From contig JAJDWH010000043.1 in NCBI GenBank assembly GCA_022825705.1, forward strand, positions 62,001 to 126,000: a stretch of 64,000 nt of DNA, in the 5' to 3' direction. The notes beneath the pieces are model-generated. The model was given only the letters and a program-made list of their open reading frames with translations. It was not told the DNA's origin and did not search any database. Shown here one piece after another: positions 1 to 64,000 of this stretch (positions within the stretch are counted from its first letter, which is position 1; each line of letters starts with the position of its first letter). This stretch comes from Alphaproteobacteria bacterium. Lineage in GTDB: Bacteria > Pseudomonadota > Alphaproteobacteria > TMED109. The translations under genes were made by a program, and so were the position numbers.

Positions 1-518
1 TCGAAATCGACGCTGTTCTCGGCAAATTCGATGATGTGCATGTCGACTTCGCCGGCGTCGTGCTGGCCGCGATAGACGAGCTCCAGGCTGTCAATGTTCG
101 GTTGACGGGGGAGCCGGTAGGGTGCCTCGGCGACGTCGCCAGATGACCGGTACATCATGACCATGCCGTAGTAGTCGATGGCCTCCCAGTACCGGTGAAC
201 GAGAGGTTCGTCTTCAGCGCGGGGATGGCTTCGGGCCCGTCCGTTGGCGTCCAGTTGCCAGCCGTGAAACGGGCATTGCAGACGGTCCCCCGTGACCTTG
301 CCGTAGGCCAGGTTGGCGCCCTGATGCGGGCAGAAAGCATCAACCGCCCCGATCTGGCCGTCCGTCTTGCTGCGAAACAGGGCGATCTGTTCCCCCAGGC
401 ACTGAACGTGCCGCACGTCGCCGGGCCTGATCTCCTTCGACGCCGCTATCCGGTACCAGCCGTCCGGGTAAGGCGGCGGGTAGGTGAGCTCCCTGTCGCG
501 CGTCGGGCTGAGGGTCAT
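1..518 (-). CDS. Rieske [2Fe-2S] oxygenase, N-terminal part (runs off window)
   Basis: The first 172 residues are inside the window and the gene continues past base 1. A Rieske cluster site is clear: CPH (C63, H65) and CPFHGW (C82, H85), 17 residues apart as in ring-hydroxylating oxygenases. The last residues (ENSVDF) match the start of the mononuclear-iron region of KshA and DAF-36-like oxygenases, where the next residues normally hold the iron histidines. Expected role: the oxygenase component of a non-heme iron monooxygenase or dioxygenase acting on a sterol or aromatic substrate. The substrate cannot be told. The ATG at 518 follows the conserved short N-terminus. The family is certain, the subfamily is inference. 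Confidence 0.85.
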   Translation of the reverse strand, partial: MTLSPTRDRELTYPPPYPDGWYRIAASKEIRPGDVRHVQCLGEQIALFRSKTDGQIGAVDAFCPHQGANLAYGKVTGDRLQCPFHGWQLDANGRARSHPRAEDEPLVHRYWEAIDYYGMVMMYRSSGDVAEAPYRLPRQPNIDSLELVYRGQHDAGEVDMHIIEFAENSVDF

Positions 519-739
519 GAAACACCGGCCTGTTCCGGCACCGCGTGTGGCGGCGCGGACTATTCAAAGCGATCGGAGGGCTGTCAAATGACTTTGAAGA
601 CCACAGGTGCCGGGTCCCGGGTGCCGTGAGGGTGACCTCGTCGGCGGCCGCGCGACCGTCGTCATCGCCGCACACAGGACCAATGCGAACTGGCTCCACG
701 GCCTCCGATCACGGATGCACGGAGCCTCCCGGTCTCCGG

Positions 740-2095
740 CTAGGCCGGTTCGTTGGGTCTCCCGAACGCGGCTTCCATCTCGCGGCGGGTTCGGACCGCT
801 TCGTCCGTTTCCTGGACAGCAGCATCGGACCACCGGAGGAGCTCGCCTTCCGCGATGTCCCTGGTCAGCGGCACGCCGCTCGCCAAGCCAAGGGGCAGCC
901 CGCCGAACTCCAGCGAATCGATCGCGGGGGACTGGCGGCCCCAGACCATGTAGCCGCCCTCGCCGTCCAGCACTTCGCCTTTCTTGAGCGGCCGCTTCGC
1001 ACACGCAATGACGTCTGAACGGAAACCGGTCGGCGATCCGGTCGGCTCGCCACGGAGCGCTGCCGAGGCCACCGAGATGCCGAGCTCGAGACCGATCATG
1101 TGCGTGGGGCGGTAGAGCGCAGCGTAGTGGAACGTGCTGTCAGGCAGCATCCGATACTCCTCGAAGCAGTTCCGGACGTAGTCGCTCTCCCCCTCAATCA
1201 CCACGTACGTGCCCACCATCAGGTCATCGCTGACCGGAGACATGTCCCGGTTGAGCGAGGACACGACTTCGGTGGTGCCGACATGCTGGGCAAGACCACC
1301 CGCGCTGGCGGGCTTCAGCAGTTCGGCGAGGTCGTAGCGCGAGCAGGGCGGAAAGGTGAGGCCACCAGACTGCGGCGTGAGCCCGGTGGCGTTGCAGACT
1401 GCCGTCATCTCGATTCCGGACTTGGTCCCGTCGATGAAGGAATTGAACATCTTGGGATTCATGCCGCCGCGTTCGGCCTCTTCCTGGCTCAGGTGGTAGT
1501 TGTCCCAGACGGTATCGGGCGTCGAACGGTGGAAGTCCGGGTGGTAGCGCGTCCCCTTCCCGGCGCAAACGACGCTGAACCCGCAGGCCCGCGCCCAGTC
1601 GACATGCTCGGCGATCAGCGCTGGCTGATCACCCCACGCCAGGCTGTACACCACGCCGGCTTCTTCGGCGCGCCTCGCGAGCAGCGGCCCCGCGAGGACG
1701 TCCGCCTCGACGTTGACCATGACGACATGCTTGCCATGGTCGATCGCCGCCAGGCAGTGGCGAATCCCCACCTTGGGGTCACCGGTCGCCTCGATCAGGA
1801 CGTCCAGGGCCGGATGGGCAATCAGAGCTGGCGCATCGTCATCAATCCGTGTCGCGCCGGTCTTGACCGCCTGGTCGAGATCCGCCGCCCCGATCTGCTC
1901 GGCGCTCCAGCCGCCTCGCCGACAGTTCGCGTGCGCCTTGGCGACATCCAGATCGGCGATACCGATTACGTGGAGACCAGGCGTTCGATGGGCCTGCGCG
2001 AGGAACATGGTGCCGAACTTGCCAGCCCCGATGATGCCGACCCGGACAGGATTTCCGGCTTCGGCGCGGGCTTCCAGAAGACGGGACAAATTCAT
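740..2095 (-). CDS. NAD(P)-dependent oxidoreductase with C-terminal SAF domain
   Basis: 451 residues. The N-terminus has a Rossmann motif (GIIGAGKFG, residues 20-28) and the body resembles the homoserine dehydrogenase-like or GFO-type oxidoreductases. Residues after about 350 look like a SAF domain (CAKRPLKKGEVLDGEGGY), as in the family annotated as SAF domain-containing NAD(P)-dependent oxidoreductase. The substrate is unknown. Its start overlaps the stop of the upstream acetyltransferase by 4 bases, so the two are probably co-transcribed. A divergent reductive biosynthetic role is possible, but neighbours give no pathway. Confidence 0.8.
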   Translation of the reverse strand: MNLSRLLEARAEAGNPVRVGIIGAGKFGTMFLAQAHRTPGLHVIGIADLDVAKAHANCRRGGWSAEQIGAADLDQAVKTGATRIDDDAPALIAHPALDVLIEATGDPKVGIRHCLAAIDHGKHVVMVNVEADVLAGPLLARRAEEAGVVYSLAWGDQPALIAEHVDWARACGFSVVCAGKGTRYHPDFHRSTPDTVWDNYHLSQEEAERGGMNPKMFNSFIDGTKSGIEMTAVCNATGLTPQSGGLTFPPCSRYDLAELLKPASAGGLAQHVGTTEVVSSLNRDMSPVSDDLMVGTYVVIEGESDYVRNCFEEYRMLPDSTFHYAALYRPTHMIGLELGISVASAALRGEPTGSPTGFRSDVIACAKRPLKKGEVLDGEGGYMVWGRQSPAIDSLEFGGLPLGLASGVPLTRDIAEGELLRWSDAAVQETDEAVRTRREMEAAFGRPNEPA

Positions 2096-2760
2096 GGTGT
2101 CGCTCCGGAGTACGAGTGCGTGTGTGTGTCGTCGGGCGCAGGCGCCCGGACGTTGGCCGACGCCGATGGCCCCGGCAGGGGGTCTGTCGCGAGCAGAGCG
2201 TACAGGGCATGGTCCCGCCAGCGGCCGTCAATTTTCAGGTAGTCGCGGGCCATGCCTTCGCAGCGAAACCCCAGATTCTCGAGCAAGAGGCGACTCGGCC
2301 AATTCGAGGTGACCGCGGCGGCTTCCAGCCGGTGGAGCTTCATCTGTCGGAAGAGCATCGGAACCAGGATCGAGATGGCTTCGCGCATGTACCCCTGACG
2401 AGCATACGGAGCCCCGATCCAATAGCCGAGCGACGCGGAATGCGCGACTCCCCGCTGCACGTTTGCCACGGTCACCGCGCCCAACAGAGCCTTGTCAGCG
2501 TTGCGGAAGATGTGGAAGGCATACCCCCGGTCATCGCGGGCCGCGAACACTTGGCCGCGGTACTGGCGGAGATAGGACGACCGGGTGCAGTTCTCGGGCC
2601 GCCATGACGGTTCCCACGACTTGAGGAACGCGTAGCTCTCCTTGCGCAGGGAAACCCAGGCGTGCGCGTCGGATCGCCTCGGAGGCCGCAGGTACACGTT
2701 TGGCCCCTCGACGCTGCGGGATGCGAACAGTTCCCGAATGGCCGGGGGCAGCCGGATCAC
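2092..2760 (-). CDS. GNAT family N-acetyltransferase, RimJ/RimL type
   Basis: 222 residues. The order of motifs is that of the RimJ/RimL branch of GNAT: an N-terminal strand reading VYLRPPRRSDA, a central GYWIGAPYARQGYM acetyl-CoA loop, and a final NxxSRxLLENLGFRCEG segment. Members acetylate the N-terminal residue of ribosomal proteins, or other amines, using acetyl-CoA. In many alphaproteobacteria a gene of this type follows the M16 peptidase and thrC, as it does here. Its start overlaps the peptidase stop by 4 bases. The acceptor substrate is not predictable. Confidence 0.85.
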   Translation of the reverse strand: MIRLPPAIRELFASRSVEGPNVYLRPPRRSDAHAWVSLRKESYAFLKSWEPSWRPENCTRSSYLRQYRGQVFAARDDRGYAFHIFRNADKALLGAVTVANVQRGVAHSASLGYWIGAPYARQGYMREAISILVPMLFRQMKLHRLEAAAVTSNWPSRLLLENLGFRCEGMARDYLKIDGRWRDHALYALLATDPLPGPSASANVRAPAPDDTHTHSYSGATP

Positions 2761-4055
2761 GCCGCTCCCGCAACCGGGGTCCCGAAGAGTGACCGAAGCG
2801 TGGCTTTGGTGGGGAGCCCGCCGAGGGGACCGATCGCAGCGAGAGTCGGCTCGCTCGCGAGGACGCGCCTGGCGACGCGGCTTACGGCGGCGCGGTCGAC
2901 GTCGGCCAGCCGCCGCAGGTGCTCGTCGACGGGAATGGGCCGACCGTGGATCCGAAGCTGGTGGGCCAGCGCCTCGGCCTGCCCGGCGCAGCTTTCCAGC
3001 CCCATGAGCAGGCCGCTTCTTGCCTGTGCCATCGCCCGGTCGAGCTCGTCCGGCCGGACCCTGCCGGCCAATCCGTGGATCTCTTCGGCGGTGCGGCGAA
3101 TCACTTCGCCGGAATCCTGTTCAGCGGTACCCGCGTAGACACCGAAGATGCCGCTGTCGTGGAACGAGCTTCCGAAGCTGTGAATGTCGTAGGCGAGGCC
3201 GCGTTTCTCGCGCACTTCTTGGAACAGCCGGGACGACAGGCCGCCGCCGAGGATGGCGGAGAACATGGTCATGGCGTAGAAGTCGGGATCGGCGTAGGCG
3301 ACCCCCTCGAACCCGAGCACCAGGTGGGTCTGTTCCAGTTCGCGGGCTACCCCGCCCACCCCGCCGTGGTAGCGGGCCGGCGCCGGCGCGTCGGAGCGCG
3401 AGCTGCCGATGTCGTCGAATGCCGCGGCCGCGAGGCTCACCAGCGCCTCGTGATCGACGTCGCCCGCGGCCGCGAGGACCATGGCCTCGCCCCGGTAGTG
3501 CTGCCGCATGTAGGCGAGGAGGGTCTCCCGCTCGATTCCCGAGACGATCTCCGGGGTCCCGAGAATGGGCCGGCCAAGCGGCTGGTCGGGAAATGCGCAC
3601 GTCTGGAAGCGGTCGAAGACGACGTCGGCGGGATTGTCCCGCGCCTCGCCGATCTCTTGGATGATCACCGATCGCTCGCGCGCCAATTCCTCGTCGGCGA
3701 AGGTCGGGTTCAGCAGGATGTCCGACAGGACTTCGACGGCCAGGGGGAACGCTCCCGGCAGGATGCGGAGATGGTAGGCGGTCTCCTCGCGCCCGGTATA
3801 GGCGTTCATGTAGGCGCCGGCGGACTCAACCTCTTCGGCGATCTGCCGGGCCGTGCGCGTGGTCGTTCCCTTGAACGCCATGTGCTCCAGCAGGTGGGAA
3901 ATCCCGTTGCGGTCCTCCGGTTCGTTGCGGGCACCGGTGTGCACCCAGACCCCCACCGCGGCGGTGCGGGTGCCGGGGACGCTCTGGCTGGCGATCCGGA
4001 GACCGGATGGAAGCGTGGTCACTGCCGCTTCCGGCAAGGCCCCGTGACTGTTCAT
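2757..4055 (-). CDS. M16 family zinc peptidase (processing-peptidase-like)
   Basis: 432 residues from the ATG at 4055, which overlaps the thrC stop as ATGA. A longer frame to 4154 would run into thrC and adds a basic, non-conserved extension. The inverzincin zinc site HLLEH is at residues 54-58, inside the context GISHLLEHMAFKGT typical of mitochondrial processing peptidase beta and bacterial PqqF-like proteins. The length is that of a single M16 subunit of the MPP type. It likely degrades or trims peptides in the cytoplasm or periplasm. No signal peptide is evident. It sits in a tight run from ctaA through thrC to the acetyltransferase. Confidence 0.9.
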   Translation of the reverse strand: MNSHGALPEAAVTTLPSGLRIASQSVPGTRTAAVGVWVHTGARNEPEDRNGISHLLEHMAFKGTTTRTARQIAEEVESAGAYMNAYTGREETAYHLRILPGAFPLAVEVLSDILLNPTFADEELARERSVIIQEIGEARDNPADVVFDRFQTCAFPDQPLGRPILGTPEIVSGIERETLLAYMRQHYRGEAMVLAAAGDVDHEALVSLAAAAFDDIGSSRSDAPAPARYHGGVGGVARELEQTHLVLGFEGVAYADPDFYAMTMFSAILGGGLSSRLFQEVREKRGLAYDIHSFGSSFHDSGIFGVYAGTAEQDSGEVIRRTAEEIHGLAGRVRPDELDRAMAQARSGLLMGLESCAGQAEALAHQLRIHGRPIPVDEHLRRLADVDRAAVSRVARRVLASEPTLAAIGPLGGLPTKATLRSLFGTPVAGAA

Positions 4056-5488
4056 GGCGCGGGTGCCGCAGCGGCGGCGGCGCGGCGCAGATGGTCCGCG
4101 AGCCGCGCGTAGTCGGCCGGAAGAGTGGTCACACGTTCCGGCGCGTCCATGCAACGCGCCAGGGGTTCGGGCGTCTCAGGCTCTTCGCTCAAAGCCTGCC
4201 GGACGGCGTCCGGGAACTTCGCGGGGTGGGCGGTTGCGAGCGCGATCACGGGCGCTGCAGTGGCGCGGTAGTTCCGGTCGAGCGCGCCGGCCTGGCGGGC
4301 GGCCGCGATCCCGACGGCGGTGTGGGGGTCGATCTGCACGCCGCAGACGTCGCGGATGTCGAGCATCGTGTGAATGGTCTGGTCTTCGGTCACCATGCTT
4401 CCCTTGAAACGTTTCCCGGTTGCCGCCCGTTCCCGGGCGGTCACGCAAATTGCCTGGCCGCGGGCAAGGCCTGCCATGTCGCACTGCACTGCATCCGGAT
4501 CCCGATCACGAATCTCGTACAGCAGCCGTTCGAAATTCGATGCCACCTGGATGTCCATTGCCGGCGAGAGCGTGCGGTGGACCGTACCGGGATGGTAGCG
4601 CCCGGTCTCGAAGAACCGGGCCAGGATGTCGTTGCGGTTCGTGCCGACAATCAGGCCGGCCACGCCCAGCCCCATGCAGGCGGCCACATGCCCGGCGTAG
4701 CAGTCGCCGAAGTTGCCGGACGGTACTGCAAACACCGGCGGTGGGCCACCGATTCGGTTGGCGGCGTGGACGTAGTAGGCTGCCTGTGCAGCAATCCTGC
4801 TCCAGTTGATCGAGTTCACGGCGAGGAGGCCGCATTCGCGGCGCAGCGCCTCATCGGCGAACGCTTGCTTGACCAGCGACTGGCAGGAATCGAACGTACC
4901 TTCGATGGCAACGTTGAACACGGCCGGGTCGTCGACGGTTGTCATGAGGCGTCGCTGCAGCGGGGCGATCCGGCCTTCGGGATGCAGGACGACGATCGCC
5001 ATGGCCCGACGACCGCGGCAGGCCTCGATGGCGGCGGCGCCGGTGTCGCCCGAAGTCGCGCACAGGACCAGTGCCCGCCGGCCGTCGAGTTCCAGGAAGC
5101 GGTCAAAGAGACGGGCGAGGACCTGCAGCGCGAAGTCCTTGAAGGCGAGCGTGGGGCCATGGAAGAGCTCGAGCAGATGGAGCCCGTTCCGAAGCCTGCG
5201 CACCGGCGCCACCTCCGGGTGCGTGAACGTCTGGTACGCGTCCGCGGCGAGTTCGGAAGACACGCTGATAGGGAGCGAATCGCCGCCCAGCTCGGTGAGG
5301 ACATGCGCTGCGGTCTCGACGTACCCGGCGCCGGCCGTGCGCTGGAACAGCGGCTCCGACTCCGGCCAGCGGTCAGGCATGAAAAGACCGCCGTCCGGCG
5401 CGAGGCCGGCCAACGTCGCGGTTCGGAAGTCCACCGGGTCCGACCCGCGGGTGCTGACATATCGAAGGGAAGAGAGGCCCTCAGTCAT
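4052..5488 (-). CDS. thrC: Threonine synthase
   Basis: 478 residues, the usual length of the bacterial and fungal type. It converts O-phospho-L-homoserine to L-threonine with pyridoxal phosphate. The PLP lysine is K117 in PTLAFKDF. The N-terminus (LRYVSTRG, then LAPDGGLFMP) is diagnostic, and a phosphate-binding SGDTGAAA follows. The start overlaps the heme A synthase stop by 4 bases (ATGA) and the stop overlaps the M16 peptidase start in the same way, so the three are probably translated in a coupled manner. Confidence 0.97.
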   Translation of the reverse strand: MTEGLSSLRYVSTRGSDPVDFRTATLAGLAPDGGLFMPDRWPESEPLFQRTAGAGYVETAAHVLTELGGDSLPISVSSELAADAYQTFTHPEVAPVRRLRNGLHLLELFHGPTLAFKDFALQVLARLFDRFLELDGRRALVLCATSGDTGAAAIEACRGRRAMAIVVLHPEGRIAPLQRRLMTTVDDPAVFNVAIEGTFDSCQSLVKQAFADEALRRECGLLAVNSINWSRIAAQAAYYVHAANRIGGPPPVFAVPSGNFGDCYAGHVAACMGLGVAGLIVGTNRNDILARFFETGRYHPGTVHRTLSPAMDIQVASNFERLLYEIRDRDPDAVQCDMAGLARGQAICVTARERAATGKRFKGSMVTEDQTIHTMLDIRDVCGVQIDPHTAVGIAAARQAGALDRNYRATAAPVIALATAHPAKFPDAVRQALSEEPETPEPLARCMDAPERVTTLPADYARLADHLRRAAAAAAPAP

Positions 5489-6372
5489 CGTTCACGGAAC
5501 ACGTACCAGCCGACCGCAGCGTAGGAGACAACCAGCAGCGCGCCGACCAGCTGGTGGGACAAAGCGATCCAGAGGCCGGGCTCGCTCATTGCCGTCATCA
5601 GGCCCAGCAGCGCCTGCAGCACGAAGACCACCGGGGTGGCTGCCGCCCAGCTGAAGGCCACGGGAGCCAGCCGTCGGGGCAGTCGCGCCAGGAGCACCAG
5701 GGCCGGGATGACGGTGGCGAGGGCGAGCAGCCGATGGACGATGTGGAGCAGCACGTCCGGGTTCGCGTAGTGGGCCTGGTTCCATGGGCTGCCACAGAGC
5801 AGCCAGTCGGGGCAGGCATGCGCAGCCCCCGACTTGGCGAGAAACGCACCGGCCCCCGCCGCCGCGATGGCCACGGCCGTGCCGAGCCAGGCGAGCTGCT
5901 TGCAGTCCGGAGGCAGGATCCGTGCGTGCACCCGGGCTCTCCGGGGTCCGGTGGACGAGCCCACCAGCGCTACGAGCAGGATCAGGGCGATCGCGAGATG
6001 GACGGTGACGGACCACGGGCTGTTCCGGTCGAAGACAGTGAAGGCGCCCAGGATCGCCTGGATCACGACTAGCACAACGGCGGCGGCGCCGAGGATCCGG
6101 TGCTTCGGGGTCTGCGCGGTCAGCAGGACCAGGAGCACGAGCGGAGCGACGAAGACGGCCGCATTGACGCGATGGATCCACTCGAGCCAGACCTGCCAGT
6201 GCTCGTAGGCGAGATCTGGAACGGTTGCGAGCGCCTCCGGGGTCGGCAGCCAGAAACCGTGGCACAACGGCCAGTCCGGGCAGCTCAGGCCGGAGCCCGT
6301 CAGACGTACGGCGCCGCCCAGCACGATCTGAACCAGGACGAAGACGATGGCTAGGTAGCCGGCCAGCCTCAT
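5485..6372 (-). CDS. ctaA: Heme A synthase (COX15/CtaA family)
   Basis: 295 residues from the ATG at 6372. An upstream start at 6441 is open but adds a polar, poorly conserved stretch. The protein is strongly hydrophobic with about eight membrane segments in two similar halves. The first half has VRLTGSGLSCPDWPLCHGF and the second has CPDWLLC. Conserved histidines lie in the EHWQVWLEWIHR and HIVHR segments. It oxidises the C8 methyl of heme O to a formyl group to give heme A for cytochrome aa3 oxidase, and so works after the farnesyltransferase encoded upstream in the same cluster. Confidence 0.93.
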   Translation of the reverse strand: MRLAGYLAIVFVLVQIVLGGAVRLTGSGLSCPDWPLCHGFWLPTPEALATVPDLAYEHWQVWLEWIHRVNAAVFVAPLVLLVLLTAQTPKHRILGAAAVVLVVIQAILGAFTVFDRNSPWSVTVHLAIALILLVALVGSSTGPRRARVHARILPPDCKQLAWLGTAVAIAAAGAGAFLAKSGAAHACPDWLLCGSPWNQAHYANPDVLLHIVHRLLALATVIPALVLLARLPRRLAPVAFSWAAATPVVFVLQALLGLMTAMSEPGLWIALSHQLVGALLVVSYAAVGWYVFRER

Positions 6373-6463
6373 GCGGGTGGATTCCTGCGCGCGTCCCGTG
6401 CCGCACTTCGATCGGCCGGCAACTGGCTGCCGACACCGCAAGCGAGGGCTGGCGCAACCTGCG

Positions 6464-7201
6464 TCACGTGACGTTGCCGGGACGTCGCGGTCGGGGATCG
6501 CCGGCGCGGCGGCCCAGCACGGAGACGCAAGCGGCGAGGACGCCCGCGAGGCCGTACCAGGTCAGTGCGTACTCGAGATGCGTATTGCGGATGGACACGT
6601 TGGTCTGCCCGCCCTCGGGCCACCCCCCGGGATTGCGCGCCGGGCCCGCGTCCAGGACGTAGCCGGCCAGTTCCAGGCCGGTTGCCGTGCCCATGGCCGC
6701 GAGATCGATCGCGTACCAGCTGCCGCCGGCAGGATCATTGTCCGGGACGAACGGGCCCGCCGGATGCTGCAGCCGGAGGAGGCCCTCCACCCGGACGGGG
6801 CCCGTCGGGTTCCCGTCGCGCCGGGTCGCCGCCGACTGAAACTCGACGGGCACGAAGCCCCGATTCACCAGAATTGCCGGAGCACCCGGACGCACCAGCG
6901 GCGTGAGCACGTGGGCGCCGGCGACGCCCGCCCGGGTCCGGGGAATGAGGAGGAGTTCAAGGTCATGCCGGAACACGCCATCCGCGAAGACGGGCGTGTA
7001 CTCGGGAAGGCCGGGGGCGGTGTCCGGGGCAGCGACGGGCGGCGCTCCGGCCCGCGCGGTGATGTTGGCCAGAAGGGATTCCTTCCAGCGGAGCCGCTCC
7101 ATTTGCCACGTGCCCAGGCCCAGCAGGATCAGGAAGGCCGATGCGATCGCGGTGCCCTGGAGAATCCGGTTGTCGCGCAGCCGCGCCGGCTCAGCCGACA
7201 T
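6464..7201 (-). CDS. SURF1 family cytochrome oxidase biogenesis protein
   Basis: 245 residues from ATG 7201. An in-frame start at 7216 is also possible and would deepen the overlap with the DUF983 gene. Topology is that of SURF1: one membrane segment at the N-terminus (ASAFLILLGLGTWQMERL, with the conserved GxWQ-R), a periplasmic domain, and a second membrane segment near the end (YALTWYGLAGVLAA). SURF1 proteins help to deliver heme A to subunit I. The gene lies inside the oxidase cluster between DUF983 and ctaA. Confidence 0.92.
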   Translation of the reverse strand: MSAEPARLRDNRILQGTAIASAFLILLGLGTWQMERLRWKESLLANITARAGAPPVAAPDTAPGLPEYTPVFADGVFRHDLELLLIPRTRAGVAGAHVLTPLVRPGAPAILVNRGFVPVEFQSAATRRDGNPTGPVRVEGLLRLQHPAGPFVPDNDPAGGSWYAIDLAAMGTATGLELAGYVLDAGPARNPGGWPEGGQTNVSIRNTHLEYALTWYGLAGVLAACVSVLGRRAGDPRPRRPGNVT

Positions 7202-7619
7202 CAGGCTTCCGATCATCGTTCAGCAGGTCGTGTCGGACGTGACTGGCAAGGAGCAGGGCCCGCACCGGACGCAGGAGGCCGATCGTTGCGCCGAGAATCA
7301 CCGGGGTCCAGACCAGGGCGTGGGCCCAGACCGGCGGGCGCAGCCACGCGTCAAGCGCAAAGGCGCCGCCGGTAGCGAGCGCGCCGACGACGAGCATGAT
7401 GAACCAGGAAGCCCCGTCGCCGACGTCAGCGCTCCCCAGGCGGATGCCGCAGCTGGGGCAGGCGTCCACGAACTCCGTGAGCCCCCGGAAGCAGCGTCCC
7501 TTGCCGCAGGCCGGGCACCATCCCCTGAGCGCTCGGCCTGCCGCCGTGCCGGCCGCCGTCCTAGGGCGGTGGCTGGAACCTCCGGACGTTAGTGGGTAAC
7601 TCCCCCGGAGCCGCCCCAC
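7191..7619 (-). CDS. DUF983 family membrane protein
   Basis: About 142 residues. Two CPxC knuckles (CPACGKGRCF and CPSCGIRL) are followed by two membrane segments, which is the DUF983 pattern. Genes of this family sit between coxC and surf1 in many alphaproteobacteria. The start is uncertain. No ATG, GTG or TTG occurs in frame after the coxC stop, so the nearest usable codon is the GTG at 7619, inside the last codons of coxC and overlapping it by 31 bases. That suggests translational coupling. Its stop overlaps the surf1 start by 11 bases. The molecular role is unknown. Confidence 0.82.
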   Translation of the reverse strand: MGRLRGSYPLTSGGSSHRPRTAAGTAAGRALRGWCPACGKGRCFRGLTEFVDACPSCGIRLGSADVGDGASWFIMLVVGALATGGAFALDAWLRPPVWAHALVWTPVILGATIGLLRPVRALLLASHVRHDLLNDDRKPDVG

Positions 7620-8422
7620 CAGTAAATGGCGAAGAAGAGGAACAGCCAGACCACGTCCACGAAGTGCCAGTACCAGGCGGCCGCCTCGAAGCCGAAGTGC
7701 TGTTCGGGCTTGAAATGCCCGACGACGGATCTGCCGAGGCACACGATCAGGAAGATGGACCCGATCAGGACGTGGGCCCCGTGGAAGCCCGTGGCCATGA
7801 AGAACGTGGAGCTGTAGATGCCGTCGGTGAAGGCGAACGGGGCATGCGCGTACTCGTAGGCCTGCACGGCGGTGAAGGCGATGCCCAGCGCGACGGTGAC
7901 AGAGAGTCCCTGGATGAGCCCCGACCGTTTCCCCTCGCGCAACGCATGGTGAGCCCAGGTCACGGTTGCGCCCGAGGTCAGCAGGATGATCGTGTTGAGG
8001 AGCGGCAGGTGGAACGGGTCGAAGACCTCGACGCCGGTCGGTGGCCAGGTCCCGCCGGTGAACGTGACCCGGGCGACCTGCTGGGCCTCGTCGGCGAACA
8101 GGCTGGCGTCGAAGAATGCCCAGAACCACGCGAGGAAGAACATCACTTCGGAGGCGATGAACAGGACCATCCCGTACCGCAGCCCGAGCTGGACCGTGGG
8201 CGTGTGATGGCCCTCGTGCTCCGCTTCGCGCACCACGTCCCGCCACCAGACGAACATCGTGAACGCCACCAGCAGCGTCCCCACCGCCAGCACGGCGCTC
8301 CCGTAAGCGAGCTCGTGCATGTACATGAGGCCGCCCACCGCGAGCGTGAGGGCGCCGAGCGCACCCACCACCGGCCATGGGCTGGGGGAGACAAGGTGAT
8401 AGGGATGGGCGTGCTGGCTCAT
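7589..8422 (-). CDS. coxC: Cytochrome c oxidase subunit III
   Basis: 277 residues with seven membrane segments. Recognition comes from HPYHLVSPSPWPVVGA at the N-terminus, the FFLAWFWAFFDASL segment, and the C-terminal AAWYWHFVDVVWLFLF. Subunit III stabilises proton uptake by the aa3-type oxidase. Its start overlaps the ctaG stop by 4 bases and its end overlaps the DUF983 gene. It is part of the cluster that begins with ctaC at 12521. Confidence 0.97.
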   Translation of the reverse strand: MSQHAHPYHLVSPSPWPVVGALGALTLAVGGLMYMHELAYGSAVLAVGTLLVAFTMFVWWRDVVREAEHEGHHTPTVQLGLRYGMVLFIASEVMFFLAWFWAFFDASLFADEAQQVARVTFTGGTWPPTGVEVFDPFHLPLLNTIILLTSGATVTWAHHALREGKRSGLIQGLSVTVALGIAFTAVQAYEYAHAPFAFTDGIYSSTFFMATGFHGAHVLIGSIFLIVCLGRSVVGHFKPEQHFGFEAAAWYWHFVDVVWLFLFFAIYWWGGSGGVTH

Positions 8423-9027
8423 GGATGGCTCCCGCGAAGTGATTCCTCAGGGCTGCTGGCGGCAGCCGCCGGCACCGGGGCTGCAAAAGCGACAGTTGGG
8501 TCCGGGTTCGCCTCGTCCGCGCCGAAAAACGTATAGGAGAGGGTGACGGCCGTCACCTCCCGCGTGGCGCGATCGGCGGCGATCGCCGGGTCGACGTAGA
8601 ACGTGAGCGGCATATCGACCGTCTGGCCGGGATCGAGCCGCTGCTCCTCGAAGCAGAAGCAGTCGATCTTCTGCACGTATTGACCGGCCTTCAGGGGGGT
8701 GACGTTGAACGTGGCGGTGCCCGTCACCGGCTCGGCGCCGTCGTTCGTGGCCCGGTAGAAGGCGAGCACCGACGCGCCGGTCTCCACGGTCAACTGCCGC
8801 TCGACCGGTGCGAATCGCCACGGCAACCCGGGCGCCACGTCGGCGTTGAAGCGCACCGTGATCGCGTGGCCGGCACCGCCCGGCGCGCTGGCCGCAACGC
8901 CGGGGGTTCCGGCGAATCCCGTGACCCGGCAGAAGAGGTCGTACAAGGGGACGGCGGCGAAGCTGAGCCCGGCCATCACGACGACCGCCGCTACCACCAT
9001 TCCGCCGACGACGTGGTTGCGGTTCAT
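8419..9027 (-). CDS. ctaG: Cytochrome c oxidase assembly protein CtaG/Cox11 (copper chaperone)
   Basis: 202 residues. One N-terminal membrane anchor is followed by a periplasmic immunoglobulin-like domain. PLYDLFCRVTGFAGTP is diagnostic, and CFCFEEQ holds the copper-binding cysteine pair. Cox11 proteins deliver copper to the CuB site of subunit I. The ATG overlaps the TGA of the small upstream gene (ATGA), and the stop overlaps the coxC start. Confidence 0.95.
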   Translation of the reverse strand: MNRNHVVGGMVVAAVVVMAGLSFAAVPLYDLFCRVTGFAGTPGVAASAPGGAGHAITVRFNADVAPGLPWRFAPVERQLTVETGASVLAFYRATNDGAEPVTGTATFNVTPLKAGQYVQKIDCFCFEEQRLDPGQTVDMPLTFYVDPAIAADRATREVTAVTLSYTFFGADEANPDPTVAFAAPVPAAAASSPEESLRGSHP

Positions 9028-9140
9028 GTCCCCGCACCCATGCGGATCAGTGAGACGGCGTAGAACACCACGATCAGCATCACGATGAGGCCGGCCAGCG
9101 CCAGGTTCTTGCGGCGCGTCTTGGGATCCGGTCGGGGCAC
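9024..9140 (-). CDS. Small CoxF-like membrane protein of the oxidase cluster
   Basis: A 38-residue frame from GTG 9140 to TGA 9024. It starts one base before the end of ctaB and stops inside the ctaG start (ATGA). The N-terminus is basic (DPKTRRKNLALA) and is followed by a single hydrophobic helix (GLIVMLIVVFYAVSLIRM). A small protein with this layout, called CoxF or cytochrome oxidase assembly protein, lies between ctaB and ctaG in many alphaproteobacteria. The exact fit between its neighbours and the membrane helix support a real gene. Function beyond oxidase association is unknown. Confidence 0.75.
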   Translation of the reverse strand: MPRPDPKTRRKNLALAGLIVMLIVVFYAVSLIRMGAGT

Positions 9141-9141
9141 G

Positions 9142-10029
9142 TCAAGGGCCCACCAGCAGGCGGTCGAGCGGCATCAGCAGGAACAGCAGGAACAGGTAGG
9201 CAATCGAATACCAGAACATCCGCATTTCGCTGCCTGCCCGCCGTCGGCAGATCGTGAAGGCGTGCCACAACAATCCCGCGCCCAGCAGGCAGGCGCCGAC
9301 ACCGTAGACGGCGCCGAGTTCGCCGAGGACAAACGGCAGCGTCGTGACCGCCGCGGTGGCCGCGCTGTAGACCAGGATGCCCAGCCGCGTCGCGGCGGCG
9401 CCCCGGGTTACCGGCAGCATCGGTACGCCGGCGCGCGCGTAGTCGTCAGCGCGAACGAGTGCCAGCGCCCAGAAATGGGCCGGGGTCCAGAGGAAGATGA
9501 TGGCAAACAGGATCACCGGCAGCGGCGCCAGCCCGCCGGTGGCGGCGACCCAGCCGATCACGGGCGGCAGCGCGCCCGCGGCACCGCCGATCACGATGTT
9601 CTGCGCGGTCGAGCGCTTGAGCCAGCAGGTGTACACGAAGACGTAGAAGAGGCTGCTGGCCAGCAGCAACGCCGCAGCGGCCCAGTTGGCCGCGAGGCCC
9701 ATCAGCAGGACCCCGAATAGCGACAGCGTCACGCCGAAGGCCAGCGCCTCGGCGGCCGGGACCCGGCCCGCGGGTACCGGCCGCGTCTTCGTGCGCTCCA
9801 TGACCGCGTCGATATCGCGGTCGAACCACATGTTGATGGCGCCGGCTCCACCCGCCCCGAGCGCCAGGGCAAGCAGCGCCGCGACCGCCAGAACCGGATG
9901 AAGCGTGGCCGGTGCCAGTGCCATCCCGACGATGCCGGTGAAGACCACCAGCGACATCACGCGCGGCTTGGCGAGCGCGAAGAAGTCGCTGAGGTCGCCG
10001 CCCGCCCGGTAGGCGACCGGGCGGGACAT
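9142..10029 (-). CDS. ctaB: Protoheme IX farnesyltransferase
   Basis: 295 residues from ATG 10029. The frame is open much further upstream, but only as a shadow of ctaD. It is a UbiA-superfamily prenyltransferase with about nine membrane helices. The first Asp-rich motif is in NMWFDRDIDAVMERT, followed by KTRPVPAGR, both signatures of CtaB/COX10. It adds a farnesyl group to protoheme to make heme O, the substrate of the heme A synthase encoded downstream. Confidence 0.95.
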   Translation of the reverse strand: MSRPVAYRAGGDLSDFFALAKPRVMSLVVFTGIVGMALAPATLHPVLAVAALLALALGAGGAGAINMWFDRDIDAVMERTKTRPVPAGRVPAAEALAFGVTLSLFGVLLMGLAANWAAAALLLASSLFYVFVYTCWLKRSTAQNIVIGGAAGALPPVIGWVAATGGLAPLPVILFAIIFLWTPAHFWALALVRADDYARAGVPMLPVTRGAAATRLGILVYSAATAAVTTLPFVLGELGAVYGVGACLLGAGLLWHAFTICRRRAGSEMRMFWYSIAYLFLLFLLMPLDRLLVGP

Positions 10030-10049
10030 GTCCGGCACCGCGCGGAGTC

Positions 10050-11666
<1,617 letters not shown>

Positions 11667-12521
11667 CTAGTGGGCGGTCTGCGTAAGCAGCACGGGTTCG
11701 CCCGGAGGCGAATCGTGCGCGAACTCGACTTGCGCCTCGGCAACCCAGGCATCGAATGCCTCCTGCGAGACGACATGGACCTCGATGGGCATCCGGCCGT
11801 GGAAGTCCCCGCACAGTTCCGAGCACTGGCCGTAATAGATGCCTTCCCGCTCGGCGCGGAACCAAGTCTCGTTGAGGCGGCCGGGTACGCCGTCCACTTT
11901 CACACCCAACGCAGGAACTGTCCAGGCGTGCAGCACGTCGGCGGCGGTGACCAGGACCCGGACCGTCGTGTCGACCGGGACGACGACCGGGAGGTCGGTG
12001 GACAGCAGCCGCGCGAACGGCCGCGGCTCTTCGAACTCGTCAGCGCTGTCCACGACGAACGCATCGAAATAGAAGTCGCCGTGGTCGGGATACTCGTACC
12101 CCCAGTACCACTGATAGCCGGTCGCCTTGATGGTCATGTCCGCCGGCGGAATCACGTCGGCCGCATACAGGATCCGGAACGAGGGGACGGCGACGATGAC
12201 CAGGATGATCGCCGGGATCGCCGTCCACAGGACTTCGAGCACCGTGTTGTGCGTCCGGGTGCCCGGCGTCGGGTTGGCCGACGCGTTGTAGCGGACCATC
12301 ACCCAGACCAACAGGGCCAGCACGAACAGGGAAATCGCGAAAATCAGCCAGAGCAGCCAGTCGTGGAAGCGTCGCAGCTCGCTCATCATTTCCGAGCCGG
12401 CAGCCTGAAAATTGAGGCCCCAATCCACGGGCTGGCCTACGATCTCAGCTGCCATGGCGCCGGTCGCGACGCACGCGAGGGCGAGCACGGCTCCTGCCAG
12501 TTTGCCAATGTGCATCCGCAA
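11667..12521 (-). CDS. ctaC: Cytochrome c oxidase subunit II
   Basis: 284 residues. A signal peptide (about residues 1-24, ending VATGAMAAE) is followed by two membrane helices and a cupredoxin domain. The CuA site is complete: the first histidine in HAWTVPALGVK and then CSELCGDFHGRMP. It accepts electrons from cytochrome c. There is no C-terminal heme-binding CxxCH. It is the first gene of the oxidase cluster, so the operon promoter should lie in the 176-base gap above 12521. Confidence 0.97.
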   Translation of the reverse strand: MRMHIGKLAGAVLALACVATGAMAAEIVGQPVDWGLNFQAAGSEMMSELRRFHDWLLWLIFAISLFVLALLVWVMVRYNASANPTPGTRTHNTVLEVLWTAIPAIILVIVAVPSFRILYAADVIPPADMTIKATGYQWYWGYEYPDHGDFYFDAFVVDSADEFEEPRPFARLLSTDLPVVVPVDTTVRVLVTAADVLHAWTVPALGVKVDGVPGRLNETWFRAEREGIYYGQCSELCGDFHGRMPIEVHVVSQEAFDAWVAEAQVEFAHDSPPGEPVLLTQTAH

Positions 12522-12697
12522 TCCCCTTCGGCCTTCCGGCCTGTCCCAGCACGGGTTGAAGCGGGAAGTCTAGCCGTCGTTGAACACGGCGCAACGCATG
12601 CGGCGCGGGCCGTGCCACGGGTCGCGGTACGGCGGCTTCGACCGGCGGGTCCGGCCGCCCGTCCGGCCCGGAATCAGCCTCGCCCGGGCAGGCAGCG

Positions 12698-13834
12698 TTA
12701 CCGGCCGAGGCCCGGGCGGGTCGCCGCAAACGTGTGCGGGGCCAGCCCCTCGTCCGCCAGTTCCGTCGGCCAGGATGCGCCGGTGATCAGCGCGGCGCCG
12801 GCAGCCGCGGCCGCCGGCGACGTCATGATTCCGTACCCGCCCTGTCCGGCCAGCCAGTAGAACCCAGACTGCTCGGGGTCCTCGCCGATGACCAGCGTCC
12901 GGTCGGCCACGAAGCTCCGCAGTCCGGCCCATCGGTTCTGGATGCGATCGACCGTCAACGTGGTCGCCAGCTTGATCCGTTCGGCCACGATCGCGACATC
13001 CAGCTCCTCCGGCTGGGCATCGCAGGGTGGCGAGTCCGTCTCGTCGGCCGGGCTCGCCAGGATCCGTCCGGCGTCAGGCCGAAAATAGAACTGCTCTTCG
13101 ACGTCCAGCGTCACGGGCCAGTCGCCGACCTCGACGCTCGACGGGGCGGCAAACACGATGGCAGTGCGCCGCTTGGGCATGAGCCCGATCGGCCGGCACC
13201 CCGCCATGTGTCCGATCACGTCGCACCAGGCGCCGGCCGCGTTGACCAGCACGGGCGCCCGAAAGCGTCCCTGCGGCGTGTCGACCTGCCAGAGGCCGTC
13301 GTGCCGCTCGATCGAGCGCACCTCGGCGTTGCAGATGGTTTCGCCGCCGTGGGCGCGCAGCGCCCGCAGCCAACCCTGGTGAATGCGGTCTACGTCCATT
13401 TCGCGGCCGGCGGGCTCGAAATAGGCGTGCGCCACGTAGCCGGGCCGGAGGACCGGCACCCGCTCGGCCGCCTCGTCCGGAGTCACCTTGATGATTGACG
13501 GGTCGAGTGAACTGGCGGTTTGGAATTCCCGGTCGAAGGCTTCCGCCTGGTCCGCCCTGGCAATGAACAGCGCGCCGCCCGAGCCGAACAGCAGCGGCGC
13601 CTCGAAATGCTCTTCGGGCTGTTCGAAGAATGTCCGGCTGGCGCGCGTGAGCGCCCGGATCGATGGGTTGCCGTAGCTCTCGGTCAGGAAGGCCGCGGAC
13701 CGGCTGGTCGTGTGGTAGCCGGGCATGGGCTCGCGCTCCAGCACGGCCACCCGACCATGGGGGGCAAGGCGCGCGGCGACCGACGCGCCGGCGATGCCGG
13801 CCCCGATTACCAGTACATCCATCGACCGTGACAT
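12698..13834 (-). CDS. FAD-dependent oxidoreductase of the DAO family
   Basis: 378 residues. The dinucleotide-binding motif is VIGAGIAGASVAARL at residues 9-23, followed by a GYHTTSRSAAFLTESYG segment, and near the C-terminus a typical DAO closing region (GFYWLAGQGGYGIMTSPA). The family covers glycine, sarcosine and D-amino-acid oxidases and D-2-hydroxyglutarate or glycerol-3-phosphate-like dehydrogenases. The substrate cannot be told from the sequence. It stands alone on the minus strand, divergent from the TRAP solute-binding protein, with 205 bases between their starts. Confidence 0.88.
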   Translation of the reverse strand: MSRSMDVLVIGAGIAGASVAARLAPHGRVAVLEREPMPGYHTTSRSAAFLTESYGNPSIRALTRASRTFFEQPEEHFEAPLLFGSGGALFIARADQAEAFDREFQTASSLDPSIIKVTPDEAAERVPVLRPGYVAHAYFEPAGREMDVDRIHQGWLRALRAHGGETICNAEVRSIERHDGLWQVDTPQGRFRAPVLVNAAGAWCDVIGHMAGCRPIGLMPKRRTAIVFAAPSSVEVGDWPVTLDVEEQFYFRPDAGRILASPADETDSPPCDAQPEELDVAIVAERIKLATTLTVDRIQNRWAGLRSFVADRTLVIGEDPEQSGFYWLAGQGGYGIMTSPAAAAAGAALITGASWPTELADEGLAPHTFAATRPGLGR

Positions 13835-14039
13835 CCGATTTCTCCTGCCGTGTCTTGCTGCGGCGGCCTTATGGGTTTCCTGCTGCCGCCCGTACCCGAT
13901 TTAGCGGCCAACGGGCCGTGACACCACCTGCTGATGGCAGCCATGCAGTTTGCGCGCCCCTGCACCATGGGGCAGTATCCGGGGGGGCGGTAAGCCGGGG
14001 AACGTCCACGGCAGGCCCGGGACCAGGGAAGCTCACGCC

Positions 14040-15170
14040 ATGAATAAGATTCTGCTCGTGGTCGTACTCGTAATCGGCTTGGTTGTCGGATATTTAGGCG
14101 CAGGTGTCATGTCGCAGGACGGCACGCAGCAGGCCGGGGATGCGACCACCACGGCGGCAACGGACGCCGGTGACGCGACGGACCCGGGAGCGACCGGCGC
14201 CACCACGGTGCGGTGGAAGATGCCCAGCACCTTCCCTGGCAACCTCGTCATCCTCGGAAGCGGCGGCAAGGAGTTCGTCGAGCGCATGGAGGAAGTGTCA
14301 GGCGGCACCATCAACATCCAGTTCTTCGAGCCCGGCGCCCTCGTTCCGGCCCTCGAGATCTTCGACGCCGTATCCACCGGGGCGGTGGATGCCGGCTGGT
14401 CGACGCCGGGTTACTGGGCCGGCAAGATTCCGGCCCTGCAGTTCTTTACGGCGATTCCGTTCGGCCCGCTGCCGGGCGAGGCGATGGCCTGGCTGCGCTA
14501 CGGCGGCGGCAACGAGTTGTTCACCGAGCTGTACGCCGGGCACAACATCCATCCCGTCCACTGCATGATGATCTCCCCCGAGGCATCCGGCTGGTTCCGG
14601 AACCCCATCGAGAGCGTGGACGATCTGCAGGGCCTGAAGATGCGCTTCTTCGGGCTGGGCGCCAAGGTGATGGAAAAGGTCGGCGTGTCGACCCAGCTGC
14701 TGGCCGGCGGCGACATCTATCCGGCGCTTGACCTCGGCACGATCGACGCCACCGAGTTCGCGCAGCCGGTCATCGACTTCGACCTCGGCTTCTACCAGGT
14801 CGCCAAGCACTACTACCTGCCCGGCTGGCACCAGCCGACGAGCTTCTCCGAATTCATCGTCAACATGGACCAGTGGCAGACCCTGAGCGTCGCGCAGCAG
14901 GCGCAGGTCGAGACGACTTGCGCGGAGAGCATCCTGAAGTCGTACGGACTGGCCGAGTCCCTGCAGCCGGACGCGCTGGTGCAGCTCGAGGAGCGCGGTG
15001 TGACCGTGCACCAGTGGGAGCCCGAGTTCCTCGCGGTCTTCGAGAACGCCTGGAACGAGGTGGTCGAGGAAGAGGCCGCCAAGGATGCGGACTTCGCGCG
15101 AGTATGGGCTTCGCTGTCCGAGTTCCGCGAGAAGTACAAGACGTGGGGTGATCGGGGCTACCTGCCCTAG
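14040..15170 (+). CDS. TRAP transporter substrate-binding protein (DctP family), orphan
   Basis: 376 residues from ATG 14040. The N-terminus is one hydrophobic segment (ILLVVVLVIGLVVGYLGAGVM) followed by a Thr/Ala/Asp-rich linker of about 35 residues, so it is probably membrane-anchored or exported. The rest is a DctP fold: a VRWKMPSTFPG start, AVDAGWSTPGYWAGK, and the substrate-contact LKMRFFGLG. Related proteins bind keto acids or other organic acids for TRAP permeases. No DctQ or DctM gene is in the window, so its permease partner must be elsewhere. Confidence 0.9.
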   Translation: MNKILLVVVLVIGLVVGYLGAGVMSQDGTQQAGDATTTAATDAGDATDPGATGATTVRWKMPSTFPGNLVILGSGGKEFVERMEEVSGGTINIQFFEPGALVPALEIFDAVSTGAVDAGWSTPGYWAGKIPALQFFTAIPFGPLPGEAMAWLRYGGGNELFTELYAGHNIHPVHCMMISPEASGWFRNPIESVDDLQGLKMRFFGLGAKVMEKVGVSTQLLAGGDIYPALDLGTIDATEFAQPVIDFDLGFYQVAKHYYLPGWHQPTSFSEFIVNMDQWQTLSVAQQAQVETTCAESILKSYGLAESLQPDALVQLEERGVTVHQWEPEFLAVFENAWNEVVEEEAAKDADFARVWASLSEFREKYKTWGDRGYLP

Positions 15171-15191
15171 CAGCGCGACGTTCGGCCGGCG

Positions 15192-15416
15192 ATGAACCGC
15201 GCGCCGGGTCTGGGGCCGGCAACCGCGAACGTCGACCGGATATCGGAGCGCATCGAGGCCGGCCTTGACCAGATCGAGACCGGCCTCGACCGGGCGCGCG
15301 CCGCCGCCGAAGCCCGGACTGCCGCCGACGCGAGGCGCGAGCGCGGGCTGGCGCGCCTTGACGCGGCGCTTGACCAGCTGAACGAGCTGCTGGGTGGATC
15401 CGATGGCAAGGCTTGA
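15192..15416 (+). CDS. Small coiled-coil protein upstream of zapA (DUF4164-like)
   Basis: 74 residues, rich in Ala, Arg and Glu, with heptad-like patterning over nearly the whole length (RISERIEAGLDQIETGLDRA). It overlaps the zapA start by 14 bases. In many alphaproteobacteria a short coiled-coil protein of the DUF4164 family lies just upstream of zapA, and this one fits in position, size and composition. It may act with ZapA at the division site, but that is inference from context only. Confidence 0.65.
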   Translation: MNRAPGLGPATANVDRISERIEAGLDQIETGLDRARAAAEARTAADARRERGLARLDAALDQLNELLGGSDGKA

Positions 15417-15675
15417 GGTCACGGTCGGCAACCGCCCCTACCACATCTCGTGCGCGCCGGAGGAGATGGAGCGCGTGCGGGCGCTGGCCGCGGAAATCGA
15501 TCGTCAGATCGCCGTGTTCCAGCAACAGAACCCGGGTGCCGGGCAGAGCCAGCTGATCCTGATGGCGGCGCTGACCGTGCTGGACGACGCCCGGACCGCC
15601 ACGGAGACCGCGATGGCGCGGCTGGTCGCCTTCGAGGAACGCGTCGCCGCCCTCCAGGCCAAGGTCCTGCCCTGA
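15403..15675 (+). CDS. zapA: Cell division protein ZapA
   Basis: 90 residues from ATG 15403. The N-terminal strand pattern LEVTVGNRPYHISCAPEEMERVRALAAEID is cut here by two features of ZapA: a short beta head, then a long coiled-coil tail (residues 45-90). ZapA bundles FtsZ filaments in the cytoplasm. The gene order zapA, candidate 6S RNA and 5-formyl-THF cyclo-ligase supports the call. Confidence 0.9.
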   Translation: MARLEVTVGNRPYHISCAPEEMERVRALAAEIDRQIAVFQQQNPGAGQSQLILMAALTVLDDARTATETAMARLVAFEERVAALQAKVLP

Positions 15676-15701
15676 GCCCGCGGCACGGCCCGACGGGCCC
15701 C

Positions 15702-15899
15702 GGAGGCCATGCGCTCCCACGTTTGCTAGATTCCCGGTCGGGATGGTTGCTGCCCGATTCGCGCTGCACGAACAACCCTTGGGCCTCAATTACCACTGGG
15801 GAGCTGTCCCTGTCCGGGCCGTGGTCCGGTTAAACGGCGCCCACCTGAGCATTTTGCGCCACAGTGGTTTCCGTTGCGAACGGTCGGCGCGGCGCCTCC
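15702..15899 (+). ncRNA. ssrS: Candidate 6S RNA (SsrS)
   Basis: The gap between zapA and the 5-formyl-THF cyclo-ligase gene is the conserved location of 6S RNA in many proteobacteria. A closing stem is visible: GGAGGC at 15702-15707 and GCGC at 15711-15714 pair with GCGC at 15887-15890 and GCCTCC at 15894-15899. The enclosed RNA is about 198 bases, near the family size. A CCGGTTAAACGGCGCCCACC stretch recalls the 3' side of the bubble in known 6S RNAs. 6S RNA mimics an open promoter and binds the housekeeping RNA polymerase. A covariance-model search was not possible here. Confidence 0.5.
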
Positions 15900-15915
15900 C
15901 ACCTAGCCTGAGCCG

Positions 15916-16512
15916 ATGACCGGTGAACTGGCCGAGGCAAAGCGGACGCTCCGGCGGGAGTTCCGGGCCCGCCGGCGCCGAGAACAGGCGACGCAGCCCG
16001 ACGGCGCGCATGCGCTGGCGCGGAGGGTCCTCCAGGAGGTTTCGGTTTCGCCCGGCAGCGTGGTGGCCGGATACTGGCCCGACGACGGCGAGATCGATCC
16101 CCGTCCGCTGATGGCGGCGCTCGCCGAACGCGGGGTGGGGCTGGCGCTCCCGGCCGTGGTCGAGCGTGCCGCTGCACCGGTGTACCGCGCCTGGCAGCCC
16201 GGCGAGCCGCTCCGGCCCGACCGGGTCGGTATCCTTGCGCCGGAGGCAACGGCCCCGACCGTCGTCCCCGACCTCGTGCTGTGCCCGCTGGTGGCGTTCG
16301 ATGCGGGCGGCCGCCGGCTGGGTCGCGGCGGCGGGTACATCGACCGCGCGCTCGCGGCCCTCGGTACGGGAGTACGGGTGGTCGGCCTGGCCTGGGAGCA
16401 GCAACGCGCAAGCCGAGTCCCGACGGCGGCGCACGACCGGACCCTGGACATGGTAGTAACGGAGTGCCGGGCATACCGGCGGGACCACGCGGTGGACGTA
16501 GCAGGACCGTGA
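15916..16512 (+). CDS. 5-formyltetrahydrofolate cyclo-ligase
   Basis: 198 residues. It converts 5-formyl-THF to 5,10-methenyl-THF using ATP. The basic N-terminus (KRTLRREFRARRR) and the diagnostic LGRGGGYIDRAL segment near residue 135 identify the YgfA/MTHFS family. Its position downstream of zapA and the candidate 6S RNA is the conserved arrangement. The TGA overlaps the GTG start of the next gene (GTGA). Confidence 0.93.
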   Translation: MTGELAEAKRTLRREFRARRRREQATQPDGAHALARRVLQEVSVSPGSVVAGYWPDDGEIDPRPLMAALAERGVGLALPAVVERAAAPVYRAWQPGEPLRPDRVGILAPEATAPTVVPDLVLCPLVAFDAGGRRLGRGGGYIDRALAALGTGVRVVGLAWEQQRASRVPTAAHDRTLDMVVTECRAYRRDHAVDVAGP

Positions 16513-17324
16513 GATTCCTTTTCTGTGGCGACGTGGTGGGCGCGACCGGGATCCGGGCGCTCCGCCAGTACCTCCCGGACCTCAAGCGGGACCTGCAGCT
16601 CGATTTTACGGTCGCCAACGGCGAGAACGCGCTCGACGGCTACGGGCCCTCGCCGGACACCTGCGAGCAGCTCTTCAGCGCCGGGATCGACGTGGTCACG
16701 TCGGGCAATCACATCTGGGACAACGCCGGCATCATTCCGTTTGCAGCGCGCGAGCCCCGACTGCTTCGGCCGCACAACTACCCGGGCACGGTGCCCGGGA
16801 CCGGCGTCGGCGTGTACGCCGCGGCCACCGGCGGACGCGTCTGCGTGATCAACCTCATGGCGCGCACCTTCATGGAGCCCCTCGACGATCCCTTCGCCAT
16901 GGCCGATGCCCTGCTGCAGGAGCATCGCCTCGGGGAGACCGCGGACGCCCTGCTGATCGACCTCCACGGGGAAACCACGTCGGAGAAGATGGCGTTCGCG
17001 CAGGCCTTCGACGGCCTTGCCAGCCTGGTGGTCGGCACGCATACCCATGTGCCGACCGCGGACACGCGGATCCTTCCCGGCGGCACCGCGTTTCAGGCGG
17101 ATGCCGGGATGTGCGGCGACTACGATTCGGTCATCGGCTACCAGGCCGAGCCCTGGATCGCCCGGTTCCGGACCAAGATGCGCACGGGCCGGATCCGGGC
17201 GGCCACCGGCGAGTCCTCGCTGTCCGGCGTGTTCGTGGAAACCGCCGACGGCACGGGGCTCGCCGTGCGGGCCGAACCGGTGCGGGTCGGCGGCCACCTG
17301 CCCGAGGCGCGGCCGCGGCTCTGA
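16509..17324 (+). CDS. YmdB-like metallophosphoesterase (TIGR00282 family)
   Basis: 271 residues from GTG 16509, which overlaps the preceding stop. The start is set by the conserved beginning RFLFCGDVVG. Metal and phosphate ligands are visible in GDVVG, ANGENA, TSGNHIWDN and VGTHTHVPTAD. Characterised relatives (YmdB of Bacillus) hydrolyse 2',3'-cyclic nucleotides. It is frequently linked to the 5-formyl-THF cyclo-ligase gene, as here. The physiological substrate in this organism is unknown. Confidence 0.9.
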   Translation: MRFLFCGDVVGATGIRALRQYLPDLKRDLQLDFTVANGENALDGYGPSPDTCEQLFSAGIDVVTSGNHIWDNAGIIPFAAREPRLLRPHNYPGTVPGTGVGVYAAATGGRVCVINLMARTFMEPLDDPFAMADALLQEHRLGETADALLIDLHGETTSEKMAFAQAFDGLASLVVGTHTHVPTADTRILPGGTAFQADAGMCGDYDSVIGYQAEPWIARFRTKMRTGRIRAATGESSLSGVFVETADGTGLAVRAEPVRVGGHLPEARPRL

Positions 17325-17327
17325 CCG

Positions 17328-18893
17328 TCAGAGCCGGACGTGCGACGTCCGCGCGATCCGGCCGACCACCGGCATCACGAGCAGGGCCAATCCGAGCAGA
17401 CAGGCATTGCCGATCAGCACGTCGTTGAAGGCCATGATGAGCGCTTCGCGCTGGGCGATCTGGGTCAGGTAACCCACCGCGTCGGCATGCACCTCGGGCG
17501 AGACGCTTCCGGCGAGCAGGCCTGACACCAGGCCCAGGATCTGCCACCCGCCGCCGGGCGGCAGCGCCATCGATTCGGCGATCCGCGCGTAATGCAGGTC
17601 CGCGCGCGCGACCAGCAGCGTGTTCGCGATGGCGAGGCCGACCGCCGCGCCGAGGCGCATGATGAGGTTGAAGAGCGCGCTTCCGTGCTTGACTTCCGAG
17701 ACGGGCAGCGAGCTCATCGAGAGATCCAGCATCGTGAAGTAGGCCAGGGGAGCGCCCATCCCCCGCAGCACCTGCGGCAGCGCCCATTCGGCGAACCCGC
17801 TGTCGATCGTGAGACCGGCGTGCAGGATGGTGCCGGCCGCGAGCAGCCCGAAGCCCAGGGCGGCGGTCCAGCCGAGGCCGATGTAGCGGACCAGGTGCCC
17901 GGCGAACACGCCGGACAGCACCATCGAGACGCCGAGGACGGCCGTGATGCTGCCGATGGTGGCGGTGTCAAAGCCCCGGACCTGCCCGAGGTACAGCGGC
18001 AGCAGGTAGATCGGGACGTACAGTCCGCCCCCGAACACGCCGATGAGGAGCACGCCGACCAGGAAATGGGAGCGCCGGAACGTGCCGAAGCGGACCAGGG
18101 GCTCGCGCGCGGTGAACTCGCGGACAAGAAACGCCACCAGCGTGATCCCGGCCACCACCGTGCAGCCCAGGATCAGGGCGGATTCGAACCAGTCGCGGCG
18201 CTGGCCCTCCTGCAGCACGAAGAGGGTCGACCCGAGCAGGAGGAACGCGAGGACGATCCCGGCAAAATCGGTCTGCCTGATCAGGCGCACGTCCGGCCGA
18301 TCGAAGTCCACCAGGAGCCCGACCACAACGACCACCACCACGCCGATGGGCACGTTGACGAGGAACAGCCATTCCCACGACAGGACCTCGGTGATCCAGC
18401 CGCCCACCACCGGCCCGATGGCGACCGCGCTGGTGCCGAGCATCCCGAAGATCATGGCGAACGTGACCTGCAGGCGGCGTGGGATGGCGGTGTAGAGGCT
18501 GGCCACCACCATCGGCATCATCCCGCCGCCGAAGAACCCCTGGGTCGCCCGAAAGGCGATCATCGACGGCACGTCCCAGGCCTGCGCGCAGCCCACGCTG
18601 GCCAGCGTGAACCCGCCGGCGCAGATCGTGAAGAAGATGCGGGTCGAACAGATCTGGCTGAAGCGTGCCGATAGCGGAATCATGATCACTTCGGCGATCA
18701 GGGCGGCGGTCAGCACCCAGCTCACTTCGTCCGGGGCGGCGCCCAGCGCCGCCTGGATCTCCTTGAACGACGAGCCGACGATCTGCACCGACAGCACCGC
18801 CATGAACATGCCTGCGATCATCGCGATGAACGCCACGAAGCGGCGTACGTTGATCGTCTCGGGCGGGCTGGCCGCCACCGTTACGTCAGCCAT
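17328..18893 (-). CDS. DHA2 family MFS drug/proton antiporter (EmrB/QacA type)
   Basis: 521 residues with about fourteen hydrophobic segments. The first reads FVAFIAMIAGMFMAVLSVQIV, and motif C-like sequence (GPVVGGWITEVLSWEWLFLVN) follows helix 5, as in EmrB. It should export toxic hydrophobic compounds in exchange for protons at the inner membrane. No membrane-fusion protein (EmrA) or TolC gene is adjacent, which is unusual for EmrB proper. It converges with the YmdB-like gene, with only 3 bases between the stops. Confidence 0.9.
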   Translation of the reverse strand: MADVTVAASPPETINVRRFVAFIAMIAGMFMAVLSVQIVGSSFKEIQAALGAAPDEVSWVLTAALIAEVIMIPLSARFSQICSTRIFFTICAGGFTLASVGCAQAWDVPSMIAFRATQGFFGGGMMPMVVASLYTAIPRRLQVTFAMIFGMLGTSAVAIGPVVGGWITEVLSWEWLFLVNVPIGVVVVVVVGLLVDFDRPDVRLIRQTDFAGIVLAFLLLGSTLFVLQEGQRRDWFESALILGCTVVAGITLVAFLVREFTAREPLVRFGTFRRSHFLVGVLLIGVFGGGLYVPIYLLPLYLGQVRGFDTATIGSITAVLGVSMVLSGVFAGHLVRYIGLGWTAALGFGLLAAGTILHAGLTIDSGFAEWALPQVLRGMGAPLAYFTMLDLSMSSLPVSEVKHGSALFNLIMRLGAAVGLAIANTLLVARADLHYARIAESMALPPGGGWQILGLVSGLLAGSVSPEVHADAVGYLTQIAQREALIMAFNDVLIGNACLLGLALLVMPVVGRIARTSHVRL

Positions 18894-18962
18894 GCCGAAT
18901 CTCGGACCGGGAGGGTGCCGCCCGCCCGCCAGTGGGCGAGGCCGGGCGGGCCGGGTGGCGGG

Positions 18963-20045
18963 TCAGATCGCGAATGCGCCGAGCCGCTCGCGGTCGAACA
19001 CGACGCCGTGTCCGGGCCTGTCGGAGGCCACGGCCTTGCCGTCGCGCATCTCCAGCGGATGCGCGATGAACTGCTCCAGGCCGAAGCCGTGGATCTCGAG
19101 GTACGACGCGTTCGCCGCCGCGGCGAGCACGTGCACGTGCAGGTCGTGCACGCCGTGCGAGGTCACCGGCAGACCGTAGGCCTCTGCCAGGGCCGCCACC
19201 TTGCGCCAGACCGTGATGCCGCCGCACGTCGCGAGGTCCGGTTCCGGGAAGTCGGCGCCGCCCGCCGCAAGCAGCGCCTGGAACTCGGCCAGCGTATGGA
19301 GGTTCTCTCCCGCCGCGATCGGAATCCCGACGTCGCGCACGCGCCGGTGGGCGGGAAAGTCGTCGGGGGCCACGGGCTCCTCGAGCCACACCAGGTCGAA
19401 CGGCCGGAGCAGCCGCGCCGCCTGGACGGCCTCACCGGCCCGCCAGCCCATGTTGGCGTCGACCATTAGCGGGAAGCCGTCGCCGAGCAGGTTCCGCATG
19501 GCGCCAACCCGCTCGACGTCCTCGTGCACGTTCGGTCGGCCCACCTTCATCTTGATGGCGCGGAACCCGTCCTCGATCCGCCGCTCGGTGCGCGCCAGGA
19601 GCTCCTCGATGGGATCCTGCAGGTCGATCCCGCCGGCGTAGCAGGCGACCTCGGGATCGTGGCCGCCCAGCAGGCGCCACAACGGCAGACCCGCGCGCCG
19701 GGCCTTCAGGTCCCACAGCGCCACGTCCACGGCCGCCTGCGCGAAGCTCACCGGGCCGCCGCGGCCCACGTAGTGCACCGCGTGCCAGAGGCGCTGCCAC
19801 AGGGCCTCGATCCGCCCGGCGTCCGCGCCGATGAGCAGCGGCTTGAAGTCGTCCTCGATCAGGCTGCGTATCGCCCCGCCGGCGCGGCCGGCCGTGTACG
19901 TGTAGCCTGAGCCCATCGCGCCATCCTCGGTACGGATGTCGACGACGATCAACTCGAAGATGGTCATCGCGCCGTGGGTGGCATCCGTGAGCGGCGGGTC
20001 GAGCGGCAGGCGGTACTGGCTGACATCGAGTGCGGCGATCGTCAT
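18963..20045 (-). CDS. Mandelate racemase / muconate lactonizing enzyme family protein
   Basis: 360 residues from ATG 20045, chosen because it overlaps the upstream stop and begins the conserved capping domain. It belongs to the enolase superfamily. Visible catalytic parts are the KMKVG lysine motif, VDAN (metal Asp), LEEPV (metal Glu) and GENL (metal Glu), with a C-terminal SHGVHDLHVH histidine region. Such enzymes dehydrate or racemise acid sugars or form lactones. The substrate is not predictable. Confidence 0.88.
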   Translation of the reverse strand: MTIAALDVSQYRLPLDPPLTDATHGAMTIFELIVVDIRTEDGAMGSGYTYTAGRAGGAIRSLIEDDFKPLLIGADAGRIEALWQRLWHAVHYVGRGGPVSFAQAAVDVALWDLKARRAGLPLWRLLGGHDPEVACYAGGIDLQDPIEELLARTERRIEDGFRAIKMKVGRPNVHEDVERVGAMRNLLGDGFPLMVDANMGWRAGEAVQAARLLRPFDLVWLEEPVAPDDFPAHRRVRDVGIPIAAGENLHTLAEFQALLAAGGADFPEPDLATCGGITVWRKVAALAEAYGLPVTSHGVHDLHVHVLAAAANASYLEIHGFGLEQFIAHPLEMRDGKAVASDRPGHGVVFDRERLGAFAI

Positions 20046-20398
20046 GAACTGGGTTCCTCGTGGTCCGGGCGGTGCTGGCCTGACCTCGACCGGAGGGCCC
20101 GGTCCAGGAGCGATACGGCGCCGTGTGCGAACGCCGCGCTGGCGGCAGTCCACAGCAGCAGGCTGGCCCAGCTGCGGACCGGTGCGCCGATGCCGCCGCG
20201 GCGTTGCAGCTCGAGCAGCACGCCGATCCCGAGCAGCCCCACCGCAACGCGGACCAGCAGGCCGCGAAGCTGCCGCCAGTCCGGCGCCTGCCAGCGCAGG
20301 GCGACGACAACGAGCACGGCAACCAGGGCGGCGCCCCACCAGCACCACGGGTCCAGAAACGGGATGAGCGAGGCCGGCACGAGCGGTCTCGGGATCAT
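20042..20398 (-). CDS. Hypothetical membrane protein upstream of the enolase-superfamily gene
   Basis: 118 residues from ATG 20398. A GTG at 20431 is an in-frame alternative. Three hydrophobic segments are seen (WCWWGAALVAVLVVVALRW, a segment around GLLVRVAVGLLGIGVLL, and SLLLWTAASAAFAHG), with a polar, basic C-terminus. I do not recognise the family. The TGA overlaps the start of the mandelate-racemase-like gene (ATGA), so the two are probably one transcript. Confidence 0.55.
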   Translation of the reverse strand: MIPRPLVPASLIPFLDPWCWWGAALVAVLVVVALRWQAPDWRQLRGLLVRVAVGLLGIGVLLELQRRGGIGAPVRSWASLLLWTAASAAFAHGAVSLLDRALRSRSGQHRPDHEEPSS

Positions 20399-20491
20399 GG
20401 TTCGGCCCCCGGCGGATTGACAGCACAGCACATGATTCTGATAGTGCCCTGACTTCCCACCGCGTTCCGTTCAGCTGGCGAAGGTCGAGCC

Positions 20492-20617
20492 GTGAAGATT
20501 GTCAACTCGCTGAAGAGTACCAAAAAACGTGACCGCAACTGCCGGGTGATCCGGCGGAAGGGCCGCGTCTATGTGATCAACAAGAAGAATCCCCGCCTGA
20601 AAGCACGCCAGGGATGA
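20492..20617 (+). CDS. rpmJ: 50S ribosomal protein L36 (type without zinc ribbon)
   Basis: 41 residues from GTG 20492. The sequence begins [16 protein letters not shown] and ends [16 protein letters not shown], the standard ends of the alphaproteobacterial L36. Only one of the zinc-ribbon cysteines of the canonical form is present (the C in DRNC), so this is the zinc-independent C-minus type. That type serves as the only L36 in many alphaproteobacteria. The gene stands alone between divergent and downstream transcription units. Confidence 0.93.
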
Positions 20618-20670
20618 TCCGGTCTGCCGTGCAGCCGGACGGCGGGCGCATCCTGGCCTGAGGTCGCGGC

Positions 20671-22158
20671 ATGCGGATGCCGGAACCGGATGCGGCGGTC
20701 ATCGCAGCCCGCGCGGAGCTCGTGGCGGCGCTCCGCGCGATCGTGCCCGGCGAGGGCGTCATCGAGGAGGAACGGGAACTCCTCGCCTACGAAACCGACG
20801 GTCTGACGGCCTACCGGGAACTGCCGATGCTGGTGGTGCTGCCGGAAACGACCGAGCAGGTCGCCGCCGTGCTCAAGCTCTGCCACGGCCGCGGCGTGAA
20901 GATCGTGCCGCGCGGGGCCGGCACCGGGCTGTCCGGCGGCGCCCTGCCGCTTCGGGACGGGGTCACGCTGGGCCTCGGCCGCTTCAACCGCATTCTCGAG
21001 ATCGACTACGACAACCTGTGCGTGGTGACGCAGCCGGGGGTCACCAACCTGGCGATCACGCGGGCGGTCGAGGACCAGGGTTTCTACTACGCGCCCGATC
21101 CGTCGAGCCAGATCGCGTGCTCGATCGGCGGCAACGTGGCCGAGAACTCGGGCGGCGTCCACTGTCTCAAGTACGGGGTGACGACGAACAACATCACCGG
21201 AGTCGAGGTGGTCACCATGGCGGGCGACGTGCTGCGGATCGGCGGCCGGCACGCGGACCCCGCAGGCTACGACCTGCTCGGCGTGATCACGGGTTCGGAG
21301 GGCCTGCTCGGCGTCATTACGGAGGTCACGGTGAAGATCCGGCCGAAGCCCGAGTGCACGCGGGCGGCGCTGGTGGGCTTCCCCACCATCCGCGCCGGGG
21401 CCACGTGCGTCAGCCGGGTGATCTCGGAAGGCATCATCCCGGCCGGCATGGAGATGATGGACAAGTTCGCGATCGAGGCCGCGGAGGCCTTTGCGCACGC
21501 CGGCTACCCGCTCGACGCCGAATCGCTCCTCATCGTCGAGCTCGACGGGACCGTGTCGGAGGTCGACGACGGCATGGCGCGGGTGATCGCGATCGCCCGC
21601 GAGTGCGACGCCACGCACGTTCGCGAGAACGCGGACGAGGCCGAGCGCGAGCGGTTCTGGTCGGGCCGCAAGTCGGCGTTTCCGGCGATGGGGCGCCTCT
21701 CGCCCGACTACATCTGCATGGACGGCACGATCCCGCGCGGCCGGCTTCCGGACGTGCTGGACGGAATCACCGCTCTTTCGCGGAAGCATGATCTCCGGGT
21801 CGCGAACGTGTTCCACGCCGGCGACGGGAACCTGCATCCGCTGATCCTGTACGACGCCAACGATTCCGACCAGCTGGCGCGGGCCGAGGCGTTCGGCGCC
21901 GACATCCTGAAACTGTGCGTGGCCGAGGGCGGCGTGCTCTCCGGGGAGCACGGCATCGGTGTCGAGAAGCGCGACCTGATGCCCACCATGTTCGACGACA
22001 CTGACCTCAAGCACCAGCAGCGGCTGAAGTGCGCGTTCGACCCGGACGGCCTGCTCAATCCGGGCAAGATGTTTCCGGAGCTGCACCGCTGCGCCGAGCT
22101 AGGGAAGATGCACGTCCACCACGGCAAGCTTCCGTTTCCCCACCTTCCTCGTTTCTGA
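20671..22158 (+). CDS. glcD: Glycolate oxidase subunit GlcD (FAD-linked)
   Basis: 495 residues. FAD-binding type 4 domain: the PRGAGTGLSGGALP pyrophosphate loop near residue 90 and the CSIGGNVAENSGG segment near residue 150 are diagnostic. HAGDGNLHP near residue 385 and GEHGIGVEK near residue 428 belong to the C-terminal catalytic part. With GlcE and GlcF it oxidises glycolate to glyoxylate and passes electrons to the respiratory chain. It is the first gene of glcDEF, which runs to 24674. Confidence 0.95.
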   Translation: MRMPEPDAAVIAARAELVAALRAIVPGEGVIEEERELLAYETDGLTAYRELPMLVVLPETTEQVAAVLKLCHGRGVKIVPRGAGTGLSGGALPLRDGVTLGLGRFNRILEIDYDNLCVVTQPGVTNLAITRAVEDQGFYYAPDPSSQIACSIGGNVAENSGGVHCLKYGVTTNNITGVEVVTMAGDVLRIGGRHADPAGYDLLGVITGSEGLLGVITEVTVKIRPKPECTRAALVGFPTIRAGATCVSRVISEGIIPAGMEMMDKFAIEAAEAFAHAGYPLDAESLLIVELDGTVSEVDDGMARVIAIARECDATHVRENADEAERERFWSGRKSAFPAMGRLSPDYICMDGTIPRGRLPDVLDGITALSRKHDLRVANVFHAGDGNLHPLILYDANDSDQLARAEAFGADILKLCVAEGGVLSGEHGIGVEKRDLMPTMFDDTDLKHQQRLKCAFDPDGLLNPGKMFPELHRCAELGKMHVHHGKLPFPHLPRF

Positions 22159-22171
22159 GACACCGCCGCCA

Positions 22172-23383
22172 GTGGACGTGCAGGTCCGGCCGGCGGACGA
22201 ATCGGAACTCATCGACGCGATTCGGGGGCTGACAGCGGCGGGAACGCCTGCTCAGGTCAACGGCGCTGGCACCAAGCAGCGATTCGGGCGACCGGTCAAT
22301 GCTGGCGTGACCCTGCAGCTGGACGGCCTCACCGGGATCCAGGCCTACGCTCCGGACGAGCTGACACTGACCTGTGGGGCCGGCACGTCGCTCGAGACGG
22401 TGGAATCGCTGCTCCGGGAACACGATCAGGAACTGGCGTTCGAGCCGCCCGACCTCGGCCCGCTCTACGGCGCACCCCCCGGCGGCGCCACCATCGGCGG
22501 CGTGCTCGGGTGCAATCTCGCCGGCTCCCGCCGGGTCCGCGCGGGCGGCGCGCGGGATCACTTCCTCGGGTTTCGGGCCGTGAGCGGCCGGGCCGAGGCG
22601 TTCAAGGCCGGCGGCCACGTGGTGAAGAACGTGACCGGGTACGACCTCTGCAAGCTCCTGGCGGGTTCGTTCGGGACGCTCGCCGCCCTGTCGGAGGTGA
22701 CGGTCAAGGTGCTGCCGCGGGCGGGGCGGACCGGCACGCTGCTGCTGCCGGGCCGATCCGTCGCCGATGCCGTCGGCCTGCTGATCGCCGCTTGGCAGAG
22801 CCGCTTGGAGCCGAGCGGGCTCAGCTGCGTGCCGCCGGAAATCGTGCCGCTGCTGCCGCCGGGACTGCCGGCCGATGCCGGGTGCATCGCCGCCATCCGG
22901 TTCGAAGGGCCGGAGGGTTCGGTGCTCGACCGGCTCACGCGCATGCGCGACCAGCTGGGCGGCGCCTCGCTCCAGCTGGGAGATGAACAATCGCGCGCAG
23001 TGTGGAAGGCGCTCACGGACGCGGCGCCGTTCGCGGATGCGGCGTCCGTGCAGGCGGAGCGGCCGCTCTGGCGGCTGTCGCTGCCGCCCGCCTCGGCCGC
23101 CAGCGTGATCGACCGGCTGGTCGGGCGCCCGGGCGGGGCGTGGCTGCTGGACGGCGGCATGCTGTGGTTCGCGCCCGCGGGCGATGCCAGCGCCTCGACC
23201 GAGGTCCGCGCCGAAACGGAACGTGTGGGAGGGGCGGCGACGCTGCTCCGGGCGCCGCCCTCGGTGCGGGCTGCCGAGGGGGTGTTTCCGCGGCAGAGCG
23301 ACGGCATCGAGCGGATTGCGGCGGCGATCCGTTCCGGTTTCGATCCCGCGGGCGTGCTCAATCCCGGCCGCATGGGAGCCTGA
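22172..23383 (+). CDS. glcE: Glycolate oxidase subunit GlcE
   Basis: 403 residues from GTG 22172, 13 bases after glcD. It is a second FAD-binding type 4 protein, shorter in its binding domain than GlcD. Signatures are GAGTKQRFGRPV, PPGGATIGGVLGCNLAG, and GGHVVKNVTGYDLCKLLAGSFG. GlcE is needed for activity of the complex. The C-terminus closes with the usual FDPAGVLNPGRM. Confidence 0.93.
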   Translation: MDVQVRPADESELIDAIRGLTAAGTPAQVNGAGTKQRFGRPVNAGVTLQLDGLTGIQAYAPDELTLTCGAGTSLETVESLLREHDQELAFEPPDLGPLYGAPPGGATIGGVLGCNLAGSRRVRAGGARDHFLGFRAVSGRAEAFKAGGHVVKNVTGYDLCKLLAGSFGTLAALSEVTVKVLPRAGRTGTLLLPGRSVADAVGLLIAAWQSRLEPSGLSCVPPEIVPLLPPGLPADAGCIAAIRFEGPEGSVLDRLTRMRDQLGGASLQLGDEQSRAVWKALTDAAPFADAASVQAERPLWRLSLPPASAASVIDRLVGRPGGAWLLDGGMLWFAPAGDASASTEVRAETERVGGAATLLRAPPSVRAAEGVFPRQSDGIERIAAAIRSGFDPAGVLNPGRMGA

Positions 23384-23387
23384 GGCG

Positions 23388-24674
23388 GTGCGCACCAATT
23401 TCACGGCGGCCCAGCTCGAGGACCCGGCCATTCGCACGGCGAACGGCATTCTCAGGGCCTGCGTGCACTGCGGGTTCTGCACGGCCACCTGCCCGACGTA
23501 CGTGCTGCTCGGGGATGAGCTCGACAGCCCGCGGGGCCGGATCTACCTGATCAAGGACATGCTGGAGAACGACCGGGCGGCGGATCCCCGGACGGTGCTG
23601 CACGTGGACCGGTGTCTTTCGTGCCTCTCCTGCATGACGACGTGCCCCTCCGGCGTGCACTACATGCACTTGGTCGACCACGCGCGGGCCTGGATCGAAA
23701 AGACGTTTCGGCGCCCCTGGTTCGAGCAGCTGGTCCGGGGCCTGTTCGGACTCCTGCTGCCCTATCCCGCGCGCTTTCGGTGGGCGTTGCGCCTCGGACG
23801 GATCGCCCGCCCGTTCGGCCGGCTGCTGCCCGAGCCCGCCGGGACCATGCTGCGCATGATCCCGCGGCAGCCTGTCCCGGACAGCTTCGTCCGACCGGGC
23901 TCCGTCCACCCGGCCGCTGGCGTCCGCAAGCTCCGGGTGGCGCTTCTCGCCGGGTGCGTGCAGCAGGCCCTCGACCCCCGAATCAACGACGCGACGGTGC
24001 GACTGCTCACCCGGCTGGGTGCCGACGTGGTCGTGGCCGCCACGGCCGGCTGCTGCGGCGCATTGGTGCACCACATGGGCCGGGAGGACGCCGCCAAGCA
24101 GGCGGCCCGGCGGAACATCGCGGCGTGGCGTGCGCTGAACGCCCAGGATCCGTTCGACGCCATCGTCGTGAACGCGTCCGGATGCGGCACGATGCTCAAG
24201 GATTACGGCCACCTGCTGGGGACGGACCCGGACCGCGAGGACGCGGCCTGGGTCGCCGGACTGGCGGCCGACGTGACCGAAGTGGTAGAGCGCCTGACGC
24301 TGCCGGCCACGTCCGGACCGCACGCGGGCACGAGCGTCGCCTACCACTCGGCATGTTCCCTGCAACATGGCCAGCAGATTTCCCGCATGCCCGCATCGCT
24401 CCTGAGTGCAGCCGGGTTCGACGTGCGGCCGGTGGCCGAGGGACACCTCTGCTGCGGGTCGGCCGGCACCTACAACCTGCTGCAGCCCGAGATTGCGGAG
24501 CGGCTCCGCGAGCGAAAGGTCGGCAACCTGGAACGGACCGGCGCAACCGTTGTCGCCGCCGGCAACATCGGCTGCATGGTGCAGATCGCAGGAGGTTGCG
24601 ACCTTCCGGTGGTGCATACGGTCGAGTTACTCGATTGGGCGACCGGGGGGCCTCGGCCAGCGGCCCTTCGCTGA
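23388..24674 (+). CDS. glcF: Glycolate oxidase iron-sulfur subunit GlcF
   Basis: 428 residues from GTG 23388, four bases after glcE. Two [4Fe-4S] motifs are present: CVHCGFCTATCP (residues 25-36) and CLSCLSCMTTCP. Two CCG domains follow (GCCGALVHHMG, then HLCCGSAGTYN). It carries electrons from GlcD to the quinone pool. An internal piece of this gene, from about 23522 to 23612, reappears in decayed form near 37115. Confidence 0.95.
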   Translation: MRTNFTAAQLEDPAIRTANGILRACVHCGFCTATCPTYVLLGDELDSPRGRIYLIKDMLENDRAADPRTVLHVDRCLSCLSCMTTCPSGVHYMHLVDHARAWIEKTFRRPWFEQLVRGLFGLLLPYPARFRWALRLGRIARPFGRLLPEPAGTMLRMIPRQPVPDSFVRPGSVHPAAGVRKLRVALLAGCVQQALDPRINDATVRLLTRLGADVVVAATAGCCGALVHHMGREDAAKQAARRNIAAWRALNAQDPFDAIVVNASGCGTMLKDYGHLLGTDPDREDAAWVAGLAADVTEVVERLTLPATSGPHAGTSVAYHSACSLQHGQQISRMPASLLSAAGFDVRPVAEGHLCCGSAGTYNLLQPEIAERLRERKVGNLERTGATVVAAGNIGCMVQIAGGCDLPVVHTVELLDWATGGPRPAALR

Positions 24675-24912
24675 GCGGGTCGGCTGGGCGGGGGCTGTGA
24701 TCCCGCCGGCGTGCACCGGTGAATAGCTGCATGCGCCGCCGCGGGGACCCCAAGGATGGTGCTGGATGTCTCCGTGGGAGGCGAACCCGGCTGTGCTGGC
24801 CGAGGACCGCCTATTGGCGAGCTTTTTCGGACCGTGGCCGCTGATCGGCGTGTTAGGCTCCGCCGTGAGCAAGACCCGGCCGGTGGCCGGTCGCTGCCTG
24901 AGGAGGGGATCA

Positions 24913-25632
24913 ATGAACAAGATGAGCCGTTCGGCGGCACGACGCCGCTTGTCGCGCCGCAGCATGCTGTCGGGACTGGGTGTCGCGGCCGCCTCCGTCG
25001 CAACTGCAGGGGTGGCCCGCGCCGCCTGCTCGGTGACCGCGTACCAGATCGACGGACCGTTTTTTCCGTACACCACCGGGGAACAGGATTGGGACATGAC
25101 CCACATCGCCGGCGGGGCCGACCGGGCTGCCGGTGAGGTCATCGAGGTCGTCGGCAAGATCCAGGATGCCAACTGCAGGCCGGTCGGCGACTGCGTGCTC
25201 GAGATCTGGCAGGCGAACGTGCATGGCCGCTACGACCATCCGAAGGACGGCAACCCGGCGCCGCTCGACCCCAACTTCCAGGGTTATGCCCGAATCGTCA
25301 CCGACAAGGACGGAAGCTACCGGTTCCGCACCATCCGCCCCGCCCCCTATGCGGCGATCGGCGACTGGTACCGCCCGGCGCACATCCACTTCAAGGTGCA
25401 TCCGCCACTGAATCCGGGGGTCACGACGCAGATGTACTTCACAGGCGACCCGCTGCTCGAGAGCGACCTCCTGCTCAAGCCGTTGTCGGAGGAGGAGCGG
25501 GCGGGACTGATCGTCGCCTTCGATGCCGAGACCGCAGACGGAATCAAGCAGGGAACCTTCAACCTCCAGGTGCCGGAGGGCTGGATGCCGCCGCCGGAAC
25601 TGATGGACATCATTCGCCAGCAGCAGGGTTGA
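24913..25632 (+). CDS. Tat-exported intradiol ring-cleavage dioxygenase family protein
   Basis: 239 residues from ATG 24913, which has a strong ribosome binding site (AGGAGGGGATCA). The longer frame from 24766 lacks support. The N-terminus is a twin-arginine signal (RRLSRRSMLSGLGVAAAS) with cleavage near ARAA. The dioxygenase domain resembles the beta chain of protocatechuate 3,4-dioxygenase. Fe(III) ligand candidates are Y in HGRYDHP, Y in GDWYRPAHIHF and the two H of that motif. It would open a catechol-type ring with oxygen. Export is unusual for the classical enzymes but is known in this branch. Confidence 0.85.
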   Translation: MNKMSRSAARRRLSRRSMLSGLGVAAASVATAGVARAACSVTAYQIDGPFFPYTTGEQDWDMTHIAGGADRAAGEVIEVVGKIQDANCRPVGDCVLEIWQANVHGRYDHPKDGNPAPLDPNFQGYARIVTDKDGSYRFRTIRPAPYAAIGDWYRPAHIHFKVHPPLNPGVTTQMYFTGDPLLESDLLLKPLSEEERAGLIVAFDAETADGIKQGTFNLQVPEGWMPPPELMDIIRQQQG

Positions 25633-25645
25633 CGACCGTCTCGAT

Positions 25646-25675
25646 CGCCCTGCCGGCTGCCGGGCCGGCGGGGCG
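25646..25675 (+). terminator. Strong hairpin after the dioxygenase gene
   Basis: CGCCC-T-GCCGGC at 25646-25657 pairs with GCCGGC-G-GGGCG at 25664-25675: a stem of about 12 pairs (one T-G wobble) with a six-base loop. It starts 13 bases after the stop. There is no T-run, so intrinsic termination is uncertain. It lies between convergent genes, where termination is expected. Confidence 0.4.
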
Positions 25676-25766
25676 TTGACGGAGCGCGGCGACCTGTCGG
25701 AAGGCCCGGGGGCCCGGGGCCGTAGCAACGGCGACTTCCAAGAGCGCGACGGCGACTATCGTCCGT

Positions 25767-26273
25767 TCAGCACCCCCCACACGGGTCGAGCACCTTTTCC
25801 ATGTAGATGACGCCGTCAAGCGGGTTCTCGTAGTACGGGGCGATTTCGCGGAAACCCAGTGAACGGTAGAGTTCTGTGGCAGCAGAGAGCCTGGAGAAGG
25901 TATCGAGACGCATCAGGCCATAGCCGGCGGTGCGACCAGCATCGACGATGGCTTCGGCCAGCGTTCGCCCCAAGCCCGTACCGCGCCAGAACCGGCGCAC
26001 GAACAGGCGTTTCATCTCGCAGATTCCAGCCGACAAGGGCTTCATCGCGACCCCGGCCACCGCCGTGCCGTCAACGTGACGCGCCAGCAACATGCGCCCC
26101 AGCGGCGGTGCGTAGTCGCCCGGGAGGGTTGCCAATTCGGCCGAAAAGCTCTGGAAGGTCAGATCTTGGCCAAGCCAGCGCTGATACTCGATAAACAGTC
26201 CGCGCATGTCGGCAATGTCCGAGACGGAGACCGCCTCCCGTATGCGCACGGCCTGGCCATTGATGTCCTGCAT
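25767..26273 (-). CDS. GNAT family N-acetyltransferase
   Basis: 168 residues from ATG 26273, where homology to GNAT begins (VRIREAVSVSDIADMRGLF). Longer in-frame starts up to 26498 add a non-conserved stretch. Core motifs are CEMKRLFVRRFWRGTGLGRTLAE (acetyl-CoA loop RxxGxG/A) and ELYRSLGFREIAPYY. This layout resembles small acetyltransferases for amino acids or drugs. The substrate is unknown. It converges with the dioxygenase gene. Confidence 0.82.
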   Translation of the reverse strand: MQDINGQAVRIREAVSVSDIADMRGLFIEYQRWLGQDLTFQSFSAELATLPGDYAPPLGRMLLARHVDGTAVAGVAMKPLSAGICEMKRLFVRRFWRGTGLGRTLAEAIVDAGRTAGYGLMRLDTFSRLSAATELYRSLGFREIAPYYENPLDGVIYMEKVLDPCGGC

Positions 26274-26714
26274 GCGCACATTCCCAGCATGGAACGTGCC
26301 CGCTACGTCCGACCGACGTGACCCCATGGCAAGGATTGGCTTGCCCTTGTTCGGATAGTAGATGGACCGGGGGTTCCCGTCCGAACACGCGTCCTTGTGC
26401 ATTGCGGGGGAAGGATACGTCTGTAGACAAGTCCGGGCCTTCGGGGCCGGCATTCTACGGAAACCGGACGGCATCACGCGGGTATGCGCCGCATTCATCG
26501 TTTACGGAAGGGGTTCCGGTCTCGGGCAGCAGCAAGTCCGCTCGCAGTCCCATTGCCGGCCAAGGCATGGCCCAACCGCCTGACATGTGCCACACGATGC
26601 GTGACCAGACATCTGGAAGCGGTGCGCCAGCACTCGTGACCAAGCTTTGACCAAGCTAACGGTGGTCGGTAACAGTACGTTGGCCGGAACGCCATAGTCG
26701 GAGAGTTTCACTCG
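26274..26714. other. Gene-poor stretch between GNAT and the first vapBC module
   Basis: 441 bases. It holds a possible N-terminal extension of the GNAT gene and the upstream region of vapB. I see no further conserved gene, tRNA or clear repeat. The vapB promoter should lie in the last 80 bases, which are somewhat lower in G+C (around 26640-26710). Confidence 0.5.
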
Positions 26715-26948
26715 ATGCCCCGAACGATCAATATTGGGAAGGCAAAGGCGCAGCTGTCGCATCTCATCGCTTGTGCAGAGGCCGGCGAGGACGTGATCAT
26801 CGCGCGCAATGGCGTGCCGGCCGCCCGGATCGTGCCGCTGAGACGTCCGGTAGCAGATACGATCGCGCTGCTTCGTGACGAACGGACCCGGCGGCCGAGG
26901 GTAACGGCCGCGGAAATCCGCGCAGCCAGGGATCAGGGGCGCACCTGA
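26715..26948 (+). CDS. VapB-type antitoxin (Phd/YefM family)
   Basis: 77 residues. The N-terminal domain has the Phd/YefM DNA-binding pattern: INIGKAKAQLSHLIACAEAGEDVIIARNG is the fold signature, here with AGEDV and NGVPAARIVPL clearly visible. The C-terminal part is charged and would cover the toxin active site. The TGA overlaps the ATG of the toxin gene by one base. It should repress its own operon together with the toxin. Confidence 0.9.
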   Translation: MPRTINIGKAKAQLSHLIACAEAGEDVIIARNGVPAARIVPLRRPVADTIALLRDERTRRPRVTAAEIRAARDQGRT

Positions 26949-27349
26949 TGGCAATGGTCGTCGACGTGTCGATCGCCGCCGCGTGGTGCTTCCCTGATGA
27001 ACATGCGGACGCTGCAGAGCAGGTGCTGGAGGATTTGCCCCGATTGGGCGGCGTGGTCCCCGGGCTGTTCCGGTACGAGGTCCGCAATGTTTTGATCGTC
27101 AACGAACGGCGGGCGCGTATTGATCCGACGGACAGCGCGCGGTTTCTGATGCGCCTGCGCAGCCTCGGTCTGCAGTGTGACGATGACCATGACGAGGATT
27201 CGATGATGGCGCTCGAGCGAAGCCATGCGCTCAGCGCCTACGATGCAGCGTACCTGGAGACCGCGCTGCGCCGAGGAGACCTTCTGGCGACGCTCGACCG
27301 GGACTTGGCGGGAGCCGCCGCCACCGCGGGCGTTTCCGTAATTCACTGA
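26948..27349 (+). CDS. VapC-type PIN domain toxin
   Basis: 133 residues. PIN ribonuclease: acidic residues are in VVDVSIAAAW (D6), YEVRN (glutamate), SAYDAAYLETA (aspartate) and LDRDL (aspartate), so the four-acid Mg2+ site is intact. VapC toxins cleave tRNA or rRNA when the antitoxin is degraded. The gene is translationally linked to the antitoxin gene. Confidence 0.9.
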   Translation: MAMVVDVSIAAAWCFPDEHADAAEQVLEDLPRLGGVVPGLFRYEVRNVLIVNERRARIDPTDSARFLMRLRSLGLQCDDDHDEDSMMALERSHALSAYDAAYLETALRRGDLLATLDRDLAGAAATAGVSVIH

Positions 27350-27612
27350 CCAAGAGCCCCTGCAGTTTCCCCCATCTGTGATGCAGGAGTTGGCCGGTTC
27401 GGGGAGGGAACGAAGAACGATGGTCTGACGGCACCGCGCGCACCGCGTGTTTGCGCTGATCAGCGGCAGTTCGTCCGGCACGACCGTGGGACGACGTCAG
27501 CAGACGGTGCCGTCGCCGTCGAGCGACCCGGTGACTCGCTGACGGCCTGCTGGCAGCTTCGGTAGCGCCCCATCGTGGGTGCTTGGCTTGCTGCGAGAGA
27601 ACCGGCGGCGGA

Positions 27613-28107
27613 TCAAAGCGTGCGGACGTAGTAGATCAGGTCCAGTTCAGGCGGCGACGCTCCGGTTTGGCTCAGCATGTCGTGCACCTGGCCGCGATGG
27701 TGAGTCTGGTGATTGAAGAGATGCGTGAACACTAGGCGCATCGGCGTGCGGTACCGGGTGCCCGCTACGTTGCGGTAGACGAGATCGCCGGCCATGCGGG
27801 CTTCGTCCATGTGCGCGAGCACTCGGTCAACTCGCTCGTCTTCGGCCGTGCGGGCATCGCGCAGCGCGGCAAAATCGTCGAACAGCACGGTGTCGAGCGG
27901 GACTGCATCTGAATCAATTTCCTCGACGCGGTCGAGCCAGGCGCGATCACCGACGAGAATGTGGTTCAGCGTGTTGTGGATCGAGCCGAAGAACGCCCGG
28001 CGGTCGAGCTTGCGGGCTGCGTCGCTCAGGCCCGCACACGCGTCATAGAGGCGGGCATTGGCCCAACGGTTGTAGGCGGCCAACGTCGTGAAGTGGGACA
28101 GGAACAT
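27613..28107 (-). CDS. DinB family protein
   Basis: 164 residues. Four-helix DinB fold with the metal-histidine pattern: H in HNTLNHILVGDRAWLDR near residue 48, and HLFNHQTHHRGQVHDML near residue 136. Relatives are metal-dependent hydrolases or thiol transferases of uncertain role, some induced by DNA damage. It stands alone, in the opposite direction to vapBC and zur. Confidence 0.88.
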   Translation of the reverse strand: MFLSHFTTLAAYNRWANARLYDACAGLSDAARKLDRRAFFGSIHNTLNHILVGDRAWLDRVEEIDSDAVPLDTVLFDDFAALRDARTAEDERVDRVLAHMDEARMAGDLVYRNVAGTRYRTPMRLVFTHLFNHQTHHRGQVHDMLSQTGASPPELDLIYYVRTL

Positions 28108-28648
28108 GCGTTATCTCCTGTGGCTGATCGTGCGCCGGACGACCGTGCCAGGAGGCTAGCGCCCGGTACCACGAGAGCGAGCCTTGTCCGGCTATCCCGC
28201 CGCTGACGTGCGGGTGTGTTGGAGAGGGCTGCCGCGCCATCTTCGTCAGCGGTCGCGTCGCGTTGACGAGCGTTGCCCGGGCCAGGTGCAGTTCGGGCTG
28301 GTTCAGCCGAGCATGGCATCGCCGGACGAGTCGGTTTCGTACCTGTCCGGCAACGGGGGCGGGCTGGCGCACGAGCGGGCTTCCCCGCCGTCTCAGGAAA
28401 CGCCAATCGGTGCCGGTGGCCGCCTACGCCAGCGCTCCCGGGCGAGCGCCCCGGAAAGTTCCGCCACTGAGGCAACCGGTCCATCCAACGGCGACCTCCG
28501 CCTGACAGCGGATGAACGCGATTGATTGCCTGCTGAATTTCGACTGCTCGACGGCCGCTTCGCCGTACGGCCCGGAAAACCCGTTCGAGAACTTCTTGGC
28601 AATCGGTGGTCCGGGTTCGGTGGGAAACGTCACGATTTCATCACGGGC
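28108..28648. other. Gene-free stretch upstream of the zur operon
   Basis: 541 bases with no supported gene. A 46-codon frame (28512-28652, +) encodes a Gly/Pro-rich segment without recognisable relatives. It may be a remnant or chance. The right end carries the zur promoter. Confidence 0.5.
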
Positions 28649-28677
28649 TTGATATAACATAACAAACACACTTTACT
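28649..28677 (+). promoter_or_regulatory. Promoter of the zur-znu operon with Zur-like operator
   Basis: TTGATA at 28649-28654 and TTTACT at 28672-28677 are separated by 17 bases and fit a housekeeping promoter. An AT-rich element at 28650-28664, reading GTTATGTTATATCA on the reverse strand, matches the left half of the Zur box known from Agrobacterium and relatives (ATGTTATA core) and sits over the -35 box. Repression of zur and znu by Zur when zinc is plentiful is inferred. Confidence 0.55.
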
Positions 28678-28716
28678 TTGGGGCTGAGCGACTCCGGGAC
28701 TGAGCGCGAGGATCGC

Positions 28717-29118
28717 ATGAAAAAGCGTGGCGAGATCATGCAGGCGGAGGTGCTTGCCATCTTGCGGCGTCGCGGTACTCCGATGTCCGCTTACGAGGTT
28801 CTAGGCCAATTGCGCGACAGTCACCCGCAGCTTGCACCACCAACCATTTATCGTGCCTTGGCAGCGTTGACGGAGCGCGGCGGCGTGCACCGTCTTGAAT
28901 CCCTCAATGCCTTTATCGCCTGCAAGTCCGATTCCCATAAAGACGCGTCGATTCTCTCGATCTGTGATGATTGCGGGGAGGTCGAGGAATTCGTCTCGCC
29001 GGACCTCTTGAAGGCACTGTCCAGCATCGCGGGACAGTCGGGATTCGCGCCGACGCGCCATGTGATCGAGGTCCATGGCCAGTGTGCAAGCTGTGGATCA
29101 GCACAGGATCAGGCATGA
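28717..29118 (+). CDS. zur: Zinc uptake regulator, Fur family
   Basis: 133 residues from ATG 28717. A TTG start at 28678 would place translation inside the promoter. It has a winged helix with PTIYRALAALTERGGVHRLES, the Fur family recognition-helix region, and structural zinc cysteines CDDCG and CASCG. It is assigned to Zur rather than Fur because znuCBA follow directly and an ATGTTATA operator precedes. Its TGA overlaps the ATG of the 44-residue gene. Confidence 0.9.
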   Translation: MKKRGEIMQAEVLAILRRRGTPMSAYEVLGQLRDSHPQLAPPTIYRALAALTERGGVHRLESLNAFIACKSDSHKDASILSICDDCGEVEEFVSPDLLKALSSIAGQSGFAPTRHVIEVHGQCASCGSAQDQA

Positions 29119-29249
29119 GGGTCTGGCGCCGCGTGGCCGGTAGGGTCCTTCTCGTGGGAGTCGGTCCACGGCTCGCCGTGGCGGCACTGCTCATTATGGC
29201 GCTTTGGGCCGCGTTTTTCTGGGCGACGTCCACACCGGGGAGCCTATGA
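29115..29249 (+). CDS. 44-residue membrane peptide between zur and znuC
   Basis: ATG 29115 overlaps the zur stop (ATGA) and the TGA at 29247 overlaps the znuC start (ATGA), so the frame fits exactly between its neighbours. The peptide has a basic N-terminus (MRVWRRVAGR) and one hydrophobic helix (LAVAALLIMALWAAFFWA). I know of no named family. It may be an assembly or regulatory peptide of the zinc importer, or only a coupling device that carries ribosomes from zur to znuC. Confidence 0.6.
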   Translation: MRVWRRVAGRVLLVGVGPRLAVAALLIMALWAAFFWATSTPGSL

Positions 29250-29989
29250 CCTACGCCGTTGCGTTTCAGGAGCTGACCCTCGGATATGACCGCCATCCGG
29301 CGGTACGCCAGCTCGATGGCGAAGTTGCCGACGGCAGTCTGACCGCCGTCGTAGGGCCTAACGGTGCGGGCAAGTCGACACTGCTGAAAGGGATGACGGG
29401 CGCATTGCGTCCGCTCGCAGGGAGGGTCGACTTCGGAACCTGTACCCGGAGCGATATCGCCTACTTGCCGCAGCAATCGGACATCGATCAGTCGTTTCCG
29501 ATCACGGTCGTCGATCTCGTGGCTGTGGGGCTCTGGAGTGAGATCGGCGGATTCTTCGGGCTGCGTGCCGCGCTTCGTGCCCGGGTCGACGATGCCATCT
29601 CGGCCGTCGGTCTCACCGGGTTCGAGTCCCGACCCGTCGGTTCACTGTCGGGCGGACAGCTGCAGCGGGCGCTGTTCGCTCGGCTCTTGCTTCAGGATGC
29701 GCGGCTCGTGCTGCTGGACGAACCGTTCACGGCCATCGATGCCAAGACGATGGTCGATCTCCTGGGTGTGGTGCAGCGCTGGCACGGCGAGGGGCGTACG
29801 GTGATCACCGTTCTGCACGATGCGGAGACAGTGCGGGAGCATTTTCCCGAGACGCTGATATTGGCGCGCGATCTCGTGGCGCACGGTCCCACGGCGGAAG
29901 TGCTGACGGCGGCGAACCAGTTCCGTGCCCGCCAGATGTGCGAGGCATGTGTCGGCCCGCCCCATGACTGCGGGAGGCACGCTTCGTAA
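29246..29989 (+). CDS. znuC: Zinc ABC transporter ATP-binding protein
   Basis: 247 residues from ATG 29246. Walker A is GPNGAGKST (near residues 34-42), the Q-loop is YLPQQ, the signature is LSGGQ, Walker B is LVLLDEP and the switch histidine is in VLHDAE. The C-terminus has clustered Cys and His residues (CEACVGPPHDCGRHAS), which may bind zinc. It powers zinc import with ZnuB and ZnuA. The stop overlaps the znuB start by one base. Confidence 0.94.
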   Translation: MTYAVAFQELTLGYDRHPAVRQLDGEVADGSLTAVVGPNGAGKSTLLKGMTGALRPLAGRVDFGTCTRSDIAYLPQQSDIDQSFPITVVDLVAVGLWSEIGGFFGLRAALRARVDDAISAVGLTGFESRPVGSLSGGQLQRALFARLLLQDARLVLLDEPFTAIDAKTMVDLLGVVQRWHGEGRTVITVLHDAETVREHFPETLILARDLVAHGPTAEVLTAANQFRARQMCEACVGPPHDCGRHAS

Positions 29990-30855
29990 TGTGGGAAGCA
30001 CTGGTTCAGCCGTTCGCCGAATTCGGCTTCATGCGCCGCGCGCTGCTGGGTTGCATCGCGATCTCGGTGGGCGCGACGCCGGTGGGCGTCTTTCTGCTGT
30101 TGCGCAGGATGAGCCTGACCGGCGATGCGATGGCGCATGCGATCCTGCCCGGCGCGGCGGTCGGTTATCTCGTAGCGGGGCTCTCGCTCGGGGCCATGAC
30201 GATCGGCGGCCTGTTGGCCGGCATAGCCGTCGCGCTGCTTTCGGGCTTCGTCACCCGCGTCACGGCGTTGCGGGAAGACGCGAGCCTCGCCGCCTTCTAC
30301 CTGATCTCGCTGGCGCTTGGCGTGCTGATCGTCTCCACCCGCGGTAGCAACGTCGACCTGATGCATGTGCTCTTTGGCACCGTGCTCGCGCTCAACAACT
30401 CGGCGTTGATCCTGTTGTGCAGCATCGCGAGCATCACGCTGTTGGCGCTCGCACTGCTGTTCCGCCCACTGGTCCTTGAATGCGCTGACCCGCAGTTCCT
30501 GCGGGCGGTGAGCAGGCTGAGTGCCGTGACTCATTTCACGTTTCTCGCGCTTGTCGTCCTGAACCTCGTCGGCGGCTTCCACGCGCTCGGCACCCTGATG
30601 GTCGTCGGCATCATGATTGTTCCGGCCGCCGCCGCGCGCTTTTGGGCTATCAGCATTGGCGGGCTCATCCTTGCCGCGGTCACGATCGCCGTGGCCGCGA
30701 GCGTCTGCGGTCTCCTGGTTTCCTACCATTTCGGGTTGCCGTCCGGGCCGGCAATCATCCTCGCAGCGGGTCTCGCGTACGGGCTGTCGCTTACCTTCGG
30801 ACCGACGGGCAGCTTTGCCGCGCGGGTCCATCCGTATCGTCACGCTGACGCCTAG
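29989..30855 (+). CDS. znuB: Zinc ABC transporter permease
   Basis: 288 residues with eight to nine membrane segments. It belongs to the ABC-3 metal permease family, shown by MSLTGDAMAHAILPGAAVGY near the N-terminus and GTLMVVGIMIVPAAAARFW in the second half. It forms the zinc channel with ZnuC. The gap to znuA is 12 bases. Confidence 0.94.
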   Translation: MWEALVQPFAEFGFMRRALLGCIAISVGATPVGVFLLLRRMSLTGDAMAHAILPGAAVGYLVAGLSLGAMTIGGLLAGIAVALLSGFVTRVTALREDASLAAFYLISLALGVLIVSTRGSNVDLMHVLFGTVLALNNSALILLCSIASITLLALALLFRPLVLECADPQFLRAVSRLSAVTHFTFLALVVLNLVGGFHALGTLMVVGIMIVPAAAARFWAISIGGLILAAVTIAVAASVCGLLVSYHFGLPSGPAIILAAGLAYGLSLTFGPTGSFAARVHPYRHADA

Positions 30856-30867
30856 CTAGAGATTCCG

Positions 30868-31773
30868 ATGCGCGACCGCAGAAAACTGCTGATAGCAGCG
30901 ACGGCTCTTTTCGCCCTTGCGTTGACCGGTCCAACGCCGGGCTGGTCCGCCGGGCCCATCCCGGTGGTCGCCACCTTCTCGATTCTTGGAGACATGGTTG
31001 AGCGCATCGGCGGGGAGAAGGTGGCCGTCACCATGCTCGTGGGGCCCAATGGCGACGCCCATGTGTATCAGCCGATCCCGGAAGATGCGCGCGCCTTGAG
31101 CCAGGCCGAGATCCTCGTGGTCAATGGCCTCTCATTCGAAGGCTGGCTGGATCGACTCGTCGAGGCTTCGCACTTTGCTGGCGTCCGCGTGGTGGCAAGC
31201 GACGGAATTGAGCCGATCGCGTTTGCCAATCACGACCACCACGACGCCTTCGACCCGCATGCCTGGCAGAGCCTCGCGAACGCGTTGGTCTACGTCGACA
31301 ACATCACGGAGGCGCTGGCTACCTCTGATCCGGGGAACGCGGACTTCTACTACCGGAACCGTGCTGCCTATGTGGCCGAAATCGAGGTGCTGGAGGCGGA
31401 AATCCGCAAGCTGTTCGCGGAGTTGCCCGCGGACCGGCGCACTGTCGTGACGTCCCACGACGCCTTCGGGTACTTTTCCGAAGCCTACGGCCTGCACTTC
31501 GTGGCACCCCATGGCGTCAGCACGGAAAGCGAGGCGTCTGCCACGGATGTCGCCGCTCTGATCCGGCAGATCCGTCAAGAGGGGATCGAGGCCGTCTTTC
31601 TCGAATCGATCACCGACTCGCGTCTCCTCGAGCAGATCACCAGAGAAACCGGGGCTTCCATCGGCGGGACGCTCTACTCCGACGCGCTGTCCGGACCTGA
31701 CGGCCCTGCGTCCACCTATCTCGACATGATGCGTTACAACGCGACGACGCTTGCACGGGCCCTGTCGGCTTGA
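30868..31773 (+). CDS. znuA: Zinc ABC transporter substrate-binding protein
   Basis: 301 residues. A signal peptide (LLIAATALFALALTGPTPGWSA is cut near residue 26) precedes a cluster A-I metal-binding fold. Zinc ligands are expected in PNGDAHVYQP, DPHAWQ, VTSHDAFGYF and a late E/D. A short His-rich loop (NHDHHD) lies just before DPHAWQ, as in ZnuA proteins. It delivers periplasmic zinc to ZnuB. Confidence 0.94.
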   Translation: MRDRRKLLIAATALFALALTGPTPGWSAGPIPVVATFSILGDMVERIGGEKVAVTMLVGPNGDAHVYQPIPEDARALSQAEILVVNGLSFEGWLDRLVEASHFAGVRVVASDGIEPIAFANHDHHDAFDPHAWQSLANALVYVDNITEALATSDPGNADFYYRNRAAYVAEIEVLEAEIRKLFAELPADRRTVVTSHDAFGYFSEAYGLHFVAPHGVSTESEASATDVAALIRQIRQEGIEAVFLESITDSRLLEQITRETGASIGGTLYSDALSGPDGPASTYLDMMRYNATTLARALSA

Positions 31774-31872
31774 CCGATGAGCAGATGAGCGCGCGCTTGC
31801 CGGCACCCCGCAAGGCTGGCCGTCAGGGGCATTCGCCCTTGCCGACCGGACCACAGCACCCCGCTAACAACC

Positions 31873-31890
31873 GGACGAGCGCGCTCGTCC
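31873..31890. repeat. Perfect 18-base palindrome between znuA and the COG0523-like gene
   Basis: GGACGAGCGCGCTCGTCC is an exact palindrome 25 bases upstream of the next start. In RNA it gives a 7-pair stem with a CGCG loop. It could attenuate the transcript after znuA or serve as a protein site. No T-run follows. Confidence 0.4.
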
Positions 31891-31914
31891 TTGCACTGTT
31901 CAGGTGAACCGACC

Positions 31915-32967
31915 ATGCTGAGATTTATCCCTGACTCTGCCCGAGCCAAGCTGCCGGCAATCGTGGTCTGCGGGGTCGATGCCCGCACGAGAACCGAAAC
32001 CGTTGAGCACCTGCTGGAAACGGGCGGCGGTCGCTGGGCGGTGATCAGCAACGATGTCGACGGGCCGGAGTTCGCCGCGGCGTCGACCGACCGTGTTGCC
32101 GGGCAGATGGTGCCGCATGCCATCGGGTGTTTGTGCTGTATCACCCGCTCGGGCCTGGTCAGCAGCCTGCGCCGGCTCTTTGCCCAGCGGGCTCAGGGCG
32201 AAATCGAATTTGACCAGGTGTTGATCGAGACCTTGGCCGACGCCGATCCGGCGCCGATCATGCAAACACTGCTGAACAATGCGCTGGTCACGGAGTACTT
32301 TCGGCTCGACAGCGTGGTGACGGTCACGGGCGGCGGCGATCGGTTGAACGCGCTGGCGCGGTCACAATATGGCTTCAAGCAGCTTGCCGTCGCCGACCGC
32401 ATCGTGCTCGACACCGCGTCACGGGACGACCCGGCAACACAAGCCCTGCTGCAGGGATTGAATCCCGGGGCTGTCCGCGTGCCGTCCGATCAGCCTTTCT
32501 TGGCCGAAGCGTTGCTCGGGGCAGGCCTGGAAACACGATTGCTGGACGGCGATTTGAGCAGCTGGCTGGCCTCGCCGCACTATGCCAACAGCGATCTGCT
32601 TGAGAACGGCTTGCATGGCTTCGCGATTGAGTTTTCGCACGCGCTCGAATGGGAGGCCCTGCACGGCTGGTTGAACGCCGGCACGCAGTCGAACGGCGAC
32701 GTCATGTACCGAACGAAGGGTGCGATCAACATCAAGGGTATGGACGGGCCCGTAGTTATCAACGGCGTCCAGCACGTCTACCAGCCTCCACAATGGTTGC
32801 CCGAGGCTGCGGTTGATCGTTCCCGATTGCTGTTCATCACCTCCAATCTCGACCGCGCCGCAGTTGAAGACAGCCTGCGCCTGGACTTACCTCATTTTCA
32901 GCGCATGAGCGATGCACGCGCGGCCCGGGCCGCCCGCGCAGCGCGGGATCCGTCGCTACCGGCCTAG
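31915..32967 (+). CDS. COG0523-family protein lacking the GTP-binding motifs
   Basis: 350 residues from ATG 31915. Order and segments match the CobW/COG0523 metal-chaperone GTPases: the CxCC metal motif is present (GCLCCITRSGL near residue 69), as are the fold-equivalent lines VLIETLADADP and the C-terminal MYRTKGAINIKGMDGPVVINGVQHV. The nucleotide site is gone. The P-loop position reads VCGVDARTRTET instead of GxxGxGKTT, the ETTGLADP motif is ETLADADP, and NKxD is replaced by DTASRD. I infer a pseudo-GTPase that may bind zinc or pair with an intact paralogue. It follows znuA in the same direction. Confidence 0.85.
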   Translation: MLRFIPDSARAKLPAIVVCGVDARTRTETVEHLLETGGGRWAVISNDVDGPEFAAASTDRVAGQMVPHAIGCLCCITRSGLVSSLRRLFAQRAQGEIEFDQVLIETLADADPAPIMQTLLNNALVTEYFRLDSVVTVTGGGDRLNALARSQYGFKQLAVADRIVLDTASRDDPATQALLQGLNPGAVRVPSDQPFLAEALLGAGLETRLLDGDLSSWLASPHYANSDLLENGLHGFAIEFSHALEWEALHGWLNAGTQSNGDVMYRTKGAINIKGMDGPVVINGVQHVYQPPQWLPEAAVDRSRLLFITSNLDRAAVEDSLRLDLPHFQRMSDARAARAARAARDPSLPA

Positions 32968-33081
32968 TGGAAGGGAATGTCTTGCTGCTGCCGCCAGGGA
33001 TGCAAGCAACGGGCACCGCACGCCGCTGCGAAATCGTGCCTCTTTGCCTTGTCGCCCAGCGATCAAGTTCACAAAAAGGGA

Positions 33082-33117
33082 TTGACATTTTTTCCTAATG
33101 CAATGTTATAATATATC
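33082..33117 (+). promoter_or_regulatory. Strong promoter overlapped by a Zur-like operator
   Basis: TTGACA at 33082-33087 and TATAAT at 33107-33112 are both perfect matches, 19 bases apart. GCAATGTTATAATATATC at 33100-33117 overlaps the -10 box. Its left half matches the Zur consensus (GNAATGTTATA) and its right half is weak. The same ATGTTATA core lies upstream of zur. Zinc-dependent repression of the downstream cyclase gene is inferred. Confidence 0.6.
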
Positions 33118-33158
33118 TTGACAGGGCATTTTCAGCCGACACCACGTTGGGAGGAACC

Positions 33159-34334
33159 ATGATGAGCGACGAACACCGTCCAATTAACTCCGAAGACCAG
33201 GAAACGGATGCACAGTCCGTTGAGGCCCAAGATGGTGACGGACTCGAATCCGAGTCCCGCCGCACGTTCATCAAGACCGCCACAATCGCCACAGGCGCGG
33301 CCGCAGTCGGCGCGTTCGGCGATGGCGTGATGCATGAACTGGACCTGGTGAAGCCCGCACATGCTGCCGAAGGCGGCATTGAAGGTACACCGATCGCCGG
33401 GAAATGGTGGCCGTCTCGCTGGGGCGAGGGCGACCAGACCGGCTCGACCAACCACATGACGCCCGAGGTGGCGCTGGACGCGGTAAGCCTGATCAAGAAG
33501 GGCAAGGTCTACAGCCTGGGCCGGGTCTACGAGTACGGCATGCCCTTGTTCGGCCAGCGCGTGTTTGCACTGCGGATCCCGGGTGCTCCGACCGGGGGCG
33601 CGTTCGGCAAGAACCAGATCATCTGGCACGACGAGATCCTGACCACCGAAATCGGTCAGGTCGGCACGCAGTTCGACGGACTCGCCCACATTGGCGCCCG
33701 CGTCGGTGAGGCGGGTGACCTGTCCCAAGAGGTGTTCTACAACGGTTACACCACGAAGGACCTGCACAACAACGACGCCGACATGGGGTCCACGGCCGGC
33801 GCCTACGGACTGCAGGCGCTCGGCATGGAACATGTCAAGCCGTTCTTCTGTCGTGGCATCCTGTTCGACGTCATGAGCCTCAAGGGGCGCATGCTGGACA
33901 AGGGTGAGGAGATCACCGTCGCCGACCTGCAGGCCTGCCTGGAACGTCAAGGCATGAGCGAAGCCGACATCACTGAAGGCAGCGCGTGCATGTGGCGCAC
34001 CGGCTGGGGCGAAGAGTTGTGGATGAAGGACAACGCCCGGTTCAATTCTGGCGAGCCCGGAATTGGCGTGGGCGCGGCGGAGTGGCTCGCGGCCAAGGGG
34101 ATTTCCGTGGGTGCGGCCGACGTCTGGGCGATCGAGTGCGTGCCCAACCCGGACCCGAACCTGGCCTTCCCCGTGCACCAGATTTTCCTGCCGAAGAACG
34201 GTATCCACATCCTGGAGAACGTGCGGCTCGACCATCTGGCCAATGACGGCGTCTACAAGTTCGCCTTCATCTTCTCGACGCTGCCGATCAAGGGTGCCAC
34301 GGGTTCACCGGGCAACCCGATTGCGGTCGTCTAG
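33159..34334 (+). CDS. Tat-exported cyclase-family (kynurenine formamidase-like) protein
   Basis: 391 residues from ATG 33159, preceded by GGGAGGAACC. A TTG at 33147 is less likely. The signal is of the twin-arginine type with an unusually long polar leader: SRRTFIKTATIATGAAAVGAF starts near residue 36. The body is a cyclase-family metal hydrolase. Its active-site line is GTQFDGLAHIG, a variant of GTHxDxPxH, seen in the larger cyclase subgroup. The substrate is unknown. The promoter carries a Zur-like operator, so it may be made under zinc limitation. Confidence 0.82.
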   Translation: MMSDEHRPINSEDQETDAQSVEAQDGDGLESESRRTFIKTATIATGAAAVGAFGDGVMHELDLVKPAHAAEGGIEGTPIAGKWWPSRWGEGDQTGSTNHMTPEVALDAVSLIKKGKVYSLGRVYEYGMPLFGQRVFALRIPGAPTGGAFGKNQIIWHDEILTTEIGQVGTQFDGLAHIGARVGEAGDLSQEVFYNGYTTKDLHNNDADMGSTAGAYGLQALGMEHVKPFFCRGILFDVMSLKGRMLDKGEEITVADLQACLERQGMSEADITEGSACMWRTGWGEELWMKDNARFNSGEPGIGVGAAEWLAAKGISVGAADVWAIECVPNPDPNLAFPVHQIFLPKNGIHILENVRLDHLANDGVYKFAFIFSTLPIKGATGSPGNPIAVV

Positions 34335-34340
34335 CGAACG

Positions 34341-35417
34341 TCAATCTGTGCAGGCAAGGCGGGCGAGCGAATCGGTATCGAAACGATACGCGAACAATCG
34401 CCCGTCCTTGTCTCCGCCCAGCAAGTGGTCCCCGTTCGGGGACCACGCCAGGCCTGCGATCGGAGTGCTCGGCGCGCTGACCAGACTGCGCCGCTGCGGC
34501 TGAACCGCTAGGCTCACTAGTTCAAGTCCGCCATCGTTGTACCCGGCCGCCGCCAGGGCGAGGCTGGGATTGGCGCAAACATTGCCGATCAGGTGTTCGC
34601 TGTAGCGCCCCAGCATGTGCGGCGCTGCCGCCGGCAGGCGGTCGTTCGAGAATGACCAACCGCTTACGGTATCGGCCCCCGAGGCGAGCAGCCACGATCC
34701 GTCAGCGCTCCAGCTGAGTGCCTTGACCTTGTTGATGCACGGCCCGAGCGTGGCGTCCTGCCCGGCCACGAGATCCCACACGTGCAGTGTCTTTTCCTGC
34801 GTGGCCGTCACCAGAAACCGACCGTTCCTGCTCCAGGTGAGATCGAGGTGTGAGCCTCGATGACACAGGCGCTGCGGCGCACCACTTCGCCCGTCCAGCG
34901 TCCAAAGGCTGACCCCGTTGTAGTGCGAGACGGCCAGACGCCGGCCACGGTCGTCAAAGGCCAGGCCGGCGACGGTGCTTGGATGCTCGGCAAGTACGTT
35001 GACCAGCCGGCCCTTGGTGTCCAGAAGCCGGACTTCCGGGCCGTCGGAGACTGCTCGCAGGCCACACGGGTGCGCGACCAGTTGATCCGGCCAGGAACGT
35101 GTGAGCAGTGCCAGCTCTCGTGGTCCGTCCAAGGGGTGGACTTGGTACAGAGCGCTGTCGTCGGCCCCGCACAGGAAGCCGCGCTCCTGACAATCAGGGG
35201 CCAGTGCCAGCACTGCGCCTTCTGTCAGCGGCCATACCGAGAGGGAGGATTCCGGTTCCAAAAGGGAAACAGTGCGGACGCAGCCGTCCCCTCCCGCGAA
35301 CGCTGCAAACTGCCCGCTACGATCGACACACACGCCGGTCAGCGGTGCGTTCACGATCCAACTATCGAGCCTATGGTCACTCACGGCCTTCGACCCGGTC
35401 GTCGGTTGAAGGAACAT
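34341..35417 (-). CDS. WD40 repeat protein next to the COG0523 GTPase
   Basis: 358 residues with about seven WD-like repeats. Recognisable units are GVCVDRSGQFAAFAGGDGCV, GLAFDDRGRRLAVSHYNGVSLW, DLTWSRNGRFLVTATQEKTLHVWD and GLAWSPNGDHLLGGDKDGRLF, which together suggest one complete beta-propeller. There is no signal peptide. It lies downstream of a COG0523 GTPase on the same strand, and such pairs recur in proteobacterial zinc regulons. It may act as a scaffold for metal transfer. That role is inference. Confidence 0.83.
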   Translation of the reverse strand: MFLQPTTGSKAVSDHRLDSWIVNAPLTGVCVDRSGQFAAFAGGDGCVRTVSLLEPESSLSVWPLTEGAVLALAPDCQERGFLCGADDSALYQVHPLDGPRELALLTRSWPDQLVAHPCGLRAVSDGPEVRLLDTKGRLVNVLAEHPSTVAGLAFDDRGRRLAVSHYNGVSLWTLDGRSGAPQRLCHRGSHLDLTWSRNGRFLVTATQEKTLHVWDLVAGQDATLGPCINKVKALSWSADGSWLLASGADTVSGWSFSNDRLPAAAPHMLGRYSEHLIGNVCANPSLALAAAGYNDGGLELVSLAVQPQRRSLVSAPSTPIAGLAWSPNGDHLLGGDKDGRLFAYRFDTDSLARLACTD

Positions 35418-35671
35418 CGTCTGTCACACCGCATTGATCGCCTCGCAGACCGGCAACACGAGCCCTCGGGTCGCCGGGAAACAGGAACATGAGACTGCCG
35501 TCGGGCATTCACGGTTGTCGCCGAGCCCGCAACGGCCGTGGGGACAGGCTTTGCTCCCGCCGGGGCGTGGAACGTCTCACCGGCTGGCAACGCGCGGATT
35601 CGCCGCAGACTACTCCAAACGCCGGCCGTCGGTTTCGGCCGATTCGCCCCCGAACGCGATGGCGCCTGTTC

Positions 35672-37015
35672 TCATCGCGCCCGGCAATTGCGCAAACCCT
35701 GTTCCAGCTCCGTCTCATTCAGATTGCGGCCGATGAAGACCAGGCGGCTGGAGCGGGGCTGGTCGCCCCAGGCCTTGCCGGGCTGGCCGTCGAACAGCAT
35801 GTGCACGCCCTGGAACACGAAGCGGCGCTCTTCGCCCGCGATCGCCAGAATGCCCTTCATCCGGAAGATATCGGGGCCTCGGGTCTGCAGCAGCTGGCCC
35901 ATCCATGCGTTGAGCGCCGTGCCGTCGATCTCGCCATCGAGTTCCAGGGCGATCGAACCGACGGTGTCGTCGTGCGTGTGCTCCGGATTGAAGAAATGTT
36001 CCATGGCAACGTCGATGTCCGCCCCTGAGTCGCCGTAGAACCCGGCATTGAATTCCTCCGGCGTGTGCTCGGTAAACAGCGCGTACAAGCCCGGCTGATC
36101 GGCTTCGAGCGTGTACTCGTATTGATCGGCATCGGTGAGCGTCAGCGTCCAGAGGGTTTCGCCCGGGGAAATCGTGGCGCCCGGCTGCAGCACCTCGCCG
36201 GGTGCGGAGAACCGGGTGTAGACGCGTTCAGCGGTCTCCATCAGGGCCTCGGTCGTCGCCGCGCGGATGGGCTCCAGCACCGCGGACATGACTGGATCTG
36301 GCCCATTCTGAAGCCTGAAATTCGCCTTGCCGTCGAGGCGCAGGACACCGCCCCACTCGAATGCATACTCCGGTTCGAGGAAGCTTGGTTTGATTTCCAG
36401 TGCGCGGTCGAGATCGAAGCCGCCGACGTTCAGCACTTGCTCCATGGGTGCATCGGCCATTTCGACCTGTTCGATGCGGGCCATGAGATTCATCGATCTG
36501 AGTCGCCGTTTCAGCGCGTCAAGTGCGTCGGTGTCAACCAGATCAATCTTGTTGATGATGATGACGTCTGCGAAGGCGATCTGCGATGCGGCTTCCTCGC
36601 TGTTGTCGAGCTGCAACTCGGCATGTTTCGCATCGACCAGGGTCACGACGCCGTCCAGGTCAAATGACTCTCGGGTCTCGTCGTCGACGAAGAACGTCTG
36701 CGCCACCGGGCCCGGGTCTGCCAGTCCGGTGGTCTCGACCAGGATCCGGTCGAACTTGTCGCGCCGCTTGACCAGGTTTCCCAGGATGCGGATCAGGTCG
36801 CCTCGCACGGTGCAACAGATGCAGCCGTTGTTCATCTCGAAGATTTCTTCGTCGGCATTGATCACCAGCTCCTGATCGACGCCGATCTCGCCAAACTCGT
36901 TCTCGATCACGGCTATGCGTTGACCGTGGTTCTCCGTGAGAATTCGGTTGAGCAGGGTGGTTTTGCCGCTGCCGAGAAATCCGGTCAGCACGGTTACGGG
37001 GACACGCTGGGTCAT
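35672..37015 (-). CDS. CobW/COG0523-family GTPase (zinc metallochaperone type)
   Basis: 447 residues. The GTPase is intact: P-loop [12 protein letters not shown] (residues 12-23), the metal motif [19 protein letters not shown], and INKIDLVD. A long middle insertion and the C-terminal CobW domain ([25 protein letters not shown]) follow. Such proteins hand zinc to client enzymes under starvation. Upstream (about 37031-37045) the partial palindrome TGTTACATAGTTACA could be a divergent Zur site, but the match is weak. The next gene on the strand is the WD40 protein, after 254 bases. Confidence 0.93.
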
Positions 37016-37114
37016 CTCGCAAACCTGTCTGTTACATAGTTACAGTTTCGACATTATGGATTGATCTGCCGTGACCTCAACGTCAGCGGCTTGCGTCGGG
37101 GTCGGGACGCCGAC

Positions 37115-37240
37115 GCACAGCCCGTGCGGCCGGATGTACCGGATCAACGACATGTTCGAGAACGACCGGCCGGCGGACGCCAGGACGGTGCGGCACGTGG
37201 ATCAGCGCCGCGCGTGCCCCTCCGGATTCTGCACCGCGAC
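37115..37240 (+). pseudogene. Decayed internal fragment of glcF
   Basis: Bases 37115-37205 align without gaps to 23522-23612 of the intact glcF gene. By my count about 75 of 91 positions agree. In protein terms SPCGRMYRINDMFENDR mirrors SPRGRIYLIKDMLENDR. After 37212 a second short match (CGTGCCCCTCCGG) follows a 21-base deletion, and then GFCTAT appears, a word found earlier in GlcF. No start, iron-sulfur cysteine set or remaining domains are present. It is a remnant of a duplicated or foreign glcF, just upstream of a toxin-antitoxin module. Confidence 0.7.
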
Positions 37241-37301
37241 GTTGACAGAACGCGCCGCCATGCCAAGACTTGCATTCTGGTTGCAGATTGGAAGTCAGCC
37301 C

Positions 37302-37538
37302 ATGCCGTCCATCACGATCAAGGGCATCTCCCCCGCACTCCATGAGCGGTTGAAGAGCATTGCGCGACGTCATCACCGAAGCCTGCAGAACGAGGTCATC
37401 GCCTGCCTCGAACGCTACGCGGAGCAACCGCCGCGATCCAAGGCGGAGCTGATGGCCGAAGCCGCCCGGCTCCGAGGCAAGCTGCCGCCCGTCGATCACG
37501 ACCTCGTGGACCAGTACAAGCGCAGCGGCCGGCCGTGA
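37302..37538 (+). CDS. FitA/VapB-type ribbon-helix-helix antitoxin
   Basis: 78 residues from ATG 37302. The N-terminal ribbon-helix-helix reads SITIKGISPALHERLKSIA, followed by HHRSLQNEVI, as in FitA-like Arc-type antitoxins. A longer frame reaching back to 37071 would translate the glcF remnant and is not supported. The stop overlaps the toxin start (GTGA). Confidence 0.85.
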   Translation: MPSITIKGISPALHERLKSIARRHHRSLQNEVIACLERYAEQPPRSKAELMAEAARLRGKLPPVDHDLVDQYKRSGRP

Positions 37539-37945
37539 ACGTCGTGGTTGACACGAACATCATCGCGTACTACTGGCTGCCGGGGGCGCATACCGAGAGC
37601 GCTGTGTCCCTGCGGCGACATACCGACGAGTGGTTTGTGCCGACGCTGTGGCGATCGGAATTCCGCAACGTGTTGGCCCGCTATCTTCGCGCCGGCATGA
37701 TCAGTCTCGCTCAGGCTGGCGCACTGATTCGGAGTGCGGAGGCCGAGTTGGTTGATGGCGAGCGCGACGTCGACTCCGCCGCCGTGATGGGCCTTGTCGC
37801 GAAGTCGGCCTGCTCGGCATACGACTGCGAGTTTGTCGCTTTGGCCAAGTCGATGGGTTATCCGCTGGTCACGGAAGACACCCGCATCGTGCGTACATTT
37901 CCCGAGACGGCAGTCACGATGGACGATCTGCTGGCCGGTCAATGA
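37535..37945 (+). CDS. FitB/VapC-type PIN domain toxin
   Basis: 136 residues from GTG 37535. The PIN domain begins VVDTNIIAYYWL (aspartate near residue 6). RSEFRNVL holds the second acid and SAYDCEFVALA the third. VTEDTRI completes the site. It probably acts as an RNase released when its antitoxin decays. Its 3' end overlaps the trmB end by 7 bases in convergent orientation. Confidence 0.9.
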   Translation: MNVVVDTNIIAYYWLPGAHTESAVSLRRHTDEWFVPTLWRSEFRNVLARYLRAGMISLAQAGALIRSAEAELVDGERDVDSAAVMGLVAKSACSAYDCEFVALAKSMGYPLVTEDTRIVRTFPETAVTMDDLLAGQ

Positions 37946-38664
37946 CCGCTGGGCGATACGGCCATCCCGGTCCGGGCAAACTCCAGAAATAACGGGCTGA
38001 CCGACCCGGGGGCACTGCGCGTCTCGTAGCGTGTCCCGTGCCAATCCTCGGGTGGTGCGAGAAAGTCGCCGGGACGGCGGGCGGTCCATTCGAACTGCGG
38101 ATGATCGAGGACCTGCCGCAGGGTCCAGTGCTGGCACACCGGGTGGTCGCTCGCGAAGCGCAGCCGCGAACCTGGACGCATCACCCGGGCCAGCTGGTCG
38201 AGTGTGTGTGGCTGCACGAATCGCCGCTTCGCGTGCCGGCGCTTGGGCCAGGGGTCCGGGAACAGGAGGAACGCGCGGCCGATTGACGCGGGAGCCAGTG
38301 CGTCGAGGAGCAGTCGGGCGTCGTCCGCCAGGATCCGGGTCCGCGCGCGGTCCTCGATTGGCAAATGGGCAAGCAGTGCGGCGACGCCGCTGACGAAGGG
38401 CTCACACCCCAGAAACCCGGTGTCCGGGTTGGCACGAGCCTGGGCAACGAGGTGCTCGCCGCTCCCGAAACCGATTTCCAGCCAGGTCTCGGCCACGGGT
38501 CCGGAAAACAGGGAGGCGGGCTGCAGGGTGCCCGGGGGCATGTCTAGAGGGATCGAGAGTTCGGGCAGGACCTGCTCGATCAGGGCCTTCCGGCCGGGTC
38601 GCATGCGGCCGCGCTGCCGCCGTCCGTAACAGCGATAACGAGGCGGTTCAGCTGACCGCGGCAC
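37939..38664 (-). CDS. trmB: tRNA (guanine-N7-)-methyltransferase
   Basis: 241 residues from GTG 38664, chosen because the conserved [18 protein letters not shown] lead lies upstream of the first ATG (38604). It overlaps the metK stop by 17 bases. Motifs: [10 protein letters not shown] for SAM binding, then [18 protein letters not shown], a TrmB signature. It methylates G46 of tRNA. metK-trmB is an alphaproteobacterial pairing, normally followed by rimP and nusA, which are not here. Confidence 0.93.
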
Positions 38665-39823
38665 GAAGGGCGTCGACGCGGTCGGTTTGCTCCCAGCTGA
38701 AGCCGCCGTCCGCTTCAGGCGCCCGCCCGAAGTGCCCGTAAGCGGCCGTTCGGCGATAGATCGGACGGTGGAGCCCCAGCTGCTCGCGGATATCGCCGGG
38801 CCGCAGTGAAAATACGGCGCCTTCATCCAGCACCCGCGTTAGTGCTGCGTCGCGTTCCGGCCCCTGGTCGGTCTGCACGCGGATCGAGACGGGATCCGCC
38901 ACGCCGATGGCATACGCCACCTGGATCGTGCAGGCGTCGGCCAGCCTGGCCGCGACGATATTCTTGGCTAGGTAGCGCGCGGCGTATGCCGCTGAGCGAT
39001 CGACCTTGCTCGCGTCCTTGCCGGAGAACGCGCCGCCGCCATGCGGGCAGGCGCCGCCGTAGGTGTCGACGATGATCTTGCGACCGGTAAGCCCGGCATC
39101 CGCGTCGGGACCACCGATCACAAACTTGCCGGTCGGATTGACGAGAACCGAGGCGGCGGGCGGCATCCACCCCTGCGGCAGGACGGTCTCGATGGAGGGG
39201 ACGATGCGGTCGCGGACGGCGGTCAGCGAGAGGTTCGCCGCGTGCTGGCTTGAGACCACGACCTTCTCGACCCCGACGGGGCGGCCGTCCTCGTAGCGGA
39301 GCGTGACCTGGGACTTCGCATCCGGGCCCAGGCCGTCCACCGTGCCCGCACGCCGCGCGTCGCGAAGGTGCAGGAGGATCTGGTTGCTGTAGTGCAGGGC
39401 GGCCGGCATGAGGGCGTCTTCGGTCTCCCGGCAGGCATGGCCGAACATCAGGCCCTGGTCGCCGGCACCCTCGTCCGCCTGCGCCGCGGCGTCCACTCCC
39501 TGGGCGATGTCCGAAGACTGGCCGTGGAGCCGGTAGTCGAACTCGAAGTGCTGCCAGTGGAACGATTCCTGCTCGTACCCGATGGTGCGAACGGTCTGTC
39601 GTACTGCCGCCTCGACTTCGGCCACCGGGAGGGTGAGGCCGCGGATTTCGCCGGCGACCAGCACGAGGTTCGTGGTAGTCACCGCTTCACAGGCCGCACG
39701 TGCGGCCCTCGGATCCTCGGCCCGCTCAAGGATCAGGTCGACAAGCGTGTCCGAAATCTGGTCGCAAATCTTGTCCGGATGGCCCTCGGACACGGATTCA
39801 CTGGTAAAGAGATGGCTCGGCAA
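38648..39823 (-). CDS. metK: S-adenosylmethionine synthetase
   Basis: 391 residues. It makes SAM from methionine and ATP. The N-terminus [21 protein letters not shown] and [18 protein letters not shown] are the two MetK signatures. The start is a TTG at 39823. No ATG or GTG lies in frame close upstream, and the protein begins exactly where relatives do (after one or two residues). I looked for a SAM riboswitch in the 185-base leader and saw none. Confidence 0.96.
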
Positions 39824-40008
39824 GGTATGACTCGTGACGGGACAATGGCGCTGCTGCAGGTTGCTGGTGCTGGGCGGATAGTCGCGTCGATGCAGCTTTC
39901 GAAACTAGCCGAGGCACGGGGACCTGTCCAACGGCCGATCGGCCGTGGTGACGGTCGTTCTGACCGGATCCCGCCGGCCAGCGGGGGTCCTGCGGAGCCG
40001 GCTGTCCA

Positions 40009-41133
40009 CTACCAGATGCAGCCGCGCGCGACGACGGGCCAAAGGGCTTCCACGCGGTCATTCCGCACGCACACATACCAGTCGTGCAGATTCGCGGTGG
40101 GATCGCAGTGCGACGGAATCAACTTGACACCGTCGCCGACCGCGAGGCGGGCGTTCGAGTTCGACAGGTCGATCGTCGTGTGTTCATCGGAGACACCGGC
40201 GACGCGTGCCGACTCGATGTCGGCGATTTCCGGCGCGCCGGATTCCGCCGACAGAGCTTTCAGCCCGGCATCCACGACCGCGCGTTCGGGAACCGGGCTG
40301 CTGATCACGGTCGAATAGATGAAGAGCGCCTGCTCGAAACTGGCGACGGGCGCCCCCGTCGCATCCAGGTTCTGCGCGTAGTCCGCGTCCATGAAGACGT
40401 ACGAGCCCGCCTGCAACTCGTTGTAGACACCGCTTGCCGCTTCAAATTCCCATGTGCCGGTGCCTGCGCCCGCCACGATCTCGCACGGGATACCTTGCCG
40501 GCCGAGCAGGTCGACGGTCGAGCGGGTCAGGTCGATGGCTGCGTCGGTGGCCGCGCGCCGCTCGGCGTGGCCGCGGATGTGCTGCGCGAGGCCGTGGTAG
40601 GCCTGGATACCCGCAAACCGAAGCCCATCGGTTGCGGCGACCTGCTGTGCCAGCGCCAGCGCCTCATCGCCCGGCGCCACGCCGCAGCGTGACATCCCGA
40701 CGTCGATCTCCACCAATACGTCGATGCTGACGCCGGCGCCGACGGCCGCTGCGCCGATCTCTGCCACGTTATGCGCATCGTCCACGCAGACCCCGACCTT
40801 TGCCTCGCTGGCCATGGATGTCAGCCGGGCAATCTTCCGGCCGCCGACAACCTGGTTGCTCACGAGAACATCGGGTACCCCGGCCTGCACCAGCGCCCCC
40901 GCTTCGCTCACCTTCTGGCAGCACGCCCCCACGGCCCCCAGCGCCATCTGCCGTCGCACGATCGGCGCGCACTTGTGGGTTTTCGCATGCGGGCGGAGCT
41001 GGACACCCGCGGCTGCGATGCCGCGGGCCATGGTGTCGAGATTGCGCTCGAAAGCTTCCATCTCGATGAGGAGGGCCGGCGTGTCGACATCGGCGAGCGG
41101 CATGCCGGCCTGGGCGGGCGGGGGCGTGGTCAT
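40009..41133 (-). CDS. DSD1/D-threonine aldolase family PLP enzyme
   Basis: 374 residues from ATG 41133. The fold is that of the N-terminal alanine-racemase barrel: DVDTPALLIEMEAFERNLD, then RPHAKTHKC, where K forms the PLP Schiff base. The C-terminal metal site SHCDPTANLHDWYVCVR has the histidine and cysteine of D-serine dehydratase and D-threonine aldolase. It likely cleaves a beta-hydroxy-D-amino acid. Substrate uncertain. It converges with nothing and reads toward metK. Confidence 0.87.
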   Translation of the reverse strand: MTTPPPAQAGMPLADVDTPALLIEMEAFERNLDTMARGIAAAGVQLRPHAKTHKCAPIVRRQMALGAVGACCQKVSEAGALVQAGVPDVLVSNQVVGGRKIARLTSMASEAKVGVCVDDAHNVAEIGAAAVGAGVSIDVLVEIDVGMSRCGVAPGDEALALAQQVAATDGLRFAGIQAYHGLAQHIRGHAERRAATDAAIDLTRSTVDLLGRQGIPCEIVAGAGTGTWEFEAASGVYNELQAGSYVFMDADYAQNLDATGAPVASFEQALFIYSTVISSPVPERAVVDAGLKALSAESGAPEIADIESARVAGVSDEHTTIDLSNSNARLAVGDGVKLIPSHCDPTANLHDWYVCVRNDRVEALWPVVARGCIW

Positions 41134-41534
41134 GGCGGCACCTTGCGGAGTGGTTGGCGACGGGAGTGTGCCGCTCGCCCGCGCCTTGCACAACGCCTGC
41201 CGCCGTGCCCCGCCGGGCGCGGCCGGCGGCGCGCTTGACGAAGAGCGCGCCTTCGTGCGCACTGAACCCGAACCATCGCACTTCTACGCCGCGCTGCGGA
41301 AGTGATCCGCGCAATATCGTGACCGGGCCCAGAAAATCGGCAGGCAGCCCGGATATTTTCAGTTCAGCGCGTGCTCCTTTCCCTCGTCGCTTCGGATGCC
41401 TGCCGCCCGCCGTCTCGTCCTGCTTCGGACATTCATCCATCCCGCTACCCGCTGTTTCTCCCACGGCAAGCGAGACGGGGTGGCTGCAGGCCGGATTACG
41501 TTTCAATATGGACACATTACGGGGAGGCGGAACG
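41134..41534. other. Intergenic stretch between the DSD1 gene and vapB
   Basis: 401 bases between divergent genes. No conserved gene is visible. Promoters for both directions must lie here. The last 80 bases are less GC-rich and contain the vapB ribosome binding site (GGGGAGGCGG at about 41521-41530). Confidence 0.5.
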
Positions 41535-41759
41535 ATGAAGACTATCGGCGCGGCGAAATTCAAGGAGCAATGCCTGGCCCTGCTGGACGACCTCGGCGGT
41601 GACGGCCTGGTCATCACCAAGCGCGGAAAGCCGGTCGCGCGCCTGCTTCCCTATGAGCGGCGGCATGCCGAACTCATCGGCAGCCTCGGCCACAAGGTGA
41701 AAGTCCGGGGCGATGTCTTCAGCACGGGCCTCGAACGGGAAGCCGGTGCTGAATCTTGA
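41535..41759 (+). CDS. VapB-type antitoxin (Phd/YefM family)
   Basis: 74 residues from ATG 41535, with a strong ribosome binding site. KTIGAAKFKEQCLALLDDL is the Phd/YefM fold start, and VITKRGKPVARLLPY is the second strand pair. The C-terminal tail would wrap the toxin. It overlaps the partner toxin gene, which is interrupted, so the antitoxin may be a leftover. Confidence 0.88.
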   Translation: MKTIGAAKFKEQCLALLDDLGGDGLVITKRGKPVARLLPYERRHAELIGSLGHKVKVRGDVFSTGLEREAGAES

Positions 41760-42117
41760 TACCCACATCCTCGTTTTCGCGCTCTCCGGCTGGCTTCGGC
41801 CTACCGAGAGCGCCTTGCTGGAGCGGAACGGCTGGTCGATTTCGGTCATCGTGCTGTGGGAGCTTGCAAAGCTGGTCCAGCTCGGGCGGCTGGAGATGGC
41901 CCTCGACGACCGCGAGGTCGCGCGCGCACTCGCCTGACTGCACGTCTGGCCCATCGACATCGGCATCGCAAGGGCCTCGGTCCGCCTCGATTTCCGCGCC
42001 GACCCGGCCGACGGGATCATTGCGGCAACCAGCGCCGTGCATAACGTTCCCCTGCTTACCCGCGATCGGGTAATCGGACAGTCGAAGCTCGTTCCGCTGG
42101 CCCTCGCCACGGAGTGA
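41746..42117 (+). pseudogene. VapC-type PIN toxin interrupted by an in-frame TGA
   Basis: The frame starts LNLDTHILVFALSGW (GTG 41746, or ATG 41713) and runs to a TGA at 41935-41937. Past that codon the same frame continues with 59 further codons of clear VapC sequence (LHVWPIDIGIARAS, then DFRADPADGIIAATSAVH and LLTRDRVI) to a final TGA at 42115. One base change (probably CGA, Arg, to TGA) explains it. The first part alone lacks two acids of the active site. So this toxin is probably dead. Confidence 0.85.
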
Positions 42118-42255
42118 CATTCGCCCACTGCGTGCGGATGCCACCCTGTCGAACCGCGCGGCCTTGCGCGAGGGACACGGGGTACCGAGCGGCCGGGCGC
42201 ACGGCTGCGGCGTGATATGGTCGACCCAACGCATCCCCAAGGGAGATCCCGTGCG

Positions 42256-43365
<1,110 letters not shown>

Positions 43366-43464
43366 TCGCAGATCCGCGCTCGCCGACCGTCGATCGATGC
43401 CTTTACCGGCACCGGCCGACGGCCGGGACCGGATCCGGCGCCCCGGGAAGCCGATCGCCTCACG

Positions 43465-45697
<2,233 letters not shown>

Positions 45698-45740
45698 TCC
45701 CGGTTCTCCCGATCGCCTGCAATGATCGCCCCGGAGGAAC

Positions 45741-46250
45741 ATGATGACTAAGTGGGTTGGTCCGGCATGGCGGCATCGCCTTGCAGCGTCTGCAACCGTA
45801 TTGCTGGTGGCGACCGCCGGCCCTGCCGCCCTCGCCATGGAAGAGCCCACCGACTCGTTCGGGATGGGCGGCGGGGACGAGACCGCGACGCTCCTCGCGG
45901 AAGCCAGCGAACTCATCGAGGGCGGCTACTACGAGAACGCCCGGCTGGCGCTCGGCGCCGTGCTGGCCGAAGCCCCGGAATCCGCCGAGGCGTGGAACCA
46001 GCTCGGATACTTGGAACGCCGCCTGCAGAACTTCGACAAGGCGCTCGAGCACTACGCGAAGGCACTGACCCTCGCCCCCGAGCACACCGGAGCGCTCCAC
46101 TACCAGGCCGAGACTTTTCTCGCGCTGGGGCGCCTGGACGAGGCTGAGGCCAATTTGGCCAAGATCGAAGCCGTCTGCGACTTCCCGTGTCCCAGCGGCG
46201 ATGACCTGGCGGAGCAGATCGCGCTGTACCGGAAGAATCTGGACGGGTGA
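45741..46250 (+). CDS. Periplasmic TPR repeat protein between guaB and guaA
   Basis: 169 residues. The signal peptide ends near ALAM (residue 33), with a hydrophobic core ([19 protein letters not shown]). It is followed by an acidic linker and about three TPR units ([28 protein letters not shown] is the clearest, here abbreviated to its core). A CDFPC pair lies near the end. The role is unknown, probably protein-protein contact in the periplasm. The stop overlaps the guaA GTG start. Confidence 0.8.
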
Positions 46251-47788
46251 CCGAGCGTGTTCTCGTCGTCGACTTCGGGAGCCAGGTCACCCAGCTAATC
46301 GCGCGACGCGTGCGTGAGCACCGTGTCTACTGCGAGATCGTTCCTTGGCACCGCGCGGCCGATCATCTCGATCCCCCGCCCGGTGCCATCATCCTGTCGG
46401 GCGGCCCGGATTCGGTAGCCGCTGAGTCGGCACCGGCGATCGCACCGGAAATCTTCGGGAGTGGCGTGCCGGTCCTCGGGATCTGTTACGGACAGCAGGC
46501 GATGGTGGATGCCCTCGGCGGCCGGGTGGGCGCCGCTCGGACCCGGGAATTCGGACGCGCCGACATCGAGATCACGGCGCCGTCGGCGCTGTTCGACGGC
46601 CTCTGGAAACCCGGCGAGTGCCACCCCGTCTGGATGAGCCACGGTGACCGCGTCGACGCCATGCCGGAAGGCTTCAGGGCAGTGGCCCGTACCGAGGCCG
46701 CACCCTTCGCGGCCATTGCCGACGACCGCCGTCACTACTACGGCGTGCAGTTCCACCCGGAAGTGGTGCATACGCCGGACGGTTCAGCGCTCCTGCGCCG
46801 TTTCGTCCGGGACGTCGCCGGGCTGAGCGGCTCGTGGTCGATTGGGCGAATTCGTGCGGAGGCGGTAGCACGCATTCGCGACCAGGTGGGCGACGGACGG
46901 GTCATCTGCGGCCTGTCCGGCGGTGTCGACAGTTCCGTGGCGGCACGTCTGGTCCACGAGGCGGTCGGTGACCGCCTGACCTGCGTGTTCGTCGACCACG
47001 GCCTCCTGCGCGCGGGCGAGGCAGACGAAGTCGAGGCGACCTTCCGGGGGCGCTTCAACATCGAGCTTCGCACCGTAGATGCGGGCGATTCGTTCCTGGC
47101 GGCGCTCGACGGCGTCGAGGAACCGGAAGCGAAGCGGAAGACCATCGGCCGCGTGTTCGTGGAGGAGTTCGAGAAGGTCGCGCGCGACGTCGGAGCCGAT
47201 TTCCTGGCGCAGGGGACCTTGTACCCGGACGTCATCGAGTCGGTCGCCCCCTCGGGCGGGCCGAGCGTCACCATCAAGTCGCACCACAACGTCGGCGGCC
47301 TGCCGGAGCGCATGCAGATGCAGGTGGTCGAGCCCCTTCGCGAGCTGTTCAAGGACGAGGTTCGGGAACTGGGCCGGGAACTGGGCCTGCCGGAAAGCCT
47401 GGTGGGCCGCCATCCGTTTCCGGGACCGGGCCTCGCGATCCGGATTCCCGGCGCGGTCAGCCGCGACAAGATCTCGCTGCTCCGGGAAGCCGACCGGATC
47501 TATCTGGATGCGATCCGCAAGGCCGGCCTCTACGACGACATCTGGCAGGCGTTCACCGTCCTGCTGCCGGTTCGCAGCGTCGGCGTGATGGGCGACCGGC
47601 GCTCGTACGACTACGCGCTGGCGCTACGGGCGGTGACGTCCGTGGACGGCATGACGGCCGGTGTCTATCCGTTTTCGGCGGACTTTCTCGCGGACGTGGC
47701 GACCACGATCGTCAACCGGCTTCCGGGCATCAACCGGGTGCTGTACGACGTCACGTCAAAGCCGCCCGGCACGATCGAGTGGGAGTGA
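46247..47788 (+). CDS. guaA: GMP synthase (glutamine-hydrolysing)
   Basis: 513 residues from GTG 46247, overlapping the TPR stop (GTGA). The glutamine amidotransferase domain has the nucleophile in VLGICYGQQ and HPEV. The ATP-PPase domain has [12 protein letters not shown], and the C-terminal dimerisation domain ends KPPGTIEWE. It converts XMP to GMP. Its last 33 bases overlap the end of the convergent cpYpsA gene. Confidence 0.97.
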
Positions 47789-48331
47789 GGCAGCGGGTGT
47801 AAGCGCCCGGTAGAACCGCAACATCATGTCCCGGACCGCTATTCGGATCCCGGGCTCCTGACTTTCACGAGGACCGCCGACGAGCAGGAGCCTGATCCGG
47901 TGCCGCCGGCAAAATCGGATAGCCGCGGGCACGGCGCGCGAAGAGCGCGGATCGAGCACGAGCCGGGGGCGGGACGCGCCGGCTGTCCGGGGCAGCACGA
48001 CGCTGCCTCCGCGCAGCCGATGCCCGGCTAGGATCAGGACGCCGTCGGCCAGGCGCAGGTTCCGGCGCGTCCGCTGGATGGGGCGGCGCATGGGCGTAGG
48101 CGTCAACGGCCAACATCGGCTGAGCGGCCCGGCTTCCGTCCACCGACCCCCGGGGCACCAGCCGGTAATCGGAATGCCGCAGGCGCGGGCGGCCTCCAGG
48201 GCGCCCTGGTCGGCGCCGGTCTGTCCCCCCGATACCAGCACCATCGTGCGCCGGGAACCCGCGCCCGGCCGCGGCCGGGCGGACGCCCTCGGTTGCCATG
48301 GACGGGGCGGCGGAACCGCGCGGCCCGTCAA
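47756..48331 (-). CDS. Circularly permuted YpsA-like SLOG family protein
   Basis: 191 residues from TTG 48331, or 162 from ATG 48244. The signature [20 protein letters not shown], next to ITGWCPGG, marks the SLOG superfamily (annotated in places as molybdenum carrier). SLOG proteins are thought to bind nucleotide-derived ligands or hydrolyse them. No specific role is known. The start overlaps the stop of the thioesterase gene. The 3' end overlaps guaA by 33 bases. Confidence 0.82.
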
Positions 48332-48759
48332 GGGTGGGCGGGTGCGGTCACATGCCGGGCGAGATGGCCACGCAGGTCGTCGGGAATCGGGGTCGAGCGC
48401 ATCGTGCCCTGATCCGCGTGCACCCAGACGACACGGCCGCGGGACAGGACGTCGTCGCCGCCGGCCGGATGCAGGGTCGTGGCAAACGTGACGCTGGAGG
48501 TCCCTAGCCGGTCGACGGCGACCGCCACGTCCAGCTCATCGTCAAGCCGAACCGGCTGGGCGAAATCGATCTCCGCGTGGACCACGTTGAAGTCAAGACC
48601 CGACGCACGCGCGTAGTCGAACAAGTCGAACGGCAGCGAACGAAGGAACTCGGTGATGGCGTTGTCGTAATAGGTCAGATGCTGCGCAAAATACACCAGA
48701 GCCTGAGCGTCGACTTCGTTGTAACGGACCCGCATGCGCCAGCGGAACGGCTTCGGCAC
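48328..48759 (-). CDS. Acyl-CoA thioesterase, 4HBT/YbgC type
   Basis: 143 residues with the hotdog fold. The catalytic-region sequence is VRYNEVDAQALVYFAQHLTYYD, close to the YbgC-type D-x-x-x-x-V-x-H/Y. FAQPVRLDDELDVAVAV is the next strand region. It should hydrolyse short or aromatic acyl-CoA. It is not adjacent to tol-pal, where ybgC often sits. The preceding gene on the strand (DUF2794) ends 9 bases upstream. Confidence 0.87.
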   Translation of the reverse strand: MPKPFRWRMRVRYNEVDAQALVYFAQHLTYYDNAITEFLRSLPFDLFDYARASGLDFNVVHAEIDFAQPVRLDDELDVAVAVDRLGTSSVTFATTLHPAGGDDVLSRGRVVWVHADQGTMRSTPIPDDLRGHLARHVTAPAHP

Positions 48760-48768
48760 GCGGTTGGG

Positions 48769-49143
48769 TCAGCCCCGCCGCACGCGTCGGGCGCGCGCCT
48801 CAAGCCACGTGAGCAGCAGCGGCAGACTGGCCGAGTGCTTGAGGAATCTTCCCCGCTGAAAGACCTGCCACTCGGGCACCCGGCTGCCCTGGTTGCCGCG
48901 CACCAACTGGTATTCGGGCGCTTCGCGGGCGTATCGGTAGACGCAGAAGACGGCCAGCGTGTCCGAATGGTCGATCGAGTAGTCGTGCCAGAAACCGGCC
49001 TTCAGCATGCGCGAGAAGAGCCCGACCAACTGGCTGATTTCACCGTCCCGGAAGACGTTTTTCGGGCTTGATGCCCGCCGGCCCGGTCGTGAAACGACCC
49101 GGGCCGCCAATACACTGGGCGTCGTTTGTGCCTGCCCTTCCAT
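48769..49143 (-). CDS. DUF2794 domain-containing protein
   Basis: 124 residues from ATG 49143. The middle, VFRDGEISQLVGLFSRMLKAGFW, and DYSIDHSDTLAVFCVYRYARE, then EYQLVRGNQ, follow the DUF2794 pattern found almost only in alphaproteobacteria. Function unknown. It is 125 bases from the tRNA-Leu gene, divergently placed. Confidence 0.8.
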   Translation of the reverse strand: MEGQAQTTPSVLAARVVSRPGRRASSPKNVFRDGEISQLVGLFSRMLKAGFWHDYSIDHSDTLAVFCVYRYAREAPEYQLVRGNQGSRVPEWQVFQRGRFLKHSASLPLLLTWLEARARRVRRG

Positions 49144-49268
49144 AGTCCGGCAGTATGGTTGCGCCAGCAACCCAATGCAACCGATCCGGCGCCGGCGCCG
49201 GATCATCCGGTGGCTTCCGGACTTGCGAAGTCGGCGACAATGGAGTTGAGTCCCGGTAGGCGCTGCGC

Positions 49269-49355
49269 GCGGGTGTGGCGGAATTGGTAGACGCGCCGGA
49301 TTCAAAATCCGGTTCTGGCAACAGAGTGTCGGTTCGAGTCCGACCACCCGCACCA
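49269..49355 (+). tRNA. tRNA-Leu, anticodon CAA
   Basis: 87 bases with encoded CCA. The acceptor GCGGGTG (49269-49275) pairs with CACCCGC (49345-49351), discriminator A, then CCA. The anticodon stem CCGGA/TCCGG encloses the loop TTCAAAA, giving anticodon CAA at 49303-49305, reading UUG. A long variable arm (TTCTGGCAACAGAGTGTC region) is normal for tRNA-Leu. GGTTCGAGTCC forms the T arm. Confidence 0.96.
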
Positions 49356-49512
49356 GGAACTGACCGGGCCCGGCAATCGCGCGCCGACCGCGCCCGAGGT
49401 GCCCGAGAAAACCTGCCGGCGTTCCGACTGCCGAATGTTGTGGGTCGCGAGGGCACACCGCTTCCCTGGCAGCGTGGCCGCTTGCGCCGCCGGCCGGAGC
49501 CGCGGCCACCGC

Positions 49513-50088
49513 TCAGCGCGTCATACCGATCAGCGGGCCCGCCTCGGACTTGCGCACGGCACCGAAGGACCCTTCGACGTCGTGTCCCTTGCGGCTGTAC
49601 TCGGACATACCCGCCGCGGCCTCGCCCTTGGGCCCGAAGGACGCTCCGATGACGGTGACGTGGGGCAGAAACCCGGCGAAGTGGCTGTACGTGGCCACGG
49701 CGAGGTGCTGGAACGAAGCGCCGGCTATCGCCTGCCAAGCTGCCGTCCGCGAGTTCCTGTGCCAGGCCCTACAGCCGAACGTCGACGGTGTAGGCGCCGG
49801 CCCCGTTGGCAGTGAATGCAACGGTGACGTTCCCGAGGACCCGGGGGGGTCCCGGTCGCGATGAAGTCGGTTGCCTACGCGGCTTACCCCGCCGGAGATG
49901 GAGGCCCACACGAACCCGTGGTAGGTGGCCTTGGCGCCGTCATGGCCGGGCGGGATATCCGAGCGGAGCGCCCTCCGCCCGAAACCGAGCACACGGAATT
50001 CTCCGTCGGCCTGGATGATGCCGTTCCGGCCGTCGTACACGAAGGTCGCAACGTCGAACCAGTTGCCCCAGCAGAATGTGGTGGTCAC
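49513..50088 (-). pseudogene. Probable decayed transferrin-binding-protein-like gene
   Basis: The minus-strand frame of 191 codons looks composite. Its last third (VTVIGASFGPKGEAAAGM, then VEGSFGAVRK) resembles the C-terminal beta-barrel of TbpB-like surface lipoproteins. Around 49770-49840 the neighbouring frame instead reads GNVTVAFTANGAGAYTVDV and stops, just after a run of seven G (plus strand) near 49840-49851. This suggests at least two frameshifts. No start or lipobox is seen. A Fur-like palindrome lies 118 bases upstream. Confidence 0.35.
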
Positions 50089-50205
50089 GTCGCACGCGCG
50101 CGCAGCGGAGGTCAGTGTAGGCGAGAAAGAAGGCCGGGATGGGGACTTTCGTGGTCGTAGTCCGTTGGTGTGTTCGGGCGTCCTCCTGCTTGAAAGAGGG
50201 CCTAT

Positions 50206-50228
50206 ATGCGAATGAGTCGCATTCGCAT
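50206..50228. promoter_or_regulatory. Perfect inverted repeat resembling an iron-responsive operator
   Basis: ATGCGAATG and CATTCGCAT are exact inverted repeats with a 5-base spacer (AGTCG). GCGAATGA-type hexamers in inverted order are the pattern of Fur-type boxes in several alphaproteobacteria. It lies upstream of the decayed minus-strand gene. Iron control of that former gene is inference. Confidence 0.45.
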
Positions 50229-51268
50229 GTAATGTCGGCTACCGTCTGGTCACTGTGGTAATGCCGCAGGAGGGAGGGAACGTGTGATGCAACAACGTGT
50301 CGTTCGCTGCATCCGCTAACCCGAGGCGTCAGCAGGCAGGCCGACCGTCCGTTCACCTGTAACGGCCGGCACCTCCTCTCGGACCGGCTTGCTGGCGCCA
50401 AGCGCGAAGGGGCGCTTCGCCGATCCGCCAACATCCCCTTGCGGTCCGGTCGGTGGCGTCTCTTCGCGCGATCCTGCGCCCGTCGAGTTGGAGCTGGGTG
50501 CGCCATGGTCTGGTCTGCGTTCGGCCAGCTGGGGGGAGTGGAGTTCTTCGGGTCGCGCGACCAACGTACTCGCAGCACGCCATGCGACCTGACGGCCGTT
50601 CAGGAAAAGCTCCAAGCTGACGCTACGGACATCAACGCCATCGGGTTGATGAGCCGGTTTGCCGACGATCCTAACGCCACGTCCCAGCGCCTTGTTCTGG
50701 TCTCGGCTTTCCCAGTCGACAGCCGTTCCGATCCACCGAAAGGTGTCCGGTAACGCTCGCTGCGGCGGGTGCCCATCCGGATGTCCAGCCGTTTCCCCAA
50801 TCCGTCCACAGGTTTTCCACCCGTCGCGGGTGCCGGCTGCCGGCTTTGCCTGGAGCAGACACGCGCAGCCGGGCAAAGCTGTGCGCAGTGTAATCCCATG
50901 CAAGGAAATGAAACGCGGAGACCCTTGATCCGACTGCCAAATGTTCACGAGCGTCGGGTCCAACTCGGTTGAACCCGCTTCGAGAAACTGTATGGTGTTC
51001 ATGCGGACTTTCCGTGATCGTCTCCTTAGATGTGTGAAGTGTGGCGTCGCGAAGGTCGGCAGCCGCCATTTGTGCCTGCGCGCGCAATGGCCGGGGGACG
51101 ACCCTCCCCTTCCGCGACATCATCGTGGATCCCGTAGGTCGTACTAATCCGGGCATGTCTCGCGCTTGGCTGTGCAAGCCGGGCTGGCGGGCTCGGCGCA
51201 AATTTGAAGGAAGCACCGGGTGAGCGCTTCCCGCAGGTGCGGGAACGGTCGGCCGGTAATGAGGCGCC

Positions 51269-52924
51269 TTGACGCAGAACGTGAACGCATTTCCTGAACT
51301 TGGGCGGCCGGAACTACTCGAGTTCGCCCAGTCCATCGCCAACGAGCGTTTGATTGATACCGACGTGGTGCTGGGCGCCATGGAAGAAGCCGTGCAGGTA
51401 GCGGCGCTGCGAAAGTACGGTCAGGACCTCGAGGTGAAGGCAAGCATCGACCGGAAATCCGGCGAGATCACACTCCAGCGGGTGCTGGAGGTGGCCGATC
51501 CGGTCGACGACTGGCATCGACAGATCAGCCTTGAGGACGGGAAAGCGCGCGATCCGGACGCAAAGATTGGTGATCGGCTCCACGAGCCGCTGCCGCCGAT
51601 CGACCTGGGGCGCCTGTCCGCGCAGACGGCCAAGCAGGTGGTGTACCGCCTCGTCCGCGAGGCCGAACGCAAGCGCCAGTACGAGGAATTCAAGGGCCGT
51701 GTCGGCGAGATCATCAACGGCATCGTCAAACGTTTCGAGTACGGCAACGTGATCGTGGATCTGGGCCGCGCGGAAGGGTTCATGCGCCGCGACCAGACCC
51801 TGGCCAAGGAGGCGTACCGGACCGGCGACCGGATCCGCGCGTACATCATGGAGGTGCGTGAGGAGACCCGGGGCCCGCAGATCCTGCTGTCACGAGCGTG
51901 CAACGAATTTCTCGTAAAGCTGTTTGCCCAGGAAGTTCCGGAGATCTACGACGGGATCGTGGAGATCGTTGCCGCCGCCCGCGACCCAGGGAGTCGCGCC
52001 AAGATCGCGGTGATTTCGAATGATCCGGGGATCGACCCCGTGGGTGCCTGCGTCGGGATGCGGGGCAGCCGGGTTCAGGCCGTCGTGGGCGAGCTGCAGG
52101 GTGAGCGCGTCGACATCATCCAGTGGTCCCCCGACACTGCCACGTTCATCGTCAACGCGCTGGTTCCGGCCGAGGTGACAAAGGTCATTCTCGATGATGA
52201 AGCGACGCGGGTGGAAGTGGTGGTGCCCGAGAACCAGCAGAGCTACGCCATCGGCCGGCGCGGCCAGAACGTGCGCCTCGCAACGAAACTGACCGGTTGG
52301 GAGATCAAGATCCTTACCGAGAAGATGGAATCCGACCGGCGGCAGGACGAGCTGCGGCAGCTCATCAAGATGTTCGTCAAGACCCTCGACGTCGACGAAG
52401 TGGTCGCGCACCTGCTGGTGACGGAAGGCTTCGACTCGCTGGAGGCCATCGCGTTCGTCCCATTCGAGGAACTTGCGGAAATCGAAGGCCTTCGGGAGGA
52501 AGTTGCCGAGGAGCTCCGCGAGCGCGCCACGAAGGTGATCCTTGAGCGCAACGAGGAGCTGCTGAAAGTCCGGACCAAGCTGGGCGTGACCGACGAGGTT
52601 GCTGCCATCGAGCAGCTCAGCCCGTCCATGCTGGTGGTGCTGGGTCTCAACAGCGTGCGGACGCTCGACCAACTCGCGGATCTTTCGAACGACGAACTGA
52701 CCGAGTTGCTGGCCGACAAGGTGGCCGTGGAAAAGCTCCGCGTGTTCTACCAGGCCAACGACGAGGAGATGGGGCCCGGCATCCAGCTGCCCGACGTGGA
52801 GCTCGAACAGGACGAGGCAAACCAGGTGATCATGGCGGCCCGGGCGCACTGGTTCGCCGATGACGATGCCGGTTCGGACGCCGCCAGAGCAGACGCGCCC
52901 CCGACGGCGGAAACGACTGCATGA
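51269..52924 (+). CDS. nusA: Transcription termination/antitermination protein NusA
   Basis: 551 residues from TTG 51269, with GTG 51281 as an alternative. Domain order: N-terminal RNA-polymerase-binding domain (residues 1-130), S1 (KRFEYGNVIVDLGRAEGFM), KH1 with VGMRGSRVQAVVGELQGERVD, KH2 with AIGRRGQNVRLA, and two C-terminal helix-hairpin-helix AR repeats. It controls pausing, termination and antitermination. The usual upstream partner rimP is absent. The TGA overlaps the next ATG. Confidence 0.96.
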   Translation: MTQNVNAFPELGRPELLEFAQSIANERLIDTDVVLGAMEEAVQVAALRKYGQDLEVKASIDRKSGEITLQRVLEVADPVDDWHRQISLEDGKARDPDAKIGDRLHEPLPPIDLGRLSAQTAKQVVYRLVREAERKRQYEEFKGRVGEIINGIVKRFEYGNVIVDLGRAEGFMRRDQTLAKEAYRTGDRIRAYIMEVREETRGPQILLSRACNEFLVKLFAQEVPEIYDGIVEIVAAARDPGSRAKIAVISNDPGIDPVGACVGMRGSRVQAVVGELQGERVDIIQWSPDTATFIVNALVPAEVTKVILDDEATRVEVVVPENQQSYAIGRRGQNVRLATKLTGWEIKILTEKMESDRRQDELRQLIKMFVKTLDVDEVVAHLLVTEGFDSLEAIAFVPFEELAEIEGLREEVAEELRERATKVILERNEELLKVRTKLGVTDEVAAIEQLSPSMLVVLGLNSVRTLDQLADLSNDELTELLADKVAVEKLRVFYQANDEEMGPGIQLPDVELEQDEANQVIMAARAHWFADDDAGSDAARADAPPTAETTA

Positions 52925-53526
52925 TGGCCGCGCGGACCACCGAAGACGCCGGCACCCGCCGCTGCATCGTGGCGCGGACGGTGGAAGCGCGAACCGGCCT
53001 CGTGCGGTTCGTCGCAAATGGCGCGCACGTCGTCCCGGATCTCGCGGAACGCCTGCCTGGCCGGGGGGCATGGGTCGGAGCCCGGCGGAGCCGGATCGAC
53101 GAGGCGGTTCGGCGCAACCTGTTTTCCCGGGCCTTCCAGCGCCGGGTCGATGTACCTCCGGACCTTGCCGGACAGGTGGAGGGGCTGGTCGCCAGACGGG
53201 TGATTGACCTGGTGGGGCTCGCCCGCCGGGCAGGTCATGCAGTGTACGGACGGGACCGGTGCCTCGAGGCCATCAACTCGGGCGCCGTCGGGCTGCTGAT
53301 CGTGGCGGATGACGCCGGAACGGAGTCGCGTCGGATGTTGCGCACGGCCGACGCGTGCAGCGTCGCCACTGGCACGGGCCCGTCCAAGGCCAAGCTCGGA
53401 ACTCCTTTCGGCGTTGACAGCGCCGCCTACGTCGCGGTTTGGGCCGGATCACTCTGTGACCGGATCAAGCGCGATCTGCAACGCCTGGCCGGCCTGCGTC
53501 CGGCCGAACACGGAAATCAGGCATGA
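52921..53526 (+). CDS. YlxR (DUF448) RNA-binding protein with L7Ae-like domain
   Basis: 201 residues. The N-terminal DUF448 domain reads TRRCIVARTVEARTGLVRFV and GRGAWVGA, as in YlxR. The C-terminal half (VIDLVGLARRAGHAVYGRDRCLEAINSG) resembles L7Ae/YlxQ RNA-binding folds. The fusion is common in alphaproteobacteria. It lies between nusA and infB, both overlapping by 4 bases, and probably binds RNA or RNase P. Confidence 0.9.
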   Translation: MMAARTTEDAGTRRCIVARTVEARTGLVRFVANGAHVVPDLAERLPGRGAWVGARRSRIDEAVRRNLFSRAFQRRVDVPPDLAGQVEGLVARRVIDLVGLARRAGHAVYGRDRCLEAINSGAVGLLIVADDAGTESRRMLRTADACSVATGTGPSKAKLGTPFGVDSAAYVAVWAGSLCDRIKRDLQRLAGLRPAEHGNQA

Positions 53527-56402
53527 CCGATAAACCCCTTGGCCTAGATCCCGACGCCAAAGGCGGAAGTCCCGAGAGCCTCCAGCTCAGCCGCACGGTG
53601 AGCGGGGGCACGGTGCGCCAGAACTTCTCACGCGGTCGGAGCAAGCCGGTCGAGGTCGAGCGTCGCAAGAAGCGGGTCTTCAAGAAGGGCGCCGGCGGGC
53701 GCATGGAGGAGGACAAGGCCAAGGCGACGTCGTCCACGCTGACCCCGCGGCCGACCATCGCGCCATCGACCGGTCGGACCGACACCGTATCGCCTCCGCC
53801 CCCGACACCTCAGCGCAAAAGCGCTCCCAGCGGTCTGTCGGAAGGAGAGCGCCGGGCGCGGCTCCGGGCCCTTGAAGAACGGGCCCGACGGCTTGCCGAG
53901 CCTCTGCCCGAGATGACCGAGCAGGTGACGATCGTGCCGCCCCCCGAGCAGGAGCTCGAAGCGCCGCCCGAGGCGCGCCGACGCCCGCCCGAACGACCGG
54001 CACCGACCCAGGATCCGTTGGACGCCGGGCCGCCGCCGATGGAAGAGGGCGACCCGGGCGTCATCGAAGACCCCTCCCGTTCACTTGGACCGGACGTCCG
54101 CGTGGTCGCCAGAGCGCCCCGGCCTTCCGGCCGCGATGAAGCCGATCCGGACGCCCCGCCGCCCGCGATGCGCGGGCCGCGACCGCACCGCGACCGACCC
54201 GCCGGACCGAGGGCTCCGGGAGCCGGTCCAGCCGGTCCAAGGTCCGGCGCCCCGCGCTCGAGCGAGGCCCGAACCGGAGGTCCGGGGCATCCGGGTTCCC
54301 GGCCGGGCGGTCCTCGCCCTGCAGGCTCTCGCCCGTCCGGGCCGCGACCGGCCGGGCAGCGTCCCCAGGGCTCTCGCCCCGCCGCCCCGCGGCCGACGGT
54401 ACCCCGGCCGCCGGAGACGACCGAGCGTTCACGCAAGCCCCGCAACCGGCCGCGCCGGGAGGCCCGCAAGCAGGCGAACCGGGCCGACCAGACCGAACGT
54501 CGGCGTTCGGGAAAGATCACGGTCCAGCAGGCGCTGGACGACACCGAGCGCCAGCGCTCGCTGGCCTCTGTCCGCCGCGCGCGTGAGCGCGAGCGGCAAG
54601 CGCAGCGCCGGGCGCAGGGCAGTACCGCCCAGAAGGTCGTACGCGAGGTCGTCGTCCCCGAGGCGATCACGGTGCAGGAACTGGCCAACCGGATGGCCGT
54701 GCGGAGCGCCGAAGTGGTCAAGACCCTGATGGGCCTTGGCGTCATGGCGACCGTGACCCAGACCATCGACGCGGACACCGCGGAACTCGTGGTCGAGGAA
54801 CTCGGCCACCGTGTGAAACGGGTGTCGGCCGCGGACGTCGAGATCGGTCTCAAGGCGGCCGAGGACAGCCCCGAGGACCTGGTCCAGCGCAGCCCGGTCG
54901 TGACCGTGATGGGGCACGTCGATCACGGCAAGACGTCGATCCTCGATGCACTCCGTTCGACGGACGTGGCGGCCAAGGAGGCCGGCGGCATCACGCAGCA
55001 CGTGGGGGCGTATCAGGTCACCACCGAGGGTGGCCAGAAGATCACGTTCATCGACACGCCCGGGCACGCGGCGTTCACCGCGATGCGGGCCCGCGGGGCG
55101 GACGTCACGGACATCGTGGTGCTGGTCGTGGCCGCCGACGACGGGGTCATGGCCCAGACGATCGAGGCCGCGCAGCACGCCCGGGCCGCCAACAAGCAGA
55201 TCGTGCTCGCGATCAACAAGATCGATACGCCGGGGGCGGATCCCGAGCGGGTAAAGAATCAGCTGCTGCAGCACGAGATCATCACCGAGGACCATGGCGG
55301 TGACGTGATCCCGGTCGAGGTGTCGGCGACCAAGAAGACCAACCTGGACGGCCTGATCAACGCGATTCTGCTGCAGGCCGAGATGGCGGACCTGAAGGCC
55401 AACCCGAAACGGTCTGCGGAGGGCGTCGTCATCGAGGCGCGCCTGGACCGGGGCCGTGGCGTGGTTGCGACCCTGCTGGTGCAGCGTGGCTCGCTCCGGG
55501 TGGGGGACATCGTGGTCGCAGGGTCCAAGTGGGGCCGAGTGCGGGCACTGACCGACGAGCGCGGCGCGAAGGTGCAGGGGGCGGCGCCATCAGTGCCGGT
55601 CGAGATGCTCGGCCTGAGCGAGGTTCCCGAGGCGGGTGACGAGTTCGTCGTGGTCAAGAGCGACGCGCGGGCACGCGAAGTCAGCGAGTACCGCGAGCGC
55701 ATGGAGAAGCAGAAGCGGGTGGCGGCACTGGCGAAGGGCACCAACGTCGAGGAGATGCTCCTGAGCATGGGCACCGCCCAGCGCCAGACGGTCGCCGTCA
55801 TCATCAAGGCGGATGCGCACGGGTCGCTGCAGGCGATCGCCCAGGCGTTGACGGCGCTGACGACCGAAGAGGTGGGCTGCCAGATCCTGTACCAGGGTGT
55901 CGGCGCCATCACCGAGTCGGATGTGACCCTGGCGGCGGCGACGCCGGCGCTGGTGATCGGCTTCAACGTCCGTGCCGATGCGGTGTCCAGGCAGCTGGCG
56001 CGTCGACAGGGCGTGGACATCCGCTACTTCGGGCTCATCCACGAGCTGATCGACGACGTCCGGTCGATGCTCTCCGATCTACTCGCGCCCGAGATTCGCG
56101 AGGACTTCCTCGGCTACGCCCGCATCAAGCAGGTGTTCCAGGTCAGCAAGATCGGCAACGTGGCCGGCTGCGAGGTCACCGAAGGCGTGGTCCGCCGCGG
56201 CGCCAAGGTGCGCCTGCTTCGCGACAACGTCGTCATCCATACGGGCACGCTGGCCACGCTCAAGCGGTTCAAGGATGACGTCGACGAAGTGCGCTCCGGC
56301 ACCGAATGCGGGATGTCGTTCGAGAACTACGAGGACATCCGGGCCGAGGACGTCATCGAGTGCTTCGTTGCGCGTGAGGAACGGCGCACGCTGGGAGACT
56401 AG
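53523..56402 (+). CDS. infB: Translation initiation factor IF-2
   Basis: 959 residues. The N-terminal third is a low-complexity, Pro/Arg/Gly-rich region (bases about 54120-54420, with repeated GPRPAG/SRP-like units), typical of alphaproteobacterial IF-2. The G domain has [14 protein letters not shown] and NKID, followed by domains II to IV with the C-terminal initiator-tRNA-binding domain. It places fMet-tRNA on the 30S subunit. The start overlaps the YlxR gene stop (ATGA). Confidence 0.97.
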
Positions 56403-56407
56403 GTGCC

Positions 56408-56791
56408 GTGGCTGCAGGCCGATGGGAGAGCGCCCGGAAGTACCGGGTCGGGCGCGCGGTCCAGGAAGCGCTGGCCCACGTACTTGCCGGTGATTCGCTC
56501 CGGGACCCGGTGCTTCGTGATGCCAACGTCACGGTCCTCGAGGTGCGGATGAGTCCGGACCTCCGGCGCGCCGACGTCTTCATTCTGCCGTTCGGCATGG
56601 ACCGGGCGGATGCACCGGCCGAACTGCTGGAGCGCCTTGTCCGGGCGGCGCCGTACCTCGCCGGAGCCGTGGCCCGCCAGGCGCGTCTCCGGTACGCACC
56701 GAAACTTCATTTCCGGCTGGACCAGCAGCTGGACCGGGCAGCGGATGTCGACCGCCTCCTCGACGCCCCGTCGCCGGTTGATGCAGCCTGA
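56408..56791 (+). CDS. rbfA: Ribosome-binding factor A
   Basis: 127 residues from GTG 56408, five bases after infB. KH-type fold: KYRVGRAVQEALAHVLAGDSL, then LRDANVTVLEVRMSPDLRRADVFI, here quoted only in short words as RMSPDLRRADVF. It assists 30S maturation. The stop overlaps truB by 11 bases. Confidence 0.94.
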   Translation: MAAGRWESARKYRVGRAVQEALAHVLAGDSLRDPVLRDANVTVLEVRMSPDLRRADVFILPFGMDRADAPAELLERLVRAAPYLAGAVARQARLRYAPKLHFRLDQQLDRAADVDRLLDAPSPVDAA

Positions 56792-57713
56792 GCCCACCGG
56801 CTGGCTTGTTCTGGACAAGCCCGCCGGAATGTCGTCGGCGCGCGCTGTCGCACAGGTGAAACGGCTGCTCGGCGCCTCGAAGGCGGGTCACGCGGGCACG
56901 CTGGATCCGCTCGCCACGGGTGTCCTGCCGATAGCCGTCGGGGAGGCCACCAAGACGATGCAATGGGCGATGGAGGGCATCAAGGCCTATCGCTTCCGGG
57001 TCCGCTGGGGCGAAGCCCGCGACACCCTCGATGCCGGCGGCAAGGTCACGGGATGCAGCTCGACCCGACCGTCTTCCGGGGCGATCCGCAGGGCCTTGCC
57101 GGCGTTCACGGGGACGATCACGCAGATTCCGCCCGCGTACTCCGCCGTCCATGTCCAGGGCAGGCGCGCCTACGCGTTGGCGCGGGCCGGGACCGCGGTC
57201 GAGCCGGCGCCACGCCGGGTGCAGGTGCACGAGCTCGAGCTCGTTGACGTGCCGGATGCGGATCACGCGGACTTCCACATGGCCTGCGGCAAGGGGACCT
57301 ATGTCCGGAGCCTGGCGCGGGACCTGGCCAAGGCCCTCGCCACCGAGGGGCACGTGGTCACGCTGCGGCGGACCCGGGCCGGCCGGTTCGCCGAGGATGA
57401 CGCGGTGACGGTTGCAGAACTTGCTGCAATCGCGGATAAAGGGGGGGTTGGTGCGGAACTTCTGCCCCTCGACGCAGCACTGGCCGGCATCCCGGTGCTG
57501 GAACTGACAGAGAGGGAAGCGGCACGCGCCCGGCAGGGTCGTCGTGTCTGTCCGGAGCAAGTCCCCTGCATGTTCATCGGGGAAGGGGCTGTTGTCGCCT
57601 CTTGCGACGGCCGGGCAGTGGCGGTCGGCCAGTGGAGCAACCGGGAGTTTTCTCCCCGGCGGGTCTTCCGGAACGATCCGGGGATGCGCAACCGGTCCGA
57701 AGGGAACAGTTGA
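56781..57713 (+). CDS. truB: tRNA pseudouridine synthase B
   Basis: 310 residues from ATG 56781. It makes pseudouridine 55 in the T loop of tRNA. The catalytic aspartate is in [11 protein letters not shown], and [12 protein letters not shown] is the family start. A C-terminal PUA-like region follows. The TGA overlaps the rpsO start (TGATG), so the two are coupled. Confidence 0.95.
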
Positions 57714-57982
57714 TGTCGATTACAGCCGAGCGCAAGACGGCGCTCATTTCCGAATACTCGCGGGACGGGTCCGATACGGGCTCCCCCGAGGTCCAGATCG
57801 CGATCCTGACGGAACGGATCAACAATCTCACCGAACACTGCAAGGCGAACCACAAGGACGCGGACTCACGGCGGGGGCTGGTTGGAATGGTCAACTCACG
57901 CCGCAGGCTTCTCGATTACCTTCAGAGATCCAATGAGGCCAAGTACCAGGACATCCTTCGTCGTCTCAATCTAAGGAAGTAG
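57713..57982 (+). CDS. rpsO: 30S ribosomal protein S15
   Basis: 89 residues, the normal length. [19 protein letters not shown] and [18 protein letters not shown] are the S15 signatures. It binds 16S rRNA in the central domain. It is followed by pnp after a 177-base leader with a strong hairpin. Confidence 0.97.
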
Positions 57983-58064
57983 TTGTCCGTGAACGACCGG
58001 GCCGGCCCAAGCCGGCGGGCGGCGCTCCGGATGCCGGTGGACTGTGCGCCGGTGTCCGGTTTTG

Positions 58065-58093
58065 CCGCGAGCGGGTCTGGAGTCCGCTCGCGG
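58065..58093 (+). promoter_or_regulatory. Hairpin in the rpsO-pnp spacer
   Basis: CCGCGAGCGG (58065-58074) pairs perfectly with CCGCTCGCGG (58084-58093), loop of nine bases. It lies 67 bases before pnp. In E. coli a stem in this leader is cut by RNase III and underlies autocontrol by PNPase. A like role here is inference. The stem lacks a T-run, so it is a poor terminator. Confidence 0.55.
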
Positions 58094-58159
58094 ACAAGAC
58101 GCCCGCGAACCGGACGCGGCTGGTCTGGACCAGAAATGTGAAGAGGAGCGTTTAATTCC

Positions 58160-60313
58160 ATGTTCAATATCGAACGCCAGCAAATCGATTGGGGCGGACG
58201 CCCCCTAGCCATCGAGACCGGGCTGATGGCCCGGCAGGCTGACGGCGCGGTCTTGGTCACGTACGGGGAGACCCAGGTCCTTTGCACCGCGGTGGCGCGG
58301 AAGGAAGTTCGCGAAGGCGCAGACTTTTTCCCGCTGACCGTCAACTATCAGGAAAAGATGTCGGCAGCCGGCCGCATCCCCGGCGGCTTTTTCAAGCGTG
58401 AAGGCCGGCCGTCGGAGAAGGAAACCCTGACGTCGCGGCTGATCGACCGGCCGATTCGCCCCTTGTTTCCGGCCGGGTTCCGCAACGAGCTCCAGATCAT
58501 CTGCACGGTGCTGAGCGCCGATCTCGAGAACGATCCCGACATCCCGGCAATGGTTGGCGCGTCTGCCGCCCTGGCGCTGTCGGGCGCGCCGTTCATGGGT
58601 CCGATCGCGGGGGCGCGGGTTGGCTTTGCGGACGGTGCCTACGTTCTCAACCCGCGCATTCCGGAGCTTGCCGACAGTCATCTTGATCTGGTCGTGGCCG
58701 GCACGCGGGATGGCGTGCTGATGGTGGAATCGGAAGCCAACGAGCTGTCCGAGGAGACCATGCTGGGGGCAGTGATGTTCGGCCACGAGCACATGCAGCC
58801 CGTCATCAGTGCCATCGCCGACCTGGCTGCGGCCGCCGCCCGGGAACCCTGGGCGACCGAAGAGGCCGAAGATCACAGCGCCGTGCAGGCGTTCGTCGCC
58901 GAGGCCGGTGGCGACGGCCTTCGCGCGGCCTACCAGGTGCAGGAAAAGCAGCAGCGGGTGGAGCAGGTGGCCGCGGTGCGCGCCGACGTCGGCGAGCGGG
59001 CGGGCGAAGAGCACGACGCGACGGCAGTGGGCGACGCGCTCAAGAAGCTCGAGAAGGACATCGTCCGGTCCGCCATCCTGGAGACCGGCACCCGGATCGA
59101 CGGGCGCGACGTGCAGACCGTCCGGCCGATTGAGTGCCGCGCCGGACTGCTTACGCGCACGCACGGGTCCGCGCTGTTCACGCGCGGTGAGACGCAGGCG
59201 CTGGTCAGCGTGACCCTTGGCACCACCCCCGACGAGCAGGTGGTGGAATCGCTGGACGGAGTTGCCCGCGAGCGCTTCATGCTGCACTACAACTTCCCGC
59301 CGTATTCGGTCGGTGAAACCGGCCGGATGTTCGGGCCCGGTCGCCGTGAAATCGGTCACGGCAAGCTGGCCTGGCGCGCCCTGCGCCCGCTTCTTCCCGA
59401 TGCGGAAGCCTTTCCCTACACGATCCGGGTCATCTCGGAAATCACGGAATCGAACGGATCGTCGTCGATGGCGACCGTCTGCGGGTCGTCGCTGGCCATG
59501 ATGGACGCGGGCGTCCCGGTTGCGCGCCCGGTGGCAGGCATTGCCATGGGGCTCATCAAGGAGGGCGACCAGTTCGCCGTCCTCTCGGACATTCTCGGCG
59601 ACGAGGATCACCTCGGGGACATGGACTTCAAGGTGGCCGGGACCCGGGACGGGATCACGTCGCTGCAGATGGACATCAAGATCACCGGAATCACCGAGGA
59701 GATCATGCAGACGGCCCTGAACCAGGCGCGCGACGGACGCTTCCACATCCTCGACGCGATGGAAGGGGCCCTGAGCAGCGCTCGCTCGCAGATGAGCGCG
59801 CACGCGCCGAAGATCGTCGGCATCAAGATTCCGGTGGACCGTATCCGGGAAATCATCGGCCCGGGCGGCAAGATCATCCGCGAAATCTGTGCGACGTCGG
59901 GCGCCACCGTCGACGTGAACGACGATGGCTCGGTGCAGATCGCCTCCAGCAGCCAGGAGTCCATCGATCTCGCGCTCAAGGAAATCAACAGCATCGTGGC
60001 TGAGCCCGAAATCGGCGGCATCTATGACGGAACCGTCGTGAAGGTCGTGGATTTCGGTGCGTTCGTGAACTTCTTCGGCAAGCGTGACGGCCTTGTCCAC
60101 ATCAGCGAACTCGTTCCGCGCCGCGTCCGCTCGGTCCAGGACGTCGTGCAGGAGGGGGACGAGGTCAAGGTCAAGGTGATCGAAGTCGACGACCGTGGCC
60201 GGGTCCGCCTGTCGATGAAGGCGGTGGATCAGGCGTCCGGCGAGGACCTTGCCAATCGCGCCAAGCCGGCGCCGGAGCCCGCCCGGCGCATGCGCCCGCC
60301 GGCTTGGGAGTAA
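58160..60313 (+). CDS. pnp: Polyribonucleotide nucleotidyltransferase
   Basis: 717 residues, preceded by GAAGAGGAGCG. Two RNase PH domains are separated by an alpha-helical linker. [13 protein letters not shown] is in the first and [12 protein letters not shown] with [12 protein letters not shown] in the second. A KH domain ([13 protein letters not shown]) and an S1 domain ([21 protein letters not shown]) close the protein. It degrades RNA from the 3' end using phosphate, in the degradosome or alone. Confidence 0.97.
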
Positions 60314-60344
60314 ACTGGCGGCCGCGCGCCAGAGAGGTCCACGC

Positions 60345-61742
60345 ATGAAGACCCTGAACGCGATCCGCATGGCTGGCCGGGAGATCCTGCCCCTCATCGA
60401 GGGCGGGAAGGGGATCTCGGTGACCAACGGCCGGAGCGCGGGAGCGTGGGCGTTCGCCGGCGGCGTGGGCACCTTCTCCGGCGTGAACGCGGACTCGCTG
60501 GATGCCAAGGGGCGCGTGATTCCCCAGATCTACTCTGGCAGGACGCGCGTCGAACGGCACGAGGAGCTGGTCCGGTACTCGATCGCCGGCGGCGTCACCC
60601 AGGCGCAAATCGCCCATGAGGAGCGTCGCGGCGAAGGCCGACTGCACGTCAACATCCTGTGGGAAATGGGCGGGGCCCGCCGGGTGCTCGAGGGCATTCT
60701 GGCGCGTGCGAAGGGACTGATTCATGGCGTTACCTGCGGCGCCGGCATGCCGTACAAGCTCAGTGAAATCGCGGCCCGATTCGGGGTGTACTACTACCCC
60801 ATCGTGAGTTCGGCGCGGGCATTCCGCGTGCTGTTCCGGCGCTCCTACCACCGCAATCCGGAATGGCTGGGCGGCGTCGTCTACGAGGATCCGTGGCTGG
60901 CCGGCGGTCACAACGGACTGTCGAACGCGGAAGATCCGAAACAGCCTGAACCGCCGTATCCGCGCGTGACCGCGCTCCGCAGGGAAATGTCGGCGGTCGG
61001 CCTCGCCGACACGCCCATCATCATCGCGGGCGGGGTGTGGTATCTCCGCGACTGGGCGGACTGGATCGACAACCCCGAGCTGGGGCCCGTCGCGTTCCAG
61101 TTCGGTACGCGTCCGCTGCTGACCGCAGAGAGCCCGATTTCGCCGCAGTGGAAGAAACGCCTGCTCACGCTCAAGCACGGGGATGTCAGCCTGCACCGGC
61201 ACAGCCCGACGGGCTTCTACTCGTCGGCGGTACGGAACAAGTTCCTCGAGGAGCTCGATGAGCGGAGCCTCCGCCAGGTGCCGTATGCGCTGGCAGCGGA
61301 GGAAGACCGGACGGAGGCGGTCGAGGTGGGGGCCAGGAAGCGCCGGGTGTGGATGACCCCGGCCGACGCATCGTGTGCCCGCGAATGGATGGCGGCCGGG
61401 CACACGGAAGGCCTCCGGACCCCGGCGCAGACGATGCTGTTCGTCTCGCCGGATCGGGCACGGTCGATTCGCCGGGACCAGACCGAGTGCATGGGCTGCC
61501 TGTCCCAGTGCCTGTTCTCCAACTGGGCTGACAACGAGGACCACCGCACGGGCCGGAAGGCCGATCCGCGGAGCTTCTGTATCCAGAAGACCTTGCAGGA
61601 CATTGCCCACAACGCCGACGTCGACACGCAGCTCATGTTCGCGGGCCACAACGCTTGGCGGTTTGCCGAGGACCCGTTCTACGAGGGCGGTTTCATTCCG
61701 ACCGTCCGCCAGCTGGTCGCCCGCTTGCAGACGGGGGACTAG
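60345..61742 (+). CDS. FMN-dependent NPD/nitronate monooxygenase family oxidoreductase
   Basis: 465 residues from ATG 60345, longer than a typical 2-nitropropane dioxygenase (about 350). The barrel has HVNILWEMGG, then GVTCGAGMPY, and the FMN-phosphate region IIIAGGVWYL and FQFGTRPLL. The C-terminal 120 residues are an added domain with a cysteine motif CMGCLSQC and many Asp and His residues, which may bind a metal or a cluster. The substrate is unknown. Confidence 0.85.
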   Translation: MKTLNAIRMAGREILPLIEGGKGISVTNGRSAGAWAFAGGVGTFSGVNADSLDAKGRVIPQIYSGRTRVERHEELVRYSIAGGVTQAQIAHEERRGEGRLHVNILWEMGGARRVLEGILARAKGLIHGVTCGAGMPYKLSEIAARFGVYYYPIVSSARAFRVLFRRSYHRNPEWLGGVVYEDPWLAGGHNGLSNAEDPKQPEPPYPRVTALRREMSAVGLADTPIIIAGGVWYLRDWADWIDNPELGPVAFQFGTRPLLTAESPISPQWKKRLLTLKHGDVSLHRHSPTGFYSSAVRNKFLEELDERSLRQVPYALAAEEDRTEAVEVGARKRRVWMTPADASCAREWMAAGHTEGLRTPAQTMLFVSPDRARSIRRDQTECMGCLSQCLFSNWADNEDHRTGRKADPRSFCIQKTLQDIAHNADVDTQLMFAGHNAWRFAEDPFYEGGFIPTVRQLVARLQTGD

Positions 61743-61844
61743 GGACGCACGCGGCCGCCCGAAACGCCCCTATAGTGTCTCGGGCCGAAATCGCCGACGT
61801 GCCCCGCGAGTCGGTCGGACTGTTCGGGTGCAGCTAGGAGACGG

Positions 61845-63500
61845 ATGATGCCGGACGACGCAGCCAGCCCGTTCCTTTCGAATCCGGACGCCGACTTCGA
61901 CGCAGTCATTGTCGGGGCCGGGGTCGCGGGGCTGTACGCCATTTACCGCTTGCGGAAGCTCGGCCTCAGGGTGCGGGCCTACGAGACGGGGGACGGTGTC
62001 GGCGGAACCTGGTTCTGGAACCGATATCCCGGTTGCCGCTGCGACGTCGAGAGCCTCGAGTACTCCTTCTCCTTCGACGAGGATCTGCAGCAGGAATGGG
62101 AGTGGCCGGAACGGTACGGCACCCAGCCTGAGATCCTGAAGTACATCGACCACGTGGTCGAGCGGTTCGACCTGATGCGGGACGTCCAGCTGAACACGCG
62201 GATCACGGCGGCAGCGTTCGACGAGGACACGCTGCTGTGGACGCTGACGACGGAGGCGGGGGAGCAGGTGACCGCGCCGGTCTGCATCATGGCTGCCGGC
62301 AATCTCTCCACGCCGCGCCGCCCGGCCTACCCGGGCCTCGATGCATTCGAAGGCAAGTCGTACCACACGGGGCTCTGGCCGAAGGGCGGCGTCGACTTCA
62401 CCGGCCTGAGGGTGGGCGTCGTCGGCACGGGTTCGTCCGGCGTGCAGTCGATCCCGCATATCGCGGCGCAGGCAGCGCAGCTGACCGTGTTCCAGCGTAC
62501 CGCCAATTTCATTCTGCCGGCGCGCAACCGCCCGCACGAACCCGAGACCGTGCGCGAGCACAAGGCGAGGTATGCCGAGCGCCGGCTCGCCGCGTTTGAC
62601 ACGCCGTTCGGAATCGCGGGCTATCCGCCGCCGACCAAGAAGGCGCTGGAGGCCGCGTCGGAAGAACGCCGCGCCCAGTACGAGGCCAAGTGGCAGGAGG
62701 GTGGCAGCATCAGCTTCCTGTTCTCGTACACCGATCTGCTTCAGGACATCGACGCCAACGAGACCGCGGCGGAATTCGTGCGCGACAAGATTCGTCAGAC
62801 GGTGAAGGATCCGGTGACCGCAGAACGCCTGTGTCCGGACAATCACCCGATCGGCACGAAACGCCTGATCCTCGATACCAACTATTTCGAGACCTACAAC
62901 GAACCGCACGTGTCGCTCGTGGACCTCCGGGAGACCCCGATCGAGACGATCACGCGCAGCGGAATCCGGACGGCGGATGCGGAGTTCGATCTGGATGCGA
63001 TCGTGTTTGCGACCGGCTTCGACGCCATGACCGGCGCGATGCTCGCGATCGACATCCGGGTGAAGGACGGGATTACCCTTGAGGAGCAGTGGACCGGAGG
63101 GCCGCGCACCTACCTCGGCTTGATGGTGGCGGGGCTCCCCAACCTGTTCATGGTCACCGGTCCGCAGAGCCCTGGCGTGAAGAGCCAGATGATCCTGTCG
63201 ATCGAGATGCACGTCGACTGGATCGCCGAGTGCCTCGAGCGGATGCGGCGCAACGGTCAGCGGCGGATCGTCGCGACCGCGAAGGCGCAGGAGGAATGGG
63301 TGAACCACGTCCGCGAGGTGGCGGAAGCGACGCTCTATCCCCAGGCCAACTCCTGGTACATGGGCGCCAACATCCCGGGCAAGCCCCGCGTCTTCATGCC
63401 CTACGTGGGCGGAGTGCACACGTACAAGAAGGTCTGCGACGAGGTCGTCGCCAAGGGGTACGAGGGCTTCGTGCTAAGCGGAGAGAAGGTCGGGGCATAG
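61845..63500 (+). CDS. Flavin-dependent Baeyer-Villiger monooxygenase
   Basis: 551 residues. FAD motif VGAGVAGLYAIYRL near residue 24, the GGTWFWNRYPG active-site segment, the BVMO fingerprint FEGKSYHTGLWP near residue 168, and a second Rossmann motif VGTGSSGVQ for NADPH. It inserts oxygen next to a ketone to give an ester or lactone, in the style of cyclohexanone monooxygenase. Its neighbours (an NPD flavoprotein and hydroxyacid dehydrogenase) suggest xenobiotic or terpenoid ketone breakdown. Confidence 0.93.
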   Translation: MMPDDAASPFLSNPDADFDAVIVGAGVAGLYAIYRLRKLGLRVRAYETGDGVGGTWFWNRYPGCRCDVESLEYSFSFDEDLQQEWEWPERYGTQPEILKYIDHVVERFDLMRDVQLNTRITAAAFDEDTLLWTLTTEAGEQVTAPVCIMAAGNLSTPRRPAYPGLDAFEGKSYHTGLWPKGGVDFTGLRVGVVGTGSSGVQSIPHIAAQAAQLTVFQRTANFILPARNRPHEPETVREHKARYAERRLAAFDTPFGIAGYPPPTKKALEAASEERRAQYEAKWQEGGSISFLFSYTDLLQDIDANETAAEFVRDKIRQTVKDPVTAERLCPDNHPIGTKRLILDTNYFETYNEPHVSLVDLRETPIETITRSGIRTADAEFDLDAIVFATGFDAMTGAMLAIDIRVKDGITLEEQWTGGPRTYLGLMVAGLPNLFMVTGPQSPGVKSQMILSIEMHVDWIAECLERMRRNGQRRIVATAKAQEEWVNHVREVAEATLYPQANSWYMGANIPGKPRVFMPYVGGVHTYKKVCDEVVAKGYEGFVLSGEKVGA

Positions 63501-63531
63501 ACGCCCGCCGGGCCCGCGCGGTCGGTGACCC

Positions 63532-64000
63532 TCAGGAGCCGCGGTACGGGGCGCGGTTGATCGGTTCCTCGCCCCGCGAGACGCGGACCACGTTGCCGAG
63601 GGCGACCTCGAAATTCCGCCGCTTTGACTGGAAGGTCTGGCCGCCGACATGCGGCGTGACGAGCAGGCGCTTCCGCGCCGGACCGGACAGCCTGAGAAAC
63701 GGATGATCGGGGGGCAGCGGTTCCGCTTCGAACACGTCGAAGCCGGCTGCCCCGAGCCGACCGGACTCAAGGGCGTCGGCGATGGCGCCGTCGTCGACGA
63801 CTCCGCCCCGGCCCACGTGAATGAGCATCGCGCCGGGCTTCAGGAGACCGACACGCCGGCGGTCGAGCACGTGGCGGGTATCACTGCGACCAGGCAGCGC
63901 CACCGCGACGATGTCGCAGTTCGCGAGCAGTTCGTCGATCGGCACCGCCGGCACCGCCGGGTCCTGCTGGTTCCGGTGCGCAGCCCGCACCACGTCGAGC
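63532..64000 (-). CDS. D-2-hydroxyacid dehydrogenase, C-terminal part (runs off window)
   Basis: About 156 residues of the C-terminal half. It retains the NAD-domain motifs VALPGRSDTRHVLDRR, the HVGRGGVVDD loop, and LLVTPHVGG with the catalytic histidine. Proteins of this family reduce 2-keto acids or oxidise D-3-phosphoglycerate or glyoxylate analogues. The N-terminus lies beyond base 64000. It converges with the monooxygenase gene. Confidence 0.9.
   Translation of the reverse strand, partial: LDVVRAAHRNQQDPAVPAVPIDELLANCDIVAVALPGRSDTRHVLDRRRVGLLKPGAMLIHVGRGGVVDDGAIADALESGRLGAAGFDVFEAEPLPPDHPFLRLSGPARKRLLVTPHVGGQTFQSKRRNFEVALGNVVRVSRGEEPINRAPYRGS

Follow-up and report, generated by a model that had tools for sequence, protein, structure and literature searches.

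The solved protein closest to the one described here is YjiA of Escherichia coli (PDB 1nij/4ixm), its best match both in predicted fold and in sequence, which likewise carries the cobW and CobW_C domains and a GCxCC motif. YjiA has GTPase activity (PMC2770081) and an intact P-loop and nucleotide motifs, which our protein does not have. In CobW, cobalt is bound only weakly without nucleotide, and high-affinity metal binding needs Mg-GTP (PMC7895991). A second comparison is offered by mycobacteria. Rv0106, a COG0523-like protein repressed by Zur, keeps neither the GTPase motifs nor the complete CxCC (Haas 2009, PMC2770081), so that COG0523-like proteins without a GTPase are already known. MSMEG_6069, grouped with Rv0106 in that article, has been named MPY recruitment factor (MRF) and is Zur-regulated (PMC7174638), its role being in ribosome hibernation. 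Haas 2009 further describes a subfamily 5, with WD40, znuABC and creatinase genes as neighbours. By this description the cluster analyzed here, with its WD40 gene, zinc transporter and intact COG0523 gene, is similar; the description fits the intact COG0523 protein of the cluster, whereas a pseudo-GTPase and a Tat-exported cyclase are absent from the neighbours it names. In the titles and abstracts listed by our literature searches, we found no mention of a CxCC-keeping pseudo-GTPase lineage tied to a Tat enzyme, nor of a link between COG0523 and cyclases or between COG0523 and the Tat pathway.

Results

The COG0523 pseudo-GTPase and its orthologues

We analyzed a window of 64,000 nucleotides, the whole stretch of DNA under study, in which an open reading frame of 350 residues runs on the forward strand from an ATG at 31915 to a stop codon ending at 32967. 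Pfam cobW (53.3 bits, residues 26-166) and CobW_C (59.8 bits) lie above the Pfam cut-offs in this protein and in all four orthologues scanned, and YjiA is its sole convincing relative by sequence among solved structures (phmmer, E 9.5e-14), in keeping with the CobW-type layout that the original prediction had proposed. The cobW alignment begins at profile position 13, hence the first P-loop positions are unmatched. GVDARTRTET occupies the place of the P-loop, ETLADADP that of ETTGxADP and DTASRD that of NKxD, and GCLCC is retained.

We compared 15 pseudo-GTPase rows with 30 P-loop-intact alphaproteobacterial relatives, in window numbering. G23, S24, G25, K26, T28, G108, D139 and K167 are each present in 30/30 intact relatives and D169 in 28/30, and none of them is the majority letter among the pseudo-GTPases; T27, N46, C72, C74, C75, E105 and D111 are retained in the clade. 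Walker A (GxxGxGKT) is missing from all 14 rows that cover the stretch, the window protein included, with arginine in 13 and glycine in one at the position of the P-loop lysine, and the protein is therefore not classed as a GTPase. In Walker B (hhhExxG) E105 remains and glycine 108 is replaced, and the base-reading motif N/T/SKxD has lost both its lysine and its aspartate. Decay of NKxD already in the intact relatives was considered and rejected, since N/TKxD is present in nearly all of them. The original prediction, with replacements in the P-loop, at the glycine of ETTG and in NKxD but a retained CxCC, is confirmed.

The AlphaFold2 model (pLDDT 81.9, pTM 0.83) has YjiA as its best match among solved folds (4ixm; E 7.1e-17, TM 0.65/0.71), and the normal phosphate-binding loop that would have spoken against the original prediction does not appear in it. 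A strand at residues 13-19 is followed by three loop residues (20-22) and a helix from residue 23. The intact paralogue served as a control; its model is weak overall (pLDDT 69.2, pTM 0.50) and has five loop residues (13-17) between a strand at 5-12 and a helix that begins at lysine 18 of the P-loop. When G20 and G12 are aligned, the pseudo-GTPase helix begins three residues earlier than that of the control, and the prediction is thus of a phosphate loop reshaped partly into helix. The model gives the CxCC loop no resolution, with pLDDT below 50 at residues 49-71 and 75-77.

Is this a gene in decay? We find 16 distinct orthologues besides the window copy, 68-97% identical to it. Within the genus 5/7 genomes carry the gene, counting that of the window, and so do 5 of 385 sampled genomes of the class, two of these five from another family; the other 21 genomes of the family yield only distant matches, and those that were aligned have a P-loop. 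Two short peptide patterns, which would miss more divergent members, were run against 84,980 species genomes and recover 15 orthologue loci at 68-92% identity, one remote locus (L074) having been dropped; several of the 15 are the same genes as in the genus and class searches, and the 16 are counted accordingly. The carriers are metagenome-assembled Rhodospirillales, Geminicoccaceae and unclassified Alphaproteobacteria, with two labelled Gammaproteobacteria or Thiotrichales, and the spread is patchy. Plasmid-borne matches are 29-32% identical among the 20 of 1062 matches listed. Pairwise dN/dS over the whole gene is 0.074, 0.103, 0.169, 0.246, 0.148 and 0.160 in six pairs. The pseudo-GTPase is conserved and under purifying selection and its orthologues lack the P-loop as well; given that they share the motif loss and this selection, we reject a single decayed copy. 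To this extent the original prediction is supported: a COG0523 protein without the canonical nucleotide site is encoded, and conserved, in a zinc-response cluster. L074 (remote and cut), L073 (split over two frames) and L030 (with a gap of N) were left out of the alignments. The last two belong to a second copy of the cluster in one assembly (G004 contig 86 / SB0662_bin_7) that resembles the version of other families; its pseudo-GTPase carries the gap or the split frame, and it may be a foreign contig or a transfer.

That the metal site is kept is supported only in part. C72, C74 and C75 of GCxCC are invariant in 15/15 pseudo-GTPase rows. Lost from the clade are E50 (the glutamate of NEFGE), H55, H229 and H290, found in 23/30, 30/30, 30/30 and 29/30 of the intact set, respectively; all four are plausible metal ligands, and metal binding by the pseudo-GTPase may consequently be weak. 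The clade has also gained two invariant residues, C19, which is threonine in 30/30 intact relatives, and H68, and these may serve as metal ligands instead. Given that CobW needs Mg-GTP for high-affinity metal binding, a protein without a nucleotide site must hold metal in another way or not at all.

The zinc cluster and its Zur-like boxes

The pseudo-GTPase starts 141 nt behind the last of four forward-strand genes. These encode a Fur-family regulator (28717-29118), whose best NCBIfam match is Zur at 103.6 bits, below the cut-off of 167; an ABC ATPase of the zinc transporter AztA type (29204-29989, the longest frame, with a later ATG possible at 29246; AztA 223.2 bits, cut-off 220); an AztB-type permease (29989-30855; AztB 267.1 bits, cut-off 280; Pfam ABC-3); and an AztC/ZnuA-type zinc-binding protein (30868-31773; AztC 320.5 bits, cut-off 350; Pfam ZnuA). 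Zinc transporter genes do precede the pseudo-GTPase, in line with the original prediction; of the NCBIfam models they match AztABC best, where a znu operon had been named at first. Downstream follow a Tat-exported cyclase on the forward strand and, on the reverse strand, a WD40 repeat protein (34341-35417; Pfam WD40), present in 12/15 orthologue loci, and an intact COG0523 GTPase (P0002; 35672-37015; Pfam cobW 207.5 bits), a distant paralogue with an insert before CobW_C. The intact gene, which had been placed beside the pseudo-GTPase, is in fact 2.7 kb off on the other strand, with the cyclase and WD40 genes between. PIN-type toxin-antitoxin-like frames, recognized by eye, flank the zinc cluster on both sides (26948-27349 and 37071-37945), and another intact CobW/HypB/UreG-type gene (141 bits) lies about 8 kb to the left of the window, at 53894-54406 of contig 24 in the same genome (G000).

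At least one aztABC gene scores above 200 bits in 11/15 orthologue loci; the stretches of L061, L062, L070 and L072 contain no aztABC match above 100 bits, those of L061 and L072 being cut by contig ends. In L062, L069 and L070 the pseudo-GTPase is divergent from an importer ATPase of the FecE/FhuC/BtuD type (L062:5570-6391, L069:8814-9671 and L070:8892-9752), possibly for metallophore uptake. These neighbours suggest that the association of the pseudo-GTPase with metal or metallophore uptake extends beyond aztABC.

For the search of regulatory sites we used ATGTTATANNATAACAT, which we take to be the Zur consensus. With at most three mismatches, Zur-like boxes are found in the 420 nt upstream of the pseudo-GTPase in 9/14 loci (0.04 expected), upstream of the cyclase in 6/13 (0.01 expected) and upstream of P0002-type genes in 1/10, the latter two counts being those of the starts that could be placed. 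In the window, the 420 nt upstream of the pseudo-GTPase itself contain no such box; one lies upstream of the cyclase (33103-33119), its two mismatches unreached in 100 shuffles of 420 nt, and another, with three mismatches, precedes the whole run from the regulator through aztABC to the pseudo-GTPase (28649-28665). The entire window holds four sites at up to four mismatches, and ten Markov copies of it gave 0-2 each. From the position of these boxes we infer control of the pseudo-GTPase by Zur. A weak palindrome, TGTTACAtaGTTACA (37029-37045), precedes the intact COG0523 gene by about 30 nt, and four relatives have a comparable site equally far from theirs; it is a possible variant of the Zur site, and the window copy is no better than shuffles.

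A Tat-exported cyclase accompanies the pseudo-GTPase

The gene directly downstream (33162-34334, forward strand) encodes a PF04199 cyclase of the kynurenine formamidase/isatin hydrolase family (Pfam Cyclase 65 bits; PDB relatives 5ibz and KynB) with a Tat signal (SRRTFIK...AHA); the longer frame from 33147 scores 23.4 bits with NCBIfam TAT_signal_seq, cut-off 16.7. Its relatives show a QVGTQFDGLAH motif and a Tat signal. The RR motif is present in 13/13 cluster cyclases read, and tatC in the window's own genome. KynB is a zinc enzyme of this family (PMC4243253) and isatin hydrolase a manganese enzyme (PMC6117287). In the window cyclase HxGTH has become QxGTQ, glutamine replacing two of the zinc histidines of KynB, so that no more than one of the two metal sites of KynB is to be expected. 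The aspartate of the motif and the final histidine match KynB by spacing, and a later histidine and glutamate align with the stretch of KynB H161 and E173.

A Tat cyclase is found in 14/15 orthologue loci, the exception (L072) lying at a contig end. It is directly downstream of the pseudo-GTPase in 11 of them; in L064, L066 and L069 the pseudo-GTPase is in the cluster without adjoining the cyclase. Among the 14 whole genomes that bear orthologues, 13 have a cluster-type cyclase at 78% identity or more; the remaining one, G418, in which the pseudo-GTPase locus is cut by a contig end, has only cyclases 40-43% identical. Likewise, in the sample of 385 class genomes the same five have both the pseudo-GTPase and the cluster-type cyclase. 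Matches to the window's cyclase (P0003) on plasmids amount to 22 rows at 33-39% identity. Spread of the cyclase beyond Alphaproteobacteria was considered and rejected: 3 of 398 genomes of the phylum match at 1e-60, all of them from Alphaproteobacteria.

Is the pairing peculiar to the pseudo-GTPase? We fetched all 32 loci with cyclase matches outside the pseudo-GTPase clusters. Eleven of them have a P-loop-intact COG0523 gene no more than 4 kb from the cyclase, and all 12 cyclases there have an RR signal. The other 21 contain no COG0523 gene in the fetched stretch, which in five (L109, L110, L118, L125 and L126) is shorter than 2.5 kb on one side, and their readable N-termini look Sec-like on inspection. 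Once this rule had been seen, we fetched 16 further loci from one order; they contain three Tat cyclases, each with an intact COG0523 gene within 4 kb. The same set has one exception to the rule: at L140:5759-7323 an intact COG0523 gene, truncated at the contig end, follows a Sec-like cyclase in the same orientation. For the 44 of 49 cyclases whose N-terminus could be read by script (all except L124, L126, L138, L139 and L149), the count is 15 Tat with COG0523, one Tat without, one non-Tat with and 27 non-Tat without; the sole Tat cyclase without COG0523, L106, is by our reading of its N-terminus a pattern artefact and is still counted as Tat. The contrast corresponds to about one split in the cyclase tree, and hence these counts are not independent and their Fisher values cannot be taken as probabilities. 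Both kinds of cyclase meet in the window's genome, where the second, Sec-like PF04199 cyclase (L114; G000 contig 8:313116-314051) is 49% identical to the first and has no COG0523 gene within about 5.6 kb.

The intact pairs, all from Alphaproteobacteria (L095-L105 and L135-L137), thus have the same kind of cyclase partner as the pseudo-GTPase, and the COG0523 proteins of L095-L105 are 32-37% identical to it. They differ in their intact P-loop and in gene order, the two genes lying on opposite strands except in L095. They differ also in their upstream sequences: Zur-like boxes at up to three mismatches occur at 0/14 of their COG0523 genes, with one box at four mismatches in L103, and we reject these pairs as Zur targets.

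Descent of the pseudo-GTPase

The pseudo-GTPases form one clade (support 100/100) on a stem of about two changes per site. The intact neighbour P0002 falls elsewhere in the COG0523 trees, in a different and distant subfamily, and a recent duplication of this neighbour is for that reason rejected. In a careful tree, from which long-branch rows were excluded, the cyclase-paired L013 among them, the clade sides with the cyclase-paired COG0523s, which are joined there by the unpaired row L039; the support of 93/84 falls short of the tool's star, and the 11 cyclase-paired rows of the trees include L041, whose pairing is deduced from the gene and a cyclase at two contig ends. In a quick tree the clade sits in an open fork. 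The AU test, run on the reduced set, accepts both the grouping with cyclase-paired proteins (p 0.765) and a rival one (p 0.767) without deciding between them. The pseudo-cluster cyclases have as their sister in the cyclase tree the Tat cyclase of L095 (SH-aLRT 98), which has an intact COG0523 gene 3.8 kb away; this gene product (L013) is placed elsewhere, on a long branch, in the quick tree. Taken together, the careful COG0523 tree and the cyclase tree make it likely that the pseudo-GTPase descends from an intact partner of the cyclase.

Discussion

What does a COG0523 protein do once its nucleotide site is gone? We favour, tentatively and at somewhat less than even odds, a nucleotide-independent descendant of a dedicated metallochaperone, induced through Zur and serving the Tat cyclase in the cytosol before export. 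It would descend from a metallochaperone of the COG0523 family whose partner was a PF04199 cyclase exported by Tat. The pseudo-GTPase would have given up GTP-gated capture and release of metal, and zinc shortage would induce it through Zur. In the cytosol it would act as a partner of the cyclase, holding the apo-enzyme, handing over metal, or both; metal would pass via the CxCC loop, perhaps with the new invariants C19 and H68, and the folded cyclase would then leave through Tat. Such an order of events has a parallel in MncA, a Tat protein that acquires manganese in the cytosol, the Sec/Tat logic being known for MncA and CucA (PMC8867077). The sequences show the lost nucleotide motifs, the conservation under purifying selection, the Zur-like boxes and the shared cluster with the Tat cyclase; that Zur controls the pseudo-GTPase, and that it binds metal, contacts the cyclase and takes part in a loading step, is what we infer. 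Against this reading weigh the unsure branching order, the single split behind the counts of Tat and COG0523, the lost candidate ligands, the two zinc histidines missing from the cyclase, the lack of a box directly upstream of the window's own copy, and the intact COG0523 and aztABC genes, which accompany the pseudo-GTPase almost as frequently as the cyclase does.

A more specific form of this proposal is possible and more doubtful. The protein would be a GTP-independent COG0523 metallochaperone with one client, metallating or proofreading the Tat enzyme in the cytosol under zinc shortage, with a permanent site of CxCC and C19/H68 replacing the nucleotide site, and COG0523 proteins would as a rule attach to the Tat-exported version of an enzyme and not to its Sec-exported counterparts.

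The original prediction had seen in the pseudo-GTPase a regulatory or partner subunit of zinc delivery, which here would make it a subunit that regulates the intact COG0523 GTPase or forms a hetero-oligomer with it. We regard this as unlikely, although the intact P0002-type gene is present at 10/15 orthologue loci, in one of them partial, and at 78% identity or more in 11/14 orthologue-bearing genomes. The intact neighbour comes from a distant, different subfamily, and it is not always there: G416 has only a 60% relative, the best in G409 is 44% identical, and G421 has none at 1e-40, the clusters of G409 and G421 reaching contig ends. Co-occurrence with both the zinc transporter and an intact COG0523 gene, the constancy of which was proposed as a check, is frequent and not universal. 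The cyclase co-occurs with the pseudo-GTPase at least as well as the intact protein does, and with 13/14 genomes for the one and 11/14 for the other, co-occurrence alone cannot choose between them.

Alternatively, the pseudo-GTPase may store or buffer zinc as part of the Zur response, without a dedicated client, the cyclase being merely a fellow Zur target. Zur-like boxes upstream of both genes would fit, as would the box between or near the divergent starts of the pseudo-GTPase and the FecE/FhuC-type ATPase in L062, L069 and L070. Intact relatives, however, have a Tat cyclase of this kind as partner where no Zur-like box at up to three mismatches is seen, which indicates that the pairing of COG0523 with the cyclase is independent of Zur, and we consider a store without a client improbable.

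Less probable again is an MRF-like adaptor, which would recruit another protein in zinc shortage, as happens with a ribosome hibernation factor in mycobacteria, and carry no metal. Rv0106, Zur-repressed and without GTPase motifs, and the Zur-regulated MSMEG_6069 offer the precedent (PMC2770081, PMC7174638). Yet the NCBIfam MRF model (NF047431) does not match the pseudo-GTPase at E 0.001, on which ground we reject it as an MRF orthologue, and it strictly retains CxCC, unlike Rv0106. Finally, binding of nucleotide in a non-standard way, for which the retained Thr27, Asn46, Glu105 and Asp111 might speak, is very improbable given the loss of glycines and lysine from the P-loop, of the glycine from ETTG and of the lysine and aspartate that read the base, and given a loop that is partly helix in the prediction.

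COG0523 proteins occur in all kingdoms and few of their clients are known; in CobW, metal is gated by GTP (PMC7895991). A natural, conserved form that lacks the GTP site and is encoded next to one enzyme sets the recognition of a client apart from gating by nucleotide. The contrast between Tat and Sec versions of the cyclase points to a concrete client for this lineage, and one that is testable also where the intact pair exists.
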